From NCBI GenBank assembly GCA_963575745.1, contig CAUYUJ010020615.1:719236-783235 (forward strand): a stretch of 64,000 bases of DNA, given 5' to 3'. The notes under the pieces are model-generated. The model was not told where the DNA came from. It ran no database searches and was given only the letters and a program-made list of their open reading frames with translations. Of the stretch, positions 1 to 64,000 are shown piece by piece. Positions within the stretch are counted from its first letter, which is position 1; every line of letters begins with the position of its first letter. Origin of the DNA: Prorocentrum cordatum (taxonomy: Eukaryota; Sar; Dinophyceae; Prorocentrales; Prorocentraceae). Position numbers and translations under genes: made by a program.

Positions 1-1198
1 TCTGCCCGCCGAGCACGGTGGCGGCAGGGAGCGCCGCGCACGCAGCGCTGGGAAGGGAGAGAGCGCCCCACGCGCGGTGCCTCGAAGGCCCGGCGGGCGG
101 GGCGCAGGGGGCAGGTCGACGGAGACGGCGGGAGAGGCGGGCCCGGGCCAGCAGCCACAGCGGCCCTCCCCCTCCAGAGGCTGCGAGGCGCACGGGGTGC
201 AGCACGGCCGAGGGTGCACAGAGGGCCCCGAGATGGGAGGGCCCCAGTGGGCCCGAGGAGGAGGGCAGGGAGGGAGCCCGCAGAAGGGAGGGGCTGGAGA
301 GGGGGGGCAAGCGCGCGGAGACAAGAGCGATAAAAGGGCAAGAGCAAGAGGACAACAGAAGCACGCGCCACTCGACGAGCGAACCAGCTCACGAGCGAAC
401 GACAACACGCGCAAACCGAATCCGACCGCGGGCGAGCTACCGAAGATGAAGCCCAGAGCAGGGATCATCCTGCGCAAGCAGCGGCCTGGTGTCCCCCAGC
501 CACTCTCACGAGGGGGGTCTTTCCCAGCCGCGAGTGCCCTCAGATAAACGGCGTCCCTGGACACAAGACTCTGGCAAGGACCCCATCAGCGGGACCTGTA
601 AGGGGAGGCCTGGGTTCGGGAACTGGCCCGACTGCAGAGTACAGTGGTGCCAGCAAGGCGAATATCATGTCCCCGAGCGCTGGCAGACCCCACAGGGCCC
701 TGAGCAGGCAGGAGGGGGATCGGGAACGGCTTCCCCCTCGCTGGTCTCGCGGCACCCCCCTGCTGGCCCCCCGGGGGCCCTCTCCCCCTCAGGGGGCCGC
801 ACCCCGCGGGAGTCGCAGGCCTCTTGCGGGGCCTGAGCGGGCAGGGGGGCCTGAAGGCGGGGCACATTGGGATGGGGGCCCAGAGGGACCGCCCACCCGC
901 CGTCCTCCTGGTCGTCTCCCGCATCCCTGCCCCGAGGGTGGCCGATACTGCAGGACGAGGCCCTCGAGGGAGCAGGCGGATCGGGCGAGGGTCGAAATCT
1001 CGCTGCTCGGCCCCCGTGGTGCTCGGTGTCGGCCGCGCCATGTTCGTATCAGTGGTGGCTTCAGATATTTGCTGACTGCGCCATCGTCACCGTCATCCTC
1101 GACCCCCAACTCCTCCTCCTCCCCTCCTGCGTCGTCCACATCCACCGCCTCCTCGTCCTTCACCCCTGCCACCTCCGAAATGAATCATCTCAACATAC
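1..1198. other. GC-rich, purine-skewed sequence; possible S4 remnant near 940-1060
   Basis: No complete gene is recognisable. The first 450 bases are GA/GC-rich low-complexity DNA. On the minus strand around 940-1060, downstream of the S3 exon, two overlapping frames read 'GRAAR' and 'STLARSA', a spacing of basic residues like a voltage-sensor S4 helix, but they lie in different frames and several expected arginines are missing. This may be the next exon of the channel gene, decayed or misread. The remaining open frames here overlap on both strands and have skewed composition, as expected by chance in GC-rich DNA. Confidence 0.3.
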
Positions 1199-1275
1199 CG
1201 CGGCGCACCACTTTGAAAAAGTACGTGTCCGGCACAATGGACACCAGCGAGATGAAGTCTATGAAGAGTGGCCAC
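1199..1275 (-). CDS. Voltage-gated-type cation channel, S3 exon
   Basis: This 77-bp exon encodes a hydrophobic segment reading W-P-'LFIDFISLVSIVPDTYFF'-KVVRR, which looks like the S2-S3 turn and S3 helix (F-x-D-x-x-S-L-x-S pattern) of 6-TM voltage-gated cation channels. An AG acceptor (GGAAG|GTGG) precedes it, and a good GT donor (CGCG|GTATGT) ends it just before an in-frame TGA. Joined to the S2 exon at 3075-3169, the split codon AG|G gives a continuous frame (P-R-W-P-L-F). The protein would sit in a membrane and sense voltage. Ion selectivity cannot be told because the pore exons are not in view. The boundaries are inferred from frame and splice signals. Confidence 0.55.
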
Positions 1276-2421
1276 CTTCCCCCCGCGCAGTAGGGGGGAC
1301 GCAAAGGGCGGCGGGCGCAACGCGCGCAGTCGTCGCAACCAGATCGGAGGAGGAGGGTCAACATCAGGTATAATTATGAGAAGATGGAGGACGACGACGA
1401 GGACGAGCGAAGAGGGGGAGCGGGGACTGGGAGGCCGATGGGGGCAGGGAGGAACAAATGGCAGAAGCAGGTGGAGAAGAACCCAAAGGCGGACGACGAC
1501 GGACACGATGAAAGAGAAGGTTGGACGAACGTACAAGGAAGACGAGATGAGAAATGGGCGAGTACGACTCGGCTGAACGCCGTACTGGACGTCGGATGAG
1601 CGCCGTAACTGTACGTGGAAGACGATGAACATTCTGTACGGCTAGCTCGTCTTCTCGCAAAATTCTGGGATGAACAGCGTGGCCCAACGCCGCGGCCCGA
1701 GGACAGACCGAGGGGCAACGCTAGGTGGGGACCGGCCCAGGGGGAGAGACATCGTCCTGGACATCGCCGACCGATCGGTGATAGGCCCCCGAGGGCAAAA
1801 TCGCACGTCGTTCCTGGGTGGGGTGAGCTATCGGGGCCCCAGCGGCGAGCAGTGGGCGATTGGGGGCCGATGCGTTCATTCTACGCCACGAGGATATATA
1901 TATATATATACACACAGACACCCTCCGACGAGCTTTGCATGTAATTTCCGGGCTGGGGCAGTGTATACAATCGCTGGCTCTTCGTGGTGATTTGTACACC
2001 GCCACCCTCCCCTGAGGCCTAGGAACAATCCAGTGGAGGGCGTCTTTCTATGTATAAACTCATTGTGGCAGACATCTAACCCGGAGCCTTTCCCCCCCCT
2101 CCAGGCGTGGCCCCTGCATGCGCCTCCCAAGCAAGCACCGTCCACCCGCACCCCTAGCAAGCATCAACGACCAGTGCACCAGGGCTCGGACGAGATGGTG
2201 TTTGGTTCGTTTCCCCGTCGTGTTCCCTTTCCTTCGCTCTGTCTTCGTTCCGGATGTGCTGCGAAGCGACACCAAAACGAGAACGGTCCACGACATCGCC
2301 CAAGAACACCGCGGAGCTCGAGCCCTGCGGCGCACTGCGCCGCAGGCCCCGATCGCCGATCTGCGCACCGCGGCCGGGAGCGCGCGCGCGCCACGCAGAC
2401 CGCGAGGGGTGGACGCGCCTT
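1276..2421. other. Intronic, no gene seen; short (TA)n at 1892-1913
   Basis: This stretch lies between the S3 exon and the foldback element, so it belongs to the intron between the S2 and S3 exons. It holds GA-rich sequence at 1340-1560 and a short (AT)n run around 1892-1913. I see no coding signal beyond overlapping chance frames. Confidence 0.5.
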
Positions 2422-2553
2422 GGCGGGCGAAGAACGCGCGGCTGGAAAGTTTACACCCCTACGTGGCACCGTAGGGGTGTAAGCTTTCCAGCCGCCCAAG
2501 GGCAGGCGTCCCCGACGGCGGAACAGTTTATTTTATACCGATCTTCGCCCGTT
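2422..2553. mobile_element. Foldback (MITE-like) element, copy 1
   Basis: The core is a near-perfect hairpin: arms 2438-2463 and 2470-2495 (26 bp, one mismatch) around the 6-nt loop TGGCAC. The arm begins GCGGCTGGAAAG. Outside it, CGGGCGAAGA (2424-2433) and TCTTCGCCCG (2542-2551) form 10-bp terminal inverted repeats. A diverged second copy with the same internal order of motifs lies at 19065-19238. No coding capacity is present. It fits a non-autonomous foldback or MITE-type element, possibly one that lives in introns, since this copy lies between two channel exons. Confidence 0.7.
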
Positions 2554-3074
2554 CCGCCCGCTGGCGCCACGCCGCGCGCAAGGCGTGGCGGCAGAAGGCC
2601 GCGCTCGCCAAGGGCGCCTAACTTTGCGCTTCGCGCTGCACGAAGCGCGAAGCTTCGCGCTCTCGCGCCGCCCCCCAAGGGGGAAAAGGACGAGGAGGCA
2701 TCGGAGCCGAACCGCGAAGCGCGAACAACCTCGCGCCCTCGAGGGCGCCATTGGCTCGCGCTGCTGGTGCGCTGCGAGCACGGCGAGGTCGGCCAGCTGG
2801 CCGTCCAAGCTCTCCGTCCTCCCCCCCCCAAGAGGCCCTCTTCGAAGCCTGCTGGCCCCCAAGAGACCCTCTTCTCCATCCTCCCCCCCCCAAGAGGCCC
2901 CCACCTAAGAGGCCCTCTTCGCCCCCCTCAGCGGATCGCTCAATGGATCGCTCCGTGCCTCCCCTCTCAACCTCCTCCTTCTCCTGACTCTTCCTCCTCC
3001 TCCTCCTCCTCCTCCTTCCCCTCCCCTCATCATCCCCCCCATGTCCTTCCTCCCGGCCCGCCCTCCAGGCGTTC
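2554..3074. repeat. CG palindromes, CCCCAAGAGGCCC minisatellite and (TCC)n inside intron
   Basis: 2620-2690 carries nested palindromes built on GCGCTTCGCGC/GCGCGAAGC. 2815-2935 carries several units of CCCCCCAAGAGGCCC, the minisatellite that dominates other parts of the window. 2975-3030 is a (TCC)n run. No coding evidence. Confidence 0.6.
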
Positions 3075-3169
3075 CTCGGGAAATACTGCGGCTTCGCAAA
3101 GGACTGGAGAACCATCTCGAAGCAGAAAAACCCGAATACCACGTTAGTCGTCGCCGCGACGACAATCTC
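3075..3169 (-). CDS. Voltage-gated-type cation channel, S2 exon
   Basis: This 95-bp exon reads EIVVAATT-'NVVFGFFCFEMVLQSFAKPQ'-YFPR: an S2-like helix with the F-x-x-E-M-x-L core and the following basic turn typical of voltage-gated cation channels. It starts after an AG (GCAGAG|GAGATT) and joins the S1 exon in phase 0. To keep the frame with the S3 exon (AG|G completing an Arg codon) the downstream intron must begin GA (CCGAG|GAACGC). GA-AG and GC-AG introns are known in dinoflagellates. An alternative is that a short piece of coding sequence is missing and the junction is elsewhere. A 30-bp look-alike of the 5' edge of this exon occurs in the preceding intron at about 7255-7290. Confidence 0.55.
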
Positions 3170-4232
3170 CTCTGCGCGGCGGAGGAGGAGAAGGGGGGAT
3201 GAGGAGCTGCATGAGGAGGGGGGGAAAGAGAAATGGGGGGATGACAGGGTAGGTGCTGCGCGCGCCATTTCTGACTTCGCACCCTTCCCACCCGGCCCCT
3301 CCTGTTGTGCTGAACGCTTTCGCATGCGCCTGCAAGATCCCCCAGATAACCCCATGGTGCGATGAGTGAGCACACGGAGGGGTACATGAGAGGAGGATGA
3401 GGAAGCAGACGAGCAAGAGGAAGACGGGGATGATGATGAAGAGCGATTAGTAGGAGGATCAACAACAGCAGAAGAATGAGGAGAGGGAAGAACAATAATG
3501 CGGGCGGAAGGCAGGTACGGAATCGAATCCAGACTTGGTCGCAATCAGGAGACAGAGCACCAGCGGCAGGCGGTCCGTATTTCCTCGGGCCTTTACAGGT
3601 TGGAGTCGTCTGGTTGCTGTCCTACGCGTAACGCATCTGGCGACCAATGGCGGGGCTGCTGTGGGTGTCGCGATATGGTCTTGCCTTTAGTGTCGTAATG
3701 CGTCTGACCCGAATCATGGTACATCGTCGCTATCGATAGCGAGCTAGCTGTACAACACTTTCGGAGTAGGCAGCCGTTATCATGTTGAAGCGAAGGCTTG
3801 AGAGGCCCGACTGCATGACCATATCTGCGCTCGACTACCCCGCCAACAGCTCGCTGCAAATCCAATGGATTCACTATGTCGCCTCCTATCACGACGGTCA
3901 TCCCAGACCCTGTTATGCATCACTTAGCCAGTCCGTGACCAAACTCGACAAATTCTTTACGTCGCAAAATGTGTTGGTGCCAAGTACGCCGCAACAGACG
4001 TCAACGTCGACTTCACGTTGGGCACGCCTGACCGCCTGACCTTGAATGGTCGTCTGGGTCGTGTAGATAATCCTTGCCGCATGGAGTGGTATGGGATAAA
4101 TCAACTCGGCGGAGTCGGGCCACACGACTTGGTAACACACTTCCTTTCCCGCCTTCACATTGCTAGAATTGTGAAACAGAAGCAACGCAACTGGTGCAAC
4201 CCATTTCTCCGGAAGAGCGTGTTCTACCATTG
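3170..4232. other. Large intron between S1 and S2 exons, near end; no gene seen
   Basis: GA-rich sequence at 3174-3260 and 3370-3500, then about 700 bases of ordinary-looking sequence without a convincing reading frame. It belongs to the 4.2-kb intron that separates the S1 exon (7409-7531) from the S2 exon (3075-3169). Confidence 0.45.
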
Positions 4233-4460
4233 CTGGCAGAAAACGGGGGGGAGTCACTGGGGGCTTCCATCCCGTCCCCCCTTCCCTCTCGAAAACGGGG
4301 GGGGGTCACTGGGGGTTCTAACCCCCCGCTCCCCCCCCCCGAGTCAATCATGAAAAGGAAGGGGGTCACTACCGGTTCGAACCCCTCCTCCCCCCTCCTG
4401 GAAAACCAGGGGGGGTCACTACCGGTTCAAACCCCTCCCCCCCTCCACCCCCCCTCCCCC
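4233..4460 (+). repeat. Left flank repeats of the GGGACAGT minisatellite (inverted relative to right flank)
   Basis: Four imperfect units of about 50-57 bp start near 4233, 4290, 4347 and 4397. Each has a run of G followed by GGTCACT(A/G)(C/G)..., and the last two contain GGGGGTCACTACCGGTTCGA followed by ACCCC or a close variant. The same sequence occurs in reverse complement at 5365-5600, so the two groups form an inverted pair around the central minisatellite. Confidence 0.75.
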
Positions 4461-4499
4461 CTTGCCGCAACGACTCCCCCTCCTCTCCCACTCCGGATG

Positions 4500-5345
4500 G
4501 GGGACTGGTGGGGACAGTGGTTGGGACAGTGGTGGGGATGGTGGTGGGGAGTGGGGACGGACAGTGGTGAGGCTGGTGGTTAGGACGGTGGCGGGACAGT
4601 TGTACAGTGGGGGAAGTTGTCGGGACAGTGGGGACAGTGGTGGGGACAGTGTGGACAGTGGGGCAGCTCAGTGGGACAGCAGTGGGGACAGTGGGACAGT
4701 GGTGGGGACAGTGGGGACAGTGGTGGGGACAGTTGGGACAGTGGGGAGAAGGATCGTGGAGGGGACAGTGGTGGGGACAGTGCGACAGTGGTGTGGACAC
4801 TGGTGGGGAAAGTGGGGACAGTGGCGGGGACAATGGGGACAGTAGGACAGTGGCGGGGACAGTGGGGACAGGGGGACAGTGGTGGGGACGGTGGTGGTGG
4901 GGATAATGGTGAGGGGACACTGGGACAGTGGTGGGGACAGTGGGACAGTGGGACAGTGGTGGGGACGGTGGTGGTGGGGACAGTGGTGAGGGCGGTGGTG
5001 AGGACGGTGGTGGGACAACGGGACCGTGGTACAGTGGGGAGAGTGGTGGGGACAGTGGGACAGTGGTGGGAACGGTGGGACAGCTCAGTGAGACAGCGGC
5101 GGGGATAGTGGGGACAGTGGGACATTGGTGGGGACAGTGGGGACACTTGAACAGTGGTGGGGACAGTGGAGACAGTGGGACCGTGGTGGGGACAGTGGCG
5201 GGGACAGTGGGGACAATGCGACGGTGGTGGGGGCATTGGTGGGGACAGTGGGGACAGTGGTTTGAGCAGTGGGGACAATGGACATGATGGGGTCGGTGGT
5301 GGTGGGGACAGTGGTGAAGGCGGTGGTGAGGACGGTGGTGGGGAC
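4500..5345 (+). repeat. GGGACAGTGGTG-type minisatellite
   Basis: About 850 bp built almost entirely from short units such as GGGACAGTGG and TGGTGGGGACAGT. Every frame stays open for long stretches and would encode only Gly/Asp/Ser/Val or Pro/His/Cys/Thr repeats, so these frames are not genes. Confidence 0.95.
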
Positions 5346-5364
5346 CCGGGAGTCTTTTGCCGGC

Positions 5365-5605
5365 GGCGATTGGGGGGGGGTTCGAACCGGTAGTGACCCC
5401 CCCGGGTGGTTTTCTGGAAGGAGGGGAGGGGGGTTCGAACCCGTAGTGAACACCCCGGTTTTCCAGAGAGGGGGGGAGGAAGGGGTTAGGGGGGAGGGGG
5501 TTTCTGCCGAGAGACGGGGGGGGGGAGGGGAGGGTTCGAGAAAGGGCGAGGTGATTTCTGGATGGGGGGGGAACCCCGGGTTCTGGAGGAAGAGGAGGGG
5601 GGAAT
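5365..5605 (-). repeat. Right flank repeats of the GGGACAGT minisatellite (inverted)
   Basis: Units such as GGTTCGAACCGGTAGTGACC (about 5380-5400) followed by runs of C or G and TTTTCTGGA are the reverse complement of the left flank at 4347-4460. Three or four decaying units are visible to about 5600. The palindromic TTCGAA gives a B-box-like string, but no tRNA fold is present. Confidence 0.75.
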
Positions 5606-5639
5606 TTTCAACAGCAAAGCGGCGGTGGATCACGCTATC

Positions 5640-6045
5640 TCATTTCTCCCGAAGCAATCCAAAGCAGTCCTGAGCAATGCAAAGCTGTGCGAAGCAAACC
5701 ATTGCTAGGCACAGATTGATGTTACTTGGCATTGCTTGACATCGTTGCTTGGCATTTCTTGGCGTTGATGGGCATTGCATGGTTGTTTCGCAGGCTTGGC
5801 AATATTGCTTGAAATTGCTTTGCATTGCTTGGCACGGCTTGGCATTACATGCATTGCTATGCTTGGCATTTCTTGGCGTTGTTTGGTATTTCTTGGCATT
5901 GGATGGCATTGGTTTGCATTACTTTGCTTTGTATTGCTCTGCATCGGGTAACAGTCCTTTGCAGCTTGGCGTTGCTGGGCATGGCTGGGCATTGCTGTGC
6001 ATTGCTTGGAACTGTTTGGCATGGCTTGGCATTTCCCATGAGCCC
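5640..6045 (+). repeat. GCTTGGCATT decamer minisatellite
   Basis: About 400 bp of imperfect 5- and 10-bp units (GCTTGGCATT, GCATTGCTTG). The derived peptides are monotonous repeats. It is followed at 6042-6110 by two related copies of GAGCCCTGGG(C/A)AACGC. Confidence 0.85.
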
Positions 6046-6660
6046 TGGGCAACGCCAGTGGCCGCCAGCTAAGGCAAAACGCCGAGGAACTCAGAGGAGC
6101 CCTGGGAAACGCAAGCGGGGAAGGGTCCTGCAAACACTGGTGTCTTGCACAAGCAAAGAAGAGCCCCTTAGGCATGGCCGAGTTGGGGGAAAAGTGACGT
6201 GGTCCTCAGGTACTGTTTTCTTCTTTTGAATGGCGCTGATTAACACAATATCCTACGACTTGAACGGCAAAAGGCTTTGTCGATTCGCATTAGCAGCAGG
6301 GCATAACAATGATTCAGATGGTTCAGGCACAGCATGCCATCGATCAGATCGCGATTCTCTCTCCCCTGGCAGAAGGCCTAGGACAAGCCAGTGGCGCCTG
6401 CAAGTCGCGAGTCGGTGTAGAGTCCTGCCCCCCTCGCCGTAGGGCATAGTAATTGCCGCGCCGCTCACGGCGGCTGAATGGGTGGGTGGCGGTGGTGGTG
6501 CACGTTGGCTTAAGCGTTACAGCTGTGCTCATCTATGGGTCGAGAGAAATGGACAGGCCAAAGAGCCTCGTCTTCGACAAGCAAGGCACTTGACGCATGG
6601 CGGCCGCTACGGGCCCGGCCTCGAGAAACGAACCCAACTCGACAACCAGTTAACACGACC
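6046..6660. other. Intron sequence, no gene seen
   Basis: About 600 bases of mixed-composition DNA inside the channel intron. I see no convincing frame, RNA or repeat here beyond two GAGCCCTGGG units at its left edge. Confidence 0.4.
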
Positions 6661-6975
6661 CACACCCCGCGCTCAATGTTGAAGTTCGGAATCCACTGAT
6701 TATAAAGTTCAAGGTTCAACTGACCGAACTAGTAACTGATTTATTTCGGAAGTGAACTTGGGAAATTCACAACTGAACTACGAAACTGTTCGAACTCTGA
6801 GGTTCAGTATTGAAGTGCCGTTTCAATAATGGGGGCTTGAAAATCGCGATTGAACATATTGAAATTCAGGTTCACAACCTTGGTTTGAAGTCCAATACTG
6901 ATACACCATTTCGATATTCAATATTGAGGTTTGGGCTCGATATTGGGGTTTGAACTTCAATGCTGGAGCTTCCGC
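6661..6975. repeat. AT-rich TTCAATATTGAGGTT repeat
   Basis: A markedly AT-richer stretch made of diverged units resembling GTTCAATATTGAGGTTTGAA (for example near 6800, 6860, 6920 and 6950). Units occur in both orientations, so many short palindromes arise. A single related string, AAGTTCAATGTTGAACATCG, lies at about 13087. No coding signal. Confidence 0.6.
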
Positions 6976-7408
6976 CCCTCAGGGGCGGCGAGTGATGCGA
7001 AAAAGTGACAGTAGGCGCAGGAGGCGGGAGGAGGGAGGAGAAAGGAGGAGGGAGGAGCGAGAGGGAAGAGGAAAGATCAGCGGGGGGAGAGAGTAGGAGA
7101 GCGGAACAGGAGGAGCGAGGATGAGCGGTGAAGTGCGTCCACATCCCCTTTCTCCCTCTTCCTCCTCCACAGTCCTCCTCCCTCCTGTAGTTTGGAAACG
7201 AAGAGAACAGCCAAGGCAGAATGCAGAAGGAGGAAGGGGAGGAGAACGGTGAAGGGGGGTCGCCGCGGCGGTGATCTCCCCTGCGCGGCCGCAGGTGACG
7301 GCACGAAGGCGGAAATGAGCATGTGGGGTAAGGAAGGAAAAAGGAGAAGGCAAGGGACCAGGGTGGCGAGAGAGGGCAGGAGACGAGGGGAGAGCGGGAA
7401 GGGGTGTC
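6976..7408. other. Intron start; GA-rich DNA and a 30-bp copy of the S2 exon edge
   Basis: 7020-7230 is GA-rich. On the minus strand at about 7255-7290, CGCGCAGGGGAGATCACCGC matches the S2 exon boundary near 3176-3150 with several mismatches, continuing as CGCGGCGACC in both. Its frame then breaks down. It may be a duplicated fragment of the S2 exon or a decoy splice site. Confidence 0.4.
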
Positions 7409-7531
7409 CGAATTTTTGTCCCCGTACAGCAGGTCGAGGTCGGGTGCGAACAGGGCGAAGAAGGTCAGCAGCAGGAACACACTTGTGAACACGCGGTGCT
7501 GCACGAGGCGATACATGGCCTCCCACGCCGT
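7409..7531 (-). CDS. Voltage-gated-type cation channel, S1 exon
   Basis: The minus frame reads W-T-A-W-E-A-M-Y-R-L-V-Q-H-R then 'VFTSVFLLLTFFALFAPDLD' then LLYGDKNS: a cytosolic amphipathic lead-in, a strong hydrophobic S1 helix and a short polar S1-S2 loop. This is the pattern I know from dinoflagellate voltage-gated channel proteins (ALF-x-x-D after S1). The 3' boundary is inferred: TCG|GACACC would be a GA donor that joins in phase to GAG-ATT of the S2 exon. The 5' boundary is not clear, because an in-frame TAA lies about 40 bases upstream and no clean AG is seen there. N-terminal exons must lie at higher coordinates. The reading is supported by three compatible exons in the right order, not by any one of them alone. 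Confidence 0.5.
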
Positions 7532-7679
7532 CCAGACAAAACAACGTTGTTATTGATATCAACATGCCCCTCGAATTCCGCAGCCCGTCTTCCCAACTCC
7601 GGATAACCTCACTGCGCTGCTCCTCACATGGAACACCTCGTGCAGCATACCCTTCCTCCCGAATCATGCATCCTGCTTT

Positions 7680-7770
7680 CAAAACTCCGAACCCACTCAT
7701 CCCTCCTCCTCCTCCTCCTCCTCTTCCTCCTCCTCCTCCTCCTTCTCCTCCTCCTCCTCATGTATCCATC
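7680..7770 (+). repeat. (TCC)n microsatellite
   Basis: A CTC/TCC trinucleotide run, the most common microsatellite of the window (also 24783-24865, 31830-31935, 32107-32170, 34060-34115, 34500-34580, 47965-48010, 49290-49325, 54806-54848, 61160-61265). Confidence 0.9.
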
Positions 7771-8019
7771 CTTCCCCTTCCTGCTCTCAAGTTTGTGTCT
7801 CCGCCCTTTTCTACCCGTCTAGATGTATTGTTCCCCCCTTTTGGTCCGACCCGAATGTTCGCAATACTTCCGCATCCTATACATTCGTTCCCTTCTCATC
7901 GCTCGCACTTGCAAGATGCAAATTTCACGGCGCGTGTGTGTATATATCCGCCGATCCGGCGTGTGAGTTTCAAGGAGTCTCAGCTACAGCCTCGAGGCTG
8001 AGCTTCAGCCTCTGGGGGG

Positions 8020-8720
8020 GTCGCCGGGGTGGCTCTGCCGGGGAAGGGGGGGTGGGGGGGGGGGGGGGGGGTGCGAGTTTCCGGCGAACCCCGGGGCCGC
8101 TCCGGGGGAGTGGAAGATAGGGGGGGGGGGGGCGCCATGCTCCGCTTTTTCCGGCGCTTTGGAGGAGGGGGGGGGCCCAAGAGACCCCCAAGGGGTTCCA
8201 AGAGGGCCCCGAGTCGCCGAAAAATCGCTCCAAGACGCCCGAGATGGCCTCCAGACGGCCCAAGGTGTCTCCAAGACGCCCCAAGAAGCTTCCAAGAGGC
8301 CTCCCAAGAGGGCCCCAAGAGGCCAGAATCGTTGATTTTCATTGGTTTTCTCAGGGTTTTTAGCGTTCTTGCCTTTTCGGGCGTCCGACGCTCGAAGACG
8401 GCCCAAGAGGCCCCCAAGTCCGTCCCAAGACGGCCCACGATGCTTCCAACACGGCCCAAGAGAGCCCCAAGACGGCCCAAGAGGGCCCCAAGACGGCCCA
8501 AGAGGGCCTCTGGACAGCCCAAGAAGGCCCCAAGAGAGCCCCAAGAGGGGCCCAAGAGGGGGACCACGAACCGAAAGAACCGAGCTTTCCGCCCCAAGAG
8601 GCCCCCAGGAGGCCCCAAGAGACCCCCAAGGGGCCCCAAGAAGCCCACAAGAGGCCCAAAAGAGGTTCCAAGAGGCCCCAAAACAGCTCCCCAGAGGCCT
8701 CCAGACTGCCTCCGGCAGGC
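8020..8720 (+). repeat. CCCCAAGAGGC minisatellite block 1
   Basis: About 700 bp of imperfect units of roughly 10-12 bp (GGCCCCAAGAGG and variants such as GGCCCAAGACG), with a non-repetitive insert near 8325-8400. Long frames on both strands (Gly-Pro-Lys-Arg-Pro type one way, Leu-Leu-Gly-Arg-Leu-Gly-Ala the other) come from the 3-mer structure and are not evidence of genes. A poly-G region at 8046-8136 precedes it. Confidence 0.9.
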
Positions 8721-8904
8721 CCCCGGTTTCTTCCGCGGCACCGCCCAGGGCGCCACCGGCAGGATGTCCTCCGTCTCATCGTTTTCCTTCAAGTTATCGC
8801 CTCTTCCTCATTCTCCTCCTCCTCCTCTGCGACCTCACTCCTATCCCTCAACGATCGCGTCACCGAGTGCCTCTTCTTTGAAACATCCTCGCTCTTCAAA
8901 CGCA

Positions 8905-9155
8905 CATCCATACACACATGCATACATACCTACATTTAAACACATTTGCATACATAGAAAAACAATCTTCCAGACATACATACTTACATTCACACACATA
9001 CACACATATTATCATACACACATACAAACATACATACAAACTAAATACATACATACGCGCACAAGCATACATACATACATACGTACCTACACACAGGCAC
9101 ACATGATCAATGCATGCATACATGCATGCACGCGTACATACACACACATATATCG
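8905..9155 (+). repeat. (ACAT)n tetranucleotide microsatellite
   Basis: Degenerate ACAT/CATA repeats over about 250 bp. This is the reverse complement of the (ATGT)n array at 14100-14718. Confidence 0.95.
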
Positions 9156-9222
9156 TGAAACTCACCGCGTGCTCGAAACTTGAGAGAGACCGCGGGAAGT
9201 CGAGAGAAGCCGCGGAACGAGG

Positions 9223-9274
9223 CCTCTACTACTACTACCACTACTACCACAACCACTACTACTACTACTACTAC

Positions 9275-9306
<32 letters not shown>

Positions 9307-9353
9307 GCTACTACTACTACTACTACTACTACTAATACTACTACTAGTACTAC
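9223..9353 (+). repeat. (CTA)n trinucleotide microsatellite
   Basis: About 130 bp of CTA/ACT repeats with a few substitutions. Confidence 0.95.
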
Positions 9354-9539
9354 AGGAGCGTTTCCCAACTAGTATGTGTGTGTGGGTGATGCTGTGTGCG
9401 CATGTCTGCGGCGCAGGTTAAGTGGTGTGACTGTGTGTGTGCGTTTGAGTGTGCGCCCATAATTTCTGCGTCTGGAGAATAACCCCGAGCGACCCGGATC
9501 GGCGGCACTGGCCGAAGGCCACTACAATATAAGAATGTA

Positions 9540-9850
9540 GCGGCATCCGTCGCGGGAAATCCGTCCGACCGATAACCCGATAATAAAAACGAATCGGTCG
9601 ACCGATCAAAAAACACACATGATATTACGTTATTGGTATGTTGGTCGATCGGTCGATAAACAGATCTACAGGTTCATTTTAACTTGCAAGCGCAGAAGAA
9701 CTCCCCGGCGCTCCTGTTAAATCCATCGGTTCATTGGTTCATCTTTGTAGAATTATTTAAGAATCCGGAGTCCTGAAGAAAAAACGGCGGGATCATTTAT
9801 CGGTTTACCGCTTTATCGGTTTACCGGTTTATCAGTTTATCGGCGTGCAC
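9540..9850 (+). repeat. TTATCGGT-type repeat (reverse orientation of 13675-14062)
   Basis: Diverged units of TTTATCGGTTTACCGG concentrate at 9790-9845, with mixed-orientation units (GACCGATAACCCGATAA, GGTCGATCGGTCGATAAACA) at 9567-9665. The same 8-9 bp motif in the opposite orientation forms the block at 13675-14062. Confidence 0.75.
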
Positions 9851-10361
9851 CCTCCGAGGAATCCTTCGGGGTCATCCAAGGATCATTCGGAATGCTTCGG
9901 GGGTCTTTGGAGTCCATCGGGGTCCTAAAAACTGCTTTAGAATTACCGAAAACCTCAAGTGCATTGAGAATCTGGAGGGACAGCCAAAAATCAACCTCCG
10001 GACCCGTCCCGGGGTGCGTCTGGGCCAGAATTTAGAAAGGGAGTCCAGCCGTGGCCGCGAGGATTTCCCTGGATGCCCAACGAAATGTGGCAAACAACAA
10101 AATCTTCGATCCTCGAAGATAGATCCTCGGATCCTCGAAAATCGACCCGCGATCCTCATCCAGGGATGCGTCTGGGCCAGAATGTCGAAGTGGACCCAGT
10201 CTAGGTGCCTCCCCGAGGCGCAAAAATGCACGCGAATGTAAACCAAAACCTTCGAACTCAAAGCTCGAAGCTCGCCGAGAAAATCTGCGAATAATCAGCG
10301 AAACATCGACGACGACGCCGGCGGAAGACGGCCCGCTGTACTGCGGCTGGTTCCGGGCCCA
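9851..10361. other. No gene seen; duplicated GGGATGCGTCTGGGCCAGAA motif
   Basis: Two copies of G(G/A)TGCGTCTGGGCCAGAAT lie at about 10013-10031 and 10165-10182, with local GATCCTCG repeats between (about 10100-10160). No reading frame convinces. Confidence 0.45.
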
Positions 10362-12141
10362 TTGTCCGGGGGCCCAAAGTCTGCAGGGCCCCGCCCCTGG
10401 GGGCCAACTTCACGTCCGGGGTCCGTATTTGTTGGTTTCCAGGGGCCCCCAACGGCCCCCAACGGCCGAAGCCGCCGAAAGGCCGCCGGGATTGAAGAAA
10501 TCAAATCACATCGACGGAGATCTGGGGGGACCGTCGGGAGGACGGCCTGCTGCACCGCAACCTATGCTGGGCCGAAGTGGTCCGGCCCGGGCGCCGCGAC
10601 CCCCGCGGCCGCGGGGGCCCGCGCCGGCGCGCCGGCGACGCCCCTCCCCATTCGTTGGAATCTGCCCCCGCACCTGGTGCAAGAACCCCTGCGTGCCCAA
10701 GGTAACGGCCCAATTCCCAAGCATAGCGATGCTGCGCTCGCCGTTGGCGAACGCGAGCATAGCCGGCTTCCCCGCGACCCGCGGGCGCCCCGGCTGCAAA
10801 TGGCGCCGTGCGCCGTCGCGATCTCGACGTCGACTTGGCCACTGCGCTCGCGCGACGCGACGCAGTTCAACGACCCCGTCAGCGTGGCGCCCTCGCAGGC
10901 GCACCCCTACAATCGCCGCCCCTCGTCGGCGTCCAGCAGGCGAGGGGGGTCTTGCGAATGGGCGGCATCGCTGCGCCGAACGTCGCAGTCGTCGGCTCGC
11001 GGGAGTGCGCCCCGTCGGCGGCCCCCTCCCGCGCCGCGGCGCGGTGCTCCAGCCGGCCCGCGTTACTCGCGGCGCCTTGCATGCGCGCGTCGGGCTGCCA
11101 GTCCTCGCGGGGCGCCACCGCGGCGACTGCGGCGCGGAGGGGGCGCGGGGGCAGAGGGCGAACCAAGGGGCCGGGATCCATTCCCACCCCGCCGCCCAAC
11201 GATCCCTGGGGTCCCCCATATCTCGCACTGCCTCTCGGGCCCCCCGCTCGTCCTGCACGCCGCTGAAAAGACCCGCTGGGCTCGGAAAGAGGCGGCGTCC
11301 GGCGCGGCGTCGAGAACCGCAAATGCAGCCAAGGGCGGGTCTGGCACCGGGGCCAAATCGCCGCCATTCGACGCAGTGTCCGCGCGCGCCAAGCCGAAAT
11401 CCGCGACTGCAGGGCGGCGCGGCTGCGTCTGCGACGGCGAGACGGACTGGGGCGGCCCGCTGCCGCGGGGCGACTCGGCCGCGACAGCGGCCGCAATGGG
11501 CGACGCGGGCGGCTCGACGGGCGACTCGACTCGGCCAGGGCGCGGGAAGGCGGCGACCTCGGGCGGATGGCCCCGCGGATCCTACGCCCCCCACCCATGG
11601 GCGGTGGGGGCCCGGAAAAAGGCGGCGCGCCTGCCCGCGCGTGCGCGGGGGTCCGCAGACTGCGCCTGCCCGAACGGAGAAACGACGACTTGCTGCTGCA
11701 AACGGGCTTCCATCGACTGGAGCAGCGGCCCGCGGTCATGCGCTCCAGGCATGGGAAGTTGGCGAACTCCACGCCGCGCGCGCTCGCGCGCTCATGCGCG
11801 CGTCAACGCAATGCTTGCGGCGCGTGCGCAGGCAACCGAGTTTGACGATATCGGTTCCACTGTCAAGTTCCGCTAAACAAACCCCGCGCCCCCCCCCTTT
11901 CCGAGGACGTCGCGTCTGCGGATTTCGCCGAGGATGCTGTTGCGGCGGCAATGTGCGCCGCGGCAGCGATCCGCGGCTTGCGCCGCAGCGGACGCTTGAT
12001 GCAGCGGCGGTTTATGGGAGAGAGAGGGGGGGGGAGTGGGGCGGCGCCGCGCGCCAGGAGTGGAGGCGACAACGCATGGAAATTGTTGACGCAAAAAGAA
12101 TTCGAACAGCCCGTCCCAAAACAGCCGCGCTTGCGACGTGA
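10362..12141. other. Very GC-rich island with overlapping open frames on both strands
   Basis: Plus frames of 504 codons (10362-11876) and 570 codons (10429-12141) overlap each other and minus frames of 362 codons (10506-11594) and 297 codons (10879-11772). All are dominated by Arg, Ala, Gly and Pro, show no domain I recognise, and change composition without a clear start. Long open frames arise by chance where GC content is this high. One or more real exons could hide here, but I cannot choose between strands. Confidence 0.3.
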
Positions 12142-12149
12142 AAGGCGGG

Positions 12150-12370
12150 GGGCACGCGGAGGAACGATAGGCGCGACATATCGTCGCGCCCCAAGAAGGA
12201 GAAAAAGGATGACGAATCGAAGGGGGAGGAACAGGAAGGAGAGGAGGTCGAGGAGGAAGAGCGGGAGCGGAATGTGGAGGAGGACGACGAAGAAGACGAC
12301 GAGGATGGGGGGAGGAGAAGGCGGGGGAGGGGGCAGAAGGAAAATGCGAAATAGGCGGGCGATGAAGGGG
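12150..12370 (+). repeat. GGA/GAA-rich purine tract
   Basis: A one-strand purine tract with many GAGGA units. Derived peptides are Arg/Glu/Gly only. Confidence 0.7.
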
Positions 12371-13184
12371 AAGTTGGACATAGGGTGAAATGAGCGTAGA
12401 TGGCTTCATCCGCAAGAAAACAAATGTATTCGCAAATAATCGCGAAGTAATCGGGCACGGGAGCTGCAGCTACTGGCCCCATATCAAAATTGGAACCCAA
12501 GAGTCCACCACTTCCGCTGACTCGTAAGCGAGCCGCAAAGTCTACGAGGATGGTGGTCCTGGACGTCCTCCTCCTCGTCGGCGAAATCGCTCGGCGTTTA
12601 GACCTATGTAGGCCGATCGCCGTTCTGGCTTGAGGTCGTCGGTAACGCTGTCACCGGAAGACCTGAACCCACCCTCATCATTCTGCTGGGTCCCGCCAGT
12701 TGTATAGGTAGCCGCCGTAACCAATCGGGTGTTTCCAAGGGCCTCTGTGACACGGTCACCATAGTGTCTACATCACCTGGGCTCGCTCGGTCCCCGGTGT
12801 CGTAGTGGACGAAGTCTCGGATCCTTGACTGTAGGTCGTCACCGGGAACGTGAAAGCCCCGTCGATCGACCGTCTGACGCCCACGGCTACGTCCACAGGC
12901 GGAAGCATTGGCGACCGTCAGTCCGCGAGCGCTCGCAACACTGTTACGAATCGCCTGGGAGTAGAAGAAACCATATTTTGAAATTTGGCGAGCATTCCAT
13001 GTAGGATATTGAATTCGTCACATTCATACTCGCATGTCTCAATGATGGCGGAGGTCAGCTGGTAGTTGTACGAGTTCAGGTCCGAAGTTCAATGTTGAAC
13101 ATCGGCAAGCGTCTCCTGTTTTTGAAGCCATGAAATAAAATTGGCGCTCGCATTGATGTCGCTCTTACTGTCGAAAGAATTCTT
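12371..13184. other. About 800 bases with no recognisable feature
   Basis: Mixed-composition DNA. I see no long frame, RNA gene or clear tandem repeat. Confidence 0.4.
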
Positions 13185-13540
13185 GATATCGAGAAAACCA
13201 GAGAAGCCGGAGAAACCGGAGAAGCCGGAGAAGCCATAGCGGAGAAACCAAACAAGCCAAAGAAACCGGAGAAACCCCCAGAGATACTGGAGAAGCCGCA
13301 GAAATCGGACAACCTGGCACCTGGAGAAAGCGGATAATCCAAAGACGCCGGAGACACCAAAGAAGAGCCGGAGATGAGATGCAAGAAAAGCTGGAGAAGC
13401 CGGAGAAACCGAAACGGGAGAAGCCGAATAAACCGGACAAACCGACAAAACCGAAGAAGCCGGAGAAGCCCGAAATGCCGGAGAAGCCGGACAAACTGGA
13501 GAACCCTCTGGAGAAACCGGCCGTAATTATAGTAGTGTTC
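13185..13540 (+). repeat. GGAGAAACC/GGAGAAGCC minisatellite
   Basis: About 350 bp of 9-bp units; one plus frame reads Lys-Pro-Glu/Asp-Lys-Pro repeats. The 9-bp period keeps frames open, so the short frame 13379-13579 is not accepted as a gene. Confidence 0.85.
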
Positions 13541-13674
13541 ACTACTCCGTCCAGGGCGGCAGATATCGATCCAGAATAAGCACAGATGATGAACCTGCCT
13601 CCCGAATGAACCCGAAGATGCGGATGGACTGATAACAGGGCTGAGGTTGAAGGGGGGCTGCGGAATCAGGGTTC

Positions 13675-14062
13675 GCGCACCGAATAAACCAATAAACCGA
13701 CAAACGCGATCAATACTGAAAACGGGGGCGAAGAACGGGTTCAGCGGTGGTGTGGTGGCAGGGGCGTGGCTACGCACCGAATAAACCGATCAACCGATAA
13801 GCCGATAAACACTATTGCGCGGGCCGAGATGTTAGGGCGGTGTCCTTAGGGCTGGGGCATAGCTACGCGTCAATTACGCCGATAAGCCAATACACCGGTA
13901 GACGCAAAGGGAACTGAAAGACCAAAGGACGGGTTGATTGGTTTACCGGTTCGTGCGGTCATCGACCGATAACCGGTATACAAATGTCGGTTTATTGGTC
14001 GACGAACAAATCAACCGATAAACCGATAAATGATTTCGGTTGATCGGCTTATCGGTTTAGTG
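13675..14062 (+). repeat. ACCGATAA octamer repeat
   Basis: Dispersed units of ACCGATAAACCGATAA, AATAAACC(G/A)A and GCCGATAA over about 390 bp, ending with a short inverted set (GGTTGATCGGCTTATCGGTT). It mirrors the block at 9540-9850. Confidence 0.8.
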
Positions 14063-14099
14063 GTTGGTGCTTGCACTCCTGCGCCTGCAAACTATATGC

Positions 14100-14348
14100 A
14101 TGCATGAGTGTATGTATGTATGTGTGTATGTATGGATAGATGGATGTATGCATGTATGTATGTATGTATGTAAGTATGTTTGTATGTGTGTATGTATGTA
14201 CGCATGTCCGTATGTACGTATGTACGTGCGTACGTACGTATGTATGTATGTATGTATGTATGTGTGTATGTATGTATGTATGCATGCATGCATGTATACA
14301 TGTATGTATGTATGTATGTATGTATGTATGTATGTATGTATGACAATG

Positions 14349-14380
<32 letters not shown>

Positions 14381-14718
14381 TGTATGTATGTATGCATGTA
14401 TGCATGTATGTGTGTGTATGTATGTATGCATGTATGTATGTATGTATGTATGTGTGTGGATGTGTGTATGGATGGATGAATGGATGGATGGATGTGTGTA
14501 TGTGTGTTTGTATGTATGTATGTATGTATGCATGTATGTATGTATGTATGTATGTATAGGTGCATGTCTGACATGTATGTATACATGTATGTTTGTATAT
14601 GTATGTATGTATGCATGCATGCATTCATGCATGCATGTATGTATGCTTGTGTGTACGTATGTATGTATGTACATATATGCATGTATGTATGTATGTATGT
14701 ATGCATGTGTGTGTGCGT
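14100..14718 (+). repeat. (ATGT)n tetranucleotide array, about 620 bp
   Basis: A long ATGT/GTAT array with point changes. It yields long false frames of Met-Tyr-Val-Cys or His-Thr-Tyr-Ile repeats on both strands. Confidence 0.97.
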
Positions 14719-15129
14719 TTCCCCAACTGAAGCGATCGTTCACCCTACACCCCGAATTCCCTCACTTCAGTCCAATTCAAATCTGTAGCTGCTGTTTGTA
14801 GTTCCTGGGTAACAGTCGTTACCCAGAGGAGGGTTCGTGCGAGAGGGTAGCGGTACTGGCGGCCGCGGCGTGCACCCCCGCCAAGGTGCGTCCGCGCATC
14901 CTGCGCATCAATCGCCTTTGCACCACGCACAGTCCCTGCGTACCCGTCAATGGCCAATGCCAGCGTGCAACACAGCGCAGCCCGTGTACACCAGTGCCTC
15001 CGTACACCACAACAGCCACGTGCACCGCAGCACCGCAACAGGTGGGGAGCCGCGAGCGCCACAACACGTTTGTGAGCACCAAAGCACGCCTTTCAGCACC
15101 ACGCCATCCCCATGAGCACAGCGACATAC
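14719..15129. other. No assignable gene
   Basis: CA/CAC-rich sequence around 14900-15060 without a recognisable product. It lies just downstream (minus sense) of the exon candidate at 15130-15196. Confidence 0.35.
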
Positions 15130-15196
15130 CTGCGAAGGGTCCGCCCCCCAGCATGCAGGGGGTGTCCAGGCCCTCCTCCACGATCATTGACATTAC
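15130..15196 (-). CDS. Exon candidate of unknown gene
   Basis: On the minus strand a 67-bp stretch is framed by a pyrimidine-rich acceptor (TTTTCTCAG|GTAATG) and a GT donor (CGCAG|GTATGT). Its open frame reads VMSMIVEEGLDTPCMLGGG then PFA. Dinoflagellate exons often begin with G after the acceptor AG, as here. I do not recognise the protein. It could be an upstream exon of the channel gene, which lies on the same strand 7.6 kb away, or of another gene. The splice signals are the only support. Confidence 0.3.
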
Positions 15197-16080
15197 CTGA
15201 GAAAAGGGGGTGGGTGTTTGGCCAAGGTGACGAGCGTTACCCTGGGAAGGACACAAAACGCTCACTATGAGCCCCTCACACTCAAGACCCAAAGCCCGAA
15301 AACTTTCTCGCGACGCCAAATTCCGCAGTAGGCGTGCAAATGCCGGGAATCGCGAACAAACATCAGTCTCCTTTGTTCAGGCCGCTGGGTGTCTGGGAGA
15401 GGAGCAGGGAGCGAGGCGAGAGGAGGGAGCGAGGGATGGGGAGGGGGGAAAAGGAACGCTATGGCGAGGCGCGAGCGAGCTGGAGGAAACGGAGGCATCG
15501 AGGAGGAGGAAGACGGGAGTGGGGAGGGAGAAGGAGGAAGGGCGAGGAGGGGACGAGGAGGGGGGAGCGAGGAAGGGACGATGAAGCGAGGACGAGGGAG
15601 GAGGGGCGAGAAGGCGACGAGGACGAGGAGGACAAAGACTTGAGTGCCAGCAAGACGTCCCGGCCCCGCCAGGTGTGCCCTCTCTTGCCAGTAGCCGGGC
15701 TCTCCCTGGGCAACGGCTTCCTCGTCCTCTTCCTCCTCCTTCTCCTCCTGCCCTCACTACATTTCGTATCAATTTATCCATCATTCCTTTTCCTCCGCCT
15801 TGTCCCTCCCTCTCTTCCGATTCCTCCACTTCCATCCTCATGCTCATGACCACCGCGACCATCGCCATCATGACCATTACTTCCCCCGCCTCCAACCATT
15901 CCCTACACTTTCGCTTCTGATACCTCCCCTCCCCCATTCAATAAATGTTCATTGTAAGCAGATCCTTCCTGCTACCCCCCCAAAACGCATGGCGTGCCGG
16001 GAGTTTCGCCTGAGATGTCCTCACCATCTATGTTCCCGAGGCTTGGCGTTTGCAACCATTCCACGGATGGAGGGCGAGCG
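15197..16080. other. GA- and CT-rich DNA with weak exon-like stretches
   Basis: 15400-15640 is a GA-rich tract and 15720-15900 a CT-rich tract. Minus-strand stretches near 15300-15390 and 15650-15715 have less biased frames, but nothing names them. Confidence 0.35.
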
Positions 16081-16084
16081 TTTC

Positions 16085-16385
16085 CCAAATGTGGCTCTCG
16101 CCCTTCGCACCGCGCACATTCGTTTGAACAAGTGCAGCAGTTCGAATGATGGACGGCGGCTCTTGTTCAAAATGTGGCTCTCGCCTTAGCGTCGCGCACT
16201 TTGTTTGTAGGATACGCATGGCCGAAGTCCCAAGAATGATGTTCTGGCAAGATCTAGGACTGTCAGGATACAGCCGTCACATTGGTTCGCGGTGTTGAAG
16301 TCCCAGGAATGGTTTCGGGCACGATCTAGAATTGTCAGGACGCGGCGCTGATTTCCCAGGAAACATGTTTTGGCACGATTGAGAA
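16085..16385 (+). repeat. Two short tandem duplications (84 bp and about 65-75 bp periods)
   Basis: AATGTGGCTCTCGCC followed by a GCGCAC string occurs at about 16088 and 16172. Next to it, GAAGTCCCA(A/G)GAATG followed by GATCTAG and TGTCAGGA occurs at about 16228 and 16297, with a third, more diverged copy near 16350. Confidence 0.65.
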
Positions 16386-17837
16386 CATCCTAGCTTCTCG
16401 ACGCCTCCTCATCTCCCCCATGGCCTCCTTCTCCTCCGCCCTCTCCTCCTCGTCCTCCCTGTCTCCTCCTCTTCCATCTGACCCACTCCTTCCTCCAACC
16501 AACTCGCACCCCACCTCATCCTGCTACCCCTCCTCCTCAATCTCTCCTCCTCCCTCCCTCTTCCTGCACCAGCGACCTCTTTTGACGCAAGCGTTGAACG
16601 GTGCTGGATCATTGGCGAAATGGACGTGGTGCTAGCCGCACAAATATTGCCCTCCCACCACCTCCGTGGCTACCGAGGCGAAGTTGTTGCCCTTCCGAGC
16701 AATCTAGCACGGTCAACGGCCATGGGGTTGCCCTCTCTTCGGGCTACCAACCGGCCGCTCTGGACCTCGTGGCAGGTCGGAATGGAGTCGGGTGAGTGCG
16801 GCGGAGCCCCTTTTTCCTCAGATGCATCCAGTCCCTTATCCGCTCGCCTGTGCGGCCAAGTGCTGACGCCGTCCCGCCTGCCCCGTCGGGAGGGTCCTGG
16901 CTGATTTTCTGAGCGCCCCAGCGCCCGAGCAGTCTTGCCCAGCCTCCCGCCACGAAATTCTGCGGCACTGCGTGCCGTCTTTGGCGCTCGTGCTGTGCCA
17001 TGCTGAGCATGCCTGCAACTGCAGCCAGATGTGTGCCGCCCGACAGATGATGACAAGTCATGGCTAACCTCCGAATGTGTTTTGAAGCTCCGTCCGCTCA
17101 GGTATGATGGTGGAGGCGCGGCAACATAGACAGAAACAAATGGCATATCGGCCATTCCCTGCCCCGCTCACCCCCCACACCGCTCCAGCCCCCTTCCCGT
17201 GCGTTCCCTGCCCCTGCGAACCCTGCCGCCGCCCCCCCGCTTCCCCTCGTCGTCTCCTCTCCCATTCCCTCTCCTCTCCTCTTGCCCAATTCCCTCTTCC
17301 CGTCTTCTCCTCGAACCCCGCCCCCTCTGCACACCGCATGTACCCCCGCAACCTCTGCAAGAACACTCTTCCACTCCAGCGCTGCCCGGTGCAACTCGTC
17401 AGCCCCATGCTGTACCCATCTCCCGCCAGAGATCCCGCATCAACAACTTCAACTGAGACGCGCCATGTAATGAGGAAAGAAGCACATGGGGGAAAACGCA
17501 TTGGGCGTACGCATACGCATGAAGGCATGCGTGCATATTCGCTGCGGCTGTGAAATCCTGATTCAGTTCTGCCACCTTTATCCAGCATTAAAAAAAAGCA
17601 AGGGCGCGTCGGACCGCGTTCGACATGTTTGAAACAGACCACACAATGCCGCCGCGTAACCCCTCTCACACACACAATGGCTCCTTCTGGCTCCACAATT
17701 ACACAATATGAATACCACTCCCCTCTCTCCTCTGATGACGTCCGGAAGATGTCCTGCCCCCCTCCGCGTACCTTTCTTTTTTTCACGCAAGATTCCAGGG
17801 AAATGGGTGTTCGTTTAGTTTGTTGATTCAAGATTTT
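16386..17837. other. Unassigned; exon-like minus frames near 16850-17060 and 17350-17420
   Basis: The minus frame near 16850-17060 reads LAAVAGMLSMAQHERQRRHA and the one near 17360-17420 reads ADELHRAALEWKSVLAEVAG before a possible donor (GGGG|GTACAT). Both have more balanced composition than the surroundings and share the strand of the channel exons. I cannot name either. Confidence 0.25.
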
Positions 17838-18015
17838 GCTCCCGGTATAGCGCTGGCCTCATTTTCGGGCTTCCGTTCGTTCCGAATCGCGCTCCCGCTG
17901 TAGCGCTGGCCTCATTTCCGCGCTTCCGCTCGTTCCGAATCGTGCTCACGCTGCAGCGCTGGTTTCATTTCCGCGCTTCCGCTCGTTCCGAATCGTGCTC
18001 CCGCTTCAGCGCTGG
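17838..18015 (+). repeat. 53-bp tandem repeat, three and a half copies
   Basis: The motif (T/C)AGCGCTGG starts at 17848, 17901, 17954 and 18007, exactly 53 bp apart. Units contain TTCCG(C/T)TCGTTCCGAATC. Confidence 0.9.
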
Positions 18016-18429
18016 CGTCATTATTTCCAGTGCCATACCACGGCATGGTTTTCGGTCCTTCCAAATCGGCCCCAAATCTACAAAATGCCCCCCCGAAAAA
18101 CCATCGAAGTGACCACACATTCGGTGTCGGTTCGTTGATTCCTTGGGCCGCAGAAGCCACCCCCACTTTGGGGCGTCAACACGCATAGGCCATGGTACGC
18201 GTTGATATTCAACACCATGCTATGCCACGTAATGCTATGCCATGCTGCAACATCCGGCTGTGCGAAGAGAGAGGATCTCTACGTCATGGTAAGGGATGGG
18301 ACGGAGGGGTAGGACGTCAGATATGACGCGAGCGCACCTAGCCTGCCTGTACCACTCTCTCATTAAGCCGTTTGCATCCTCTCCTGCTCGCTGCTCCTTC
18401 ACGTCCTCTCCCCTTCTTGGCCCGTTCCT
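18016..18429. other. About 400 bases, no gene seen
   Basis: Ordinary-composition DNA with a small cluster of CATGCTATGCCA units near 18200-18245. Nothing else is supported. Confidence 0.35.
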
Positions 18430-18580
18430 TCTCCTGTGTAGCGAGACTGCGCGGCGCCCGTTTTCGGGAGAGCTTCTTCATGACGTAGCTGGACTTTTGC
18501 GTTTGAGGGGCCTTGGCTGGGGGCTGAGGCTCTCCAGCAACAACACCATCCTGCTCGTCCTTATCCTTTTCCTCGCCCAT
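18430..18580 (-). CDS. Exon candidate, lysine-rich cytosolic stretch
   Basis: A minus frame with non-repetitive composition reads GEPQPPAKAPQTQKSSYVMK then KLSRKRAPRS, followed by basic residues. It could be part of a cytosolic domain. It is flanked by GA- and CT-rich tracts, like the channel exons. No domain is recognised and the boundaries are guesses. Confidence 0.2.
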
Positions 18581-19064
18581 CTAATCCTCCTCTTCCTCCT
18601 CCATCTCGGGAAAGGGCGAGGGGAAGAGGAGGAAAACAGAGAGGGGGAAAACAATAAAACGAGGACGATGGGGAGGGGAAGAGAGGAAGAAGAGTCGGCG
18701 GTGAGGTGTGGGGGGAAGAGGTGAGGGCGGGGGGGGGAGGGGAACAGTACCGGGGGAACGTGGTGTGCGGGGAGGAGGAGGGTGGGGCCAGGAATGTTTT
18801 TCCGTTTCAGCAGGCGGAACGGGAGCAGGATATAAACAAGTAGAGGAAGAGCAGGAGGACGAGGGCGCGCTGGAGGAGGGTACGGTAGAGACGGAGGTGG
18901 ATGAAGGTGAACGGAGATAACGTGAGAAGAATGTGACTCCCCCGTCAAAGTGCGTATCCCTGCCAATGTCCAAACTGACTCCCGTTCCCTCCTCTCCATC
19001 TCCCTCTCATTCCACTCCTCCTCTCTTCCGCTCCTCGGGATCGTTCCACATCCCTCCCTGTTTT
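18581..19064. other. GA-rich and CT-rich tracts, no gene seen
   Basis: 18600-18920 is purine-rich on the plus strand and 18980-19060 pyrimidine-rich. No coding signal. Confidence 0.4.
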
Positions 19065-19238
19065 AGCGGGCGAAGACGGGTATCACATAAACTTACCAAC
19101 TATTGGCAACGCCTGTCGCAGGGCGGCTGGACAGTTTCTACCCCCAGCTGTCACAGTATGGGCATACGCTTCCCAGTCGCCCAAGGACAAGCTTCCCCCA
19201 TGGCGGAACAAACTATCTTGTACTGCTCTTCGCCCGCC
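19065..19238. mobile_element. Foldback (MITE-like) element, copy 2
   Basis: CGGGCGAAGA at 19067-19076 and TCTTCGCCCG at 19227-19236 match the termini of the element at 2422-2553. Inside, the order GGCGGCTGGA(C/A)AGTTT, TACCCC, CAGTCGCCCAAGG, TGGCGGAACA is the same as in copy 1. The central hairpin arms are mutated here and no longer pair well, and about 40 extra bases lie near the left end. Confidence 0.65.
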
Positions 19239-19335
19239 AACTGTTTCCACGCCCGTCATCGCTGCTTCCTCACTGCTCCCTCTTGTTCCCTTTGTTCCTC
19301 CCTCCTTGCTCGGCTGTCCCCCTTTGACGAACTCG

Positions 19336-19337
<2 letters not shown>

Positions 19338-19372
<35 letters not shown>
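19338..19372 (+). repeat. (AT)n microsatellite
   Basis: Sixteen or so AT units directly after a CCCTTTGACGAACTCGCTC string. Confidence 0.95.
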
Positions 19373-19375
<3 letters not shown>

Positions 19376-19477
19376 CACATGTCTAGGTGCACAAAAACAT
19401 ACATTCCGTTCCCTGCTCCGCCCTCCTACCCCTCCTCAGTCCCTCGAAAACGAAACCGGACTTGGACAACTCGGAGA

Positions 19478-19600
19478 TCTCTAGGATGCGGCGGATTTGA
19501 AACATGTATCGGGTGCCCGGGCCGTTCCAGAGCGCGTCAGAACGCTTTGAGGACGTTCCGTAACGCTCTGGAGCGATTCATACTAGTCCTAGCTCCGTCC
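19478..19600 (+). repeat. Dispersed repeat (GTTCCAGAGCG family), copy 1
   Basis: GGCGGATTTGAAACATGT, CGGG(T/C)GCC, then alternating GTTCC(A/G)GA and AACGCTCTGGA units, ending CTAGTCCTAGC. A second copy with the same order of motifs is at 54150-54285. Confidence 0.55.
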
Positions 19601-20702
19601 GACCCTCCCTTCTCCTCCTGTGCATCGGGGGTGGCCCCCAAGGCCACGCGCCCTTGCTGCGAGCTGACTCCATCAAGCTCGGAGCCTGCCAGAGGCGGTC
19701 CCCGCGGGGACACCCATGCGGCCCGACGTGCGCGCCGCTCGCAACAGTCGCTCTGGGCATGAGCCGCCGCGCGGTCCTCCGCATCGATGGCGCGCGGGAT
19801 CTGCGCAACCTCGGCCCTGGGGCCGCTTGGACGGCGCAGCGCGCCTGCTCTTCGCGGCAGGCTTCTTGCAGGCGCCCTGATTCGACGCGCCGACGCCCGA
19901 ACCGCACGCCACGCCCGGGCCCAGGCACTCAAGGAGCGCCGTCTGGCAAGGCACGATGTCGAGAGGGAGAACGCATGCACCTCTGAAGGAACCGTGCAGC
20001 CCACTGCAACGAGAAACAACGGATGTCGTGAGATGGGACGCACGCCTAGTGAATCATCTGCACGACGCACACGAAGTCAGACATGTACAAACACGTGCAA
20101 GAACACCGCTTGGAACTGTATGTTAGGATGCGTCTGGTAGGTGAGGTACGCAACTAATATAGCAAGTGTGACATGCATGCTGTCAAATCAGATGATTATA
20201 GAGAGCCGCACGGCGATACGATTGCATTTGCGCTTGGGATTCGCGATCGGGCACGAGGGTGAGGACGCACAGCAATGGTGCAATGCTCTTGGACGTCCAG
20301 GTGGACCGAATGCGCTGGCATTCATGCCGAAACAATTGATCAACCGAGGATGGGCCGAACTGGCAAGGTTGCGAGGGCAGAGTAGATAGAAAGCTGCATC
20401 ATTGCTAAAAGGGCTATGCTACAGAGGGAACGGTACCGTCATCGTGCTGCCAAGAAGAACGCCGAAACCGAGCAACAAAAAACAAACCGACTTTTCTGGC
20501 CGCGGCGGGCCCCCGATTTACACCTGGTGAGCGGCACGAAGGGCAGGGCCCCTCCTGAGCCAGACGCCGCCCTTATATTGTCGTACAGTCGGACTAGGGA
20601 CAGAACAGCATCCCCAACCAGCCCAACTGCAGAAGTGTCAGCCGACATCTCCCCCCAGCCATCATCCCCAACCTAGGACAGAAGACCTAGGACAGAAGAA
20701 CA
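19601..20702. other. Unassigned GC-rich stretch, no gene accepted
   Basis: Overlapping frames at 19537-20070 (minus) and 19654-20140 (plus) are Ala/Arg-rich with no recognisable domain. 20141-20400 has more balanced composition but only short frames. Confidence 0.3.
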
Positions 20703-20855
20703 TACAGTCGGACCTAGAACATGAGACCCTCCGCCGGCCAAACTGGAGAACAGTCGAGTGCACCCTCCCCGGGGATGCACAAGAGCATCCACCAAACACG
20801 AAGAACATGAGGGTAGCCCTCCCCGAACCGACCTCGATCTCATAATTACCTCGGC
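20703..20855 (-). mobile_element. SINE-like dispersed repeat, copy 1
   Basis: Shares with 49503-49675 and 54333-54506 the ordered strings ACAGTCGGACCTAG, ATGAGACCCTCCGCCGGCCA, GGGATGCAC, AACACGAAGAACAT and GACCTCGATCT. This copy lacks about 20 bases after CCTAG. Strand is given from the sense in which the other copies carry the longer open frame. No coding function is claimed. Confidence 0.65.
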
Positions 20856-21529
20856 CCGACAGTATTGACTGCATGTTGGGAATAATCCTAAGGATTCGAT
20901 ATACAAGGTGTGATTCGGGTCAAGCGTGCACAAGTCGGCGGCGAGCGAGGGGGGAAGTGAGAAGGCGAAGGCCTTCTCGGAAAGTTACGGGACTTTTCAG
21001 AAGCCCTCGCGCCTTCCGAGGAGTTTTCTGTGTTTGCCGGGGGGAAGGCTCAGAAAAACTCTCAGAAGGCAGGGGGACTTCCGAGCCTTCTGAGACAGCC
21101 TTCTCCTTCTCAGTTCCCCCCTCCCTCGACGCCGACCAAGACTCAGTGCCCGTCTGGACGCTCATCCTCCGAATGCTCTCCCCTGTGCGCCGCCTCCTGG
21201 CCAACCGCCCTGGCTAGGGCCGCCTCTGGCCCGAAAATGCTCGTCTGTGCCTCCTCCTCACTGTCCCTCCTCTGGCCGACCTCTCGCGGAGGAATATGGA
21301 GGGCAGATCGGGGCCTTCGGGTTGGGTTGGGGTGGTTTTAGTGGGCGGTGAACGATTCCAGGCCTGGGGAGTCTGAGGCCGCTGCACTCACCCAAAGGTG
21401 CGGAAATCAACACTATCCCGGCAAAGCAACCTAACAGCGATGTGTAGGAGCATATCTGGAAGCATTCCCCTTAAGATTCAAATGAGAATCCAGTTGTAGA
21501 GTTCTGCTGCTCTCGCAGTCGTAGTCGCA
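20856..21529. other. No gene seen
   Basis: About 670 bases with local GCCTTCTCGGAA/TTCAGAAG repeats near 20960-21110. Frames at 20873-21217 and 21030-21341 overlap and have no recognisable content. Confidence 0.35.
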
Positions 21530-21900
21530 TTCGCGATGACAGTCGCAGTGGCAACGGCAGTCGCAGTCACAGCCTCAGCCTCAGCCTGCCTCAGCCTCAG
21601 CCTCCGCCTGCCTCAGCCTCAGCCTGCCTCAGCCTCAGCCTCAGCCTGCTTCATCCTCAGCATCAGTCTGCCTTCAGCCTCAGCCTCAGCCTGCCTCAGC
21701 CTCAGCCTGCATCAGCCTCAGCCTCAGCCTCAGCCTGCCTCAGCATCAGCCTGCCTCAGCTTCAGCCTCAGCCTCAGCCTGCCTCTGCCTCAGCCTCAGC
21801 CTGCTTCAGCCTCAGCCTCAGTCTGCCGTCAGCCTCGGCCTCAGCCTCAGCCTGCCTCAGCCTCAGCCTGCATCAGCCTCAGCCTCAGCACGAAGCAACC
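21530..21900 (+). repeat. CAGCCT hexamer minisatellite
   Basis: About 370 bp of CAGCCTCAGCCTGC units. The frame it keeps open gives only Ala-Ser-Ala-Cys-Leu-Ser. Confidence 0.95.
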
Positions 21901-22174
21901 CAGCTAGAAGGACAAAGCGCTGAATGTACACCGATGTGTTCGACGACTGCGTATGTAATGATGTGACGATATACAGACTGAGCCCTTCGTGAATGTCTAC
22001 ATGTTTTTCTGACGCCTACAAACGGCGCTGACGTGTGTGTGAAAAGTGTCCGCGCAGCAAAAGCCGGCGAAGCGTGCAGACAGCCAGCTGCAAAAGGTTG
22101 CGAGCGGCTCTTGGAAGACGTTTACGGAACGGAGCTACGGTGTCTGAAAACAATGGCATCGAAGCGAAGAGCCT

Positions 22175-22430
22175 CGGAGCCCTGCAGCCTGAGAAACACC
22201 GCAGGAACTCGCATACTGAAAAGGAATGCATTGCAAACCGCACGTTGCGAACCCTGCAGGCTGAGAAGCACCGCAGGATGTCGCATGCTGAAAAGCACTT
22301 GTACTGCAGAGCGCAGGCTGCGAAACCTGCAGGCTGAGAAGCACCGCAGGAACTCGCATGCTTTCGAACACTACTGCTCGAGACCGCAGCTGGAGAGCGG
22401 CAGACCGCAGGCTGAGAAGCACCGCGGGCA
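22175..22430 (-). repeat. ~72-bp tandem repeat carrying the RGASQPA DNA motif
   Basis: Four units with CAG(C/G)CTGAGAA(A/G)CACCGC at about 22182, 22253, 22326 and 22405. Copies 1 to 3 are followed by AGGA(A/T)(C/G)TCGCAT. The same 20-bp core is found seven times, in frame, inside the EEP gene that ends at 22447. Here the array lies just past the stop codon and the copies sit in different frames, so it is probably 3' UTR or flank. Confidence 0.8.
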
Positions 22431-22446
22431 GAGAGACTTGCAAAAC

Positions 22447-24633
22447 TCAGATGTCCTGATCGTCTTGGAGGAAGTCACGCCAGTCCGGCGGCTGCCAAGA
22501 ATCGATGATGCGCCTGGAGCCACCGCCCGTGCTGCCGCCGATGTCCAGGTAGTCGCCATCGCCCCTGAACAGACGGCCGTGCCCGCACGCCAGAATCGCT
22601 TGGTTGCGGATTTGAAGCAGCGCTCCGCTCTCAAACATCTGCAACACGTCCTGCTGCCTGCGCGTGAAGTTCGGCTTTGCCTGGCCAGCCTGGGCAGACA
22701 GATATAGGGAAAGCCGCTCCCCCTCGTTGTAGCGCGCGATGGCCTCGGCCTTCTGGTGGTGCAGCCGGCGCCGCTGTTGCCGCAGAGCTTCCTCGGGAAC
22801 TGCTGCATCACGGCCCTCACTGTGATCAGCTTGCAACGCTTGCGTTAACCAATCAACGTCGAAGCGCCCTGAGAAGGCCAGCACCTCCCAGATCTGTTTA
22901 GTACCGGCCACACGTTGCAAATGGCGATGCCACCGCTTACGCTTCTGGTCTTTCACAAACTTGGCGACGCTACCCAGACCTGCACCCTTGGCCTGGCCAC
23001 CTTTTCCCGCAGGCTGAGAAGCACCGTGAGAACCTTTCTTACCGCCTGGCCCTTTGTTCGGACCCTGCGGAACCGCATGGCCCCCTTGTGGCGCAGACTT
23101 GCCTTTCGCTTTTCCCTTTTCGATATCCCGTTCCTGAAGCGCACGCTGCTGCCGCGACTGCTCGTACTGGTCGCGAGCTACTCTGACCAATTCCTGGCGC
23201 TCAGGCTCCGTGAGAACGTAGCGCATGTCGTCGATGTTCTTGCTCCGCAGAAAGTCATGTCGAAGCTTAAGGACAGAGAGAATGGCTCGGCCAGTCTCCT
23301 CCTGAGACGCAAAGGCCGTGTCATATTCCGAGCCAGGCTGAGGAGCGCCAGCTGGATCAGTGTCCGCTGGCTCCGTGGACTTCCTCTTTTTGAAAAGCAA
23401 GAGACTGAGATGATGGAGGACTTTCGGATCGTACTCCTCGTCGTACCTGTCGTCCCAAAGCTGCCTCAGCTCCCTGTGCAAGTCGTCCGCGCGATTCTGA
23501 ACGACATCCTCGACGTAGTCGGGATCACCCGGTGAAGTCGGTGAAAGCGGAGGAGCAGAACTCGGCGACCGATCCCAATGCACAGAAGACTCGCGGTCCG
23601 CCTGTACGCTGACGTCGGCGTCGGAGACGTTTTCGACGACAATTTTCCGCCTCTTGCTCTCCCCAGGCTGAATAGCACCAGGGAGAGTGAGCACAACCGC
23701 CACCGCATCGTGTGCGTCGTTGCGCATGCCACGATCCGTAAAAGACGCGCCAACGGCAATGGAGCAGAAACGGGCGACTGCTCCGCAGACCGCGACGTGG
23801 TCGCCTTTGAGGTCGGCCGGAGTGGCATGGACCTCCCATACCTTCTCGTCGTTCTGCTCGCGCTGGTAAGCCTCCCGCGCCTCCTGGAAAGTGAGGTTGT
23901 CGTCGCCGACTACAAGCACAACGACTGCCTCGTTTAGATTCTCAAGAATCTTGGCCAGGCCGTCCAGGTGCAAGCGGAGATGGCGAACTGTCCGCTTTCG
24001 AGTCTGGATGCTCGGCGGTTTCTTGCCGCACACGATGTGCATGTTGGCGATCACCACGTGGAACTTGTCATGGCCTGGTTTGTTCACCTCAAAATGTGAA
24101 ATAACAGCATCAATATCTCGGCCGCTAGGAGGCCTGTAAACTTTGCTGTCTTCGCACAGAGTCAGTTCCGCAGGCTGAGAAGCACCGCGGAACCCCCAGA
24201 GAGTCAAGTAGTTGTCGACCTCCAAGAAGCGAATGCCATCACCGAAAGGCTTACTGAGGATGTCTGTCACGTTGATCCCTGCTCGGCGAAAGCCTTCACG
24301 GAACGCACCGACCTCGCAGCCACAGACCATATCAGCATCAGCGGTCTCCACTATCTTGGCGCACAACCTTCCGAAGTTAGCGCAGTGAGTGGCCGCCTGC
24401 TTACCAGTCATCATGCCCTGCTCGAACCCGAAATTGAACGAGGCGACCGTGAAAGACGCAGGCTGCACAGCGCCAGAACCAGGCGTCTGTCCACCTTCCT
24501 CCGCAGGCTGAGAAGCACCGCGAGGCGGCGCAGGCTGAGAAGCACCGCGAGGCGGCGACACTTCGGACGAGCCTCGCGGAGCAGAGGCTGCGGATGAACG
24601 TTGGACATGGGGGTACGGCCAGGGGAACGCCAT
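22447..24633 (-). CDS. Endonuclease/exonuclease/phosphatase (EEP) family protein
   Basis: An uninterrupted 728-codon frame without introns. I start at the ATG at 24633, because the frame upstream of it has only a TTG. Residues about 1-60 are Pro/Ala-rich with repeated RGASQPA. Residues about 60-320 form an EEP (APE/DNase I fold) domain: SFNFG (Asn), CGCEVG (catalytic Glu), IANMHIV (His), VVGDDN (Asp-x-Asn) and NDAHDAV (final Asp/His) are all in order, so the catalytic set looks intact. The remaining part has no named domain: acidic and helical to about 500, a Lys/Gly-rich stretch (KGKAKGKSAPQGG), then a long charged helical C-terminus. It would cut or dephosphorylate nucleic acid or a phosphoester; the true substrate is unknown. 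RT and RNase H are absent, so it is either a host member of an expanded EEP family or the ORF of an unknown element. Seven variants of the peptide RGASQPA (GAVQPA, GAPQPG, GAIQPG among them) sit in linkers. Confidence 0.75.
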   Translation of the reverse strand: MAFPWPYPHVQRSSAASAPRGSSEVSPPRGASQPAPPRGASQPAEEGGQTPGSGAVQPASFTVASFNFGFEQGMMTGKQAATHCANFGRLCAKIVETADADMVCGCEVGAFREGFRRAGINVTDILSKPFGDGIRFLEVDNYLTLWGFRGASQPAELTLCEDSKVYRPPSGRDIDAVISHFEVNKPGHDKFHVVIANMHIVCGKKPPSIQTRKRTVRHLRLHLDGLAKILENLNEAVVVLVVGDDNLTFQEAREAYQREQNDEKVWEVHATPADLKGDHVAVCGAVARFCSIAVGASFTDRGMRNDAHDAVAVVLTLPGAIQPGESKRRKIVVENVSDADVSVQADRESSVHWDRSPSSAPPLSPTSPGDPDYVEDVVQNRADDLHRELRQLWDDRYDEEYDPKVLHHLSLLLFKKRKSTEPADTDPAGAPQPGSEYDTAFASQEETGRAILSVLKLRHDFLRSKNIDDMRYVLTEPERQELVRVARDQYEQSRQQRALQERDIEKGKAKGKSAPQGGHAVPQGPNKGPGGKKGSHGASQPAGKGGQAKGAGLGSVAKFVKDQKRKRWHRHLQRVAGTKQIWEVLAFSGRFDVDWLTQALQADHSEGRDAAVPEEALRQQRRRLHHQKAEAIARYNEGERLSLYLSAQAGQAKPNFTRRQQDVLQMFESGALLQIRNQAILACGHGRLFRGDGDYLDIGGSTGGGSRRIIDSWQPPDWRDFLQDDQDI

Positions 24634-24782
24634 TGCAATCAAAACTCAGTGGACTGCAGTGAATGAATGTAGTGGCCAATTGAATGCAGAGGACTGCAGT
24701 GTCACTAGCAAGTCCTGAACCAAACACAGCTGTGGCGGAAGGAATATGAAGCGTCTGGCTATTCAAAATGTTGCCCGGCAAT
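24634..24782. other. 5' flank of the EEP gene
   Basis: Contains a duplicated GGACTGCAGTG (about 24649 and 24688) upstream of the start codon in minus sense. I found no spliced-leader string here. Confidence 0.35.
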
Positions 24783-24865
24783 GTCCTCCTCCTCCTCCTC
24801 CTCCTCCTCCTCGTCCTCCTCCTCCTCCTCCTCCTCCTCCTCCTCCTCCTCCTCCTCCTCCTCCT
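24783..24865 (+). repeat. (TCC)n microsatellite upstream of the EEP gene
   Basis: About 80 bp of TCC interrupted once. It directly abuts the 73-bp tandem repeat at 24900. Confidence 0.95.
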
Positions 24866-24899
24866 GGTAGTCCTCCCCCTCCCCTCCTCCTCCTGGTAG

Positions 24900-25320
24900 C
24901 CCAGGAATGGGAGTTTTGGGAACTCGAAGAGCACGAAGTGGCCTACAGTTGGCTCCGGGCATTCAAAATGTGGCCCGGGAATGGAGTTCTGGGAACTCGA
25001 AGAGCACGAAGTGGCCTACAGTTGGCTCCGGGCATTCAAAATGTGGCCCGGGAATGGAGTTCTGGGAAATAGAAGAGCACGAAGTGGCCTACAGTTGGCT
25101 CCGGGCATCCAAAATGTGGCCCGGGAATGGCGTTCTGGGAACTCGAAGAGCACGAAGTGTGTGACTGTTGCATCCGGCCCCCCAGAATGTGGCCCGGGAA
25201 TGGCGTTCTGGGATGTCGAAGAGCACTTTGTGTGTGACTGTTGCATCCGGCCCCCCAGAATGTGGCCTGGGAATGGAGTTCTGGGAAGGCGAAGAGCACG
25301 AAGTGTGTGACTGTTGGTGA
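24900..25320 (+). repeat. 73-bp tandem repeat, six copies
   Basis: GGAATGG recurs at 24904, 24978, 25051, 25124, 25198 and 25270 (72-74 bp apart). Units contain TTCTGGGAACTCGAAGAGCA and ATGTGGCCCGG. The first four share GGCCTACAGTTGGCTCCGGG; the last ones carry TGTGTGACTGTTGCATCCGG instead, so two sub-families are arranged in blocks. Confidence 0.95.
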
Positions 25321-26227
25321 AAAACGAGCCCGGCTCATGCCGCCCGGAAACGCCCCAACACCTGCCCGGACCCCCCTGCGGAGTGATCTGTGAGCTCTTT
25401 TGAGTCAACTAGAAACCTATCAGTCTTCGCTGTTAGGTAAAAAAGGTATCCATACCGCTACTCCCCCAACCTCTCCTGGGGTGCGTCGTGACCAAAACTT
25501 CGGGTCGAAGCCACCGGTGGCGACGAGAGCCTCCCGGAAGGCCCCCAAAATGGGAAAACGGGGAAGGGTAGCGGTATGGGTACCTCTTCCTCCTCCGACA
25601 AAAGACTTCCTCCCTCCCTGCCTCTTCGGCCGTCCCTCCTCCTCTCCCCGCGTCTCCCCGTGCAGAATTCGAGGTTTCACGGCCTGGCTCCCGCTCCGAT
25701 CCGGGTCCCTACCACTCCTTCCCTCCAACTCCCCCCCTTAGCCCACATTCCTCCTCCGCATCCTCCACCCCTCCCGCCCTCCTTACCTCCCCACCTTGGG
25801 CGAGCAAAGCAAGTATCAATACCACTCCGCGGAGGGAGCCCGTCAGCGTGGTATGGGACGCGCAAGGACATACTGATACGATGCGCCTCTGTTGGAGATG
25901 CACGCCCAACCCGAAGATGTGGTACAACATCTTGGAGTATACCGTTTGCGGAGCGATACCGCCAGAAAACGAACGCCACGGAGCTTGTACTACAAGATTT
26001 CCGAACGTGCGCGTCGCCCTGGTGTGGGCGGTGCCGATGACACTGCAAAGAGAACACTAAGCGTCCTTCCACATGCGAAGGCGTATCACGCCGACGGGAT
26101 TCTAGCGTCAGCGCGTAACTGATACTCCGTCTACCTCCTGACTCCTACACCGCTACGCCCCGCTCAATCATCCTTCATCCTTTTTTCTGCTTGCCATGCC
26201 TCCCTCCCATCCTCTCCCCTCCTCTTT
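25321..26227. other. About 900 bases, no gene accepted
   Basis: Holds TCTCCTGGGGTGCGT(C)GTGACCAA at about 25468-25493, related to a string at 63467-63487, and CT-rich sequence at 25600-25790. The frames on both strands overlap and are Pro/Ser-rich. Confidence 0.35.
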
Positions 26228-26450
26228 AAACGCCCGAAAAGGGTACGGTAAAAAAAGGATGCGGTGCCCACCAGCATCTCTTGTCCAAAACCGACAGCGG
26301 CCGCTGTTGGGCAGGCAGCCTTCTGTCTCAAATGGACAACGTCGGCAACGACGCCGACAACGAACACGGTTCACACTAGACCAGAACTGCTGCCGCTCTT
26401 TGTGGCCATCCTTTCCGTATCCATGTCGAGCGTACCGATCCTGCCTCGAG
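26228..26450 (+). repeat. Dispersed ~200-bp repeat, copy 1 (pair with 63220-63440)
   Basis: Begins ACGCCCGAA(A)..GGTACGG and contains CAGCGGCCGCTGTTGGGCAG, TCAAATGGACAA, ACCAGAACTG and TTTCCGTA(T/C)CCATG in the same order as the copy at 63220-63440. One frame is conserved between the two copies (CPKPTAAAVGQAAFCLKW here, CPNPTSAAVGQTALRLEW there), so it may derive from a coding sequence. Confidence 0.65.
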
Positions 26451-26689
26451 CCCGCCCTCCTGTCCCCCACAGCCGCGGCCGAGGGCGGCACATCCGGAGC
26501 GGTGGACGCATCGGCCAACGACGCTGGAGGCCGTTTCTATTTCTAGCCGAGGGGTACAAGCACCAACGCGCGCGCGTCGACCGCCCCTCTTGGTCCTGCT
26601 CTTCCGAAGTTCTCCCTCCTCGCGAGCGGCGGACACATCATCGCGCTCTGGACTCCAGGGCGCGATCCCGAGGATACGGGGTAGCACGG

Positions 26690-26738
26690 ACACACTCACA
26701 CACACACAAACGCAAACACACACACACACACGCACGCA

Positions 26739-26791
<53 letters not shown>

Positions 26792-26797
26792 GCACGC

Positions 26798-26859
<62 letters not shown>

Positions 26860-27022
26860 GCACACGCACGCGCACACGCACGCGCACACGCACACGCACA
26901 CGCACACGCACGCAGCCAGACACACACACACACACACACACGTATAATATATATATATATATATATATCTATATATATATATATATATAATATAGATGCA
27001 TATATATATATATATATATACA
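26690..27022 (+). repeat. (CA)n followed by (TA)n microsatellite
   Basis: 26690-26942 is CA with CGCACG variants. 26943-27022 is TA with a few breaks, leading into a CCCCAAGAGGC block. Confidence 0.97.
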
Positions 27023-28490
27023 TAACGGCGCACCGGGTCCGGGGGCCCGGGGCCGGGACCTCGACCACAAATGTGGGCCCCGGGGGGCCCGGAGGCTCGT
27101 CGGACCGCCGGACGCCGTCCAAGATCGTTCGCAGGCGGCTTCGGAACGCGCTCCGATGGCTCCAGATGCCTTCCAAGACGCCTGTCATGACACCAAGAAG
27201 GTCCCAGAAGCCTCCAAGACGCTCCGAGAGGCAGCCCAAGAGAGGCCCAAGAAGCAAAAATCGTGCCATTCCTATGGGAAAACGTATATTTTTCGCATGT
27301 TCGCCTCTTGGGCTTTCACCGCGTCCAAGACGGCCCAAGAGGCGCCCAAGACGGTCTACGAGGCCTCCGGGAGCGCTCCAAGGCTGCGCACGAGTGGCCC
27401 AGGACGGCCCCAAGACGGCCGAAGAGAGCCCCAAGACGAGTTCGAGAGGGGTCCCAGACGGAGAAAGCCAACCTCGAATTCCGAGCTTCCGGCCCAAGAG
27501 GCTCCAGGAGGCGCCAAAATGCCGCCAAGAGGCGCCAAAAGGCTCCCAAAAGCACCCCAAGACGTTCCGAGAGGCACCCCAAGAGAGGTCCAAGAAACAA
27601 AAATCGTGCCATTCCTATGGGAAAACGTATATTTTTCGCATGTTCGCATCTTGGGCTTTCACCGCGTCCAAGACGGCCCAAGAGGCCTCCAAGACGGCCT
27701 AGGAGGCCTCCGGGAGCGCTCCAAGGCTGCGCACGAGTGGCTCAGGACGGCCCCAAGACGGCCCAAGAGAACCCCAAGACGACTTCGAGAGGGGTCCCAG
27801 AAGGAGAAAGCCACTCTCGAATTCCGAGCTTCCGGCCCAACATATCCCAGGAGGCGCCAAAACGCCGCCCAGAGGCGCCAAAAGGCTTCCAAAATCAGCC
27901 CAAGACGTTCCGAGAGGCACCCCAAGAGAGGTCCAAGAAACAAAAATCGTGCCATTCCTATGGGAAAACGTATATTTTTCGCATGTTCGCATCTTGGGCT
28001 TTCACCGCGTCCAAGACGGCCCAAGAGGCCTCCAAGACCGCCCCAAGACGGCCCAAGAAGCTTCCAAGAGGGCCCCAGGACAGCCCAAGAGGGCCCCAAG
28101 ACGGCCCAAGAGGCGCCCAAGATGGCCCAAGAGGGCCCCAAGACGGGCCCAAGAGGGGGCCCAGAGGGGGACCACGAACCGCAAGCTCGAGCCTTCCGCC
28201 CCAAGAGGCCGCCAGGAGGCCCCAAGGAGGCCCCTCAAGAGGCCCCAGGAGACCCCCAAGAGGCCCAAAGGAGGCCCCGAGAAGCCCCAAATCGGCCCCC
28301 AAAATGCTTCGAACCTGCTTCCAGGAGGCCCCCGACAGGTTCAGAGGCTCCCGAGAAGCTACGTCAAACTCCCAGCGAGCGGCCGGACGAGGCCCCCCAC
28401 AAAATCACAAGAGGGTTCCAGTATTTGTATCCTTCAGCGCTCTCTGGCCTTCTTCCCCCTGCCCCCTTCCCTGCGACTTTCGTTGACTCA
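27023..28490 (+). repeat. CCCCAAGAGGC block 2 with a 343-bp higher-order repeat
   Basis: The string TCGTGCCATTCCTATGGGAA starts at 27261, 27604 and 27947, exactly 343 bp apart each time, and is followed each time by CGTATATTTTTCGCATGTTC. The rest of each unit is made of short CCAAGACGGCCCAAGAGG-type units. From 28080 to 28300 only the short units remain. The 450-, 407- and 188-codon frames are products of this structure. Confidence 0.92.
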
Positions 28491-28504
28491 AGCTCGCCTC
28501 CTAG

Positions 28505-28544
28505 CTAGAACCTAAGCGCGCGCGAAGCGCGCGCGTGGTTCTAG
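28505..28544. mobile_element. CTAGAACC/GGTTCTAG hairpin module, copy 1
   Basis: CTAGAACC, TAA, GCGCGCGCG, AA, GCGCGCGCG, T, GGTTCTAG: a near-perfect 40-bp palindrome. It is directly followed by (TA)n (28543-28582) and preceded by the CCCCAAGAGGC block. Copies with the same layout lie at 37860-37897 and 47270-47309. Confidence 0.7.
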
Positions 28545-28548
28545 TATA

Positions 28549-28582
<34 letters not shown>

Positions 28583-28584
<2 letters not shown>

Positions 28585-29288
28585 CACACACGCACTTGCT
28601 CACAAGCGCGAAGAAGACCTGTGGCACGAAAGGGGGGACGAGGGAGGAGGGGGAGGTGGGCGGGTGAAAGACGTCGAAGGAGCTCCGCCTGGAGCTGCTG
28701 GCATTGGCCTCAGTCCGGCGGCCCGGCCAACGCGGCGAGCCGCCGGCGCAGCACTGCACGCCAGACCGCCTCGGCCCCCCGGGCCCCCACCGCAGGGACG
28801 AGCTTGAGCGCGGCGGCGCGGGAGCGGAGCGGCCCAGCCAGGGCAGGGCTGGGCCGCCAGGGCCTGCCTCCGCGGGGCAGCCGCGCCGCACCGGAGGCAG
28901 GCGACCCAACCGAGGCCCTGCGAGGCCGAGTCCCGTGTCCATGGGTTCACGGTCCCGGCCCTGCGAGGCCGCGGATGCGGTGCTCGTCCCTTCTCCTCCT
29001 TCTTCCCGACCTCTAACCTCTTAGGAGGCAACTCCTGGGAGGTCTTCGTCAGAACGGCTAGGTGCTAGCCGGTTCAGGGGCCACTAAGCTGGATTATGTC
29101 ACACTAAGTCCAAATCTTACACCCGATGTATCCAGACAGTGCGGAATAATGCGGTACGATGCTGGTGTTCGGCCGCGGATATACCAGCGCCGATGCTGCA
29201 CTGAATCTCCCAAACATTGCGTCCTAAGATCACCTACCTTGACAGGTCAATATGTTCGGGTCAGCGCTGAAGGTCAAAAGTGGCTGCA
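28583..29288. other. No gene accepted; GC-rich then ordinary sequence
   Basis: 28620-28990 is GC-rich with overlapping chance frames on both strands. 29040-29288 has normal composition and stop codons in all frames. I tested it by eye for rRNA or snRNA features and recognise none. Confidence 0.35.
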
Positions 29289-29330
29289 ATCCCACAAGCC
29301 CTCTGGGCTTAGGTGGTTTAGGAAACGTCG
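29289..29330 (+). repeat. CAGCCCTCTGGGC dispersed repeat, copy 1
   Basis: AATCCCACAAGCCCTCTGGG followed by CTTAGGTGGTTTAG, related to 51261-51345 and 63487-63620. Confidence 0.5.
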
Positions 29331-29985
29331 GTCGGAATAAGTAGGTAAGAACATGAAGTCGGAAGGTGGATAAAGTCCGCCCAGAGAGCAACACAACGCA
29401 GCAACAACGTATCGATTCTCTCAGTAGGAAGGCGCTTGGAGAAGATTGGGATCTGGGAATCCCGAAAGGCCTACTTCCAACGACCGGCGTGTATTCAAAC
29501 CCGCCGTATTCAAACCTCCGCCACTACCCCTCGGCCGGGAGGCGTCGCCCCTCGACCAATGAAGCCTCCCGGAGGCCTGTCGGGCGCCGCTTCGGGGGGT
29601 GCTCCAGACCGCCTCTCTGTTGCGGGCCACGCGGGGCCTACTTGGCGCTGACGACGCCGCTTGGGATCCTGTTTCGGCCATCTCGGTGGCCTCTTAAGGC
29701 CGTTTTGGCCCTCAGTTCGGCCCATGTTTGGGCTTTCGTGGGGCCGTCTTGGAAACTCGACGAGGCGTTTGGGGGCGAAGCGGGGAGAAGGCCACAAGAA
29801 ATCTACCCCTGGCAATAGGGACCGAATGAAATATGCTGGCCGCGACGAACCTCGGCCACTGAAGGACTCCACGGCCTAGACCCATGGAACGGCCAGATGT
29901 TAGCCAGCGCGCACCAGAAAAATGTGTCCTAGCATACGACGTTGTGCAATCTATGCGGTGCAACTCACTTGCCGAACTTGAAGTT
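29331..29985. other. About 650 bases, no gene accepted
   Basis: Contains CCGTTTTGGCC/CCGTCTTGG units near 29680-29770 related to the CCCCAAGAGGC minisatellite in reverse orientation. No convincing frame. Confidence 0.35.
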
Positions 29986-30150
29986 GTCAACTCCACTGCT
30001 CGCGCAATCATCCCACCCACCCACCCGCAACTTGGTTTGCAAAACCCATGCGGAAGCGATTGCAATGAGTACATCTCTGCGCCGAGAGCTCCGGGACCGA
30101 GCACAGATATCGCTCCGGGGTCGTCTTGGAGCCCTCGGGGGCGCCTCAAG
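29986..30150 (+). repeat. CCCACCCACCCGCAACTTG dispersed repeat, copy 1
   Basis: GCGCAATCATCCCACCCACC followed by CGCAACTTGGTTTGCAAAAC and CCATGCGG. Longer copies lie at 32376-32560 and 33718-33895. Confidence 0.75.
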
Positions 30151-30174
30151 AGCGCCGCAAGAAGGCCAGAGAAG

Positions 30175-30700
30175 CAAGAAGGCCGACGACGACGACGACG
30201 GCGGCGACGACGACGGCGGCGACGATGACGACGCCGACGTCGACGAAGACGACGACGACGACGCCGACGCCGACGACGACGACGAAGACGACGACGACGT
30301 CGCCAACGAAGACGACGACGAGGGAGGAGGGAGGACGACGACGGCGACAACGACGACAACGACGACAACGACGAGGGAGGAGGGAGGACGGCGACGACGC
30401 GAACGACGAATCAGGAGGAAGGACGGCGACGCCGACGACGACAACGACGAGGGAGGAGGGAAGACGACGACGACAATGACGACGACGACGACGACGACGG
30501 CGACGAAATAGGAGGGACGACGGACGACGACGACGACGAGGGAGGCTGAGGAAGGACGACCACGGCGACAACGATGACGGAAACGATCACGACGCCAGAG
30601 GACGACGACGACGAACACGAGGAAAGACAGAGGACGACGTAGGCAACGACGACGACGACGCGGGAGGAGGGAGGACGGCGACGACGACGACGACGACGCA
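30175..30700 (+). repeat. (GAC)n / GACGACGAGGGAGGAGG repeat
   Basis: About 520 bp of GAC/CGA trinucleotides broken by repeated GAGGGAGGAGGGA. The frames encode Asp or Thr runs only. Confidence 0.95.
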
Positions 30701-30810
30701 GGAGCGCGCGCGCACGCTTTTGTTGAAAATCCGTGTTGCGAAACCTTGTGTTGTTGTAGGTTTTTTTGGACACACGATTTTGTAATCCTTCCGAAACCGA
30801 TGGGTTTTCA

Positions 30811-31200
30811 CGGATTTCGGCATACGCGCGCGACGACGCGCGCGTCTGCCCTTCGTCCAATGTTTTGCAGAGGATTCTCGCGACGGCACACGCGCAAGAG
30901 CATTCGATAGATTTCGACATGCGCGCGCGAAGCCCGTTTGGTAGCATTTTGTGAAAATCTTGAGAAACCTATGATTTCCTGAAGATTTCGCAAGAGTTCG
31001 CGCGTAAGCTTTTGTAGGAAGTCACTGTTGCGAAACCCTGTGTTTTTGTATGTGTTTTGGAAACTCGATTGCGAAACCCCTTCGACACCGAAGGTTTTCG
31101 AAGGTATTCGGCATGCGCGCATGAAAATGCGCGCGTGTGCACTTCGTCCCATTTGTTGCAAGGGATTCGTGAACAAGTCAGATGCTAGAACAAAAAATGT
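30811..31200 (+). repeat. CG-palindromic repeat family, copies 1 and 2
   Basis: TTTCGGCATACGCGCGCGAC (30815) and TATTCGGCATGCGCGCATG (31102), each followed by a second CGCGCG arm, then TG(C/T)(C/A)C(A)CTTCGTCC and TTGCA(A/G)(A/G)GGATTC. Between them TGTTGCGAAACC(C/T)TGTGTT is also duplicated (30735 and 31026). Copies 3 and 4 are at 33065 and 33422. Confidence 0.7.
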
Positions 31201-31820
31201 CCCCGCGTAATGTTTTTTGTGCATGGGAACCTCGGGGGGACCGATCCCGGCCCCCAGGGATAATGCAATTCATATTTAGGATGGACATGTGGTCAACATC
31301 ATATTTGATTTACATACCGGAAGGGGGACCGATAACGCCGGGGGGGTAGAGTCTATTCTCTTTTGGGAAAGGGAAATGGATGGCGTGCAACATATGTGGT
31401 GGAAGCTTTGTGGTGCAATCTGTGGTACGCCACATATGAGGTGCAAATATTCTTGTGCACTACTCGTGGCGTGATCCACGTACGTCAATAAATGTAATGT
31501 CATATGTGTGGTGTAGCCCATGACAAAAAAACAACGTCTGTTGTGTAGGCTACGTCGTGCAATCTAAATATTGCGACCTACCGACCCTGTCGGCGTGTGT
31601 GAGGGGCTTCTCCGTTCGACTCGTCGTCTCCGTCGTCTCCGCTCTCCCCCTCCCAGGGCTCTCCTCCTCAAGCGCGCTATCCAAAGCGAAATTAAACGAC
31701 GTCGTAGTGGAGTCGAAGGGAAGCCCCTTCCCTTTGATCCCTTCCCCGCAGGGGGGGGGGGAGGGGGGGGGGCAGGGCAGATACGACGCCCGCGGGGCGC
31801 ACTTTCCTCGAGCGGGCACG
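31201..31820. other. No gene seen
   Basis: 31200-31560 is unusually AT-rich for this window and has only short frames. No RNA or element features were recognised. Confidence 0.35.
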
Positions 31821-32143
31821 CACGGGATGCACTTCCTCCTCCTCCTGGTCCTCCTCCTCCTTTCCTCCTCCTCCTCCTCCTTCCTCTCCTCCTTTTCCTC
31901 CTCCTCCTCCTCCACCTCTTCCTCCTCCTCCTCCCGCAGAGGCGTCCGGGGAGCGAACCCCGAGTCAAAATACAACCCCCCTGGGGCGCATTTTCCTCGC
32001 GCGGGCACGCCCGAGATGCAGTTCTTCCTCCTCCGGGAGCACGTCCCAAATCAGAATATCACACTCCCGGGGCGCACTTTCCTCGAGCGGGCACACAAAG
32101 GATGCACACTCCTCCTCCTCCTCCTCCTCCTCCTCCTCCTCCT

Positions 32144-32206
<63 letters not shown>

Positions 32207-32212
32207 CCGCTT
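31821..32212 (+). repeat. (TCC)n blocks and (CAT)n, with a thrice-repeated spacer
   Basis: TCC runs at 31830-31935 and 32107-32170, then CAT repeats to 32205. The spacer GGGGCGCA(C/T)TTTCCTCG followed by GCGGGCAC occurs at about 31795, 31984 and 32069. Confidence 0.85.
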
Positions 32213-32375
32213 CCTCCCCCCACTCCTAGCCCTTTCGATCAGTGTCGGCGGCACCGGCCGTCAGGCCTCTCCAATATTGCGAGCTACGTAGTGCAGTCGA
32301 TATGGTGCAATGTGCGCGGTGCAACCTTTTGCGGCGCAATTGATTCACAAATGGGTTGACAAACTCCATGCTGAT

Positions 32376-32560
32376 GCAAGCATCCCACCCACCCGCACCC
32401 GACCGCAACGTGGTGTGCAAAACCCATGCGGCGGCGATTGCGATGAGTGCTCGGCGTTGGCTGGTGCACCTGTGCGGCCGCGCTGGCCCGCGCATGCTCG
32501 CGCGCAAAACGGCCAGCTAGTTTGGCGCGACCGACGCGGCCGCAGAGGCGGTAACCGCGA
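32376..32560 (+). repeat. CCCACCCACCCGCAACTTG dispersed repeat, copy 2
   Basis: CATCCCACCCACCCGCACCC, GTGTGCAAAACCCATGCGGC, then GGCCAGCTAG and GGCGCGACCGACGCGGCCGC. The order is the same as at 33718-33895. Confidence 0.8.
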
Positions 32561-33062
32561 AACACTTCCCAACGGAAGTTCCACTGTGAACCGGTGACGT
32601 GGGCGAACGCGGTATCATGGCGACGCAGACAACGGTGGACACGATTATGAGAGTAGCCATGATGATGACGATGGTGGCGAAAAGGACGGCAAGGCCAATG
32701 ACGGCGCCGATGTTGATCACGCCCACCGATAACGATGACGATGTCCCCGCGCCGGCAATGAAGATGTTTCGACGTGCTCGCGCGGCCGACGCGCGCGAGT
32801 GGTCCGCGGGATATTATTTGACGCGGATCCCTTCCCAGCACGCGCGCAAAGGCGTTCGAGTGAATTCTACACGCGGCGCGAAAAGACTCGCTTGGCGGAA
32901 TGCGATGAACATGTTGGAACACCGTTGGTTTTCCTACAAGCAGGCAAGAACGCGAGCGCAGGATTGTGTTTCCAACACTGATGTTGCAAAACAATGCTTT
33001 TCCATAAAAGTACGCGGCCATTCAAGTTTGAATTCCCTGCGAAACGTTTTTTTTTTTTTTTC

Positions 33063-33490
33063 TGGGATTTCGGCATGCGCGCGCGGTGACGCGCGCGTGT
33101 GCTCTTCGCCCCACCTGTTGCAAAGGATTCTTGCGACAGCACGCGCGCAGTGGCGTTCGAACGATTCCGGCACGTGCGCGCGAGAGGCCAATTTGGGATC
33201 ATATTTGTTATGTGAGCAGAAACATGCTTGTATACTTATGCATCCACGTGTATGTTTACACCTATAAACAATTCTTTAAATATATAGAACGTCTGCTTTC
33301 TTGAAGGCTCGCAATAGAGCGATGGCATTGTTGGTGCTGTCGCAAATATGTGTTGCGATGCAATGCGTTTGTTTTACATGTTCTCGTTTGCCCCATCCTT
33401 ACAATACCCAAACCGTGTGAAAGATTTCGGCATGCGCGCGCGGCGATGCGCGCGTGCGCACTTCGTCCGAATTTGCTCTTGCCAAGGACT
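33063..33490 (+). repeat. CG-palindromic repeat family, copies 3 and 4
   Basis: GGGATTTCGGCATGCGCGCG at 33064 and AGATTTCGGCATGCGCGCGC at 33422, each followed by GTGACGCGCGCG or GCGATGCGCGCG and then CTTCG(C/T)CC and TTGC(A/C)AAGGA. Related, more diverged sequence is at 32770-32960. Confidence 0.7.
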
Positions 33491-33717
33491 TGTGAACGCT
33501 GGTGATTTCCAGCGAACGAGTGCTCACGCATAGCTTTTGTTGCAACGAATGCTGGGCTGGGATGATACGAGCTCAAATTTAAGATGGACGATCGGGCAAA
33601 ATCACATGCAACTTGCTCTACGGAAAAGTGGACCGTTAACACGGGGGGGGATCCTAATACTCTTTTAGAAAGGAAATTCCTCCCAGCCGAATTTGAAAGT
33701 GTTAACTAACTTCAGCG

Positions 33718-33895
33718 TTCGCGCAATCATCCCACCCACCCACCCGCAACTTGATTTGCAAAATCCATGCGGCGGCGACTGCGATGGCTGCACGGCGCTG
33801 ACTGGCGCATCTCTGTGGCCGCGCTAGCCCGCGCATGCTCGCTCAGAGCGGCCAGCTAGCCTGGCGCGACCGACGCGGCCGCGGTGGCGCTGACC
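33718..33895 (+). repeat. CCCACCCACCCGCAACTTG dispersed repeat, copy 3
   Basis: Close to copy 2 over about 175 bp, including CCCGCGCATGCTCGC and TGGCGCGACCGACGCGGCCG. Confidence 0.8.
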
Positions 33896-35221
33896 GTTTG
33901 GGATTTTCCGACACGTCTCGCAAGCCGCGCTGACGCGCGGGCACTTCAATGCGAGTCGGTGACTCGTGTTTGCTTGTCTGGGTGCAGGCTTCGGTGCCTG
34001 CCCTTGGGAGCACTGCCCCTGGGGTGTAGCCGAAACGCTTCCAAGCCCACCTCACACATCCGCCTCCTCCTCCTCCTCCTCCTCCTCCTCCTCCTCCTCC
34101 TCCTCCTCCTCCCCGCCTCGCCGAAGCGCTTCGTCGCCGAACAGCTCGCCGAATTCTAGGGCCAGCTTGCCGTCGATGAGGGAGGCCGCGCCGATGTCGT
34201 ACCCACTCCTCGCAGGAAGCAAGCCCGTCGGAGAAGGATGAGGAGGGCAACTGCGTGGGCGCTCCGCGGGGCTTCTCGCTCGCTCACCCTGCAATTCACT
34301 CGTCTCCGCGGGCTACGCGTTCTCGTCCGCTTCGTAACTCCCCCCCAGCAGCATGCGGTCACGCGGCCTTCGGGGAGGTCCCACCACTGGCACCTCGTCG
34401 TCCTACCACCAGCATCTCGTCCTCCTCCTTCTCCTCCTCCTCCACCTTCCGCCCTCCTCCATCCTGCCTGCCTCTTTCGTTTCCTCTCCCTCCCTCTGTC
34501 CTCCTCCTCCTCCTCCTCCTCCTCCTCCTCCTCCTCCTCCTCCTCCTCCTCCTCCTCCTCCTCCTCCTCCTCCTCCCCCTCCTCCCACTCCTCTTCCTCA
34601 CCCTCCTCCTCCTCCTCCTACTCCCCCTCCTCCTGTCGAGCCCGTGACCCAATGCCCAACCCATTGCCGAGATGTCCCACATACGCACACACATGCACCT
34701 CCAACGCAATCGTGCAGCTCTCTGGTCCCACCGTGATATAATGAAGGAGGAATGGGGAGGGCGGGAGGCAGAAGAAAAGGAGAGAGAGAGAGAGAGAGAC
34801 AGAGAGAGAGGGAGAGAAAGAGAGTTGGAGAGAGAGAGAGAGAGATGGAGAGGGAGAGAGGAATGCAAGGGAGGCAGGGGCCAGGGGCAGGGGCTAGGAA
34901 AGGAACGAACAAATCGATGAAGACGCCAGGGACCTTTGACACCATAACCTTGTAGCAAAAAGCTAACTGATTCGCTGCTTCCGCCTTCAATCTGCCAAGA
35001 AACAACAAAATGGGTTGCTGACGTGCACGCTCGCACTTCGGATTCACCCATGGCCTCCACTTCCGTCCTGAAAGTGCCATGTTTCCTGGAAGCGACTTCC
35101 ATCCTATTCCTAAAAAAACGGCCCATGCCTCCTCCTCCCCCAACCACGCGTCAATGTGATACCTGGCGCCTGCGGCCGTCTGCGCCTCTCCCCAGCGTCC
35201 GTCTAAACGTGCCCGCAACTT
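33896..35221. other. (TCC)n at 34060-34115 and 34500-34580, (GA)n at 34780-34865; no gene accepted
   Basis: Between the microsatellites a minus frame near 34120-34215 reads GYDIGAASLIDGKLALEFGE, which is less biased than its surroundings and might be an exon fragment. It runs straight into the Glu run encoded by the (TCC)n microsatellite. No family is assigned. Confidence 0.4.
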
Positions 35222-35570
35222 TCAGTTGTGGGTGGCTTGGAGAAAAGCTCGCTCCAAGGGAGGTTGCGTGGTGAAGATCGACACGGCATGGTTGCCTTGT
35301 CTGTCCATGGTGTATTTTGCCATGGCACCCGCTTTCGTGTGAAAATCTCGCGGCCCCCAGCGGCACCAGTCCGCACCTGAAGAGCTTGGCTGCACCCAGC
35401 CTGTCCGCCAGCACTCATACAGGGCGCATTGGCTAGAGTGTCCTAAGGCGCTGCGCGCGGGGTTGGTGCAACGGTCAACTGCGTCCAACCACCAGGCAGC
35501 CAGCTGCCAGCTGGCTGTCCCCGATGACGTCAATAAGGATCGTCCCCTGTGGCCCTTGGCGTCGCTGCAG
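35222..35570 (-). pseudogene. RNase H-like fragment, decayed
   Basis: The minus strand reads VIGDSQLAAG, then in another frame LDAVDRCTNP, ALYECWRTGWVQPSS, GADWCRWGPRD and TKAGAMAKYTMD, ending at a TGA. The order GDS ... PR(D)xxxKAxxMAxYxMD resembles the last two catalytic positions of RNase H domains. A frameshift separates GDS from the rest, and the usual Asp of the KAD motif is Gly (GGT). It is therefore probably a dead retroelement or RNase H-domain gene fragment. Assignment rests on motif spacing only. Confidence 0.4.
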
Positions 35571-35784
35571 CTTGTCTTCGCCCTCCTTCCTGGCCTCCCC
35601 CGCTCTTCGTGGTTTTTTCTATTCAATGATAGCGTCTGTGTTTGTCTCTCAATATTCGCATGAATTGGAACTCTTTGCGTCGCTCCATCTTCCGGCCTTC
35701 TCCGCTCATGCCGATCTGCCCCAAATCACAGAAACACAGATCCTCTCCACAGCCCCCGACTGCCCCTCTGGACCGCAGAACCAA

Positions 35785-36310
35785 CTAATGAAATCTTCCC
35801 CATACCTCTACGGCACTGGCACCGGCCAACACCGCGGAGGCCAGGTTGACCGCCTTCTGGGCGAACTTGTGAACACGAGCAGTAGTGTACTCACGCTGTG
35901 CGTTCTTCGACACTCTGGCGCCTGTGCACCCTCCCGTCCGTCTCGCGGCGACGGCGGAGCGCCGCAGAGCCATCCGAGCCCTCGGCACGGACCCCCAGCC
36001 AAACCTGTATCCCGGAGAGTACCTCCAACAGCTGCTGGAATCTGTGACGACGGGGGAGCGCTCGGTCCTCGAGCGGCGTGGACACCAAGCGCTCATGACG
36101 TCTCCTGCACGCGCGCTCCGCGAACGATTCCGTCGTCTCGCCTGGGCACTTGGGGGTGCGCGTCACGGTGCGTGGCAGATAACCTCCAATCTTGCTTGGG
36201 TGATCCAACGTGCCCTTCTGAAACGGCCTGCTTCGCATATACACAATCCGCCACCGTGCCCTCGACACGAGCTTGAGTGTCCTCAAGTCCTCTGTCCGAT
36301 CCCCTAGAGC
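35785..36310 (-). pseudogene. Possible retroelement-derived coding fragment upstream of the RNase H-like piece
   Basis: The minus frame ending at 35891 contains RARWRIVYMRSRPFQKGT, PGETTESFAERACRRRHERL and RHRFQQLLEVLSG, with charged, ordinary composition. This resembles the Arg/Trp-rich linker that precedes RNase H in some dinoflagellate LINE-type polyproteins. A second frame gives AQKAVNLASAVLAGASAVEV before a possible donor (GAG|GTATGG). Since a host exon is an equally fair reading, I leave the identity open. Confidence 0.3.
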
Positions 36311-36429
36311 ATCAGTCCTCAATCCTGAGAATGCTTGAGAAAGCCGGGACACGAACTTGCCAAATCTTCCGGGGCCCGCGGCGTGCCCCATGTGACTCCC
36401 AGCGTGCCGGGGCGTGTTGTGACATGATT

Positions 36430-37085
36430 TCCTCGGGCCCAAGACGGGCGAAGAGGGCCCCAAAAGAGGCCCCCAAGACGATCCAAGTGGGCCTCGAATC
36501 GCCGAACGATCGGCCCACGACGCTCAAGACGGCTCCAAACGACCCAAGAGGCCGCCAAAATGCCCTGAGGAGCTCCAGGAGCACTCCCAAGAGGACCTCG
36601 AGAGGCCAAAATGGTAGATTCCCCATCGCGCTTTGACAGATTTTAGCGTTTCCGCTTTTTCGTTCTTCCGACGCTCCAAGGCGGCCCAAGAGACCCGCCC
36701 CCAAGACCGCCCCAAAACGGCCCAAGAGAGCCCCCAAAGGACCCCAAGCTGGCCCCAGAGGGCGCTAAGACGACCCAAGAGGCGCCTGAGACGGCCCAAT
36801 ACGGCCCCAATACGGGCCAAGAGGGGGTACACCAACCAAAAATCCAATCTGTTCGCCCCAGGAGGCCCCGGGGCCCCAAGAGGCCCCCAAGAGACCCGAA
36901 AGAGTCCCCAAGAGGTCCTGGGAGGCCCCAAAAGGCCCCCAAGAGACGCCCAAAGGTCCCCAAGAGTCGTACACCAGACTGGCCCCGTAGAGGCGTCAAA
37001 ACAGGCCCCAGAGATGCCTCCCATGAGATCCCAACGAACGTTCAAAAAAACACCAATCATGCCCGAAGAGGGACCCGAGACGCGG
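36430..37085 (+). repeat. CCCCAAGAGGC minisatellite block 3
   Basis: About 650 bp of short CCCAAGAGGCC units with a non-repeat insert near 36600-36680 that contains TAGCGTTTCCGC(T) and TTCCGACGCTCCAAGGCGGC, also seen in block 1 (8350-8405) in similar form. So the blocks share an internal layout. Confidence 0.9.
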
Positions 37086-37104
37086 AACACGAGACGGCAT
37101 TTCG

Positions 37105-37310
37105 GGCTCTAGTATGGCTGAGGTCGTACCTGCTTGGTGCCACTTGGGTCATGCCGTCTGTTTTGATACTCATTGTGGCGTGCGGACGATATCACTCAAG
37201 TGGAATTTGGTTGGTGCCACTGGAGACACACAGACGAAACAGCTCAAGCGACGCCAACTTGATGCCACTGCAGGGATGCACGCGATATGATTGAAGTGGC
37301 AATGTCTAAA
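37105..37310 (+). repeat. ACCACTTGAG hairpin repeat family, diverged cluster
   Basis: GTACCTGCTTGGTGCCACTTG (21 bp, from 37126) matches 46899-46920 with two changes. GACGATATCACTCAAGTGG and further decayed units follow to about 37305. It is a second site of the tandem family at 46815-47085. Confidence 0.7.
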
Positions 37311-37679
37311 CCTTTTTTGGGGGGGACAATTGAACGAGTAGTGATTCCCAGTGCTGCAGTGCGCAAATACAAGCAACAGGGAAAGCGGTGCAAACCTGAC
37401 CGGCGGGGACGTCCCCGCGACCGCCATCTCGAGGCCACCTTGGGCATCGTGGAACGCTTTGTGGCTGTCTTGGGGGCCTCTTGGACCGCCTTTGGAGCTC
37501 TCTTGGCGCCTTCTGGTAGAATCTCCAGCCACCCGGCGCGATCCCAACGCGCTCGTGGGTCCCTGGTCGAGGGGCCGCCCTGGGAGCCACCAGCCCTGTC
37601 CCCATCATTTGTATAATATGATATAACATGACATAGTATTAGATTCGGTTATGTACTATTAGCATATATAATAATATGC

Positions 37680-37859
37680 GACCTACAAACGTACATACAT
37701 ACATGCATACAGACATACATACATAAATCCATACATATATGCATGCATGCATGCATGCATGCATACATGCATGCATGCATACATACATACATATATGCAT
37801 GCATGCATACACACATACACACATACATATATCGAGACATCCATACATACATACATACA
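37680..37859 (+). repeat. (CATA)n microsatellite
   Basis: About 180 bp of CATA/CATG units, ending directly at the hairpin module. Confidence 0.95.
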
Positions 37860-37897
37860 CTAGAGCCATCGCGCGCGCTTCGCGCGCGCTCAGGTTC
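37860..37897. mobile_element. CTAGAGCC/GGTTCA hairpin module, copy 2
   Basis: CTAGAGCC, ATC, GCGCGCGC, TTC, GCGCGCGC, TCA, GGTTCA. Same plan as 28505-28544, with the left microsatellite being (CATA)n and a CCCCAAGAGGC-type block following. Confidence 0.65.
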
Positions 37898-38079
37898 ACC
37901 GAAATCCCAGCTCGCAATGAGATGCCGAGGGCTTGGCGACGGTTGCGGATATGGCTGTATCCCGAATGCGCTGTGGAAACACGTGGTGAAGAGCCTTGGG
38001 CCTTGGAGTCCGTGGGGGGCCTGCTGGCGATCTTCGGGGTCCTCGTGGGGCCGAGGCCTCAAAATATTAGTTCGCATTT

Positions 38080-40700
38080 CCCGCCCACGAGCCCCTTTGG
38101 GGGCCTTCTAAGGCGGTCCTGGGTGCCTCTTGGACCGTCTTCAGTTCCTCTTGGGCCGTCTTGGGGCCCTCTAGGTGACCTCTTCGGCCGTTGGGGGGCT
38201 CTCCTAGGGGCCTGTGGGCACGTCTTGGACGCTGGGCACATGAAAACAACGATTGCGATAGAAATGTACGCTTTCCCACAGGAACGGGCCGATGCTGCTT
38301 CTTCGGGTTCTGGTGAGGGCCCTCGTGGCTTGATGCATCCTGGAGCCAGCTGGCGATCGTCGGGGGCCTGTTAGGGCGGAGGCCTCGAAATGTGGGTTCG
38401 AATTCCCCCCGCGGGGCCCCTGTTGGCGCTCTCTTCGGCCGCCTTGGGCGGTCCTGGGTGCCTCTTGGACCGTTTGCTTCTCCCCAGGACGCAGGTGTCC
38501 ATGGTGGACGCGCGAAGACCGAACCATCATTCCTGTTCACTATACGCGGCTGGCCCCCATGGTTTCCTGCCACTGCTACGCACAAGAAACTAAAGTCAAG
38601 CATGTTATCGAAATCGCCATCGTTGGAGTTTACAGTGGAATGAAAGGCAACCCCATTTCTCGCTGCGAATGTGTACTGCGTGGGTCCCTCTCGGACCGTC
38701 ATGGGGGCCTGAGCCCGCCTTCGGGCCCTCTTGGCGCCCTCTCCGACCAAGTCGGGATCCTCCGGTAGCCCCCTCGGGCCCCCTGGGGATTCTCTTCGGC
38801 CGCCTTGCAACTCTCTTGAGCTGCTTGAATCTCTTGTCAGGCCGTCTTGGTGCCCACCTGGGCCGCCTGGGGCCGGTTTGGGAGCCTTTGGGGCCGTCGT
38901 GGCCGCTGATAGGACTGAAAAAGCGAAAATCCCAGAAATATGCGTTTTTCAATCTGATTTTGATTTTAGATTTGCCCTTGGGGGGCCTTCTCGGCGGCCT
39001 CTGGGACCGCCTTGAAGGAATCCTTTTGGGTCTAATTAGATGGCCCGTCTGATGACCCATTCTGGCCGTCCTGGGCCCCCCTTGGCCCGTCATGGGGACC
39101 TGAGCCCGTCTTGGAGCCCTCTCCGACCACGTAATTAGGGATCCTCTGGTGACCCCCTCGGGCTCCCTGGGGACTCTCTTGGGCCCTCTCTTGTGCTGCG
39201 TGAGTCTCTCTTCAGGCCGTCGTGGTGCACTCTTGGTGCCCTCTTGGGCCGTCCAGGGCCGGTTTTGGAGCCTTTGGGGCCGTCGCGGCCGCTGTTAGGA
39301 CTGAAAAAGCGAAAATCCCGGAAACATGTGTTTTTCAATCTGATTTTTTATTTTTGCCCTTGGGGGACCTTCTCGGCGCCTTCTCGGCGGCCTCTAGGAC
39401 CGGCTTGAAGGAATCCTTTTGGGTCTAAGTGGCCCGTCTGAGGACCCATTCGGCAGTCCCGGGTCCCTCTCGGCGTGTCATGGGGACCTGAGCCCGTCTT
39501 CGGGCCCTCTTGGCGCTCTCTCCGACCAAGTCGGGATCCTCTGGTGGCCCCTCGGGCCCCCTGGGGACTCTTGGGCCGTCGTGGACCTCTTGTGCTGCTT
39601 GAATCTCCCTTCAGGCCGTCTTGGTGCCCTCTTGGGGGCCTCTTGGGCCGTCTTGGGCTGGTTTGGGAGCCTTAAGGGCCGTCGTGGCCGCTCTTAGGAT
39701 TGAAATCGTAGAAATCCAAAAAATAGGATGTTTTTTCAACGGGAAATGCTTGATTTTTGCCCAGGAGGGGCCGTCTCGGTGGCCTCTGGGACGGGCTTGA
39801 AGGAACCCTTTTGGGTTTTTGGGGCCCGTCTGATGACCCATTTCGGCCGTCCTGGGTCCCTCTTGGCCCGTCATGGGAAGCTGAGCCCATCTTGGGGCCC
39901 TCTCCGACCATGTAGGGATCCTCTGGTGGCCCCCTTGGGCCCCCTGTGGGATCTCTTGGGCCGTATTGCAACTCTCTTGTGCTGCGTGAATCTCTCTTCA
40001 GGCCGTCGTTGTGCCCTCTGGGCCTCTTGGGCCGTCTGGGGCAGGTTTTGGAGCCTTTGGGGCCGTCGTGGCCGCTCTTAGGATTGAAAAAGCGAAAATC
40101 CCGGAAATTTAGTTTTTCCATGACCATGCTTGTTTTTTGCCCTTTGGGGGCCTTCTCGGCGGCCTCTGGGTCCGGCTTGAAGGAATCCTTGTGGGTCTAT
40201 TTGGCACGTCTGGGCACCATTTCGGCGGTCCCGGGTTCCTTTTGGCCCGTCATGGGAACCTGAGCCAGTCTTGGGGCCCTCTTGGCGCCCTCTCCGACCA
40301 TGTATCGATCCTCCCGAAGCCCCCTCGGGCCCCCTGGGGACTCTCTTAGGCCGTCTTGCAGCTCTCTTGTGCTGCTTGAATCTCTGTTCAGACCGTCTTG
40401 GTGCCTCTTGGGGGCCTCGTGGGCCGGTTTTGGAACCTTTGGGGCCGTCGTGGCCGCTGTCAGGACTGAACAAAACATTACACGGGAAATGCTTGATTGT
40501 TGCCCTTAGGGGGCCTTCTCGGCGGCTTCTGGGACCGGCTTGAAGGAATCCTTTTGGGTCTAATCATTTGGCCCGTCTGAAGACCCATTCTGGCCGTCCC
40601 GGGTCCCCTTGGCCCGTCATGGGGACCTGAGCCCGTCTTGGGGCCCTCCTTGGGGCCCTCTCTGACCATGTAGGGATCCTCTGGTGGCCCCCTCGGGAGT
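38080..40700 (-). repeat. CCCCAAGAGGC block 4 with five ~385-bp tandem units
   Basis: The block reads GGGGCCGTCGTGG/CTTGGGCCGTC on the plus strand, that is, in reverse orientation to blocks 1-3. The string AGGA(C/T)TGAAA lies at 38911, 39297, 39696 and 40080, with AGGACTGAACAA at 40462, giving periods of 386, 399, 384 and 382. Each unit also holds GGCCTTTGGGG-type spacers, TCCGACCA(A/T)GT and TTGAAGGAATCC or close variants. Confidence 0.93.
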
Positions 40701-41030
40701 TAGAATTCTGAAAAAACGATAGGTTTCTCGAGCGGGTCCCTGTGCAGAGCCCTTAGGAGCCCCTGGACTGACGTCCCAAAATTAGGCTTCTCGGCTAATA
40801 CTCTGCCTGCCTGCTTGCCTGTACGTTCCGTACTGCAGCCATTACGGCCCAGAACCAGAGGAAAAGTATTTCTCACGATATTGAATTATTCAGTGTCTTA
40901 CAGATATGAATTATATAATATCTGGACGTTCATTGGATTAGATTATCATCGATATCCCGAGTTTGGTACTGGAGCCTCTTCGGAGGCTTCATCCACGGAC
41001 CGCCCGTTAACGCGCGCGCACTTGTCAGGC

Positions 41031-41196
41031 TCTACAGCTACGACGATTGGTTTCAGATTCACATCAGATACCACAGCTACCAAAACGCACGGATTGGTTT
41101 CATTTTCACATCAGGTGCCACAGCGTACGGATAGGTTTCAGATCCTCTTCAGATGCCAACAGCACGGATTGGTTTCGAGATTCGCATTAGATACCA
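41031..41196 (+). repeat. Tandem repeat in the copia 5' leader, four copies
   Basis: Units like ACGATTGGTTTCAGATTCAC followed by ATCAGATACCACAGC begin at about 41037, 41091, 41133 and 41160 (length 30-54 bp). It ends about 40 bases before the gag start. Confidence 0.7.
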
Positions 41197-41236
41197 GTGC
41201 AGACGACAGCTATTTCTTGAAGTAACGACAGCAACA

Positions 41237-42699
41237 ATGCAGCAGACAACGGCTACATCCCAGCTTCGCCTTCGCCAGTACACAAAGAACGTGCCTCCAG
41301 GATGGAGGCCGAGGTCCTACCCAATCAAGGAGTACAAGGAGTACCTCGCAATATGGGGAGACACACCAAGCTGGATCAGGAACAAATAGGACCCGCGATC
41401 ATGTCAAGACTCGAAGGATGTGCCCTACGAATTGCTCTTGGACTAACCATTCAGAAGCCAGATCCAGATACGATGAATCAAGTGACTTACGAGGACGCCA
41501 TAATAGACCCTCGGACTGGACAGCAAGGGGCACCACCATATCCTTCAGGAATCAAAGTATTGATTGCGAAGCTAAAGGAACTCTACTACTTGGATGATCA
41601 AGATCTTGCATGGACGAGTTTGGACAAATTCTTCTGTTTTTTTTTACAAGCCCTACACATGGGTTGTTCTTCTTATGTTGTGGAATGGGAACGTCTATCT
41701 GCAGAAGCTGAGAAACACGGAGGATTGGCAATAGAAGATTCTGGCAAAGTTTGGTTGGTTTTCTCACGCTCTGGCCTCCCAGAGAGGCAACTTGCCGACC
41801 TACGGCTCAAGGTCGGAGATCTTAGCAGATATCGCGAGATGATTGCCCTTAAGATGAAGATCTCTAAGAATGAGTCGGCCAGCTACGACCAATCGACAGG
41901 CTACAAGCAGTACAACGCCGACGAGTATGACGAACATGATTGGAACGAATATTACGACTACAGTGAGTACTGGAATGAGGACGATTGGTATGAAGAGGAC
42001 AACTGAGACAACGAAGAACACTACGACGAGAACGAAGACGAATGGCAGGACGAACCTCCAGGAGACGAGCAAGGCGAGGACGACGACTACTACCTCAGGA
42101 AGCCAGGAGGAAAATCCCAGAGGTTCGGAAAAGGCTTTGACTCAGATGGAAAAGGGCATGGCAAACGTTCTAGTGGAAATCTATGTACAGAGTGTGGAAG
42201 TAAGTGGCATTCGACCGACCAGTGCCTTATGAAATTAAGCGCCGGATCATCAACAGGACCGCAGCAGTCACCAGAAGATCATCATGCTGACGCGGACCGA
42301 CCTCAAGAAGATGAAGAGTACTGCAATCAGAAAGGACCCTGGAAGCCTTCACTACGTTCACAGAACAGGTACAGCGGCAAAGAACGACCCCAAGCACCTA
42401 GATACCAGGGACGCGGCAAGGGAAACGCCCGATGGGCAAAATCAACTTCGGAAAGTTCAACTCCAAGGGCAAGAACAGAAAAGGAAAAGCAAAAAACAAG
42501 AAGGACGGCAACAACTCGAAGGGCAACAACTCCCGCAACTATGGCCAGATGTACGCGACCTTCCCGACTACGAGAGCTCGAGATGGAGATCAACGCAATT
42601 CTGGAGAAGGTCCGACCGGATTCGTTCCCACGACTGATTCTGATGACGACTATGCACGGAAGCGTGGGAAACCCAAAGCTGGAAAAGCTTATCAGATGA
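41237..42699 (+). pseudogene. gag: copia gag with zinc knuckle
   Basis: Starts at ATG 41237 (MQQTTATSQLRLRQYTKNVP then PPGWRP..EYKEYLAIWGDT). A frameshift near 41370-41390 moves to the frame with GPAIMSRLEGCALRIALGL, DLAWTSLDKFF and VVEWERLSAEAEKHGG, which match the gag type of dinoflagellate copia elements as I know it. An in-frame TGA lies at 42004-42006, after a Tyr/Asp/Glu-rich stretch. Past it the same frame gives the nucleocapsid knuckle CTECGSKWHSTDQC (C-x2-C-x4-H-x4-C, intact) near 42184-42225. Gly/Lys-rich sequence follows in another frame (42432-42761). Confidence 0.75.
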
Positions 42700-42806
42700 T
42701 ATTTGGACCGGACCCTCCAGAAGCAACACAAATATCAACACAAAATACGATGACATCGTGAACTACGAACTCATCAATTATATCAGGTCTTCAACGACCC
42801 CCTGGT

Positions 42807-43460
42807 TTGCAAGAACCTCTGTATGTTCCTTTGAAATCCACGAACGTATATGCTCCACGTGGTTGCCATACTTGCTGGAAGACCTCGATATCTACATGCG
42901 CCAAGTGCCGGAAACAATGTGTTAAGACAACTCATTCTTCAACTCAACGAATGACAGTCTGTTTTGCTTCGAGTGTACCGCAAACCACATCAAGGACGCT
43001 ACGATTGCTGGTGGAGATTCTCCAGAGCTACCTTCAACCAGACTCTATTCCTGAAAGCACGCTCGAGGACGAAGATGAAGAGGAGTTCAAGAAGGCTCAC
43101 ATTGCTCCTGAACAACAACAAGCACATGGAAGCTTCATCGCTCGAGGCATGATTTTTCACAATGATCGGTACCACAACTTCACGGTGATCAAGGGTGTCA
43201 AGATGCATGGACTACTCATCGACCCCAGAGCTTCGCGAGGATTAATTGGCACAGACACGCTTGCAGATATGATGGAGCAGATTCTCAAGCCGAAGCGTCT
43301 CGACAGATTCGCGACGTGGAAGCCCAGCACTGACAAGTTTACTGGTATCACAGCAGACCCAGAGAAGTCTCTGTCATTGGTAATGTTTCCGATTGGTCTT
43401 CAAGAAATCAAGAATGCGACGTTCACGGCAAATGTTCTTGGTGGAAGCTCATCAAAATAA
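42807..43460 (+). pseudogene. copia aspartic protease region
   Basis: One open frame. Near residue 130 it reads MHGLLIDPRASRGLIGTDTL. The retroelement protease site expected here is D-(T/S/P)-G-A; this copy has D-P-R-A, because AGA (Arg) replaces the Gly codon, so catalysis is probably lost. Upstream, two CxxC-like pairs (CHTCW, CAKC) might form a small zinc site. The frame stops at TAA 43458-43460 and resumes at once in the same frame. Confidence 0.65.
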
Positions 43461-44900
43461 CCTGGCTTGACTCCATGCGTGAGCTTGCTCAATGCTGAAT
43501 GCATCATACGTTGTAGATATTTCAACAATAACGACGGCTTGCTTGGCATCCAGACTACAGGTGGATTAATATGTGCACAGCGACTTCTATTCACAAATTC
43601 TGGACATTACTTGCTACCGATCAACCAGTTCAAGAAGCCCCGAGATCGCAAACAGGACTGTCTGGTAAGGAACGAGAAGCAACTCCTTGGACGAGCAGCA
43701 CAGCGACAGTTACCACCATCTCCGGCATTGGACTTCTACTCCTGCCAATAATATTCACAGAACACGCATATTTCGACGGCATTCGTGGCAGGACTGTATA
43801 CGGAACAGGATGGTGAAGAAACGGTCACAGTGCCGACACTTTTTCAATGAGTCCTGAACATGACTAGAAACTGTTTGGTCACGAATTGCATGTATTCCAG
43901 AATCCTACGGTTCAAAGATGCCTCCATGCTGGGGTACGATTTCAGCACCACGTTGGACTGGCACGCCTATGTTTCCAAGCTTTCTCTCTCAAGACGAGCT
44001 CAACGAGGCCAACAATCAATTCAACGCTATTCCGGAGATGTTCTACATCACTCTCAAGAGTCTACCTGTCATTACTCCTGTTTCTCTCTACTCATGGACA
44101 TAATCTCTGAAAGCCTTGGTCATGGACTACCGCAGATCGCTTTATGGACGTGGTGCTCAGGTTCCTCAAGGCTCGCCCTTATCATGCTCTCAGCGCACTT
44201 CGACCAGCTTGTACTCTTTCCTGTGGATTTGAGATATGGCTGGGATCTACGTCTACCTGAGCATCAGCAGCTACTACGGACGGTCGACAGCTACTTTGCT
44301 CCTATCGTGACGACATACGAGAGGCGATGCAATATTGGAGGAGAATGGGAAGCAGCAGAGATCCAGAGGTCACAGCAGAACGGAGAAAGCAGGACACTGG
44401 CATGTTGAAGTTTCTCCTGCAGCACGCCTCTAGCACGACGCTACAAGATCGACGTGGACTGATCGAGAACCCGAAATCTTCAGCCACGTTTGACATCGTT
44501 GCAATACCACGAGAAGTTCAGCGGATACACCTATACTACGGACATGTGTAGATATTCTCCATTGCCAGATGGACTGCGACATCGGAAAGAAACACGACTT
44601 ACGAATACTTTCCGGTTACAGCATTCCACGGGACGTTGCAGGTGTCGTCGTAGGCACGAGCAGCTGGAAGGATACGATCGAGACCAACATCGAAATATAC
44701 CAGCAACATCAGCAGCATACTCAGGAAGATTCTGCTCATGCGTTTGCAGAGACATTATGCCGTTGCTCAAACCTATGAGAAGAAAGACACACAGGAATTA
44801 TCCAGTCGACGAGCAGCCAATACCACTTGCAGATGACGAAGAAGAGACAACTACCCCCGAAACATCACGAACGAGCAGCAGTTGGAACGACGGAATCTGA
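43461..44900 (+). pseudogene. copia polyprotein middle region (family-specific 'CSGS' domain)
   Basis: Directly after the TAA the same frame reads GLLGIQTTGGLICAQRLLFT then NSGHYLLPI, a conserved piece that follows protease in dinoflagellate copia elements. After further breaks, LWTWCSGSSRLALIMLSAHF, FPVDLRYGWDLRLPEHQQLL (44130-44290), SSRDPEVTAERRKQDTGMLK (44349) and YSPLPDGLRHRKET (44553) occur in changing frames. The biochemical role of this domain is unknown to me. At least four frame changes lie in this part. Confidence 0.55.
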
Positions 44901-45584
44901 ATGACCTTCTCAAGCAAATGGGCGTGGCGCACCTCGAGACTCAGTATGGGTATTGCCGCTTTCTTGAAGGACTTGACTAACAAATGCTGAAGGCATGTTT
45001 GCAGGACTTGTTGGATTACTCAACGAGAACTATCATTCCTGGACAGCCATCGACAAGAATCCTCGAAGTTCCTGGAATTCAACTCGAGCATCCCACAGGC
45101 TTGTCTACAGACCATACTCAGCACTGTCGTCATGGTCGCGGCTCTGGACATCGAGATTTGACCACGACAGATTTATTTATGCGATGCACCAGAACCCCCA
45201 CCAGCGAACGCATCAAAGGACAGGCTATTATTCAATGGTTTCTCTGCTGGCAGCATACGCGTTGAATTCCTGTATGATTGGCAGAACTGCGATTCGGATG
45301 CCATGAGAACGCTATCATATCACGACGTGTTTTCATATGATACAGCTTCTCGGACAATTGGCCCTGGAATGACACCTACAATATGCCAGGAGAAGAATAA
45401 CGGCGAAGAAAACACTACCTAACATTCCCCGGCGTGAAGATGCCAGAACGGGTTTGTTACCATCCGAACCAGCTGGTGAAATTACCAGGAGAAAGATTAC
45501 GTCAAAGAGAAGCTTGCGGCATATTCCTCGACCTGGAGATGACAGCAACGATTCGATACCACCTGAACCAGCTGGGAAGTTGCA

Positions 45585-46790
45585 ATGATTTCCCGAGGAC
45601 GTCCTGAAGCGGTCGAGCCCAGCATCGACCTAAAGGACCTTCCTGGTAAGCTTGTCAAGGCATCGCCAGAAGAACAACATCGACTACCACGAGGAGTGCA
45701 TGAACGTTTTTGGCACAACTCTCCTAAGGATATGTCACGACTTCTTCAGGCAGCTCTCTTATCCAAGGATATCATCTTGGAAGGAGTTCAGATCGCAAAA
45801 GATTGCTCAACCTGTCAATATCAACAGAAACATCTCCATGCACCTATCATCAAGTCTCAGCTGTCTAACGCCTTCAATCAAATAGTTCAGCACGATTTGT
45901 TTTCATGTGGGAGCTTGTCTTCATGTTGTTGCTTGACAAGGCTATTCGATGGAAGGCAAGCTATCAGATTGAGAACAAAACTTGGACCTACGCGTGTTAG
46001 CGCATTGTACAGGCAATGAATACGATTCGGGGGACCTTCGCGATATATTCTTTCGGACCAAGAAGGAGGCCTTCTCAGCGGCGAGGCGGCCAGGATGTTC
46101 GACCGATTGTCAATCGCGCGCCTGCTTGTTGGGCGAGATGGCTCTACAACAAAACGATTGGTTGAACGCCACATTGCACTTACGAAGATCGCCATGCTGA
46201 AGCTGAAGAAGGAACTGAAATCAATGGGGATAGAGATCATACCCGGAGAAATATGTCAAGAAGTTTACATGTCTCAGAACTTGTTATTGGAATACCATGG
46301 TGGAACTCCTCAAAGGGCTTTGACTGGAGTTGAGCAACGAGGCTGGTATGTACCAGATTCAGAGACCCTGGAGTCAGCGACTGGTTCATCGTCCTCAAGA
46401 CCAGACTACGCCGAGCAGATGATGAGAACACGCACGTTGGCAAAATAAACATTCTACAAGGACTTGTGGGGGACAGTCTTTCTAGAGCATCTCTCATCCA
46501 GCAATGCAAGCACAGCCATGAGCTACTTATGCCCGGTACTATCATCGACTACTGGAGGCAGCCCAAGCGCAAGGAAGACGACGGATGGCGTGGACCAGCA
46601 GAGTTGGTATCAGTCGAACGCCTGGCAGGATCTGCGATTATTAGACACCAAGGACAACCCCTGCTGATATCATTGCAACATGTACGGCGTCATGCCATTA
46701 CAACAATCCACGACAACATGATGATTATTCGGCGGCGAATTGATGACTGTCGGGATCCGAGGAGGGGGGGAAGGGGGGGATCATTTCTTA
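45585..46790 (+). pseudogene. copia integrase
   Basis: The N-terminal zinc domain HHCC is visible (VHERFWHNSPKDMSRLLQA ... DCSTCQ). The core begins NQIVQHDLF (first Asp) near 45870-45900, then loses frame in the next 100 bases. It recovers at 46095 with RDGSTTKRLVERHIALTKIA (the Glu of the DDE triad is likely in VERHI) and MLKLKKELKSMGIEIIPGE. The C-terminal domain is in a third frame at 46540-46690: YWRQPKRKEDDGWRGPAELV, then a hydrophobic strand IIRHQGQPLLISLQHVRRH. Enough frame breaks are present that it cannot be active. Confidence 0.75.
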
Positions 46791-46814
46791 CAGGATTTGG
46801 ACAATACTTGCTCT

Positions 46815-47085
46815 GTACCACTTGAGGCATGCAGACGATATGACTCAAGTGGTACTCGATATGTACCACTTGAGGCAGACAGGCGTATGACTCAAGTTGT
46901 ACTTGCTTGGTACCACTTGAGGTATCCAGAGGCTGTGCTTCAAGTGGTAGTTCGGTGCTGCTTGAAGCATCCAGACGCTATGCCTCAATTGGTACTTTCT
47001 TAGTTCCGCTTGAGGCATCCAGATCATATGCCTCAATGGGTATTTTCTTGGTGGCACTCCAGGCTGATGCCTCACATGGTACTTG
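46815..47085 (+). repeat. ~48-bp hairpin tandem repeat, six copies
   Basis: Unit 1 is a perfect hairpin: GTACCACTTGAG (46815-46826) pairs with CTCAAGTGGTAC (46844-46855) around a 17-nt loop. Further units at about 46863, 46910, 46956, 47001 and 47050 decay step by step but keep (A)CTTGAGGCAT(C/G)CAGA and the TGCTTGGTA(C/T)... spacer. It begins just after the copia 3' end. A related cluster is at 37105-37310. Confidence 0.85.
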
Positions 47086-47228
47086 CTTGGTACGACGCCG
47101 GGGATTTCTGGCATTCCGCCAAGGTCACACACAGTCTGGAGGGTGTCTGGCTTCATGCCGGGCACGTTTCCTCCGAGGACCTGGAGGGGCCCCCACGAAC
47201 ACAAAACATATAGTAATGTGCATGTGTA

Positions 47229-47230
47229 AG

Positions 47231-47273
<43 letters not shown>

Positions 47274-47309
47274 TGCATTGCGCGCACTTCGTGCGAGCTC
47301 AAGTTCTAG
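47229..47309. mobile_element. (TA)n plus TTAGATGC/GTTCTAG hairpin module, copy 3
   Basis: (TA)n at 47229-47269, then TTAGATGCATTGCGCGCACT, TCGTGCGAGC, TCAAGTTCTAG. This is the same plan as at 28505 and 37860, with more mutations in the arms. A 31-bp tandem pair (GTATCGGCGGAGCCT) follows at 47314-47365. Confidence 0.55.
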
Positions 47310-47365
47310 AAGCAGTATCGGCGGAGCCTCTTGCAACTGATGAAGTATCGGCGGAGCCTGCGACA

Positions 47366-48600
47366 AAAACACGTTTTCGGCCGAACGATGTTGCATGACT
47401 CCAGGTAGCCATGGAAGCCTTGTGGGCATCTGGGTCAATCTTGGGCGGCTGGAGATTCGGGAAGCTGAGAGCACTCGTGTGCCAAAAAACACTGCAGGAA
47501 CCGCGGAGGCGACGGCGTCGGGGGCGAGAAGGAAAAGGGGAGAAGAGGGAGGAGGTTTTGTAACGGGAGAAATAAGAGGAGGACCAAGGAGAGGAGAGAA
47601 AAAGAGAGAGAGAGAGAGAGAAGGGAGCCTGGAGGGCGAGGGATGGAGCTGGAAACGAAGTCTTTGGCACGCCAACGCTACGCACAGGTATAAATGGAGG
47701 AGGTCGAACTTGAAAAAATGGGCAAGACGTCGTAGGGTGATCACATTGCGTGAGGAGAGGGTACGCAGGAACCAGGAGGAGAAAGAGTCCGCGGACAAGT
47801 GCGCGGCGAGGCGGCGGCTGACCGACGCCACAGGCCAGGGGTGGGCTCCCGAAGTGTGTGTCCATGCGGCCCATGCACGGCGTAGTACCTGCGGGTGGTT
47901 TGTCGGTCGTCTGTCGTGTCGTTGCCGCCGTCGACGTCTCGCCCGCCACCGTCGCTGTCGTCCTCCCCCTCCTCCTCCTCCTCCTCCTCCTCCTCCTCCT
48001 CCTCCTCATTCTCGTATTCCTCAGCCGTCCCCCTCCTCGTCCCCGTGCTCGTCTTCCTCCTCGTCCATCCCTTGTCTTTATTCCACAAACAATGTTTGCA
48101 CTTCTTCTCATTTCTTTTCCAGGGAACGGGGCCTGGGTTGCGGTCTAGCGGCTCCGTGTTCGCCGTCGCCGTCCCGTCGCCGCCTTCTCGCTGCCCGTCA
48201 TTTGGGCCTGGGTGGTGGTCTGGCGGCTCCGTGCTCGCCGTCGCAGCCCATCATCTGGGCCTGGGTGGCGGTCTGGCGGCTCGGTGGTCGCCGCCTCGTC
48301 GCCAACTCGTCGCCGCGCAGATTAAACAATGTAGACTGCAACGCGTAGATTCTAGCATCCAGGGAGAACCTCGGGATCTACCCCCCCCCCTCGGGTTTAT
48401 CGAACCCCCCTGAAACACTGCAGTCTACCTACGATTGGGCAGTGCCTGCGCCCAACGCGAGCACGGCCCCGCCGACAACTGCACCCGGCGCGCCGCCCAG
48501 CGCGCCGCAAGCACGCCACCCGGCCGGGGCCGTGCGCCGCTGCGTGCGCGGGCCTCGCGGCGCCTACGAAAAAAGGAGGGCACCCCCAAAATCCTCGTCG
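47366..48600. other. (GA)n, (TCC)n and a three-copy CGGTCTGGCGGCTCCGT repeat; no gene accepted
   Basis: 47580-47640 is GA-rich and 47965-48010 is (TCC)n. GGGCCTGGGT(T/G)G(C/T)GGTCT followed by (A/G)GCGGCTC(C/G)GT occurs at about 48129, 48208 and 48260. The minus frame 46845-47831 and plus frame 47395-48348 are biased in composition and carry no known domain. Confidence 0.45.
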
Positions 48601-49225
48601 ACCGTGGTTCATTATCAAGGAATGATAAGCCCAGGTTTATGATCTTGAGATGATACCATGTGGATGACTGTTCTGTGGATAGATCGAGCTCAGCCCCCCC
48701 ACGGCTGAATCATTATCTGTCCGGACTAATCAACCTAAGACTATTATTCCAACATTAAGAACCAAGGTTGATCTCAATGCGGAACGTACTCTCCAACAGC
48801 GCCCCCCCCGGCTGAATCATTGTCATTCCTGAATAATTAACCCAGAGTCAATATTCCGGGAACATTATAAACCTGGTTTCTTCTGGGGAAAACAAACCGG
48901 TGTCAATATTCCGACATGAAAAACCCGGAGAAACACCTGGGGGGTGGGGGGAAAATAATAATGAAAATCATTCCAGACTTACATACGAACCCCAGTCAAT
49001 ATTCCCGGAACATGGTAAACCCTGGTTAATATCCTTTTTGGGGTCGATAGCCGCACAAAAATATTAACCCGGGTTTACGATGTTCCGGGGGGAACATTAC
49101 GAACCCCAATCACAATTCCCAGAATGTTTAAGCCCAAGTTCATGATGTTCCGGGAGAGACATTATGAACCCTATTCAATAATCCCGGTACATTATAAACC
49201 CAGGTTAATATCTTTTGGGGTTCGT
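48601..49225 (+). repeat. AT-rich repeat cluster with CAATATTCCCGGAACATTAT units
   Basis: About ten units of TCAATATTCC(C/G)GGAACAT(T)A and TAAACCC(A/T)GGTTAATAT in both orientations, and a duplicated CCCCC(A)CGGCTGAATCATT (48697 and 48806). The palindromic centres would fold into many small hairpins. No coding signal. Confidence 0.8.
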
Positions 49226-49289
49226 CCTGGAGAAAGGGGCGTGCGCCGCCTCGGCCAGGCGCGGATGGTGCGACGGCCCCCCTCTTCTA

Positions 49290-49325
49290 CCTCCTCCTCC
49301 TCCTCCTCCTCCTCCTCCTCCTCGG
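49290..49325 (+). repeat. (TCC)n microsatellite
   Basis: A short TCC run within a CT-rich stretch. Confidence 0.9.
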
Positions 49326-49502
49326 GATGGGCGGGGTCATGGAGGGCTCCTCCCTCCTTTCCCTCCTCCCCCGTCCTCCTTCCCCCCCCATGGGGGGCGA
49401 CGAAGAAGGCCCCAGAGGGACCCTTTGGGGCCTCTTTTGGGGTCACCCCCCATGACCGCCCGCCCGACTCCATCGCCCCTCGTGTCCTCCGGCGCCGTGG
49501 CG

Positions 49503-49675
49503 TACAGTCGGACCTAGGACAGAAGAACAGCCTTCAAGAGCATGGGACCCTCCGCCGGCCAAAGCACAGAGAACATCCCTGGGAACCCTCCGCGGGATGC
49601 ACACAAATATTCAACAAGCACGAAGAACATTAGGGCACCCTCCCCGAACGACCTCGATCTTATACCTCCGTCCGC
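49503..49675 (-). mobile_element. SINE-like dispersed repeat, copy 2
   Basis: The most complete copy: ACAGTCGGACCTAGGACAGA, AGAACAGCCTTCAAGA, GACCCTCCGCCGGCCAAAGC, GGGATGCACA, AACAAGCACGAAGAACATTA, CGACCTCGATCTTATACCTC. Length about 172 bp. No tail or target-site duplication could be confirmed by eye. Confidence 0.65.
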
Positions 49676-51260
49676 TTGTTGGAGGAGCGACAAAGGGACC
49701 CCGAACCCTCTGAGAGGGGACCGAAGTTGAGGGCCAAGAGCAGCAGGGATAGGGGGTCTTTTCTGCAGATGCGACGGGCCAAACCGCCCAGCTCTGTCCC
49801 TGATGAATAATCGGGGACCTAAGTGAGGCGGCGTCTCCATTGCGCTATTAGGGTTAGTGCTTATGTTCTCGGTGATAAGATCGGCTACACGCAGGAGTGA
49901 TCATGGGTGAGCAAGACCTTCGATGCGCGGCTTTTGAGGGCCGCAGGGGGCCCAGACACAAGCGCGCAAGACGCTACTAACTATTACCGCATCGCGTTCG
50001 GCGATCGGGGGACCCTGGTTAACTGGCTGGCACCAAAGGTCACTCCGGCGAAGGGTCACTCTGACGTGTCGCCGATGATCAGAAGGGGAGCAAGCGCAGC
50101 GGGCGCCGCCGGACGGGCCGGGCCTCCGGCTGCGCGGGCCCAGCGGGCGGCAACGCAGCGGCGGCGCACCCGCGGGCTACCTGGCCGTGGCCATCGCGGT
50201 GGGCCCGCAGGATTAAACCAGGGTAGGGGGATCAAGCCGGATTCGACGGGATTCAACCGGACTCAGCGGGATCTAGCCGGATTCGGCCAGACTTCGGACC
50301 GAGGCAAAGCCAGAATCTGACCTCCCAGGAGTGGCATCCGACGAGGCGGGCACTGGCCGCTGCTCCTGGCAGCGGGTCAACCGCCGCATTGCCCGCCCTG
50401 TCCACCTCGGGCATGCCGACGGCAAGAGCGAGGGAGGCGCACACTGCCGGGACAGATTGCAACGCGCGCGCTCAGTGCAAGTGCGGCCGCGTCAGAACCG
50501 CTTGGGAAGCCGCCAATGGGAAGGGCCGCCCCAGCTTGCAAGATAAGCGTCTTCTAAGAAGAACGAGCTGAAAAGGGGGCGGCCCTCGGAATCCCTGGAA
50601 CTCGGCCCTGGACCGACAACACCACTTCGCAGCGCGCGAAGACGTCCTCGGGTCGTACATGTTCAAAGAAAGCCAGGTGACGCGGCCCCCTTGGGCGGTC
50701 AAGGTTGTGCCCATCCTTGCCGGAAGGCATGGTTGGGCGCTGGGCGTATGGGAGGGCAAGTCGTGCAACCGCAAAACAGCTAGCCGTCGAGACATACCTC
50801 CTCCACCTCCTTCACCCTCCTTCTCCCCAATCCTCCTCCTCTACCTCCTCTTCCCTCTCCCCCTCACCCTCTGGAATTCATTCCTCCCACCTACAGTCAA
50901 AACTGAATAGTCAGGATGCACGATGAGGATGCAAGGGGCCTTGGAAGGCCATGCCGACATTTTCCGAGCGGGGCGCGGCCAGCGAAAGTGGCCAAGGATC
51001 GGCCGAAGGGACAGGATGCAAAGGTACCCTTGGGAAGGTTACCCACCCTTACCATCGGTTTCGACTGTGCCTTGGCGGCGCGCAGAGGGGGGTAGGGAGA
51101 GGGGGGGCGGCTTCTTAGAAGGAGGTTGCTTCTCAGACGGCGCCCACCTTACATCATTAGACAAGGCCCACGCCTCCTAGGAAACAGGGTGCTTCTAGCC
51201 TTAGGTCGGTCATGTCTTCCTACAGGCGGATTTTGGAAAAAAAAATCACACATAGTCAAA
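49676..51260. other. About 1.6 kb, no gene accepted
   Basis: 50090-50330 is GC-rich with GGGATTCAACCGGACTCAGC-type 14-15-bp repeats near 50225-50290. 50800-50870 is CT-rich. The frames overlap on both strands and hold no domain I recognise. Confidence 0.35.
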
Positions 51261-51345
51261 CAAATCCCATCAGCCCTCTGGGCGTGAATTGTCTAAGGGG
51301 TCACCTCTGTCCAACCCCCTTCTTCCCCTTCGGGGAAGGTTTTAT
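51261..51345 (+). repeat. CAGCCCTCTGGGCGTGA dispersed repeat, copy 2
   Basis: AATCCCATCAGCCCTCTGGG, CGTGAATTGTCTA, CCAACCCCCTTCTTCCCCTT, CGGGGAAGG. Matches 63487-63565 in order and spacing. Confidence 0.7.
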
Positions 51346-51423
51346 CCTTGTTCAATATTACTATACACGTCCTCCCCCAGGCGACGACGTCCAACCAGGA
51401 ACCATGAGGACACCATGACGACC

Positions 51424-51840
51424 CGCCCCCGACCATCCCTGTCGAAAAACCATACAAGCCACACCGTGCCTCAATATTTGGAGCATGCGCGGCCAACCCG
51501 ATGCGCCCCCCCCCACCATCCGTGTCGAAAAACCATGCAAAGTATAATGTGGGGCAAAGTCTTGAGTCATGCTCGTGAGGCCCGCGAACACTTTGTATTG
51601 TTTTCGACACGGACGGCGGGGGTGCCAGCATATTCCCTGCCGTGCGCAGGGCTATTATCCCTGACAAAAAAAACAATACAGCATGCACCTAGCGACTAAA
51701 TCTGGATCATGCGCGGCCACCCCGCGAACACTGTCACATAGTTTTTGACAGGGACCGCGGGGGTGGTGGCGCGTGGCCTGCTGTGCGCAGGCCAATGCGA
51801 CGCAACGATGGGCATTGGTTTTCGACAAGGATGACGGGGT
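51424..51840. repeat. CCATCC.TGTCGAAAAACCAT repeat in both orientations, five copies
   Basis: Forward copies at about 51425-51451 and 51509-51536 (CCATCCCTGTCGAAAAACCA). Reverse copies at about 51592-51617, 51739-51764 and 51814-51838 (TTTTCGACACGGACGGCGGG). Forward and reverse copies could fold on each other. Confidence 0.75.
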
Positions 51841-52269
51841 CCGACATGTTTCCCGATGTGTGTTGTCACGTGCGCAGGCGCACCTGACGCACTCTGCATC
51901 TGCCCCGAGCATGGTGCACCTGACGCGGCTGGAGTCCGCGGCACACCCGGCGCACTCGGAGCACGTGGCACATCTGGGGCACCAGGCGTGCCTGGCACGC
52001 TCGGGCGCCAGGGATGCCTGGCGCGCGTGGCGCCCCTGGCACGCGTGGCGCATCTCGCCCAAGCGTCGCGCACCTGGGATCGGCTTTGGTTCCCAGTAAC
52101 TGCCCATCCAAAGACGACCGCTGAGCATGCTCAAGATCGGGTGTTACTCATGTGTTGGGAGGGCGGGTGGGGGCGAGCTAGACGGCTTGCAGGCCGGTGG
52201 GTAGCTTGAACCCTCCCCCTACCCCCTACCCCTGGGCCTGGAGGGGGGGGGCGCGGGTCGTTGGAGCAT
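51841..52269. other. GC-rich with GGCGCACCTGG-type units; no gene accepted
   Basis: 51880-52090 is built of loose 9-10-bp GC-rich units (GCGCACCTG, GGCACGCGTGGCGC). 52205-52250 carries the CCCTACCCCTGGGCCTGGA string that follows the dispersed repeat at 63575-63610. Confidence 0.4.
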
Positions 52270-52890
52270 CTGGATTGGCACAAGATGGCGCCAAGACAGC
52301 CCAAGACAGCCCAAGATGACCTCCAAGATCGCTCAAGATAGCCCTCGATGACTAAAGATAGATCCTAACAAGCCTAGACGATGCTCCAGGACCGCACCAA
52401 GGCGGCCCCAAGTGGCCACGGAGCCTCCCAAGGAGGCCCCCGAATGGCCAAAATCCTTCAAGGTTGATTCCCTTCTCGCCTTTTCGCTTTCAATGGGCTC
52501 TTGAGGCTTCAAGATGGCCCCAAGATGGCCCAAGAGAGAAGACAGGCCCCAGAGAGGCCCAAGACGGTCCCAAGAGTGCCCAAGAGCGCCCCAAGAGCTG
52601 CCCAAGAAGGCCCCGCGAGGCCACATTTCAGGTTCCGAAGGGGGGGCCCCGGTTGATCACGCGCTCCTTTTTGAGTCGTGGCCTCCAAGGTGGCCCCAAG
52701 AGACCTTCCAGACCCCTCCCAAAGAGCCCCAAGAGGACCCCAAACCTCCCGAACGAGCTCCAAGGGTGCCCCAAGAGGCACCACGGGGACCCCAAAAGGG
52801 CCCAGAGACCTCCACAATATCCTCAAGAAGGCCCTTGGATAGCCCCAAGATGCCTCCAAGAGGCTCTCAGAGAGAAAGGCCCAGAAAAGG
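52270..52890 (+). repeat. CCCCAAGAGGC minisatellite block 5
   Basis: Short CCCAAGA(T/C)(G/A)GCCC units over about 620 bp, more diverged than other blocks, with an insert near 52455-52500 (CTTCTCGCCTTTTCGCTTTC) like the inserts of blocks 1 and 3. Confidence 0.85.
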
Positions 52891-52904
52891 CATTGATGGT
52901 TGAC

Positions 52905-53260
52905 TCGTCGTCGTCGTAGTCGTCGTTATCGTCGTTGATTTCGTCGTCGGCGTCGTCGCGATCGTCGTTGTCGTCGCCGTTGCTGTGGTCATCGCCGTCG
53001 TCGCCGTCGTCGCCGCTATCTCCCTCTCTTCTCCCACCGCCTTCTCTTCTTCCTCCTCCTCCTCCTCCAACCCGTCCTCCTCCCACTCCTCCCACAAGGG
53101 AGAGCGAAACGGTAGCAGACGGGGTCGTCTTCGTCTTCGTCGTCGTCTTCGTCGTCGTCGTCGTCGTAGTCGTCGACTTCGTCGTCGGCGTCGTCGCGGC
53201 CGTCATCGTCGTCGTCGTCATCGGCTTTGTGGTCATCGTCGTTGTCGTCGCCGCTCTCTC
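52905..53260 (+). repeat. (GTC)n repeat, two related halves
   Basis: GTC/CGT trinucleotides in two halves (52905-53020 and 53125-53260), each followed by TCTC(C)CTCTT(G)TCTCC(C/T)ACCGCCTTCTCTTCTTCCTC-like sequence. So a unit of about 220 bp is duplicated in tandem. Confidence 0.85.
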
Positions 53261-53320
53261 CCTCTTGTCTCCTACCGCCTTCTCTTCTTCCTCATCCTCC
53301 GCCTCGTCCCCCACCCACTC

Positions 53321-54149
53321 CTCCCACAAGGAAGAGCTAAAAGGGAACAGGTGGGAAGTAGGAGGAACAGGAGGGTATATGCGAGGGCAGGAGGTACCCC
53401 AGAAAACAACAACAGTCGAAAACAACAACAGTCAGTATGGTTCGGGAAAATTGCTATTTTGGGATGGGCTGGTGGGGATACGCGAAGGTGGGGATACGCG
53501 AAGAGTGAAGAATATTCAAACATAGCCAAAAAATGCTAGAACAATCCTCCACGGACTGTTTTTCTTGTACGGACTATTCCCCGTGTAGAGGGACATGCCC
53601 GACTTAAAGCAAGATGATGACTTATTAAGAATAGGGGTAACGATTAAAACAGACGTTTATTTGCCGATCTGATTTTTCGACGGAAGGAGGACGATTGAAT
53701 AATGTCTATTGCACGTCGGCCTCGAATATTCCGTCGAATACTCATCGCACGTCGTCGTCAAAGTCTACGTCAAATAATCATTCGACGTCGACTTCAAATC
53801 TTACGTCAAATACCAAGTCTACGTCGTGGCGTGGCTGAGTACCCTGCCCCCCTCTGCGCGTGGCCACGTACCAGCGCCCCTCCCTGCAAGCGTCACGATA
53901 CGGTAAGACGAACGCCGACGAACGAACGGAAGGGACTCCGCCGGCCACGGCGGGCCTCGTCCACGAGCAGGCCCCCCGACCCACACCCGAGGAGCGGGCC
54001 GACCACGGGAGCCCTTCGGGAGCCCGAGCCCGAGACGAATGAATCAGGCCCAAGGATGAATCGGGTGAGGGCAAATCGAGCGAGGGAGCCCGAGGTTTCA
54101 GACGAAGCTGAGGAGAAGTCGGGGACAAGGATAAATTCGGGTGAGGGTA
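53321..54149. other. About 800 bases, no gene accepted
   Basis: 53400-53430 has a duplicated AACAACAACAGTC. 53700-53830 has TCAAATA/TACGTC repeats. 53880-54130 is GC-rich with overlapping frames. No recognisable product. Confidence 0.35.
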
Positions 54150-54285
54150 AAATCGAGTCTCTGAAATCCGGCGGCTCTGGAGGATGTCTCGGGCGCCGCG
54201 GCCCTCTCAGAGCGTTCCGGATTGCTCCGAGAGCGTTCCAGAACGCTCTGGAACGGATTTCTCCTCGTCCTAGCCCCTGACTGTT
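54150..54285 (+). repeat. Dispersed repeat (GTTCCAGAGCG family), copy 2
   Basis: GGCGGCTCTGGAGGATGTCT, CGGGCGCC, GAGCGTTCCGGA, AGCGTTCCAGAACGCTCTGG, then CTCGTCCTAGC. Same order as 19478-19600. The AGCGTTCCAGAACGCT core is palindromic. Confidence 0.6.
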
Positions 54286-54332
54286 TTCCTCAACCGCTGA
54301 AGCACTGCGCAAGCCGTGTCGATCAGAGACCT

Positions 54333-54506
54333 GCGGCTGGACCTATGACAGAATAACAACCTTCAAGAACATGAGACCCCTCCGCCAGCCAAGCAGAAGG
54401 ACTGAACATCCAAGGGTACCCTCTCCCAGGATGCACAATAACATCCAGCAAACACGAAGAACATCAGGGTACCCTAATCGAGCCGACCCCGATCTTATAC
54501 CTCCGT
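54333..54506 (-). mobile_element. SINE-like dispersed repeat, copy 3
   Basis: GCTGGACCTATGACAGAATA, ACAACCTTCAAGAACATGAG, ACCCCTCCGCCAGCCAAGC, GGATGCACAATAACATCCAG, CAAACACGAAGAACATCAGG, CCCGATCTTATACCTCCGTA. It lies about 340 bp past the 3' end of the LINE in LINE sense. Confidence 0.65.
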
Positions 54507-54805
54507 ACGACCGTAACGTCGACCCGAGAATTCTCGACCCATGCCCATGGGATCGGTTTTGACGGACCCGCGGCCCAATAAGAGCCCCCAAATGCCGAAA
54601 ACTGTCAAGCACTTCTCGTCGCGAATCTGCATCGCCCACGGAGGTCTGGGGGTCAAGACCTTGACCAGCATAGAGCATAAAGAAACCAGCCTGCATCACC
54701 GTCGAGTCGACCCTCCGTTCTTGAGGGACAGACCCTGCGACGACAAGGGGCTAAGAAACAAAGAGACCCCACCCGACCCATCTTCAAGTCGTTGGTCTCG
54801 CCCTC

Positions 54806-54849
54806 CACCCCTCCTCCTCCTCCTCCTGCTCCTCCTCCTCCTGCTCCCC
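54806..54849 (+). repeat. (TCC)n microsatellite at the LINE 3' junction
   Basis: CTCCTCCTCCTCCTGCTCCT units with the same TGC interruption as the microsatellite on the other side of the element (61160-61205). The run meets the T8 tract (oligo(A) on the minus strand) of the LINE. Confidence 0.85.
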
Positions 54850-56278
54850 TTTTTTTTGTTGGCAGCAACGCCCATGCCTCCTTCAGCGACCGATCTTTGC
54901 CGAGCTTTAGAATTTGCGAGCCACTACTGTAAAACTTGCATGACAAGCAAACAAACAAATTCGAGCAATCTGAGCAGGGGAAGGCAACGACCTTATGCCC
55001 CAACCTCAGCAGCACGCCTTGGTCCAGCCTGGAGTGTCCTGGACAGTCCCCAGGAGGAGGGGCCCGCGCCCGAGAGCCCTTAAGGCAAACTCGGCACTGC
55101 CAGAAGGACCCAACCTGCGCCCACGAGTGCCCAACATCCGGAGGAGGGTGACGAGGGGCGGGAGGGGGCCTGGACCTGGCGGCGCCTCGAAACTCAAGAC
55201 GCGGCCACAAAGGCAGCAGAACAGACCCAGCTTTTAAGACCAGACGCGCTATCTTGATCTTCCTATCGGGCTCATCAGCCTCAACAGGAGCCAAGGAGGG
55301 GTGCAATCGTGCCGCCTCTTTGGCAGCCTGGTCAGCAAAGTGGTTGCCTAGTCTTCTGAAACGTTCACTGGACGAAATGCCGCTTTCATCGACATCCCTG
55401 TGGGCCGAAACTTTGTGGAGGGCGCACAGGTTCCTTCCAAAATGGTGCTTGCCTTGCAGCACAAGACCTGTGTACTGCCTCTTGCCACAGAGCGCATCAG
55501 CACCGAGCGCCACGTGGTCCACAACATTTTGACAGTCACTGTAGCACACGGACGGGGCATCGGCATAGGCTCCACAGAACGCGAACGCAGCATACTCGGC
55601 GGCCTGGGGAGTCTGAGGTCAAGGGGCCCACACAGGCCCCTTCAGGACACCTAGGAGCCCGCCATCTTTCCCCACCACGGTCACAGCCCGGCCCGCACGC
55701 GACAGCTCTTTCACCACATGCCTGTGGCAAGAGCCGCCCATAAACAAATATCCCCACAAGCTATCCCCAGGAGCCACCCTGTCAGCACCACACGCAGGAG
55801 GAGGAGGAGGGAGGTCCTCGACATGCCACACAAGAGAGACACCACCATCACACAGAGGTCTTGGGGCAACATCTCCTGGGTGACGGAACGCCCCATACAG
55901 AAAGAGCTCTTCCTCATAATCAGGGTCCGACGTATCACAGGCAGCTTCCACGAGCCAAGCGGGTAGCACTTCCTTGCGCAGCTCGTCGCACGCCGAACAG
56001 CAAAAAAGCCGATGGTGCAAGGTGCCCTTCGCGACACCACATAACGGGCAGAGACTCGACACCTCGAAATAGCCAGCCGCCTCAGCATCGGCTCCTGTCC
56101 AGAACGCACGACAAGCTTGAGCTCTCATGGCACCCTTGGCCTTGGCGGGGATCTTGGACGACGAGAGCTGCTGCTTGACCACATCCCAACACAGCCTGTA
56201 CCCCACCCCGTACTTATCTCCAGAATCCCGCTCCAGGTTTCTGAGCACCGCGTCACGACACAAGACCTTGACTAAGCG
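54850..56278 (-). pseudogene. LINE ORF2 3' part: zinc finger, RNase H, C-terminal zinc domain
   Basis: Frame restored after the homopolymer slip at 56278-56285. CPLCGVAKGTLHHRLFCC (about 56060-56010) is a C-x2-C...H...C zinc finger typical between RT and RNase H in these elements. RNase H follows: LFMGGSCHRHVVKELSRAG holds the place where the first catalytic Asp is expected in the pattern DGS, but this copy has Gly (GGC). Then a TGA at 55619-55621 falls between GPVWAP and PQTPQAAEYAAFAFCG (Glu present). YSDCQNVVD (Asp present) and RLGNHFADQAA (last Asp present) complete the domain, with KVSAHRDVDE between. Further on, CRVC and CSDC/CLSC pairs form a second zinc domain. The frame runs into the A8 tract without a clear stop. 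Confidence 0.8.
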
Positions 56279-58390
56279 GGGGGGGAAAGCGTCAGCGAAA
56301 TGTCCCTTCCAAAGTCGTCCCTGAGGGTGGTAAAATCGGGCATATCCCACCCCAGACGGTAGATACACATGCGGAGGGCCGAGAGCGGCCCACGAACTTT
56401 AGACCACGAGTGGATGTCGTGGCTGAAGGTCTGCATCCAGCCCTCACGCAGATCCGCCCAAGACAAACACCACGGGAACGCACGAGTGTGGCACAACCAG
56501 ATTTTTTTCGACCATCTGAGAATCGGCGCCACACTCGCTCGCCAGCACGGGTCTCCCTCAAGCAGGCTGAGCACGGCAAGGGAGCGCCCTTGCGAGCGTG
56601 GCTTAACACAAGACATAGCAGCACGACGCAAGGTCAGGAGCTCGGCATCGGACACCCCGAATATGTCGGACCCGTAGGTCCCACCAGCCAGAGGCCCCGC
56701 AGCAAAAACCTTCAAGCTGCGCCTCCCGAGGACGTCCCCAATATGTTTGAGCCTCCTGGTCTTGCGAAGCGCAGTCGCAAGACGAGCTTTAAACTTGGCC
56801 GCCCGGCCACGGCCAGGAGCCCTCAGGGATCGGTCCGCCGTGTAGTCAACCCCCAAGCTCGTAACTCTTCCTACACCCACTCCTTGGCCAGCCAGGTGCC
56901 CAGGTTTCTGGAGGAGCGGAGAGGCGACTTCATTGTTGCTAGCAACCATCCCCACTTTGTCCATGGCGAGAAGGCACTGCAGCTCATCAGTGATGCACTT
57001 GTGGAGCGCTCGGGCTCCGCCCACCAGCGCACGAACAACCTGCCTGGCGCTGCCCGTGCAGCTGAGACCCAGGTCATCAACATACGCGTCGAAGTCCAAG
57101 CCTGGCGACCGAGGGAGCGAGTCGAAGCTGGCCAAAGCGAAAACCCTGATCAAGCTAGTGGCGAACGAGCAGCCCGCCACGATGCCCCTGATGACGAAAT
57201 AAGGCCCTTCGACATAGCCTCCAGGGGCCATGTATATAGCGGTAGCATACGCGCGAATGGCCAGCCTAGCGATACCGAGAGGAAACCCGTGTTGTCGGCA
57301 CCTGGCATAGAGCAAACGAAGGTCGATATGCTCATAATACTTCCGAACGTCTCAGAAAATTGAGGCCGACACTTCGCCACGGCTGAGTCCCGCCTCGGCC
57401 TTAAAGGCTTGCCGCCACACCACGTCAGAGGCGCCCCTGTTGGCACCCGCCGCCCAGAAGTCCCGAGGGTTGTTGCCTTCCCAGCGTTGCGCAAACGACC
57501 GACGGGCCCGCCCCCAGAGGCGGTGCCAACTGGGGAACACCCCGATAAGCCGAAAGCCCCCAGCGGGCTTGCCCAAAAGGGCAATGAGAACCCAGGAAAT
57601 CTGGTGCGGCAGGGAGCCCGTGGCCTCCATGACACAAAACCAGAGGGCGAGGCAGTGAAGGGCCTGATCACAGAGCAGCGAGAAATGACGGCAATGAAAA
57701 CCATCAACACTCACAGCACTGGACAGCCGATACTTCTTAGAAAAGGCACGCAGCTCAGAAGGCTGAAGGACAGGCAGGGGTTCGAGAAACGAGTCATCAA
57801 TGCCCTTCCCGTCCCCATCCCCCCAAATAGACGCAAACTTATCAGCCTCGGTCTCCAAGAGGGCCATGGGGTCCGCAACCATGATGCCCCCAGCCGTGAG
57901 CGTGGTCGTGGGGGTCCAAGGCTCGGGGTCACGAATGGCACGCTGAGCATTACGACTGTCCTTTTCCAACCCTTCTCGAACCCATTCCTGCCAAGACGCC
58001 TTAGACCTGGCAGCAGCCGCGACCTTAGCATTCGAACGGGCCTGATCGACCGAGTCGAGCAGGACTTCAAGATCCGCGCGCAGGGAGCCAACAACATCAC
58101 TGGGCTCTCCGCCTTCAGGATCGCAGAGACCATCATCATCGCCCGACTGACCTGGCAACGCACGCGAGTGCAATCCCCCTGGGCCACCTTGGCTAGGAGG
58201 TTGTCCAGACCTAAAATCGAAGCCGCGCTGGGAAGAAACGTGGGGACGAGAGAGATCCAGGCAGCGGGCAACTAAGCCAACACTAGCCTGAAAGAACTGG
58301 TGCCAGTCGGAGTCGGCCTGCACAGCGACCTCGACGGGCACTGAAACGATGTCGAGAGCCCCCATGCGCACGAAGCTGAGCAGCCAGCCA
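56279..58390 (-). pseudogene. LINE ORF2 reverse transcriptase
   Basis: Motifs in order: VSVDGFHCRHFSLL (fingers), VLIALLGKPAGGFRLIGVFP (motif 1/2 region), SASIF-stop-DVRKYYEHI (motif A, catalytic Asp present), YFVIRGIVAGCSFATSLIRV (motif B) and FDAYVDDLGLSCTG (motif C with the YVDD pair). The stop is TGA at 57352-57354 immediately before the motif A Asp, where related elements commonly have Trp, so a TGG to TGA change is likely. The frame is otherwise continuous for about 700 codons, and C-terminal sequence (LGWDMPDFTTLRDDFG) matches the region after the thumb. The copy cannot make a whole RT. Confidence 0.85.
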
Positions 58391-59727
58391 CGTGATGGAC
58401 CTAAGGCTGGGGTCCTTGACTTTGCCCGCAGGTTTAATAACCGATTTCCACACAAGCTTGGGGCGTTTACCTCTCATGCCGAGGGCGGGAAGCTCAACCC
58501 CCAAGACTTTGGCCAAGTCAGACTCGGCCACATTGGCCCACAAACGATACCCCGGCGTAAGAAGGCCCCTGGCTTTCTGCAGATCCCCCGACAGAGCAGC
58601 CCTGTGAGCGGCTTCGGCCTTGGCGGTAGCCTCGGACCAATCCCCAGGGCACGGCTGAGGCCCCACAGGCGCCGACGGAGGCAAGTCGGGGGGGCGGCGG
58701 AACGCGGGGGCTTTCAGAGAGCCGAGGGACGGGTGAAATTTAATGGCCGCAGGCTTATGCGGGGAAATATCCGACTCAGTGACCACTCTGACTTGCTGCA
58801 AGCACCGTCCCAAGGCTTCAGAGAGAACGAAAAAAACCAAAGGTGTCAGGACCCCCCCTCCCCCCCCCCTCCAGAGGGGAAGTGGGCGTGCCCATCAGCA
58901 GACGCAATGGCCCCTTTCAGAAGCTCCGCAAAGTTGGTTTCAAACAAGACCCCAGGAGAGAAATGGAAATCACCAGCGACGACAACATCACAACCCTGGG
59001 ATTCAAGAAAGATACCGACAGCCCGAAGGATTTCCATGTTAGCTTCCGACAGTCCTTGAGAGTGGACCAGGTAGACCGACACGATGGCGATCGGAGCACA
59101 TCCAGGAACGTGAGTCAGAGCAGCGGCTGCTCGCCCTTCAGCAAGAACCACTCCAGAAGCTTCGTAGCATCCAAGTCCGTCACGAGCCGCCACAACAACT
59201 CCCGAAGAAACACCACCACCTTCACCGAGCACACCAGGCGCCCAAACAGTCTTGAACCCAGCCTTCTTGCAGATATCCGACTTCTGGTCGATGTCCGAGG
59301 CTCTGAGGCGATGCTCTTGGCCAATGACAACGTGGGCCGACGTAGTCTCCAGAAACTTGTAGAACGTGCCCCAAGAGTTCCCGTTGACAGTGGCAATCTC
59401 CAGCTGGAAATCCGAGAACCCAGAGGGAGCAGGAAGAGGAACGGGCCTCGGGGGCTCCAAGGGCTTGGATCCTGGGGCACCTTGGACGTCAGCAGGGACC
59501 AAGGGCGCAACCCAAGAATTGGCCTCGGGAGTGGCGGCTCGAAAGACAGACTGGAACCTTTTAAAAAGCCTGATACCAGAGACTCTGGATTTCGAACCTA
59601 CGACCGAGGCTCGAGAGGCAAAACAGTCAAAAACAAACCGAAATCCAGCAACACAAGATTCGCTAATGCCAGAGAGTCCCCCCCCCCCCTCAAGACGAGG
59701 GGGAGGCGCCACCTGACTCACTGGCAT
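58391..59727 (-). pseudogene. LINE ORF2 N-terminal APE-type endonuclease
   Basis: The likely start is ATG at 59727, overlapping the end of ORF1 by 38 bases in another frame, a common LINE arrangement. Motifs: TVNGNSW (Asn), VVIGQEHRL (catalytic Glu), IVSVYLVHS (Tyr/His), VVVAGDFHFSP and, after a frameshift in the G runs at 58852-58869, ESDISPHKPAAIKF (final His). The usual GDFN is GDFH here (CAT for Asn), which may impair the enzyme by itself. The domain nicks target DNA to prime reverse transcription. Past it, a GCTG duplication at 58381-58390 shifts the frame into the RT. Confidence 0.8.
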
Positions 59728-60973
59728 GAAGAGCCGCATCTGCGCGCGCACGGATATCTGCTGGCGGCGCCTCGACTGGCACCTGCTGGCTGCACCCAGC
59801 CGTCGGGGATGGTTCGCCCTCACCACCAGGAGCGGCAGCTGCAGCGGCCTCAGCACCGCCGACGCCCCCACCAGCCTCATGAAGCCCATCTTCACGCTTG
59901 CGACGCTTGCCAGCCACACGAGCCTTATGCGCTTGATGCGCTGCCTGGGCGGACTTGGCCTGGTCAACTGCCTGCTGGAACAGTGTCTTGGCCATGTCCG
60001 CAATGCCCTGAGACAAGAGCGCCGTGCGCTTCTGCATCTCCTCGCGATCTTCAGCCGACAACTCGAGCTCGTCGTCGTCGCCGAAGTCCTCGAGGATGTC
60101 GCCGCTGATGATGGAGCCGATGTCCACAGAGCCTGACAGTAAGTCCTCGAGCTTGAGCTTTGCCGTCTCAACGTTGGGCACGACCTTCGAATCAGCAGCC
60201 AGCTTCTGGACCGCCTCTTTGTACACCCTGTCAGCTTCCTGCAACTCGCCGCGCACACGCTTGACCTTCTCGTTCTGCTCCTGAACCTCGGACTGCAGAC
60301 GGAGGAGCCTCGCAAGGTCGCCCTCCAGCTGCTTCTCAAGACGCCGAACAAGCGTGTGATGTTGCTGGGCAGCCTGATGTGCCGAGACTGGCTGCTTAGC
60401 ACGCTCCTCAGTAGCCGCCAGCGACTTCGCAAAGGAAGAATACTTGGTGGCACCTGCCTTGCCGCCAGCCTTCTCACACAGTCGAGCCAACTCCGACGCC
60501 TCATCCTTGGACAATTTGGGCACTGCTCCCACTGGCAAAGGCGACAGCTGGCCAGCTCCAGCCTCGACGGGACCAGGCTGAGGTGCGCCGCCTGCCCATG
60601 AATCAACCCAACCGCCGTGTCCTCTGCCCTTGCCGCCGCCGCCCTTGCCCCCCTTGCCGCCAATGCCGCCGCCTGTGAAGCCTCCACCTTTGCCCCCCAT
60701 GAGCGGGCCGAGATGGAAGAACGAGCCTGGGGGCAACGCAGGACGTGCCCATGACCCTTGAGCAGCAGGTGGACGACCGACAGCGAGGCGAGGCAATAGA
60801 GCACTGCAATGGTAGCAATGAATGTCATCTGGAGTATTCTTCTTGCAACCACAGCCTGGGCACGCAACTCCCTGGCCTTGCTTCTTCTTCCCCTTCCGAC
60901 CTCCTTGAACAACTGTCCACTCATCTGGACGCACCCACGGCGCATACGAGAAAGCAGCGGGCGCTGGAACCAT
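59690..60973 (-). CDS. LINE ORF1 protein (zinc ribbon, Gly-rich, coiled coil)
   Basis: 427 codons from ATG 60973 to TGA 59690-59692; I prefer this start to the longer frame because it is the first ATG after the spliced leader. Residues about 1-35 are mixed, with an Arg/Lys-rich patch (GGRKGKKKQGQG). About 35-55 is a zinc ribbon, CPGCGCKKNTPDDIHCYHC (C-x2-C, C-x2-C). About 90-120 is a Gly/Lys-rich tract (GGKGGKGGGGKGRGHGG). About 150-290 is a long charged helix, probably a coiled coil (QQHHTLVRRLEKQLEGDLAR). Then an acidic stretch (DFGDDDELELSAED), a second helix and an Ala/Pro-rich end. It probably binds the element RNA. The frame is intact in this copy. Confidence 0.7.
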   Translation of the reverse strand: MVPAPAAFSYAPWVRPDEWTVVQGGRKGKKKQGQGVACPGCGCKKNTPDDIHCYHCSALLPRLAVGRPPAAQGSWARPALPPGSFFHLGPLMGGKGGGFTGGGIGGKGGKGGGGKGRGHGGWVDSWAGGAPQPGPVEAGAGQLSPLPVGAVPKLSKDEASELARLCEKAGGKAGATKYSSFAKSLAATEERAKQPVSAHQAAQQHHTLVRRLEKQLEGDLARLLRLQSEVQEQNEKVKRVRGELQEADRVYKEAVQKLAADSKVVPNVETAKLKLEDLLSGSVDIGSIISGDILEDFGDDDELELSAEDREEMQKRTALLSQGIADMAKTLFQQAVDQAKSAQAAHQAHKARVAGKRRKREDGLHEAGGGVGGAEAAAAAAPGGEGEPSPTAGCSQQVPVEAPPADIRARADAALHASESGGASPSS

Positions 60974-61123
60974 CGAAGGACGATGTTGGGAGGAGAAACG
61001 AAGTTCCGCACACAAGACGTAATAGTGAGTATGGACCTGGCGGGCGAACGCCAGGGAAAGCAGTCGGGGGCCGCGAATCCCCCCCCGCCACAAACTCAAA
61101 GTCCCATGAGCAATGCCTCCGGA

Positions 61124-61145
61124 CTTGAGCCAAAATGGCTACGGA
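61124..61145 (-). other. Relict dinoflagellate spliced leader (DinoSL)
   Basis: All 22 positions match the conserved DinoSL, whose core reads CCGTAGCCATTTTGGCTCAA, with T at the variable first position and G at the end. The SL is normally added to mRNA 5' ends by trans-splicing and is not encoded in genes. Its presence directly at the LINE 5' end means this copy was made from a trans-spliced mRNA. No splice-donor GT follows it (TCCGG follows), so it is not an SL RNA gene. Confidence 0.93.
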
Positions 61146-61270
61146 CCCTCCTCCTGAAAGGAGTCCTCCTGCTCCTCCTCCTCCTGCTCCTCCTCCTCCT
61201 CCTGCTCGTCCTCCTACTCCTCCTCCTCCTCCTCCTCCTCCTCCTCCTCCTCCTCCTCTTCCTCCTCCAC
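61146..61270 (+). repeat. (TCC)n microsatellite at the LINE 5' junction
   Basis: CCCTCCTCCTGAAAGGAGTC, then CTCCTGCTCCTCCTCCTCCT with regular TGC interruptions. See 54806-54849 for the matching left side. Confidence 0.9.
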
Positions 61271-62814
61271 GTCACTCCTTCTCCTCCTCCTCCTCCTCTT
61301 CCTCCTACGCATCTGCCCTCCTCCTCCTTCTCCTCCGACCTCCTCCTCCTACGCATCTGCCCCCCTCCTCCTCCGTCTTCCAGCGGGCGGCTGTGGTGGT
61401 GGCGGCCGGAGGCGCCTTCAGATCTTGCAGTCATCTTCATCGGAGGGGACACCTCCGTCTCCGACCCCGCTCTCGGCGCTCCGTTTGCTGCTGCCGCCGC
61501 CGAGGGAGAGGCGTGCCCGGAGATCCCCGCCCTCCTCTCTCTCCTCCTGCTGCTCCCCCCTCTCTGCAACCTCCCCCATCCTCCATCCTCCCCTACCCTC
61601 TTCTCCCACTCCTCTTGCACCTCCTGCTGATTCTCCTCCTGCTGCTCTCCTCGTCATCAGCGCCGTCCTCATGATCCTCGTCCTCGGCTCTTCTCCTCCT
61701 CCCCCTCCTGCTCCTCCACCTCCTCAGCTTGCCTCCTCTCGTCTCCACCTCCCTCCCCTCACCCGCCCCCGCCCCCCCATTCTCCTCATCCATCGTCCTT
61801 CCTTCTCCTCCCGCCCACTTTTCCTGCCGAAGATGTCAAGGCTCAAGCCCGAGCCAGCAAAATGTCGGCGGGGCGATCCTCGACGCCTTCGAAGCGCTGA
61901 GACAGCAGCGGCCCTCGGGCAGGCCACATCGCACGCAGAGGCGTCCCGAGGAAGGGCAGCAGCAGTTGCTTTGAGCAGGAGGGGATCGGCATAGAGAGCG
62001 CGAAGAAGTCGGGAGGAACAACGCCCTCCTCACCCGAGGTGCCGCCGCCCTCTGACTCCTCTGCGGTGGGACAGGGTTGGAGTGAAGGTGCCTTATCTCT
62101 TGCCATCACTGGAGGAGTCCCCACACCTTCGCCTCTCTGCATGACATCCTTATGATTCTCCTTCGTTAACGCCCTTGCGTTCCTCCTGCTGCTCCCTACT
62201 GTCGCTCCAGCTCCGCTCCGACCTTCCTCCTCGCTCCTGTACTTCCTCGTGGTATCCCGAAACCAATAACGTGGGGTCCAATCTCCAAACCAATTCCACC
62301 TTCCGACTCGAACCATCCCCCACACGCTGGGGATGCCTCAACCCGGGCAAGCGCCAACCTTGGTCACCCGTGGCCATGCCGCATACCCCGACCAGGTCGC
62401 ATGGCAGCTCCCAAACCCGGATCCACGGAGAGACAGGAAGAAAGGTCCGCCACACGTGGCTCCCAAACTGAAGGGGCCCTGGGACACACAAATGAATAGA
62501 CACAAATAACAGGATTCCGTGTTATCTTCCCATATTTTCTGGGTTTTTGCCTTCTCCCCCACTTCCCATATTTTCCCATATTTTGTGTGGAATCGACGAT
62601 TCATTGTGTCTGTGTGTTTTTCACCTCCTGACAAACACGGGTCAGCCTGAAGCGCTGACCCCGATGCGTGCGCCTTGAGCGCACGTCCTGGCCACCACGC
62701 CAGCGACCTTCTCGCGCGGCGCCCTGCTGCCCCGGGCATCCGACGTCTTGCTTTTGTCGATGCGGTGGTTCCTGGAAACACCAACCACCAACCCCTTCGG
62801 CAGGGCAGGCTTTC
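61271..62814. other. CT-rich DNA, no gene accepted
   Basis: 61271-61820 is pyrimidine-rich with many TCC and CTC clusters and gives Ser/Pro/Leu frames. 61830-62800 has more ordinary composition, but frames overlap on both strands with no recognisable domain. TTTCCCATATTTT is repeated at 62525-62585. Confidence 0.35.
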
Positions 62815-63195
62815 CATCGAGAGTCGCTTGTTCACGGTCCTGGGGCCTGGCGAGGGCTCCCACAGGCCGAAAACGCAGACAAACCTCTGCATGGAACTCT
62901 TTAATTCTTTTCTAGAGAAAACAAAATTCTTTTCTAGAGAAAACCGGAGCGCGCCAAGGGTGGCGCTTGAGGCGCCCCTGGAGGGGCCCCGCGCAGATGC
63001 CGGAAATCCTTGCGGAGCTGCGACAATTTATGCTTACGCAGATGTTTACGTTTTGAACGCTGCAAGTCTGGGGCCGCGACGAGGGCGCCGCTGGGCCGTT
63101 CTTTGACGGTCCTGGGGCCGCGCGAAGGCCCCCGCAGGCCGCAACCGTCGAATAACCTCCGCATCGAACGGTTCAATACTTTGCAGGCCTGGGGC
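62815..63195 (+). repeat. ~95-bp repeat in two diverged copies
   Basis: ACGGTCCTGGGGCC, GCGA(G/A)GGC, CCACAGGCCG or CCGCAGGCCG, CCTC(T/C)GCAT and TTTAATTC or TTCAATAC occur at 62834-62920 and 63105-63185 in the same order, 271 bp apart. A perfect 20-bp duplication of the type AATTCTTTTCTAGAGAAAAC lies at 62911-62945. Confidence 0.6.
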
Positions 63196-63219
63196 GAAGG
63201 CGCCGCAAAGACCGACGAG

Positions 63220-63440
63220 TTGTACGCCCGAAGCTGGTACGGAAGAAATGGTTACGGCGCCCAACAACACATGTTGTCCAAATCCGACATCGGCCGCTGT
63301 TGGGCAGACGGCCTTGCGTCTCGAATGGACAAGGCCCGCGGTGGCACCAACAGCGAGCTCTGTTCAAAACGAAACAGAACTGATGTCGGTCTTTGTGCCT
63401 ATTCTTTCCGTACCCATGCCAACCGTACTGGCAAAAGGTT
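63220..63440 (+). repeat. Dispersed ~200-bp repeat, copy 2 (pair with 26228-26450)
   Basis: GTACGCCCGAAGCTGGTACG, CATCGGCCGCTGTTGGGCAG, TCGAATGGACAA, ACAGAACTGATGTCGG and TTTCCGTACCCATG in the same order as the first copy. The conserved frame reads CPNPTSAAVGQTALRLEW, then VFVPILSVPMPTVL. Confidence 0.65.
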
Positions 63441-63464
63441 CCGATACTGCAACTTCCAGGACCC

Positions 63465-63620
63465 CTCCTGGGGTGCGTTCTGACCAAGAATCCCGCCAGC
63501 CCTTTGGGCGTGAGTGGTTTAGCGAGCTCTCTCTGTTCTCAACCCCCCTTCTTCACCTTCGGGGAGGGGTTTACCCCTCCCCCTACCCCCTCCCCCTGGG
63601 CCTGGAGAGGGCGGGCCGAG
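63465..63620 (+). repeat. CAGCCCTTTGGGCGTGA dispersed repeat, copy 3
   Basis: CTCCTGGGGTGCGTTCTGAC, AATCCCGCCAGCCCTTTGGG, CGTGAGTGGTTTAG, AACCCCCCTTCTTCACCTTC, GGGGAGGGGTTTA, CCCCTGGGCCTGGAGAGGGC. It combines strings found separately at 25468, 29289, 51261 and 52210, so it is probably the most complete copy of one family. Confidence 0.65.
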
Positions 63621-63884
63621 CGTCGTCAGAGGGGGTCTGTTTTGACTCCTTGGAGGGCTAAAAAACGACGACCCTCACGAGGATTCTGGCCCCGACGGGG
63701 GGGGCCCAGTTTGGCCCCTCTGCTCTTCTTTCAAGCCAAACACATTGATTTTACGACGGTGTCGGCCCCATTTTGGCGTTCTGAGGGGGCCGCGCTCATC
63801 TTCCTTCATAGCAAAATAATTGTTTTTGCGAAGGTTTTGGGCTCATTTTGTTCTTCTCAGGGGGCAGTTCTCATTGGCGCTTCT
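63621..63884. other. No gene seen
   Basis: Two related stretches (CCCA(G)TTTGGC..., CCCATTTTGGCGTTCTGAGG near 63768 and CTCATTTTGTTCTTCTCAGG near 63841) suggest a short tandem duplication of about 75 bp. No frame is supported. Confidence 0.4.
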
Positions 63885-64000
63885 GAGGAGGTCGCAAGAG
63901 GCCCCAAGATGGCCCCAAGAGGCCCACAGGAGGCTCCCAAGAGGCCTCCAAGAGGCCCCCAAGAGGCCCCCAAGAGGCCCCAAGAGGCCCCCAAGAGGCC
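63885..64000 (+). repeat. CCCCAAGAGGC minisatellite block 6 (runs off the window)
   Basis: Very regular AGGCCCCCAAGAGGCCCC units to the right edge, less diverged than blocks 1 to 5. Confidence 0.95.

Follow-up and report, generated by a model that had tools for sequence, protein, structure and literature searches.

The stretch of DNA that we analysed (64,000 nucleotides; the window) carries a complete copy of the dinoflagellate spliced leader (SL) on its minus strand. The sequence TCCGTAGCCATTTTGGCTCAAG at 61145..61124 is identical to the DinoSL DCCGTAGCCATTTTGGCTCAAG at all 22 positions, and this is the sole site in the window with three or fewer mismatches, the next best site having seven. 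Among 100 shuffles, no match was found. From 61146 onward, upstream of the SL, runs an interrupted GGA tract on the LINE strand (reported by TRF as TCC, 61164-61350), and on the other side lies a LINE, with a spacing of 150 nt between the SL and ORF1 (ATG at 60973). On its 3′ side the SL reads on into TCCGGAGG, which starts with TC and not with the GT donor typical of an SL RNA gene. The original prediction had described a 22/22 DinoSL match on the minus strand, at the boundary between a LINE and a TCC microsatellite and about 150 nt ahead of the ORF1 start; it was right on each of these points. The microsatellite is indeed present next to the SL, but it needs to be read as the insertion target, found on both sides of the element, rather than as a chance neighbour.

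All parts of the element lie on the minus strand. Its first base is 61145, at which the outer SL (61124..61145) starts, followed with 0 nt between them by a second, decayed but untruncated SL relic (61105..61123) and then by the rest of the 5′ UTR (60974..61104, recognised by DNA search). ORF1 (59690..60973, 427 aa) is open in the window copy, has homologues in other SL-headed loci (tblastn) and contains, by eye, a zinc-ribbon-like motif. ORF2 lies in another frame and starts with an AP-endonuclease-like stretch (58849..59619), which was assigned from motif and order; a homologous stretch exists in L049-L051, L054, L056 and L057, and no significant match was found in Pfam, NCBIfam or PDB. Further along are a reverse transcriptase part (57025..57366; Pfam RVT_1, E 0.022) with a YVDD motif in the expected place (57084..57073), and a zf-RVT-like zinc region (55988..56161; Pfam zf-RVT, E 0.036), both matches scoring under the curated gathering cut-off. 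An RNase H-like stretch then follows, read by eye and without a library match.

Single-sequence structure models were poor (mean pLDDT 36.7 for the reverse transcriptase and 45.0 for the endonuclease-like stretch), and a PDB fold search gave nothing at E < 0.001. By a simple codon-periodicity score, the assigned frame comes out ahead in 20 of 23 scored intervals between 60895 and 55395; two of the exceptions, 60895 and 56645, favour another frame and the third, 59895, spans the ORF junction. This score is supportive and not specific, as the interval at 53395, outside the element, scores as high as 32. The domains, recognised weakly as they are, may fit a LINE with an AP-type endonuclease. Characteristic of LINEs are also the dispersed copies with a common poly(A) 3′ end, some of them 5′-truncated (e.g. 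L035).

The window copy is a dead LINE copy. At least three frame changes, together with two in-frame TGA codons, interrupt its ORF2, and about 158 nt (135 compared with L095) are missing between 54894 and 54893. The missing piece is present in all six sibling 3′ ends that were read and, in the one sibling translated (L094), holds the ORF2 stop and UTR. Behind this gap come a final piece of 3′ UTR (54858..54893, from alignment to sibling 3′ ends) and eight A residues (54850..54857), the remains of a poly(A) tail that mark the 3′ end of the element. Searching with the 3′ region yielded 22 matches at 88% or more; for 14 of these, a 5′ end was listed on the same contig. When the 300 nt preceding the SL were compared with the 1.8 kb that follow the A8, the matches listed were GGA repeats. 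No 5′ ribozyme was found with Rfam in 60800-61200 up to E 10, and homology searches recovered no relatives elsewhere in the 64-kb window or in the viral_contigs, genome_contigs, plasmids and phages collections.

Sibling copies were sought in the window's own genome (4,128,499,153 bases, 21,875 contigs) with the 524 nt downstream of the SL as query, the SL itself excluded. This yielded 97 candidates; scoring covered 40 of them, and all 40 matched. We read the best 30, matches 31 to 40 being mostly short. Shared flanks identify two duplicated pairs of loci (L052/L053 and L062/L063), so that the 30 loci represent 28 independent insertions. They fall into three groups, whose identity to the window copy is 88-100% in A (L034-L047), 67-75% in B (L048-L057) and about 73% in C (L058-L063).

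Among these best 30 of 40 scored matches, the SL directly heads the element in 27 of the 28 independent insertions. The leader is perfect over the 21 bases after a variable first base in 19 of the 27, and shows one to three changes or one deletion in the other eight. L035, the sole exception, starts within the inner SL relic and adjoins its GGA flank. Upstream, the copies have little in common: from 150 to 1450 nt ahead of the element no stretch of 150 nt or more is shared, barring the two duplicated pairs, and the 70 nt adjoining the element are repeat or unshared sequence in the copies read. No copy among the best 30 matches had homologous sequence extending upstream without an SL. The SL heads and the unshared flanks support two claims of the original prediction, namely that the SL marks the exact 5′ end of the element, to which reverse transcription would have run, and that the copy would derive from a trans-spliced LINE mRNA. 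Two variants at the junction were also observed. One extra G lies between the outer SL and the inner relic in L040, L041 and L046, a subgroup in which the junction is lineage-specific, and an extra C precedes the SL (e.g. GGAGGC/TCCG) in L036, L037, L039-L041, L044, L049, L051-L054, L057 and L058.

A (GGA)n tract on the element strand lies upstream of the SL in all 28 insertions, and a TCC tract in none. The tract ends at the element (0 nt) in 19 insertions and 2-25 nt away in nine; in the window copy (5′ flank, 61146..61350) the distance is 15 nt, taken up by interrupted repeat. Random window positions have a tract within 50 nt in 50 (GGA) and 42 (TCC) of 4000 cases. On the 3′ side, six of six siblings read GGGCGTTGCTGC(C), then A6-A11 at the same place, then GGA repeats immediately or within about 10 bases. 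The window copy likewise enters GGA repeats at 54849 (3′ flank, 54802..54849). With GGA repeats on both sides, the element therefore sits inside a GGA microsatellite, and independent copies share this kind of simple repeat, upstream in all 28 insertions and downstream in the window copy and the six siblings. Because the flanks are microsatellite, a target-site duplication is unprovable in the window copy (suffix-prefix score 30, against a repeat background with a median of 24 and its 95% point at 45). A 27-mer is common to both flanks and occurs nowhere else in the window, but a suffix-prefix score of this size is usual in tracts of this kind. Waldo and Kibi are microsatellite-targeting LINEs of the R1 clade in animals. 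As a separate observation, the plus strand reads TCC in all 19 tracts found in the window (1-64000; 80% over 36 nt) and GGA in none of them.

Between groups, the outer SL is 0.936-0.987 identical, compared to 0.694-0.735 for the next 100 nt of UTR and 0.640-0.767 for the 22 nt after the SL (L035 and L063 excluded, L052 and L053 both included). Since copying alone would let the SL diverge along with the neighbouring UTR, the outer SL is probably renewed in every round. Within groups the differences are slight: identities of SL, inner relic and UTR are 0.993, 0.933 and 0.880 in A, 0.897, 0.894 and 0.844 in B, and 0.982, 1.000 and 0.972 in C. Decay of the outer SL has gone furthest in group B (identity to the canonical SL 0.945), in line with older insertions; this decay alone does not separate renewal from constraint.

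A constant SL could also be maintained by selection on the DNA, without re-splicing each time. The SL would then be a fixed part of the element, such as a promoter or start-site element acting through TTT(G), that is inherited by copying and not trans-spliced anew. Song et al. 2018 proposed, for retrogenes, that the TTT(G) of the DinoSL has a promoter function (PMC6050394), the SL/TCCG junction is constant, and in subfamily B the outer SL is no better kept than the inner relic. A fixed DNA element fits poorly with an SL that is 94-99% identical between subfamilies next to 100 nt at 69-74%, and whose first base varies between T, A and G. It also has to account for the same 22 nt occurring exactly 12,939 times in the genome (6551 + 6388; reversed control 0), ahead of many different sequences among the 58 distinct sites read. 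Furthermore, the inner relic of the window subfamily has lost part of its TTTT core and the family was copied on regardless. We consider a fixed DNA element unlikely, though not negligibly so, and favour renewal by trans-splicing.

The inner relic aligns over the full length of the SL; 16 of the 19 aligned bases match, with one 3-nt gap. The score of this alignment is reached by 3 of 127,899 window 30-mers, by 1 of 3000 shuffled SLs and by 4 of 80,000 30-mers taken from shuffled UTR; over five scoring schemes the window rate is 0 to 2.8e-4. In the three groups the relic is 0.74-0.77 identical to the SL, against a mean of 0.475 and a maximum of 0.625 for 585 other UTR 22-mers from 15 copies. 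Genome-wide, the SL followed by TCCGNAG (two or fewer mismatches) occurs at 2,240 sites, with none in the control, and 25 of 30 such loci carry an untruncated relic by a 9-of-12 test while five do not. The pattern TCCG...CTCA(A/T)G might nonetheless be a chance resemblance or a functional UTR element and not a relic, given that it was first spotted by eye, with the statistics added afterwards, and that the 16/19 match includes a gap. With three null models giving about 2e-5 to 3e-4, and with its recurrence in three subfamilies and across the genome, we regard this as quite improbable.

Stacked relics usually lack their first seven bases and read CCATTTTGGCTCAAG, as described in PMC12014239. 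In the window this truncated form scores at chance level (p 0.19 to 0.71 over five scorings) and the untruncated relic is present instead; a relic of the truncated type follows 5 of 30 SLs on contigs C1-C3. The original prediction had raised the matter of tandem SLs. A second SL does adjoin the outer one, but it is decayed and not intact, and a second perfect SL followed in none of 58 distinct SL sites read in two sets, one of which was chosen for TCCGNAG. The inner relic is untruncated and family-wide, and therefore old. As we read it, the relic shows an ancestor that would already have been SL-headed.

This has a bearing on whether the window copy could be an accident, that is, a processed pseudogene of a LINE mRNA whose active copies have another, promoter-bearing 5′ end. 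The window copy is dead, and Suessiales LINEs are described as old remnants in PMC8045281, both of which would suit such an accident. However, the SL head is common to 27 of 28 insertions that are 67-97% identical to the window copy (itself included), no other 5′ end was seen among the 30 loci read save the 5′-cut L035, and the inner relic implies an SL-headed ancestor. We consider an accidental pseudogene very improbable.

SLACS and CZAR are, alongside CRE, names of elements that target SL genes. That the LINE inserts in SL RNA genes in the manner of CRE/SLACS/CZAR and NeSL, which do exist (PMC3636483), with the SL being target DNA, deserves almost no credence, given that no GT donor follows the SL, that an SL suffix of at least 9 nt is absent from the rest of the window and hence from the other end, and that GGA repeats flank the window copy on both sides and the 3′ side of six of six siblings. 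In contrast, a contig read as carrying an SL RNA gene (L003) shows CTCAAG followed by GTACGC. The window thus holds what is seen in SL-tagged retrocopies, a complete genomic DinoSL directly 5′ of a copied unit with no GT after it.

Judging from these copies, we think it very probable that the LINE family multiplies through a trans-spliced, polyadenylated mRNA and targets GGA microsatellites, the window containing one dead copy. In the life cycle that we propose, a genomic copy would first be transcribed from somewhere upstream of the SL/TCCG junction. At this junction the pre-mRNA would acquire a new 22-nt spliced leader, as suggested by the constancy of the SL on diverged bodies, and it would be polyadenylated. 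Proteins of the element, presumably including a nuclease, would cut (GGA)n/(TCC)n, and the mRNA would be reverse transcribed from its poly(A) end to the first base of the SL. The expected product is (GGA)n - SL - inner SL relic - UTR - ORF1 - ORF2 - A(n) - (GGA)n, and this arrangement is the end product found in the copies read.

The likeliest acceptor would be the AG that ends the old outer SL (CTCAAG/TCCG). With the SL's own AG as acceptor, SL would be swapped for SL in each round, so that no stack accumulates. An old SL, stacked at some earlier time and later decaying within the UTR, would account for the inner relic. The data place the recurring SL junction at one spot; transcription would start somewhere upstream of it.

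SLs at such repeats are not confined to the window family. For the first-listed 30 SLs (contigs C1-C3), 20 lie within 50 nt downstream of GGA (7) or TCC (13) repeats, compared to a window background of 2.3% (binomial p 4e-26). With a strict pattern on the minus strand of the assembly, for which the rows give every site a single time, 743 SLs come within 12 nt after GGAGGAGGAGGA and 2019 after TCCTCCTCCTCC, relative to 6388 exact SLs. The resulting share of about 43% is a slight overcount, as the patterns also accept C as the first base, and refers to the minus strand only, plus-strand counts being inflated by overlapping matches.

Relatives of ORF1 were detected by tblastn in 7 of 30 loci in one set (L064-L093, including L082, which is the family copy L045) and in 1 of 30 in another (L004-L033, namely L021, which coincides in position with L064). 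In the two sets, the majority of SL-headed loci have no recognised relation to the window LINE. A zinc-ribbon-like motif no more than 700 nt from the SL was seen in 16 of 30 loci of the first set (at least one of low complexity), L067, L075, L083, L087, L089 and L091 among them, and in 6 of 30 of the second. The occurrence of such motifs near the SL suggests a wide group of SL-headed LINEs. L004, L008, L010, L020, L030 and L031 have similar bodies (ATG...), all with TCC rather than GGA upstream; target orientation seems to be family-specific.

Scans for the exact SL in other collections returned one viral contig and two contigs labelled bacterial, and no LINE was recognised on them. The viral contig (L001, IMGVR_UViG_3300045993_001077) is AT-rich, filed as viral and giant-virus-like by look. 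It has two exact DinoSLs on the minus strand, 125 nt apart (2746-2767 and 2893-2914), with the second DinoSL just ahead of a G+C-richer ORF of 254 aa (1936-2700). Its appearance is that of a viral genome into which a dinoflagellate mRNA has been copied, or of a virus carrying the leader. L003 has an apparent SL RNA gene (4334-4355, minus strand) in the spacer that separates 28S from 18S rDNA, a notable place for an SL gene, and with it ATTTTTTGG, which we take to be an Sm-like site; the contig is eukaryotic although filed in a Dehalococcoidia MAG, and thus contamination. In L002, likewise filed in a Dehalococcoidia MAG, a DinoSL (31-52) lies directly behind a (TCA)n repeat at the extreme contig end, which may reflect a chimeric contig or a transfer.

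DinoSL-tagged retrogenes were reportedly described by Slamovits and Keeling in 2008. The family described here resembles such retrogenes in being a genomic copy of a trans-spliced mRNA, with an SL at the 5′ end and older SLs stacked and decaying behind it. It differs from them in that the LINE itself is copied, in that 27 of 28 insertions are SL-headed, in its untruncated relic and in its GGA microsatellite target. SL-tagged retrogenes, stacked decaying SLs and retrotransposons as their proposed makers are all dealt with in earlier accounts (PMC6050394, PMC12014239, PMC7245778, PMC3229502). SLs near endogenous dinoRNAV copies have likewise been used to argue for LINE activity, the SL being taken as a sign of retroposition and LINEs proposed as the agent (PMC10235124). 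As described there, however, the SL lies up to 500 bp from viral genes and the LINEs 95 bp to 17 kb away, whereas here the SL starts the LINE.

Dong also inserts within simple repeats, but it belongs to the R2 group and to animals according to PMC3636483, whereas here the target is GGA/TCC, the genome is DinoSL-bearing and the element has an SL head. CRE/SLACS/CZAR and NeSL share with our family an SL sequence at the LINE boundary; as the same source has it, theirs is the SL gene as target, whereas here the SL would come from the mRNA. L1Tc, like our element, is a LINE whose host, here Trypanosoma cruzi, matures its mRNAs by trans-splicing. By the account in PMC4748587, L1Tc keeps an internal promoter (Pr77) and unspliced transcripts, whereas in our family the copies carry the SL. 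Neither SL-headed LINE families nor a GGA/TCC target came up in searches of the open-access PMC literature, outside which most subscription papers lie. SL-tagged retrocopies are already known; against this literature, SL-headed, microsatellite-targeting LINE families appear new.

As to the reverse transcriptase behind the recycling of dinoflagellate mRNA, a review favoured LTR elements of the Ty1/copia type (PMC6050394), and LINEs have been proposed from their neighbourhood (PMC10235124). We lean neither way on a broader proposal, in which many LINE families of this genome would use the SL as a self-renewing 5′ end, its terminal AG being the next acceptor, and would have no encoded promoter or 5′ end. 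Any copy in a transcribed GGA/TCC microsatellite could then be re-capped and copied, and the same microsatellite-cutting machinery would have made the genome's other SL-headed retrocopies. If true, LINEs would be the agent of dinoflagellate mRNA recycling that has long been sought. LINE copies that bear an SL, a poly(A) tail and a microsatellite target, along with 20 of the 30 SLs from contigs C1-C3 at the same kind of target, make the recycling question directly testable. The SL head inside a GGA repeat is a clear mark for tracing RNA-to-DNA copying in dinoflagellate genomes. These copies further hint at how a LINE might persist with no encoded 5′ end, taking over the trans-spliced leader of its host in each round.
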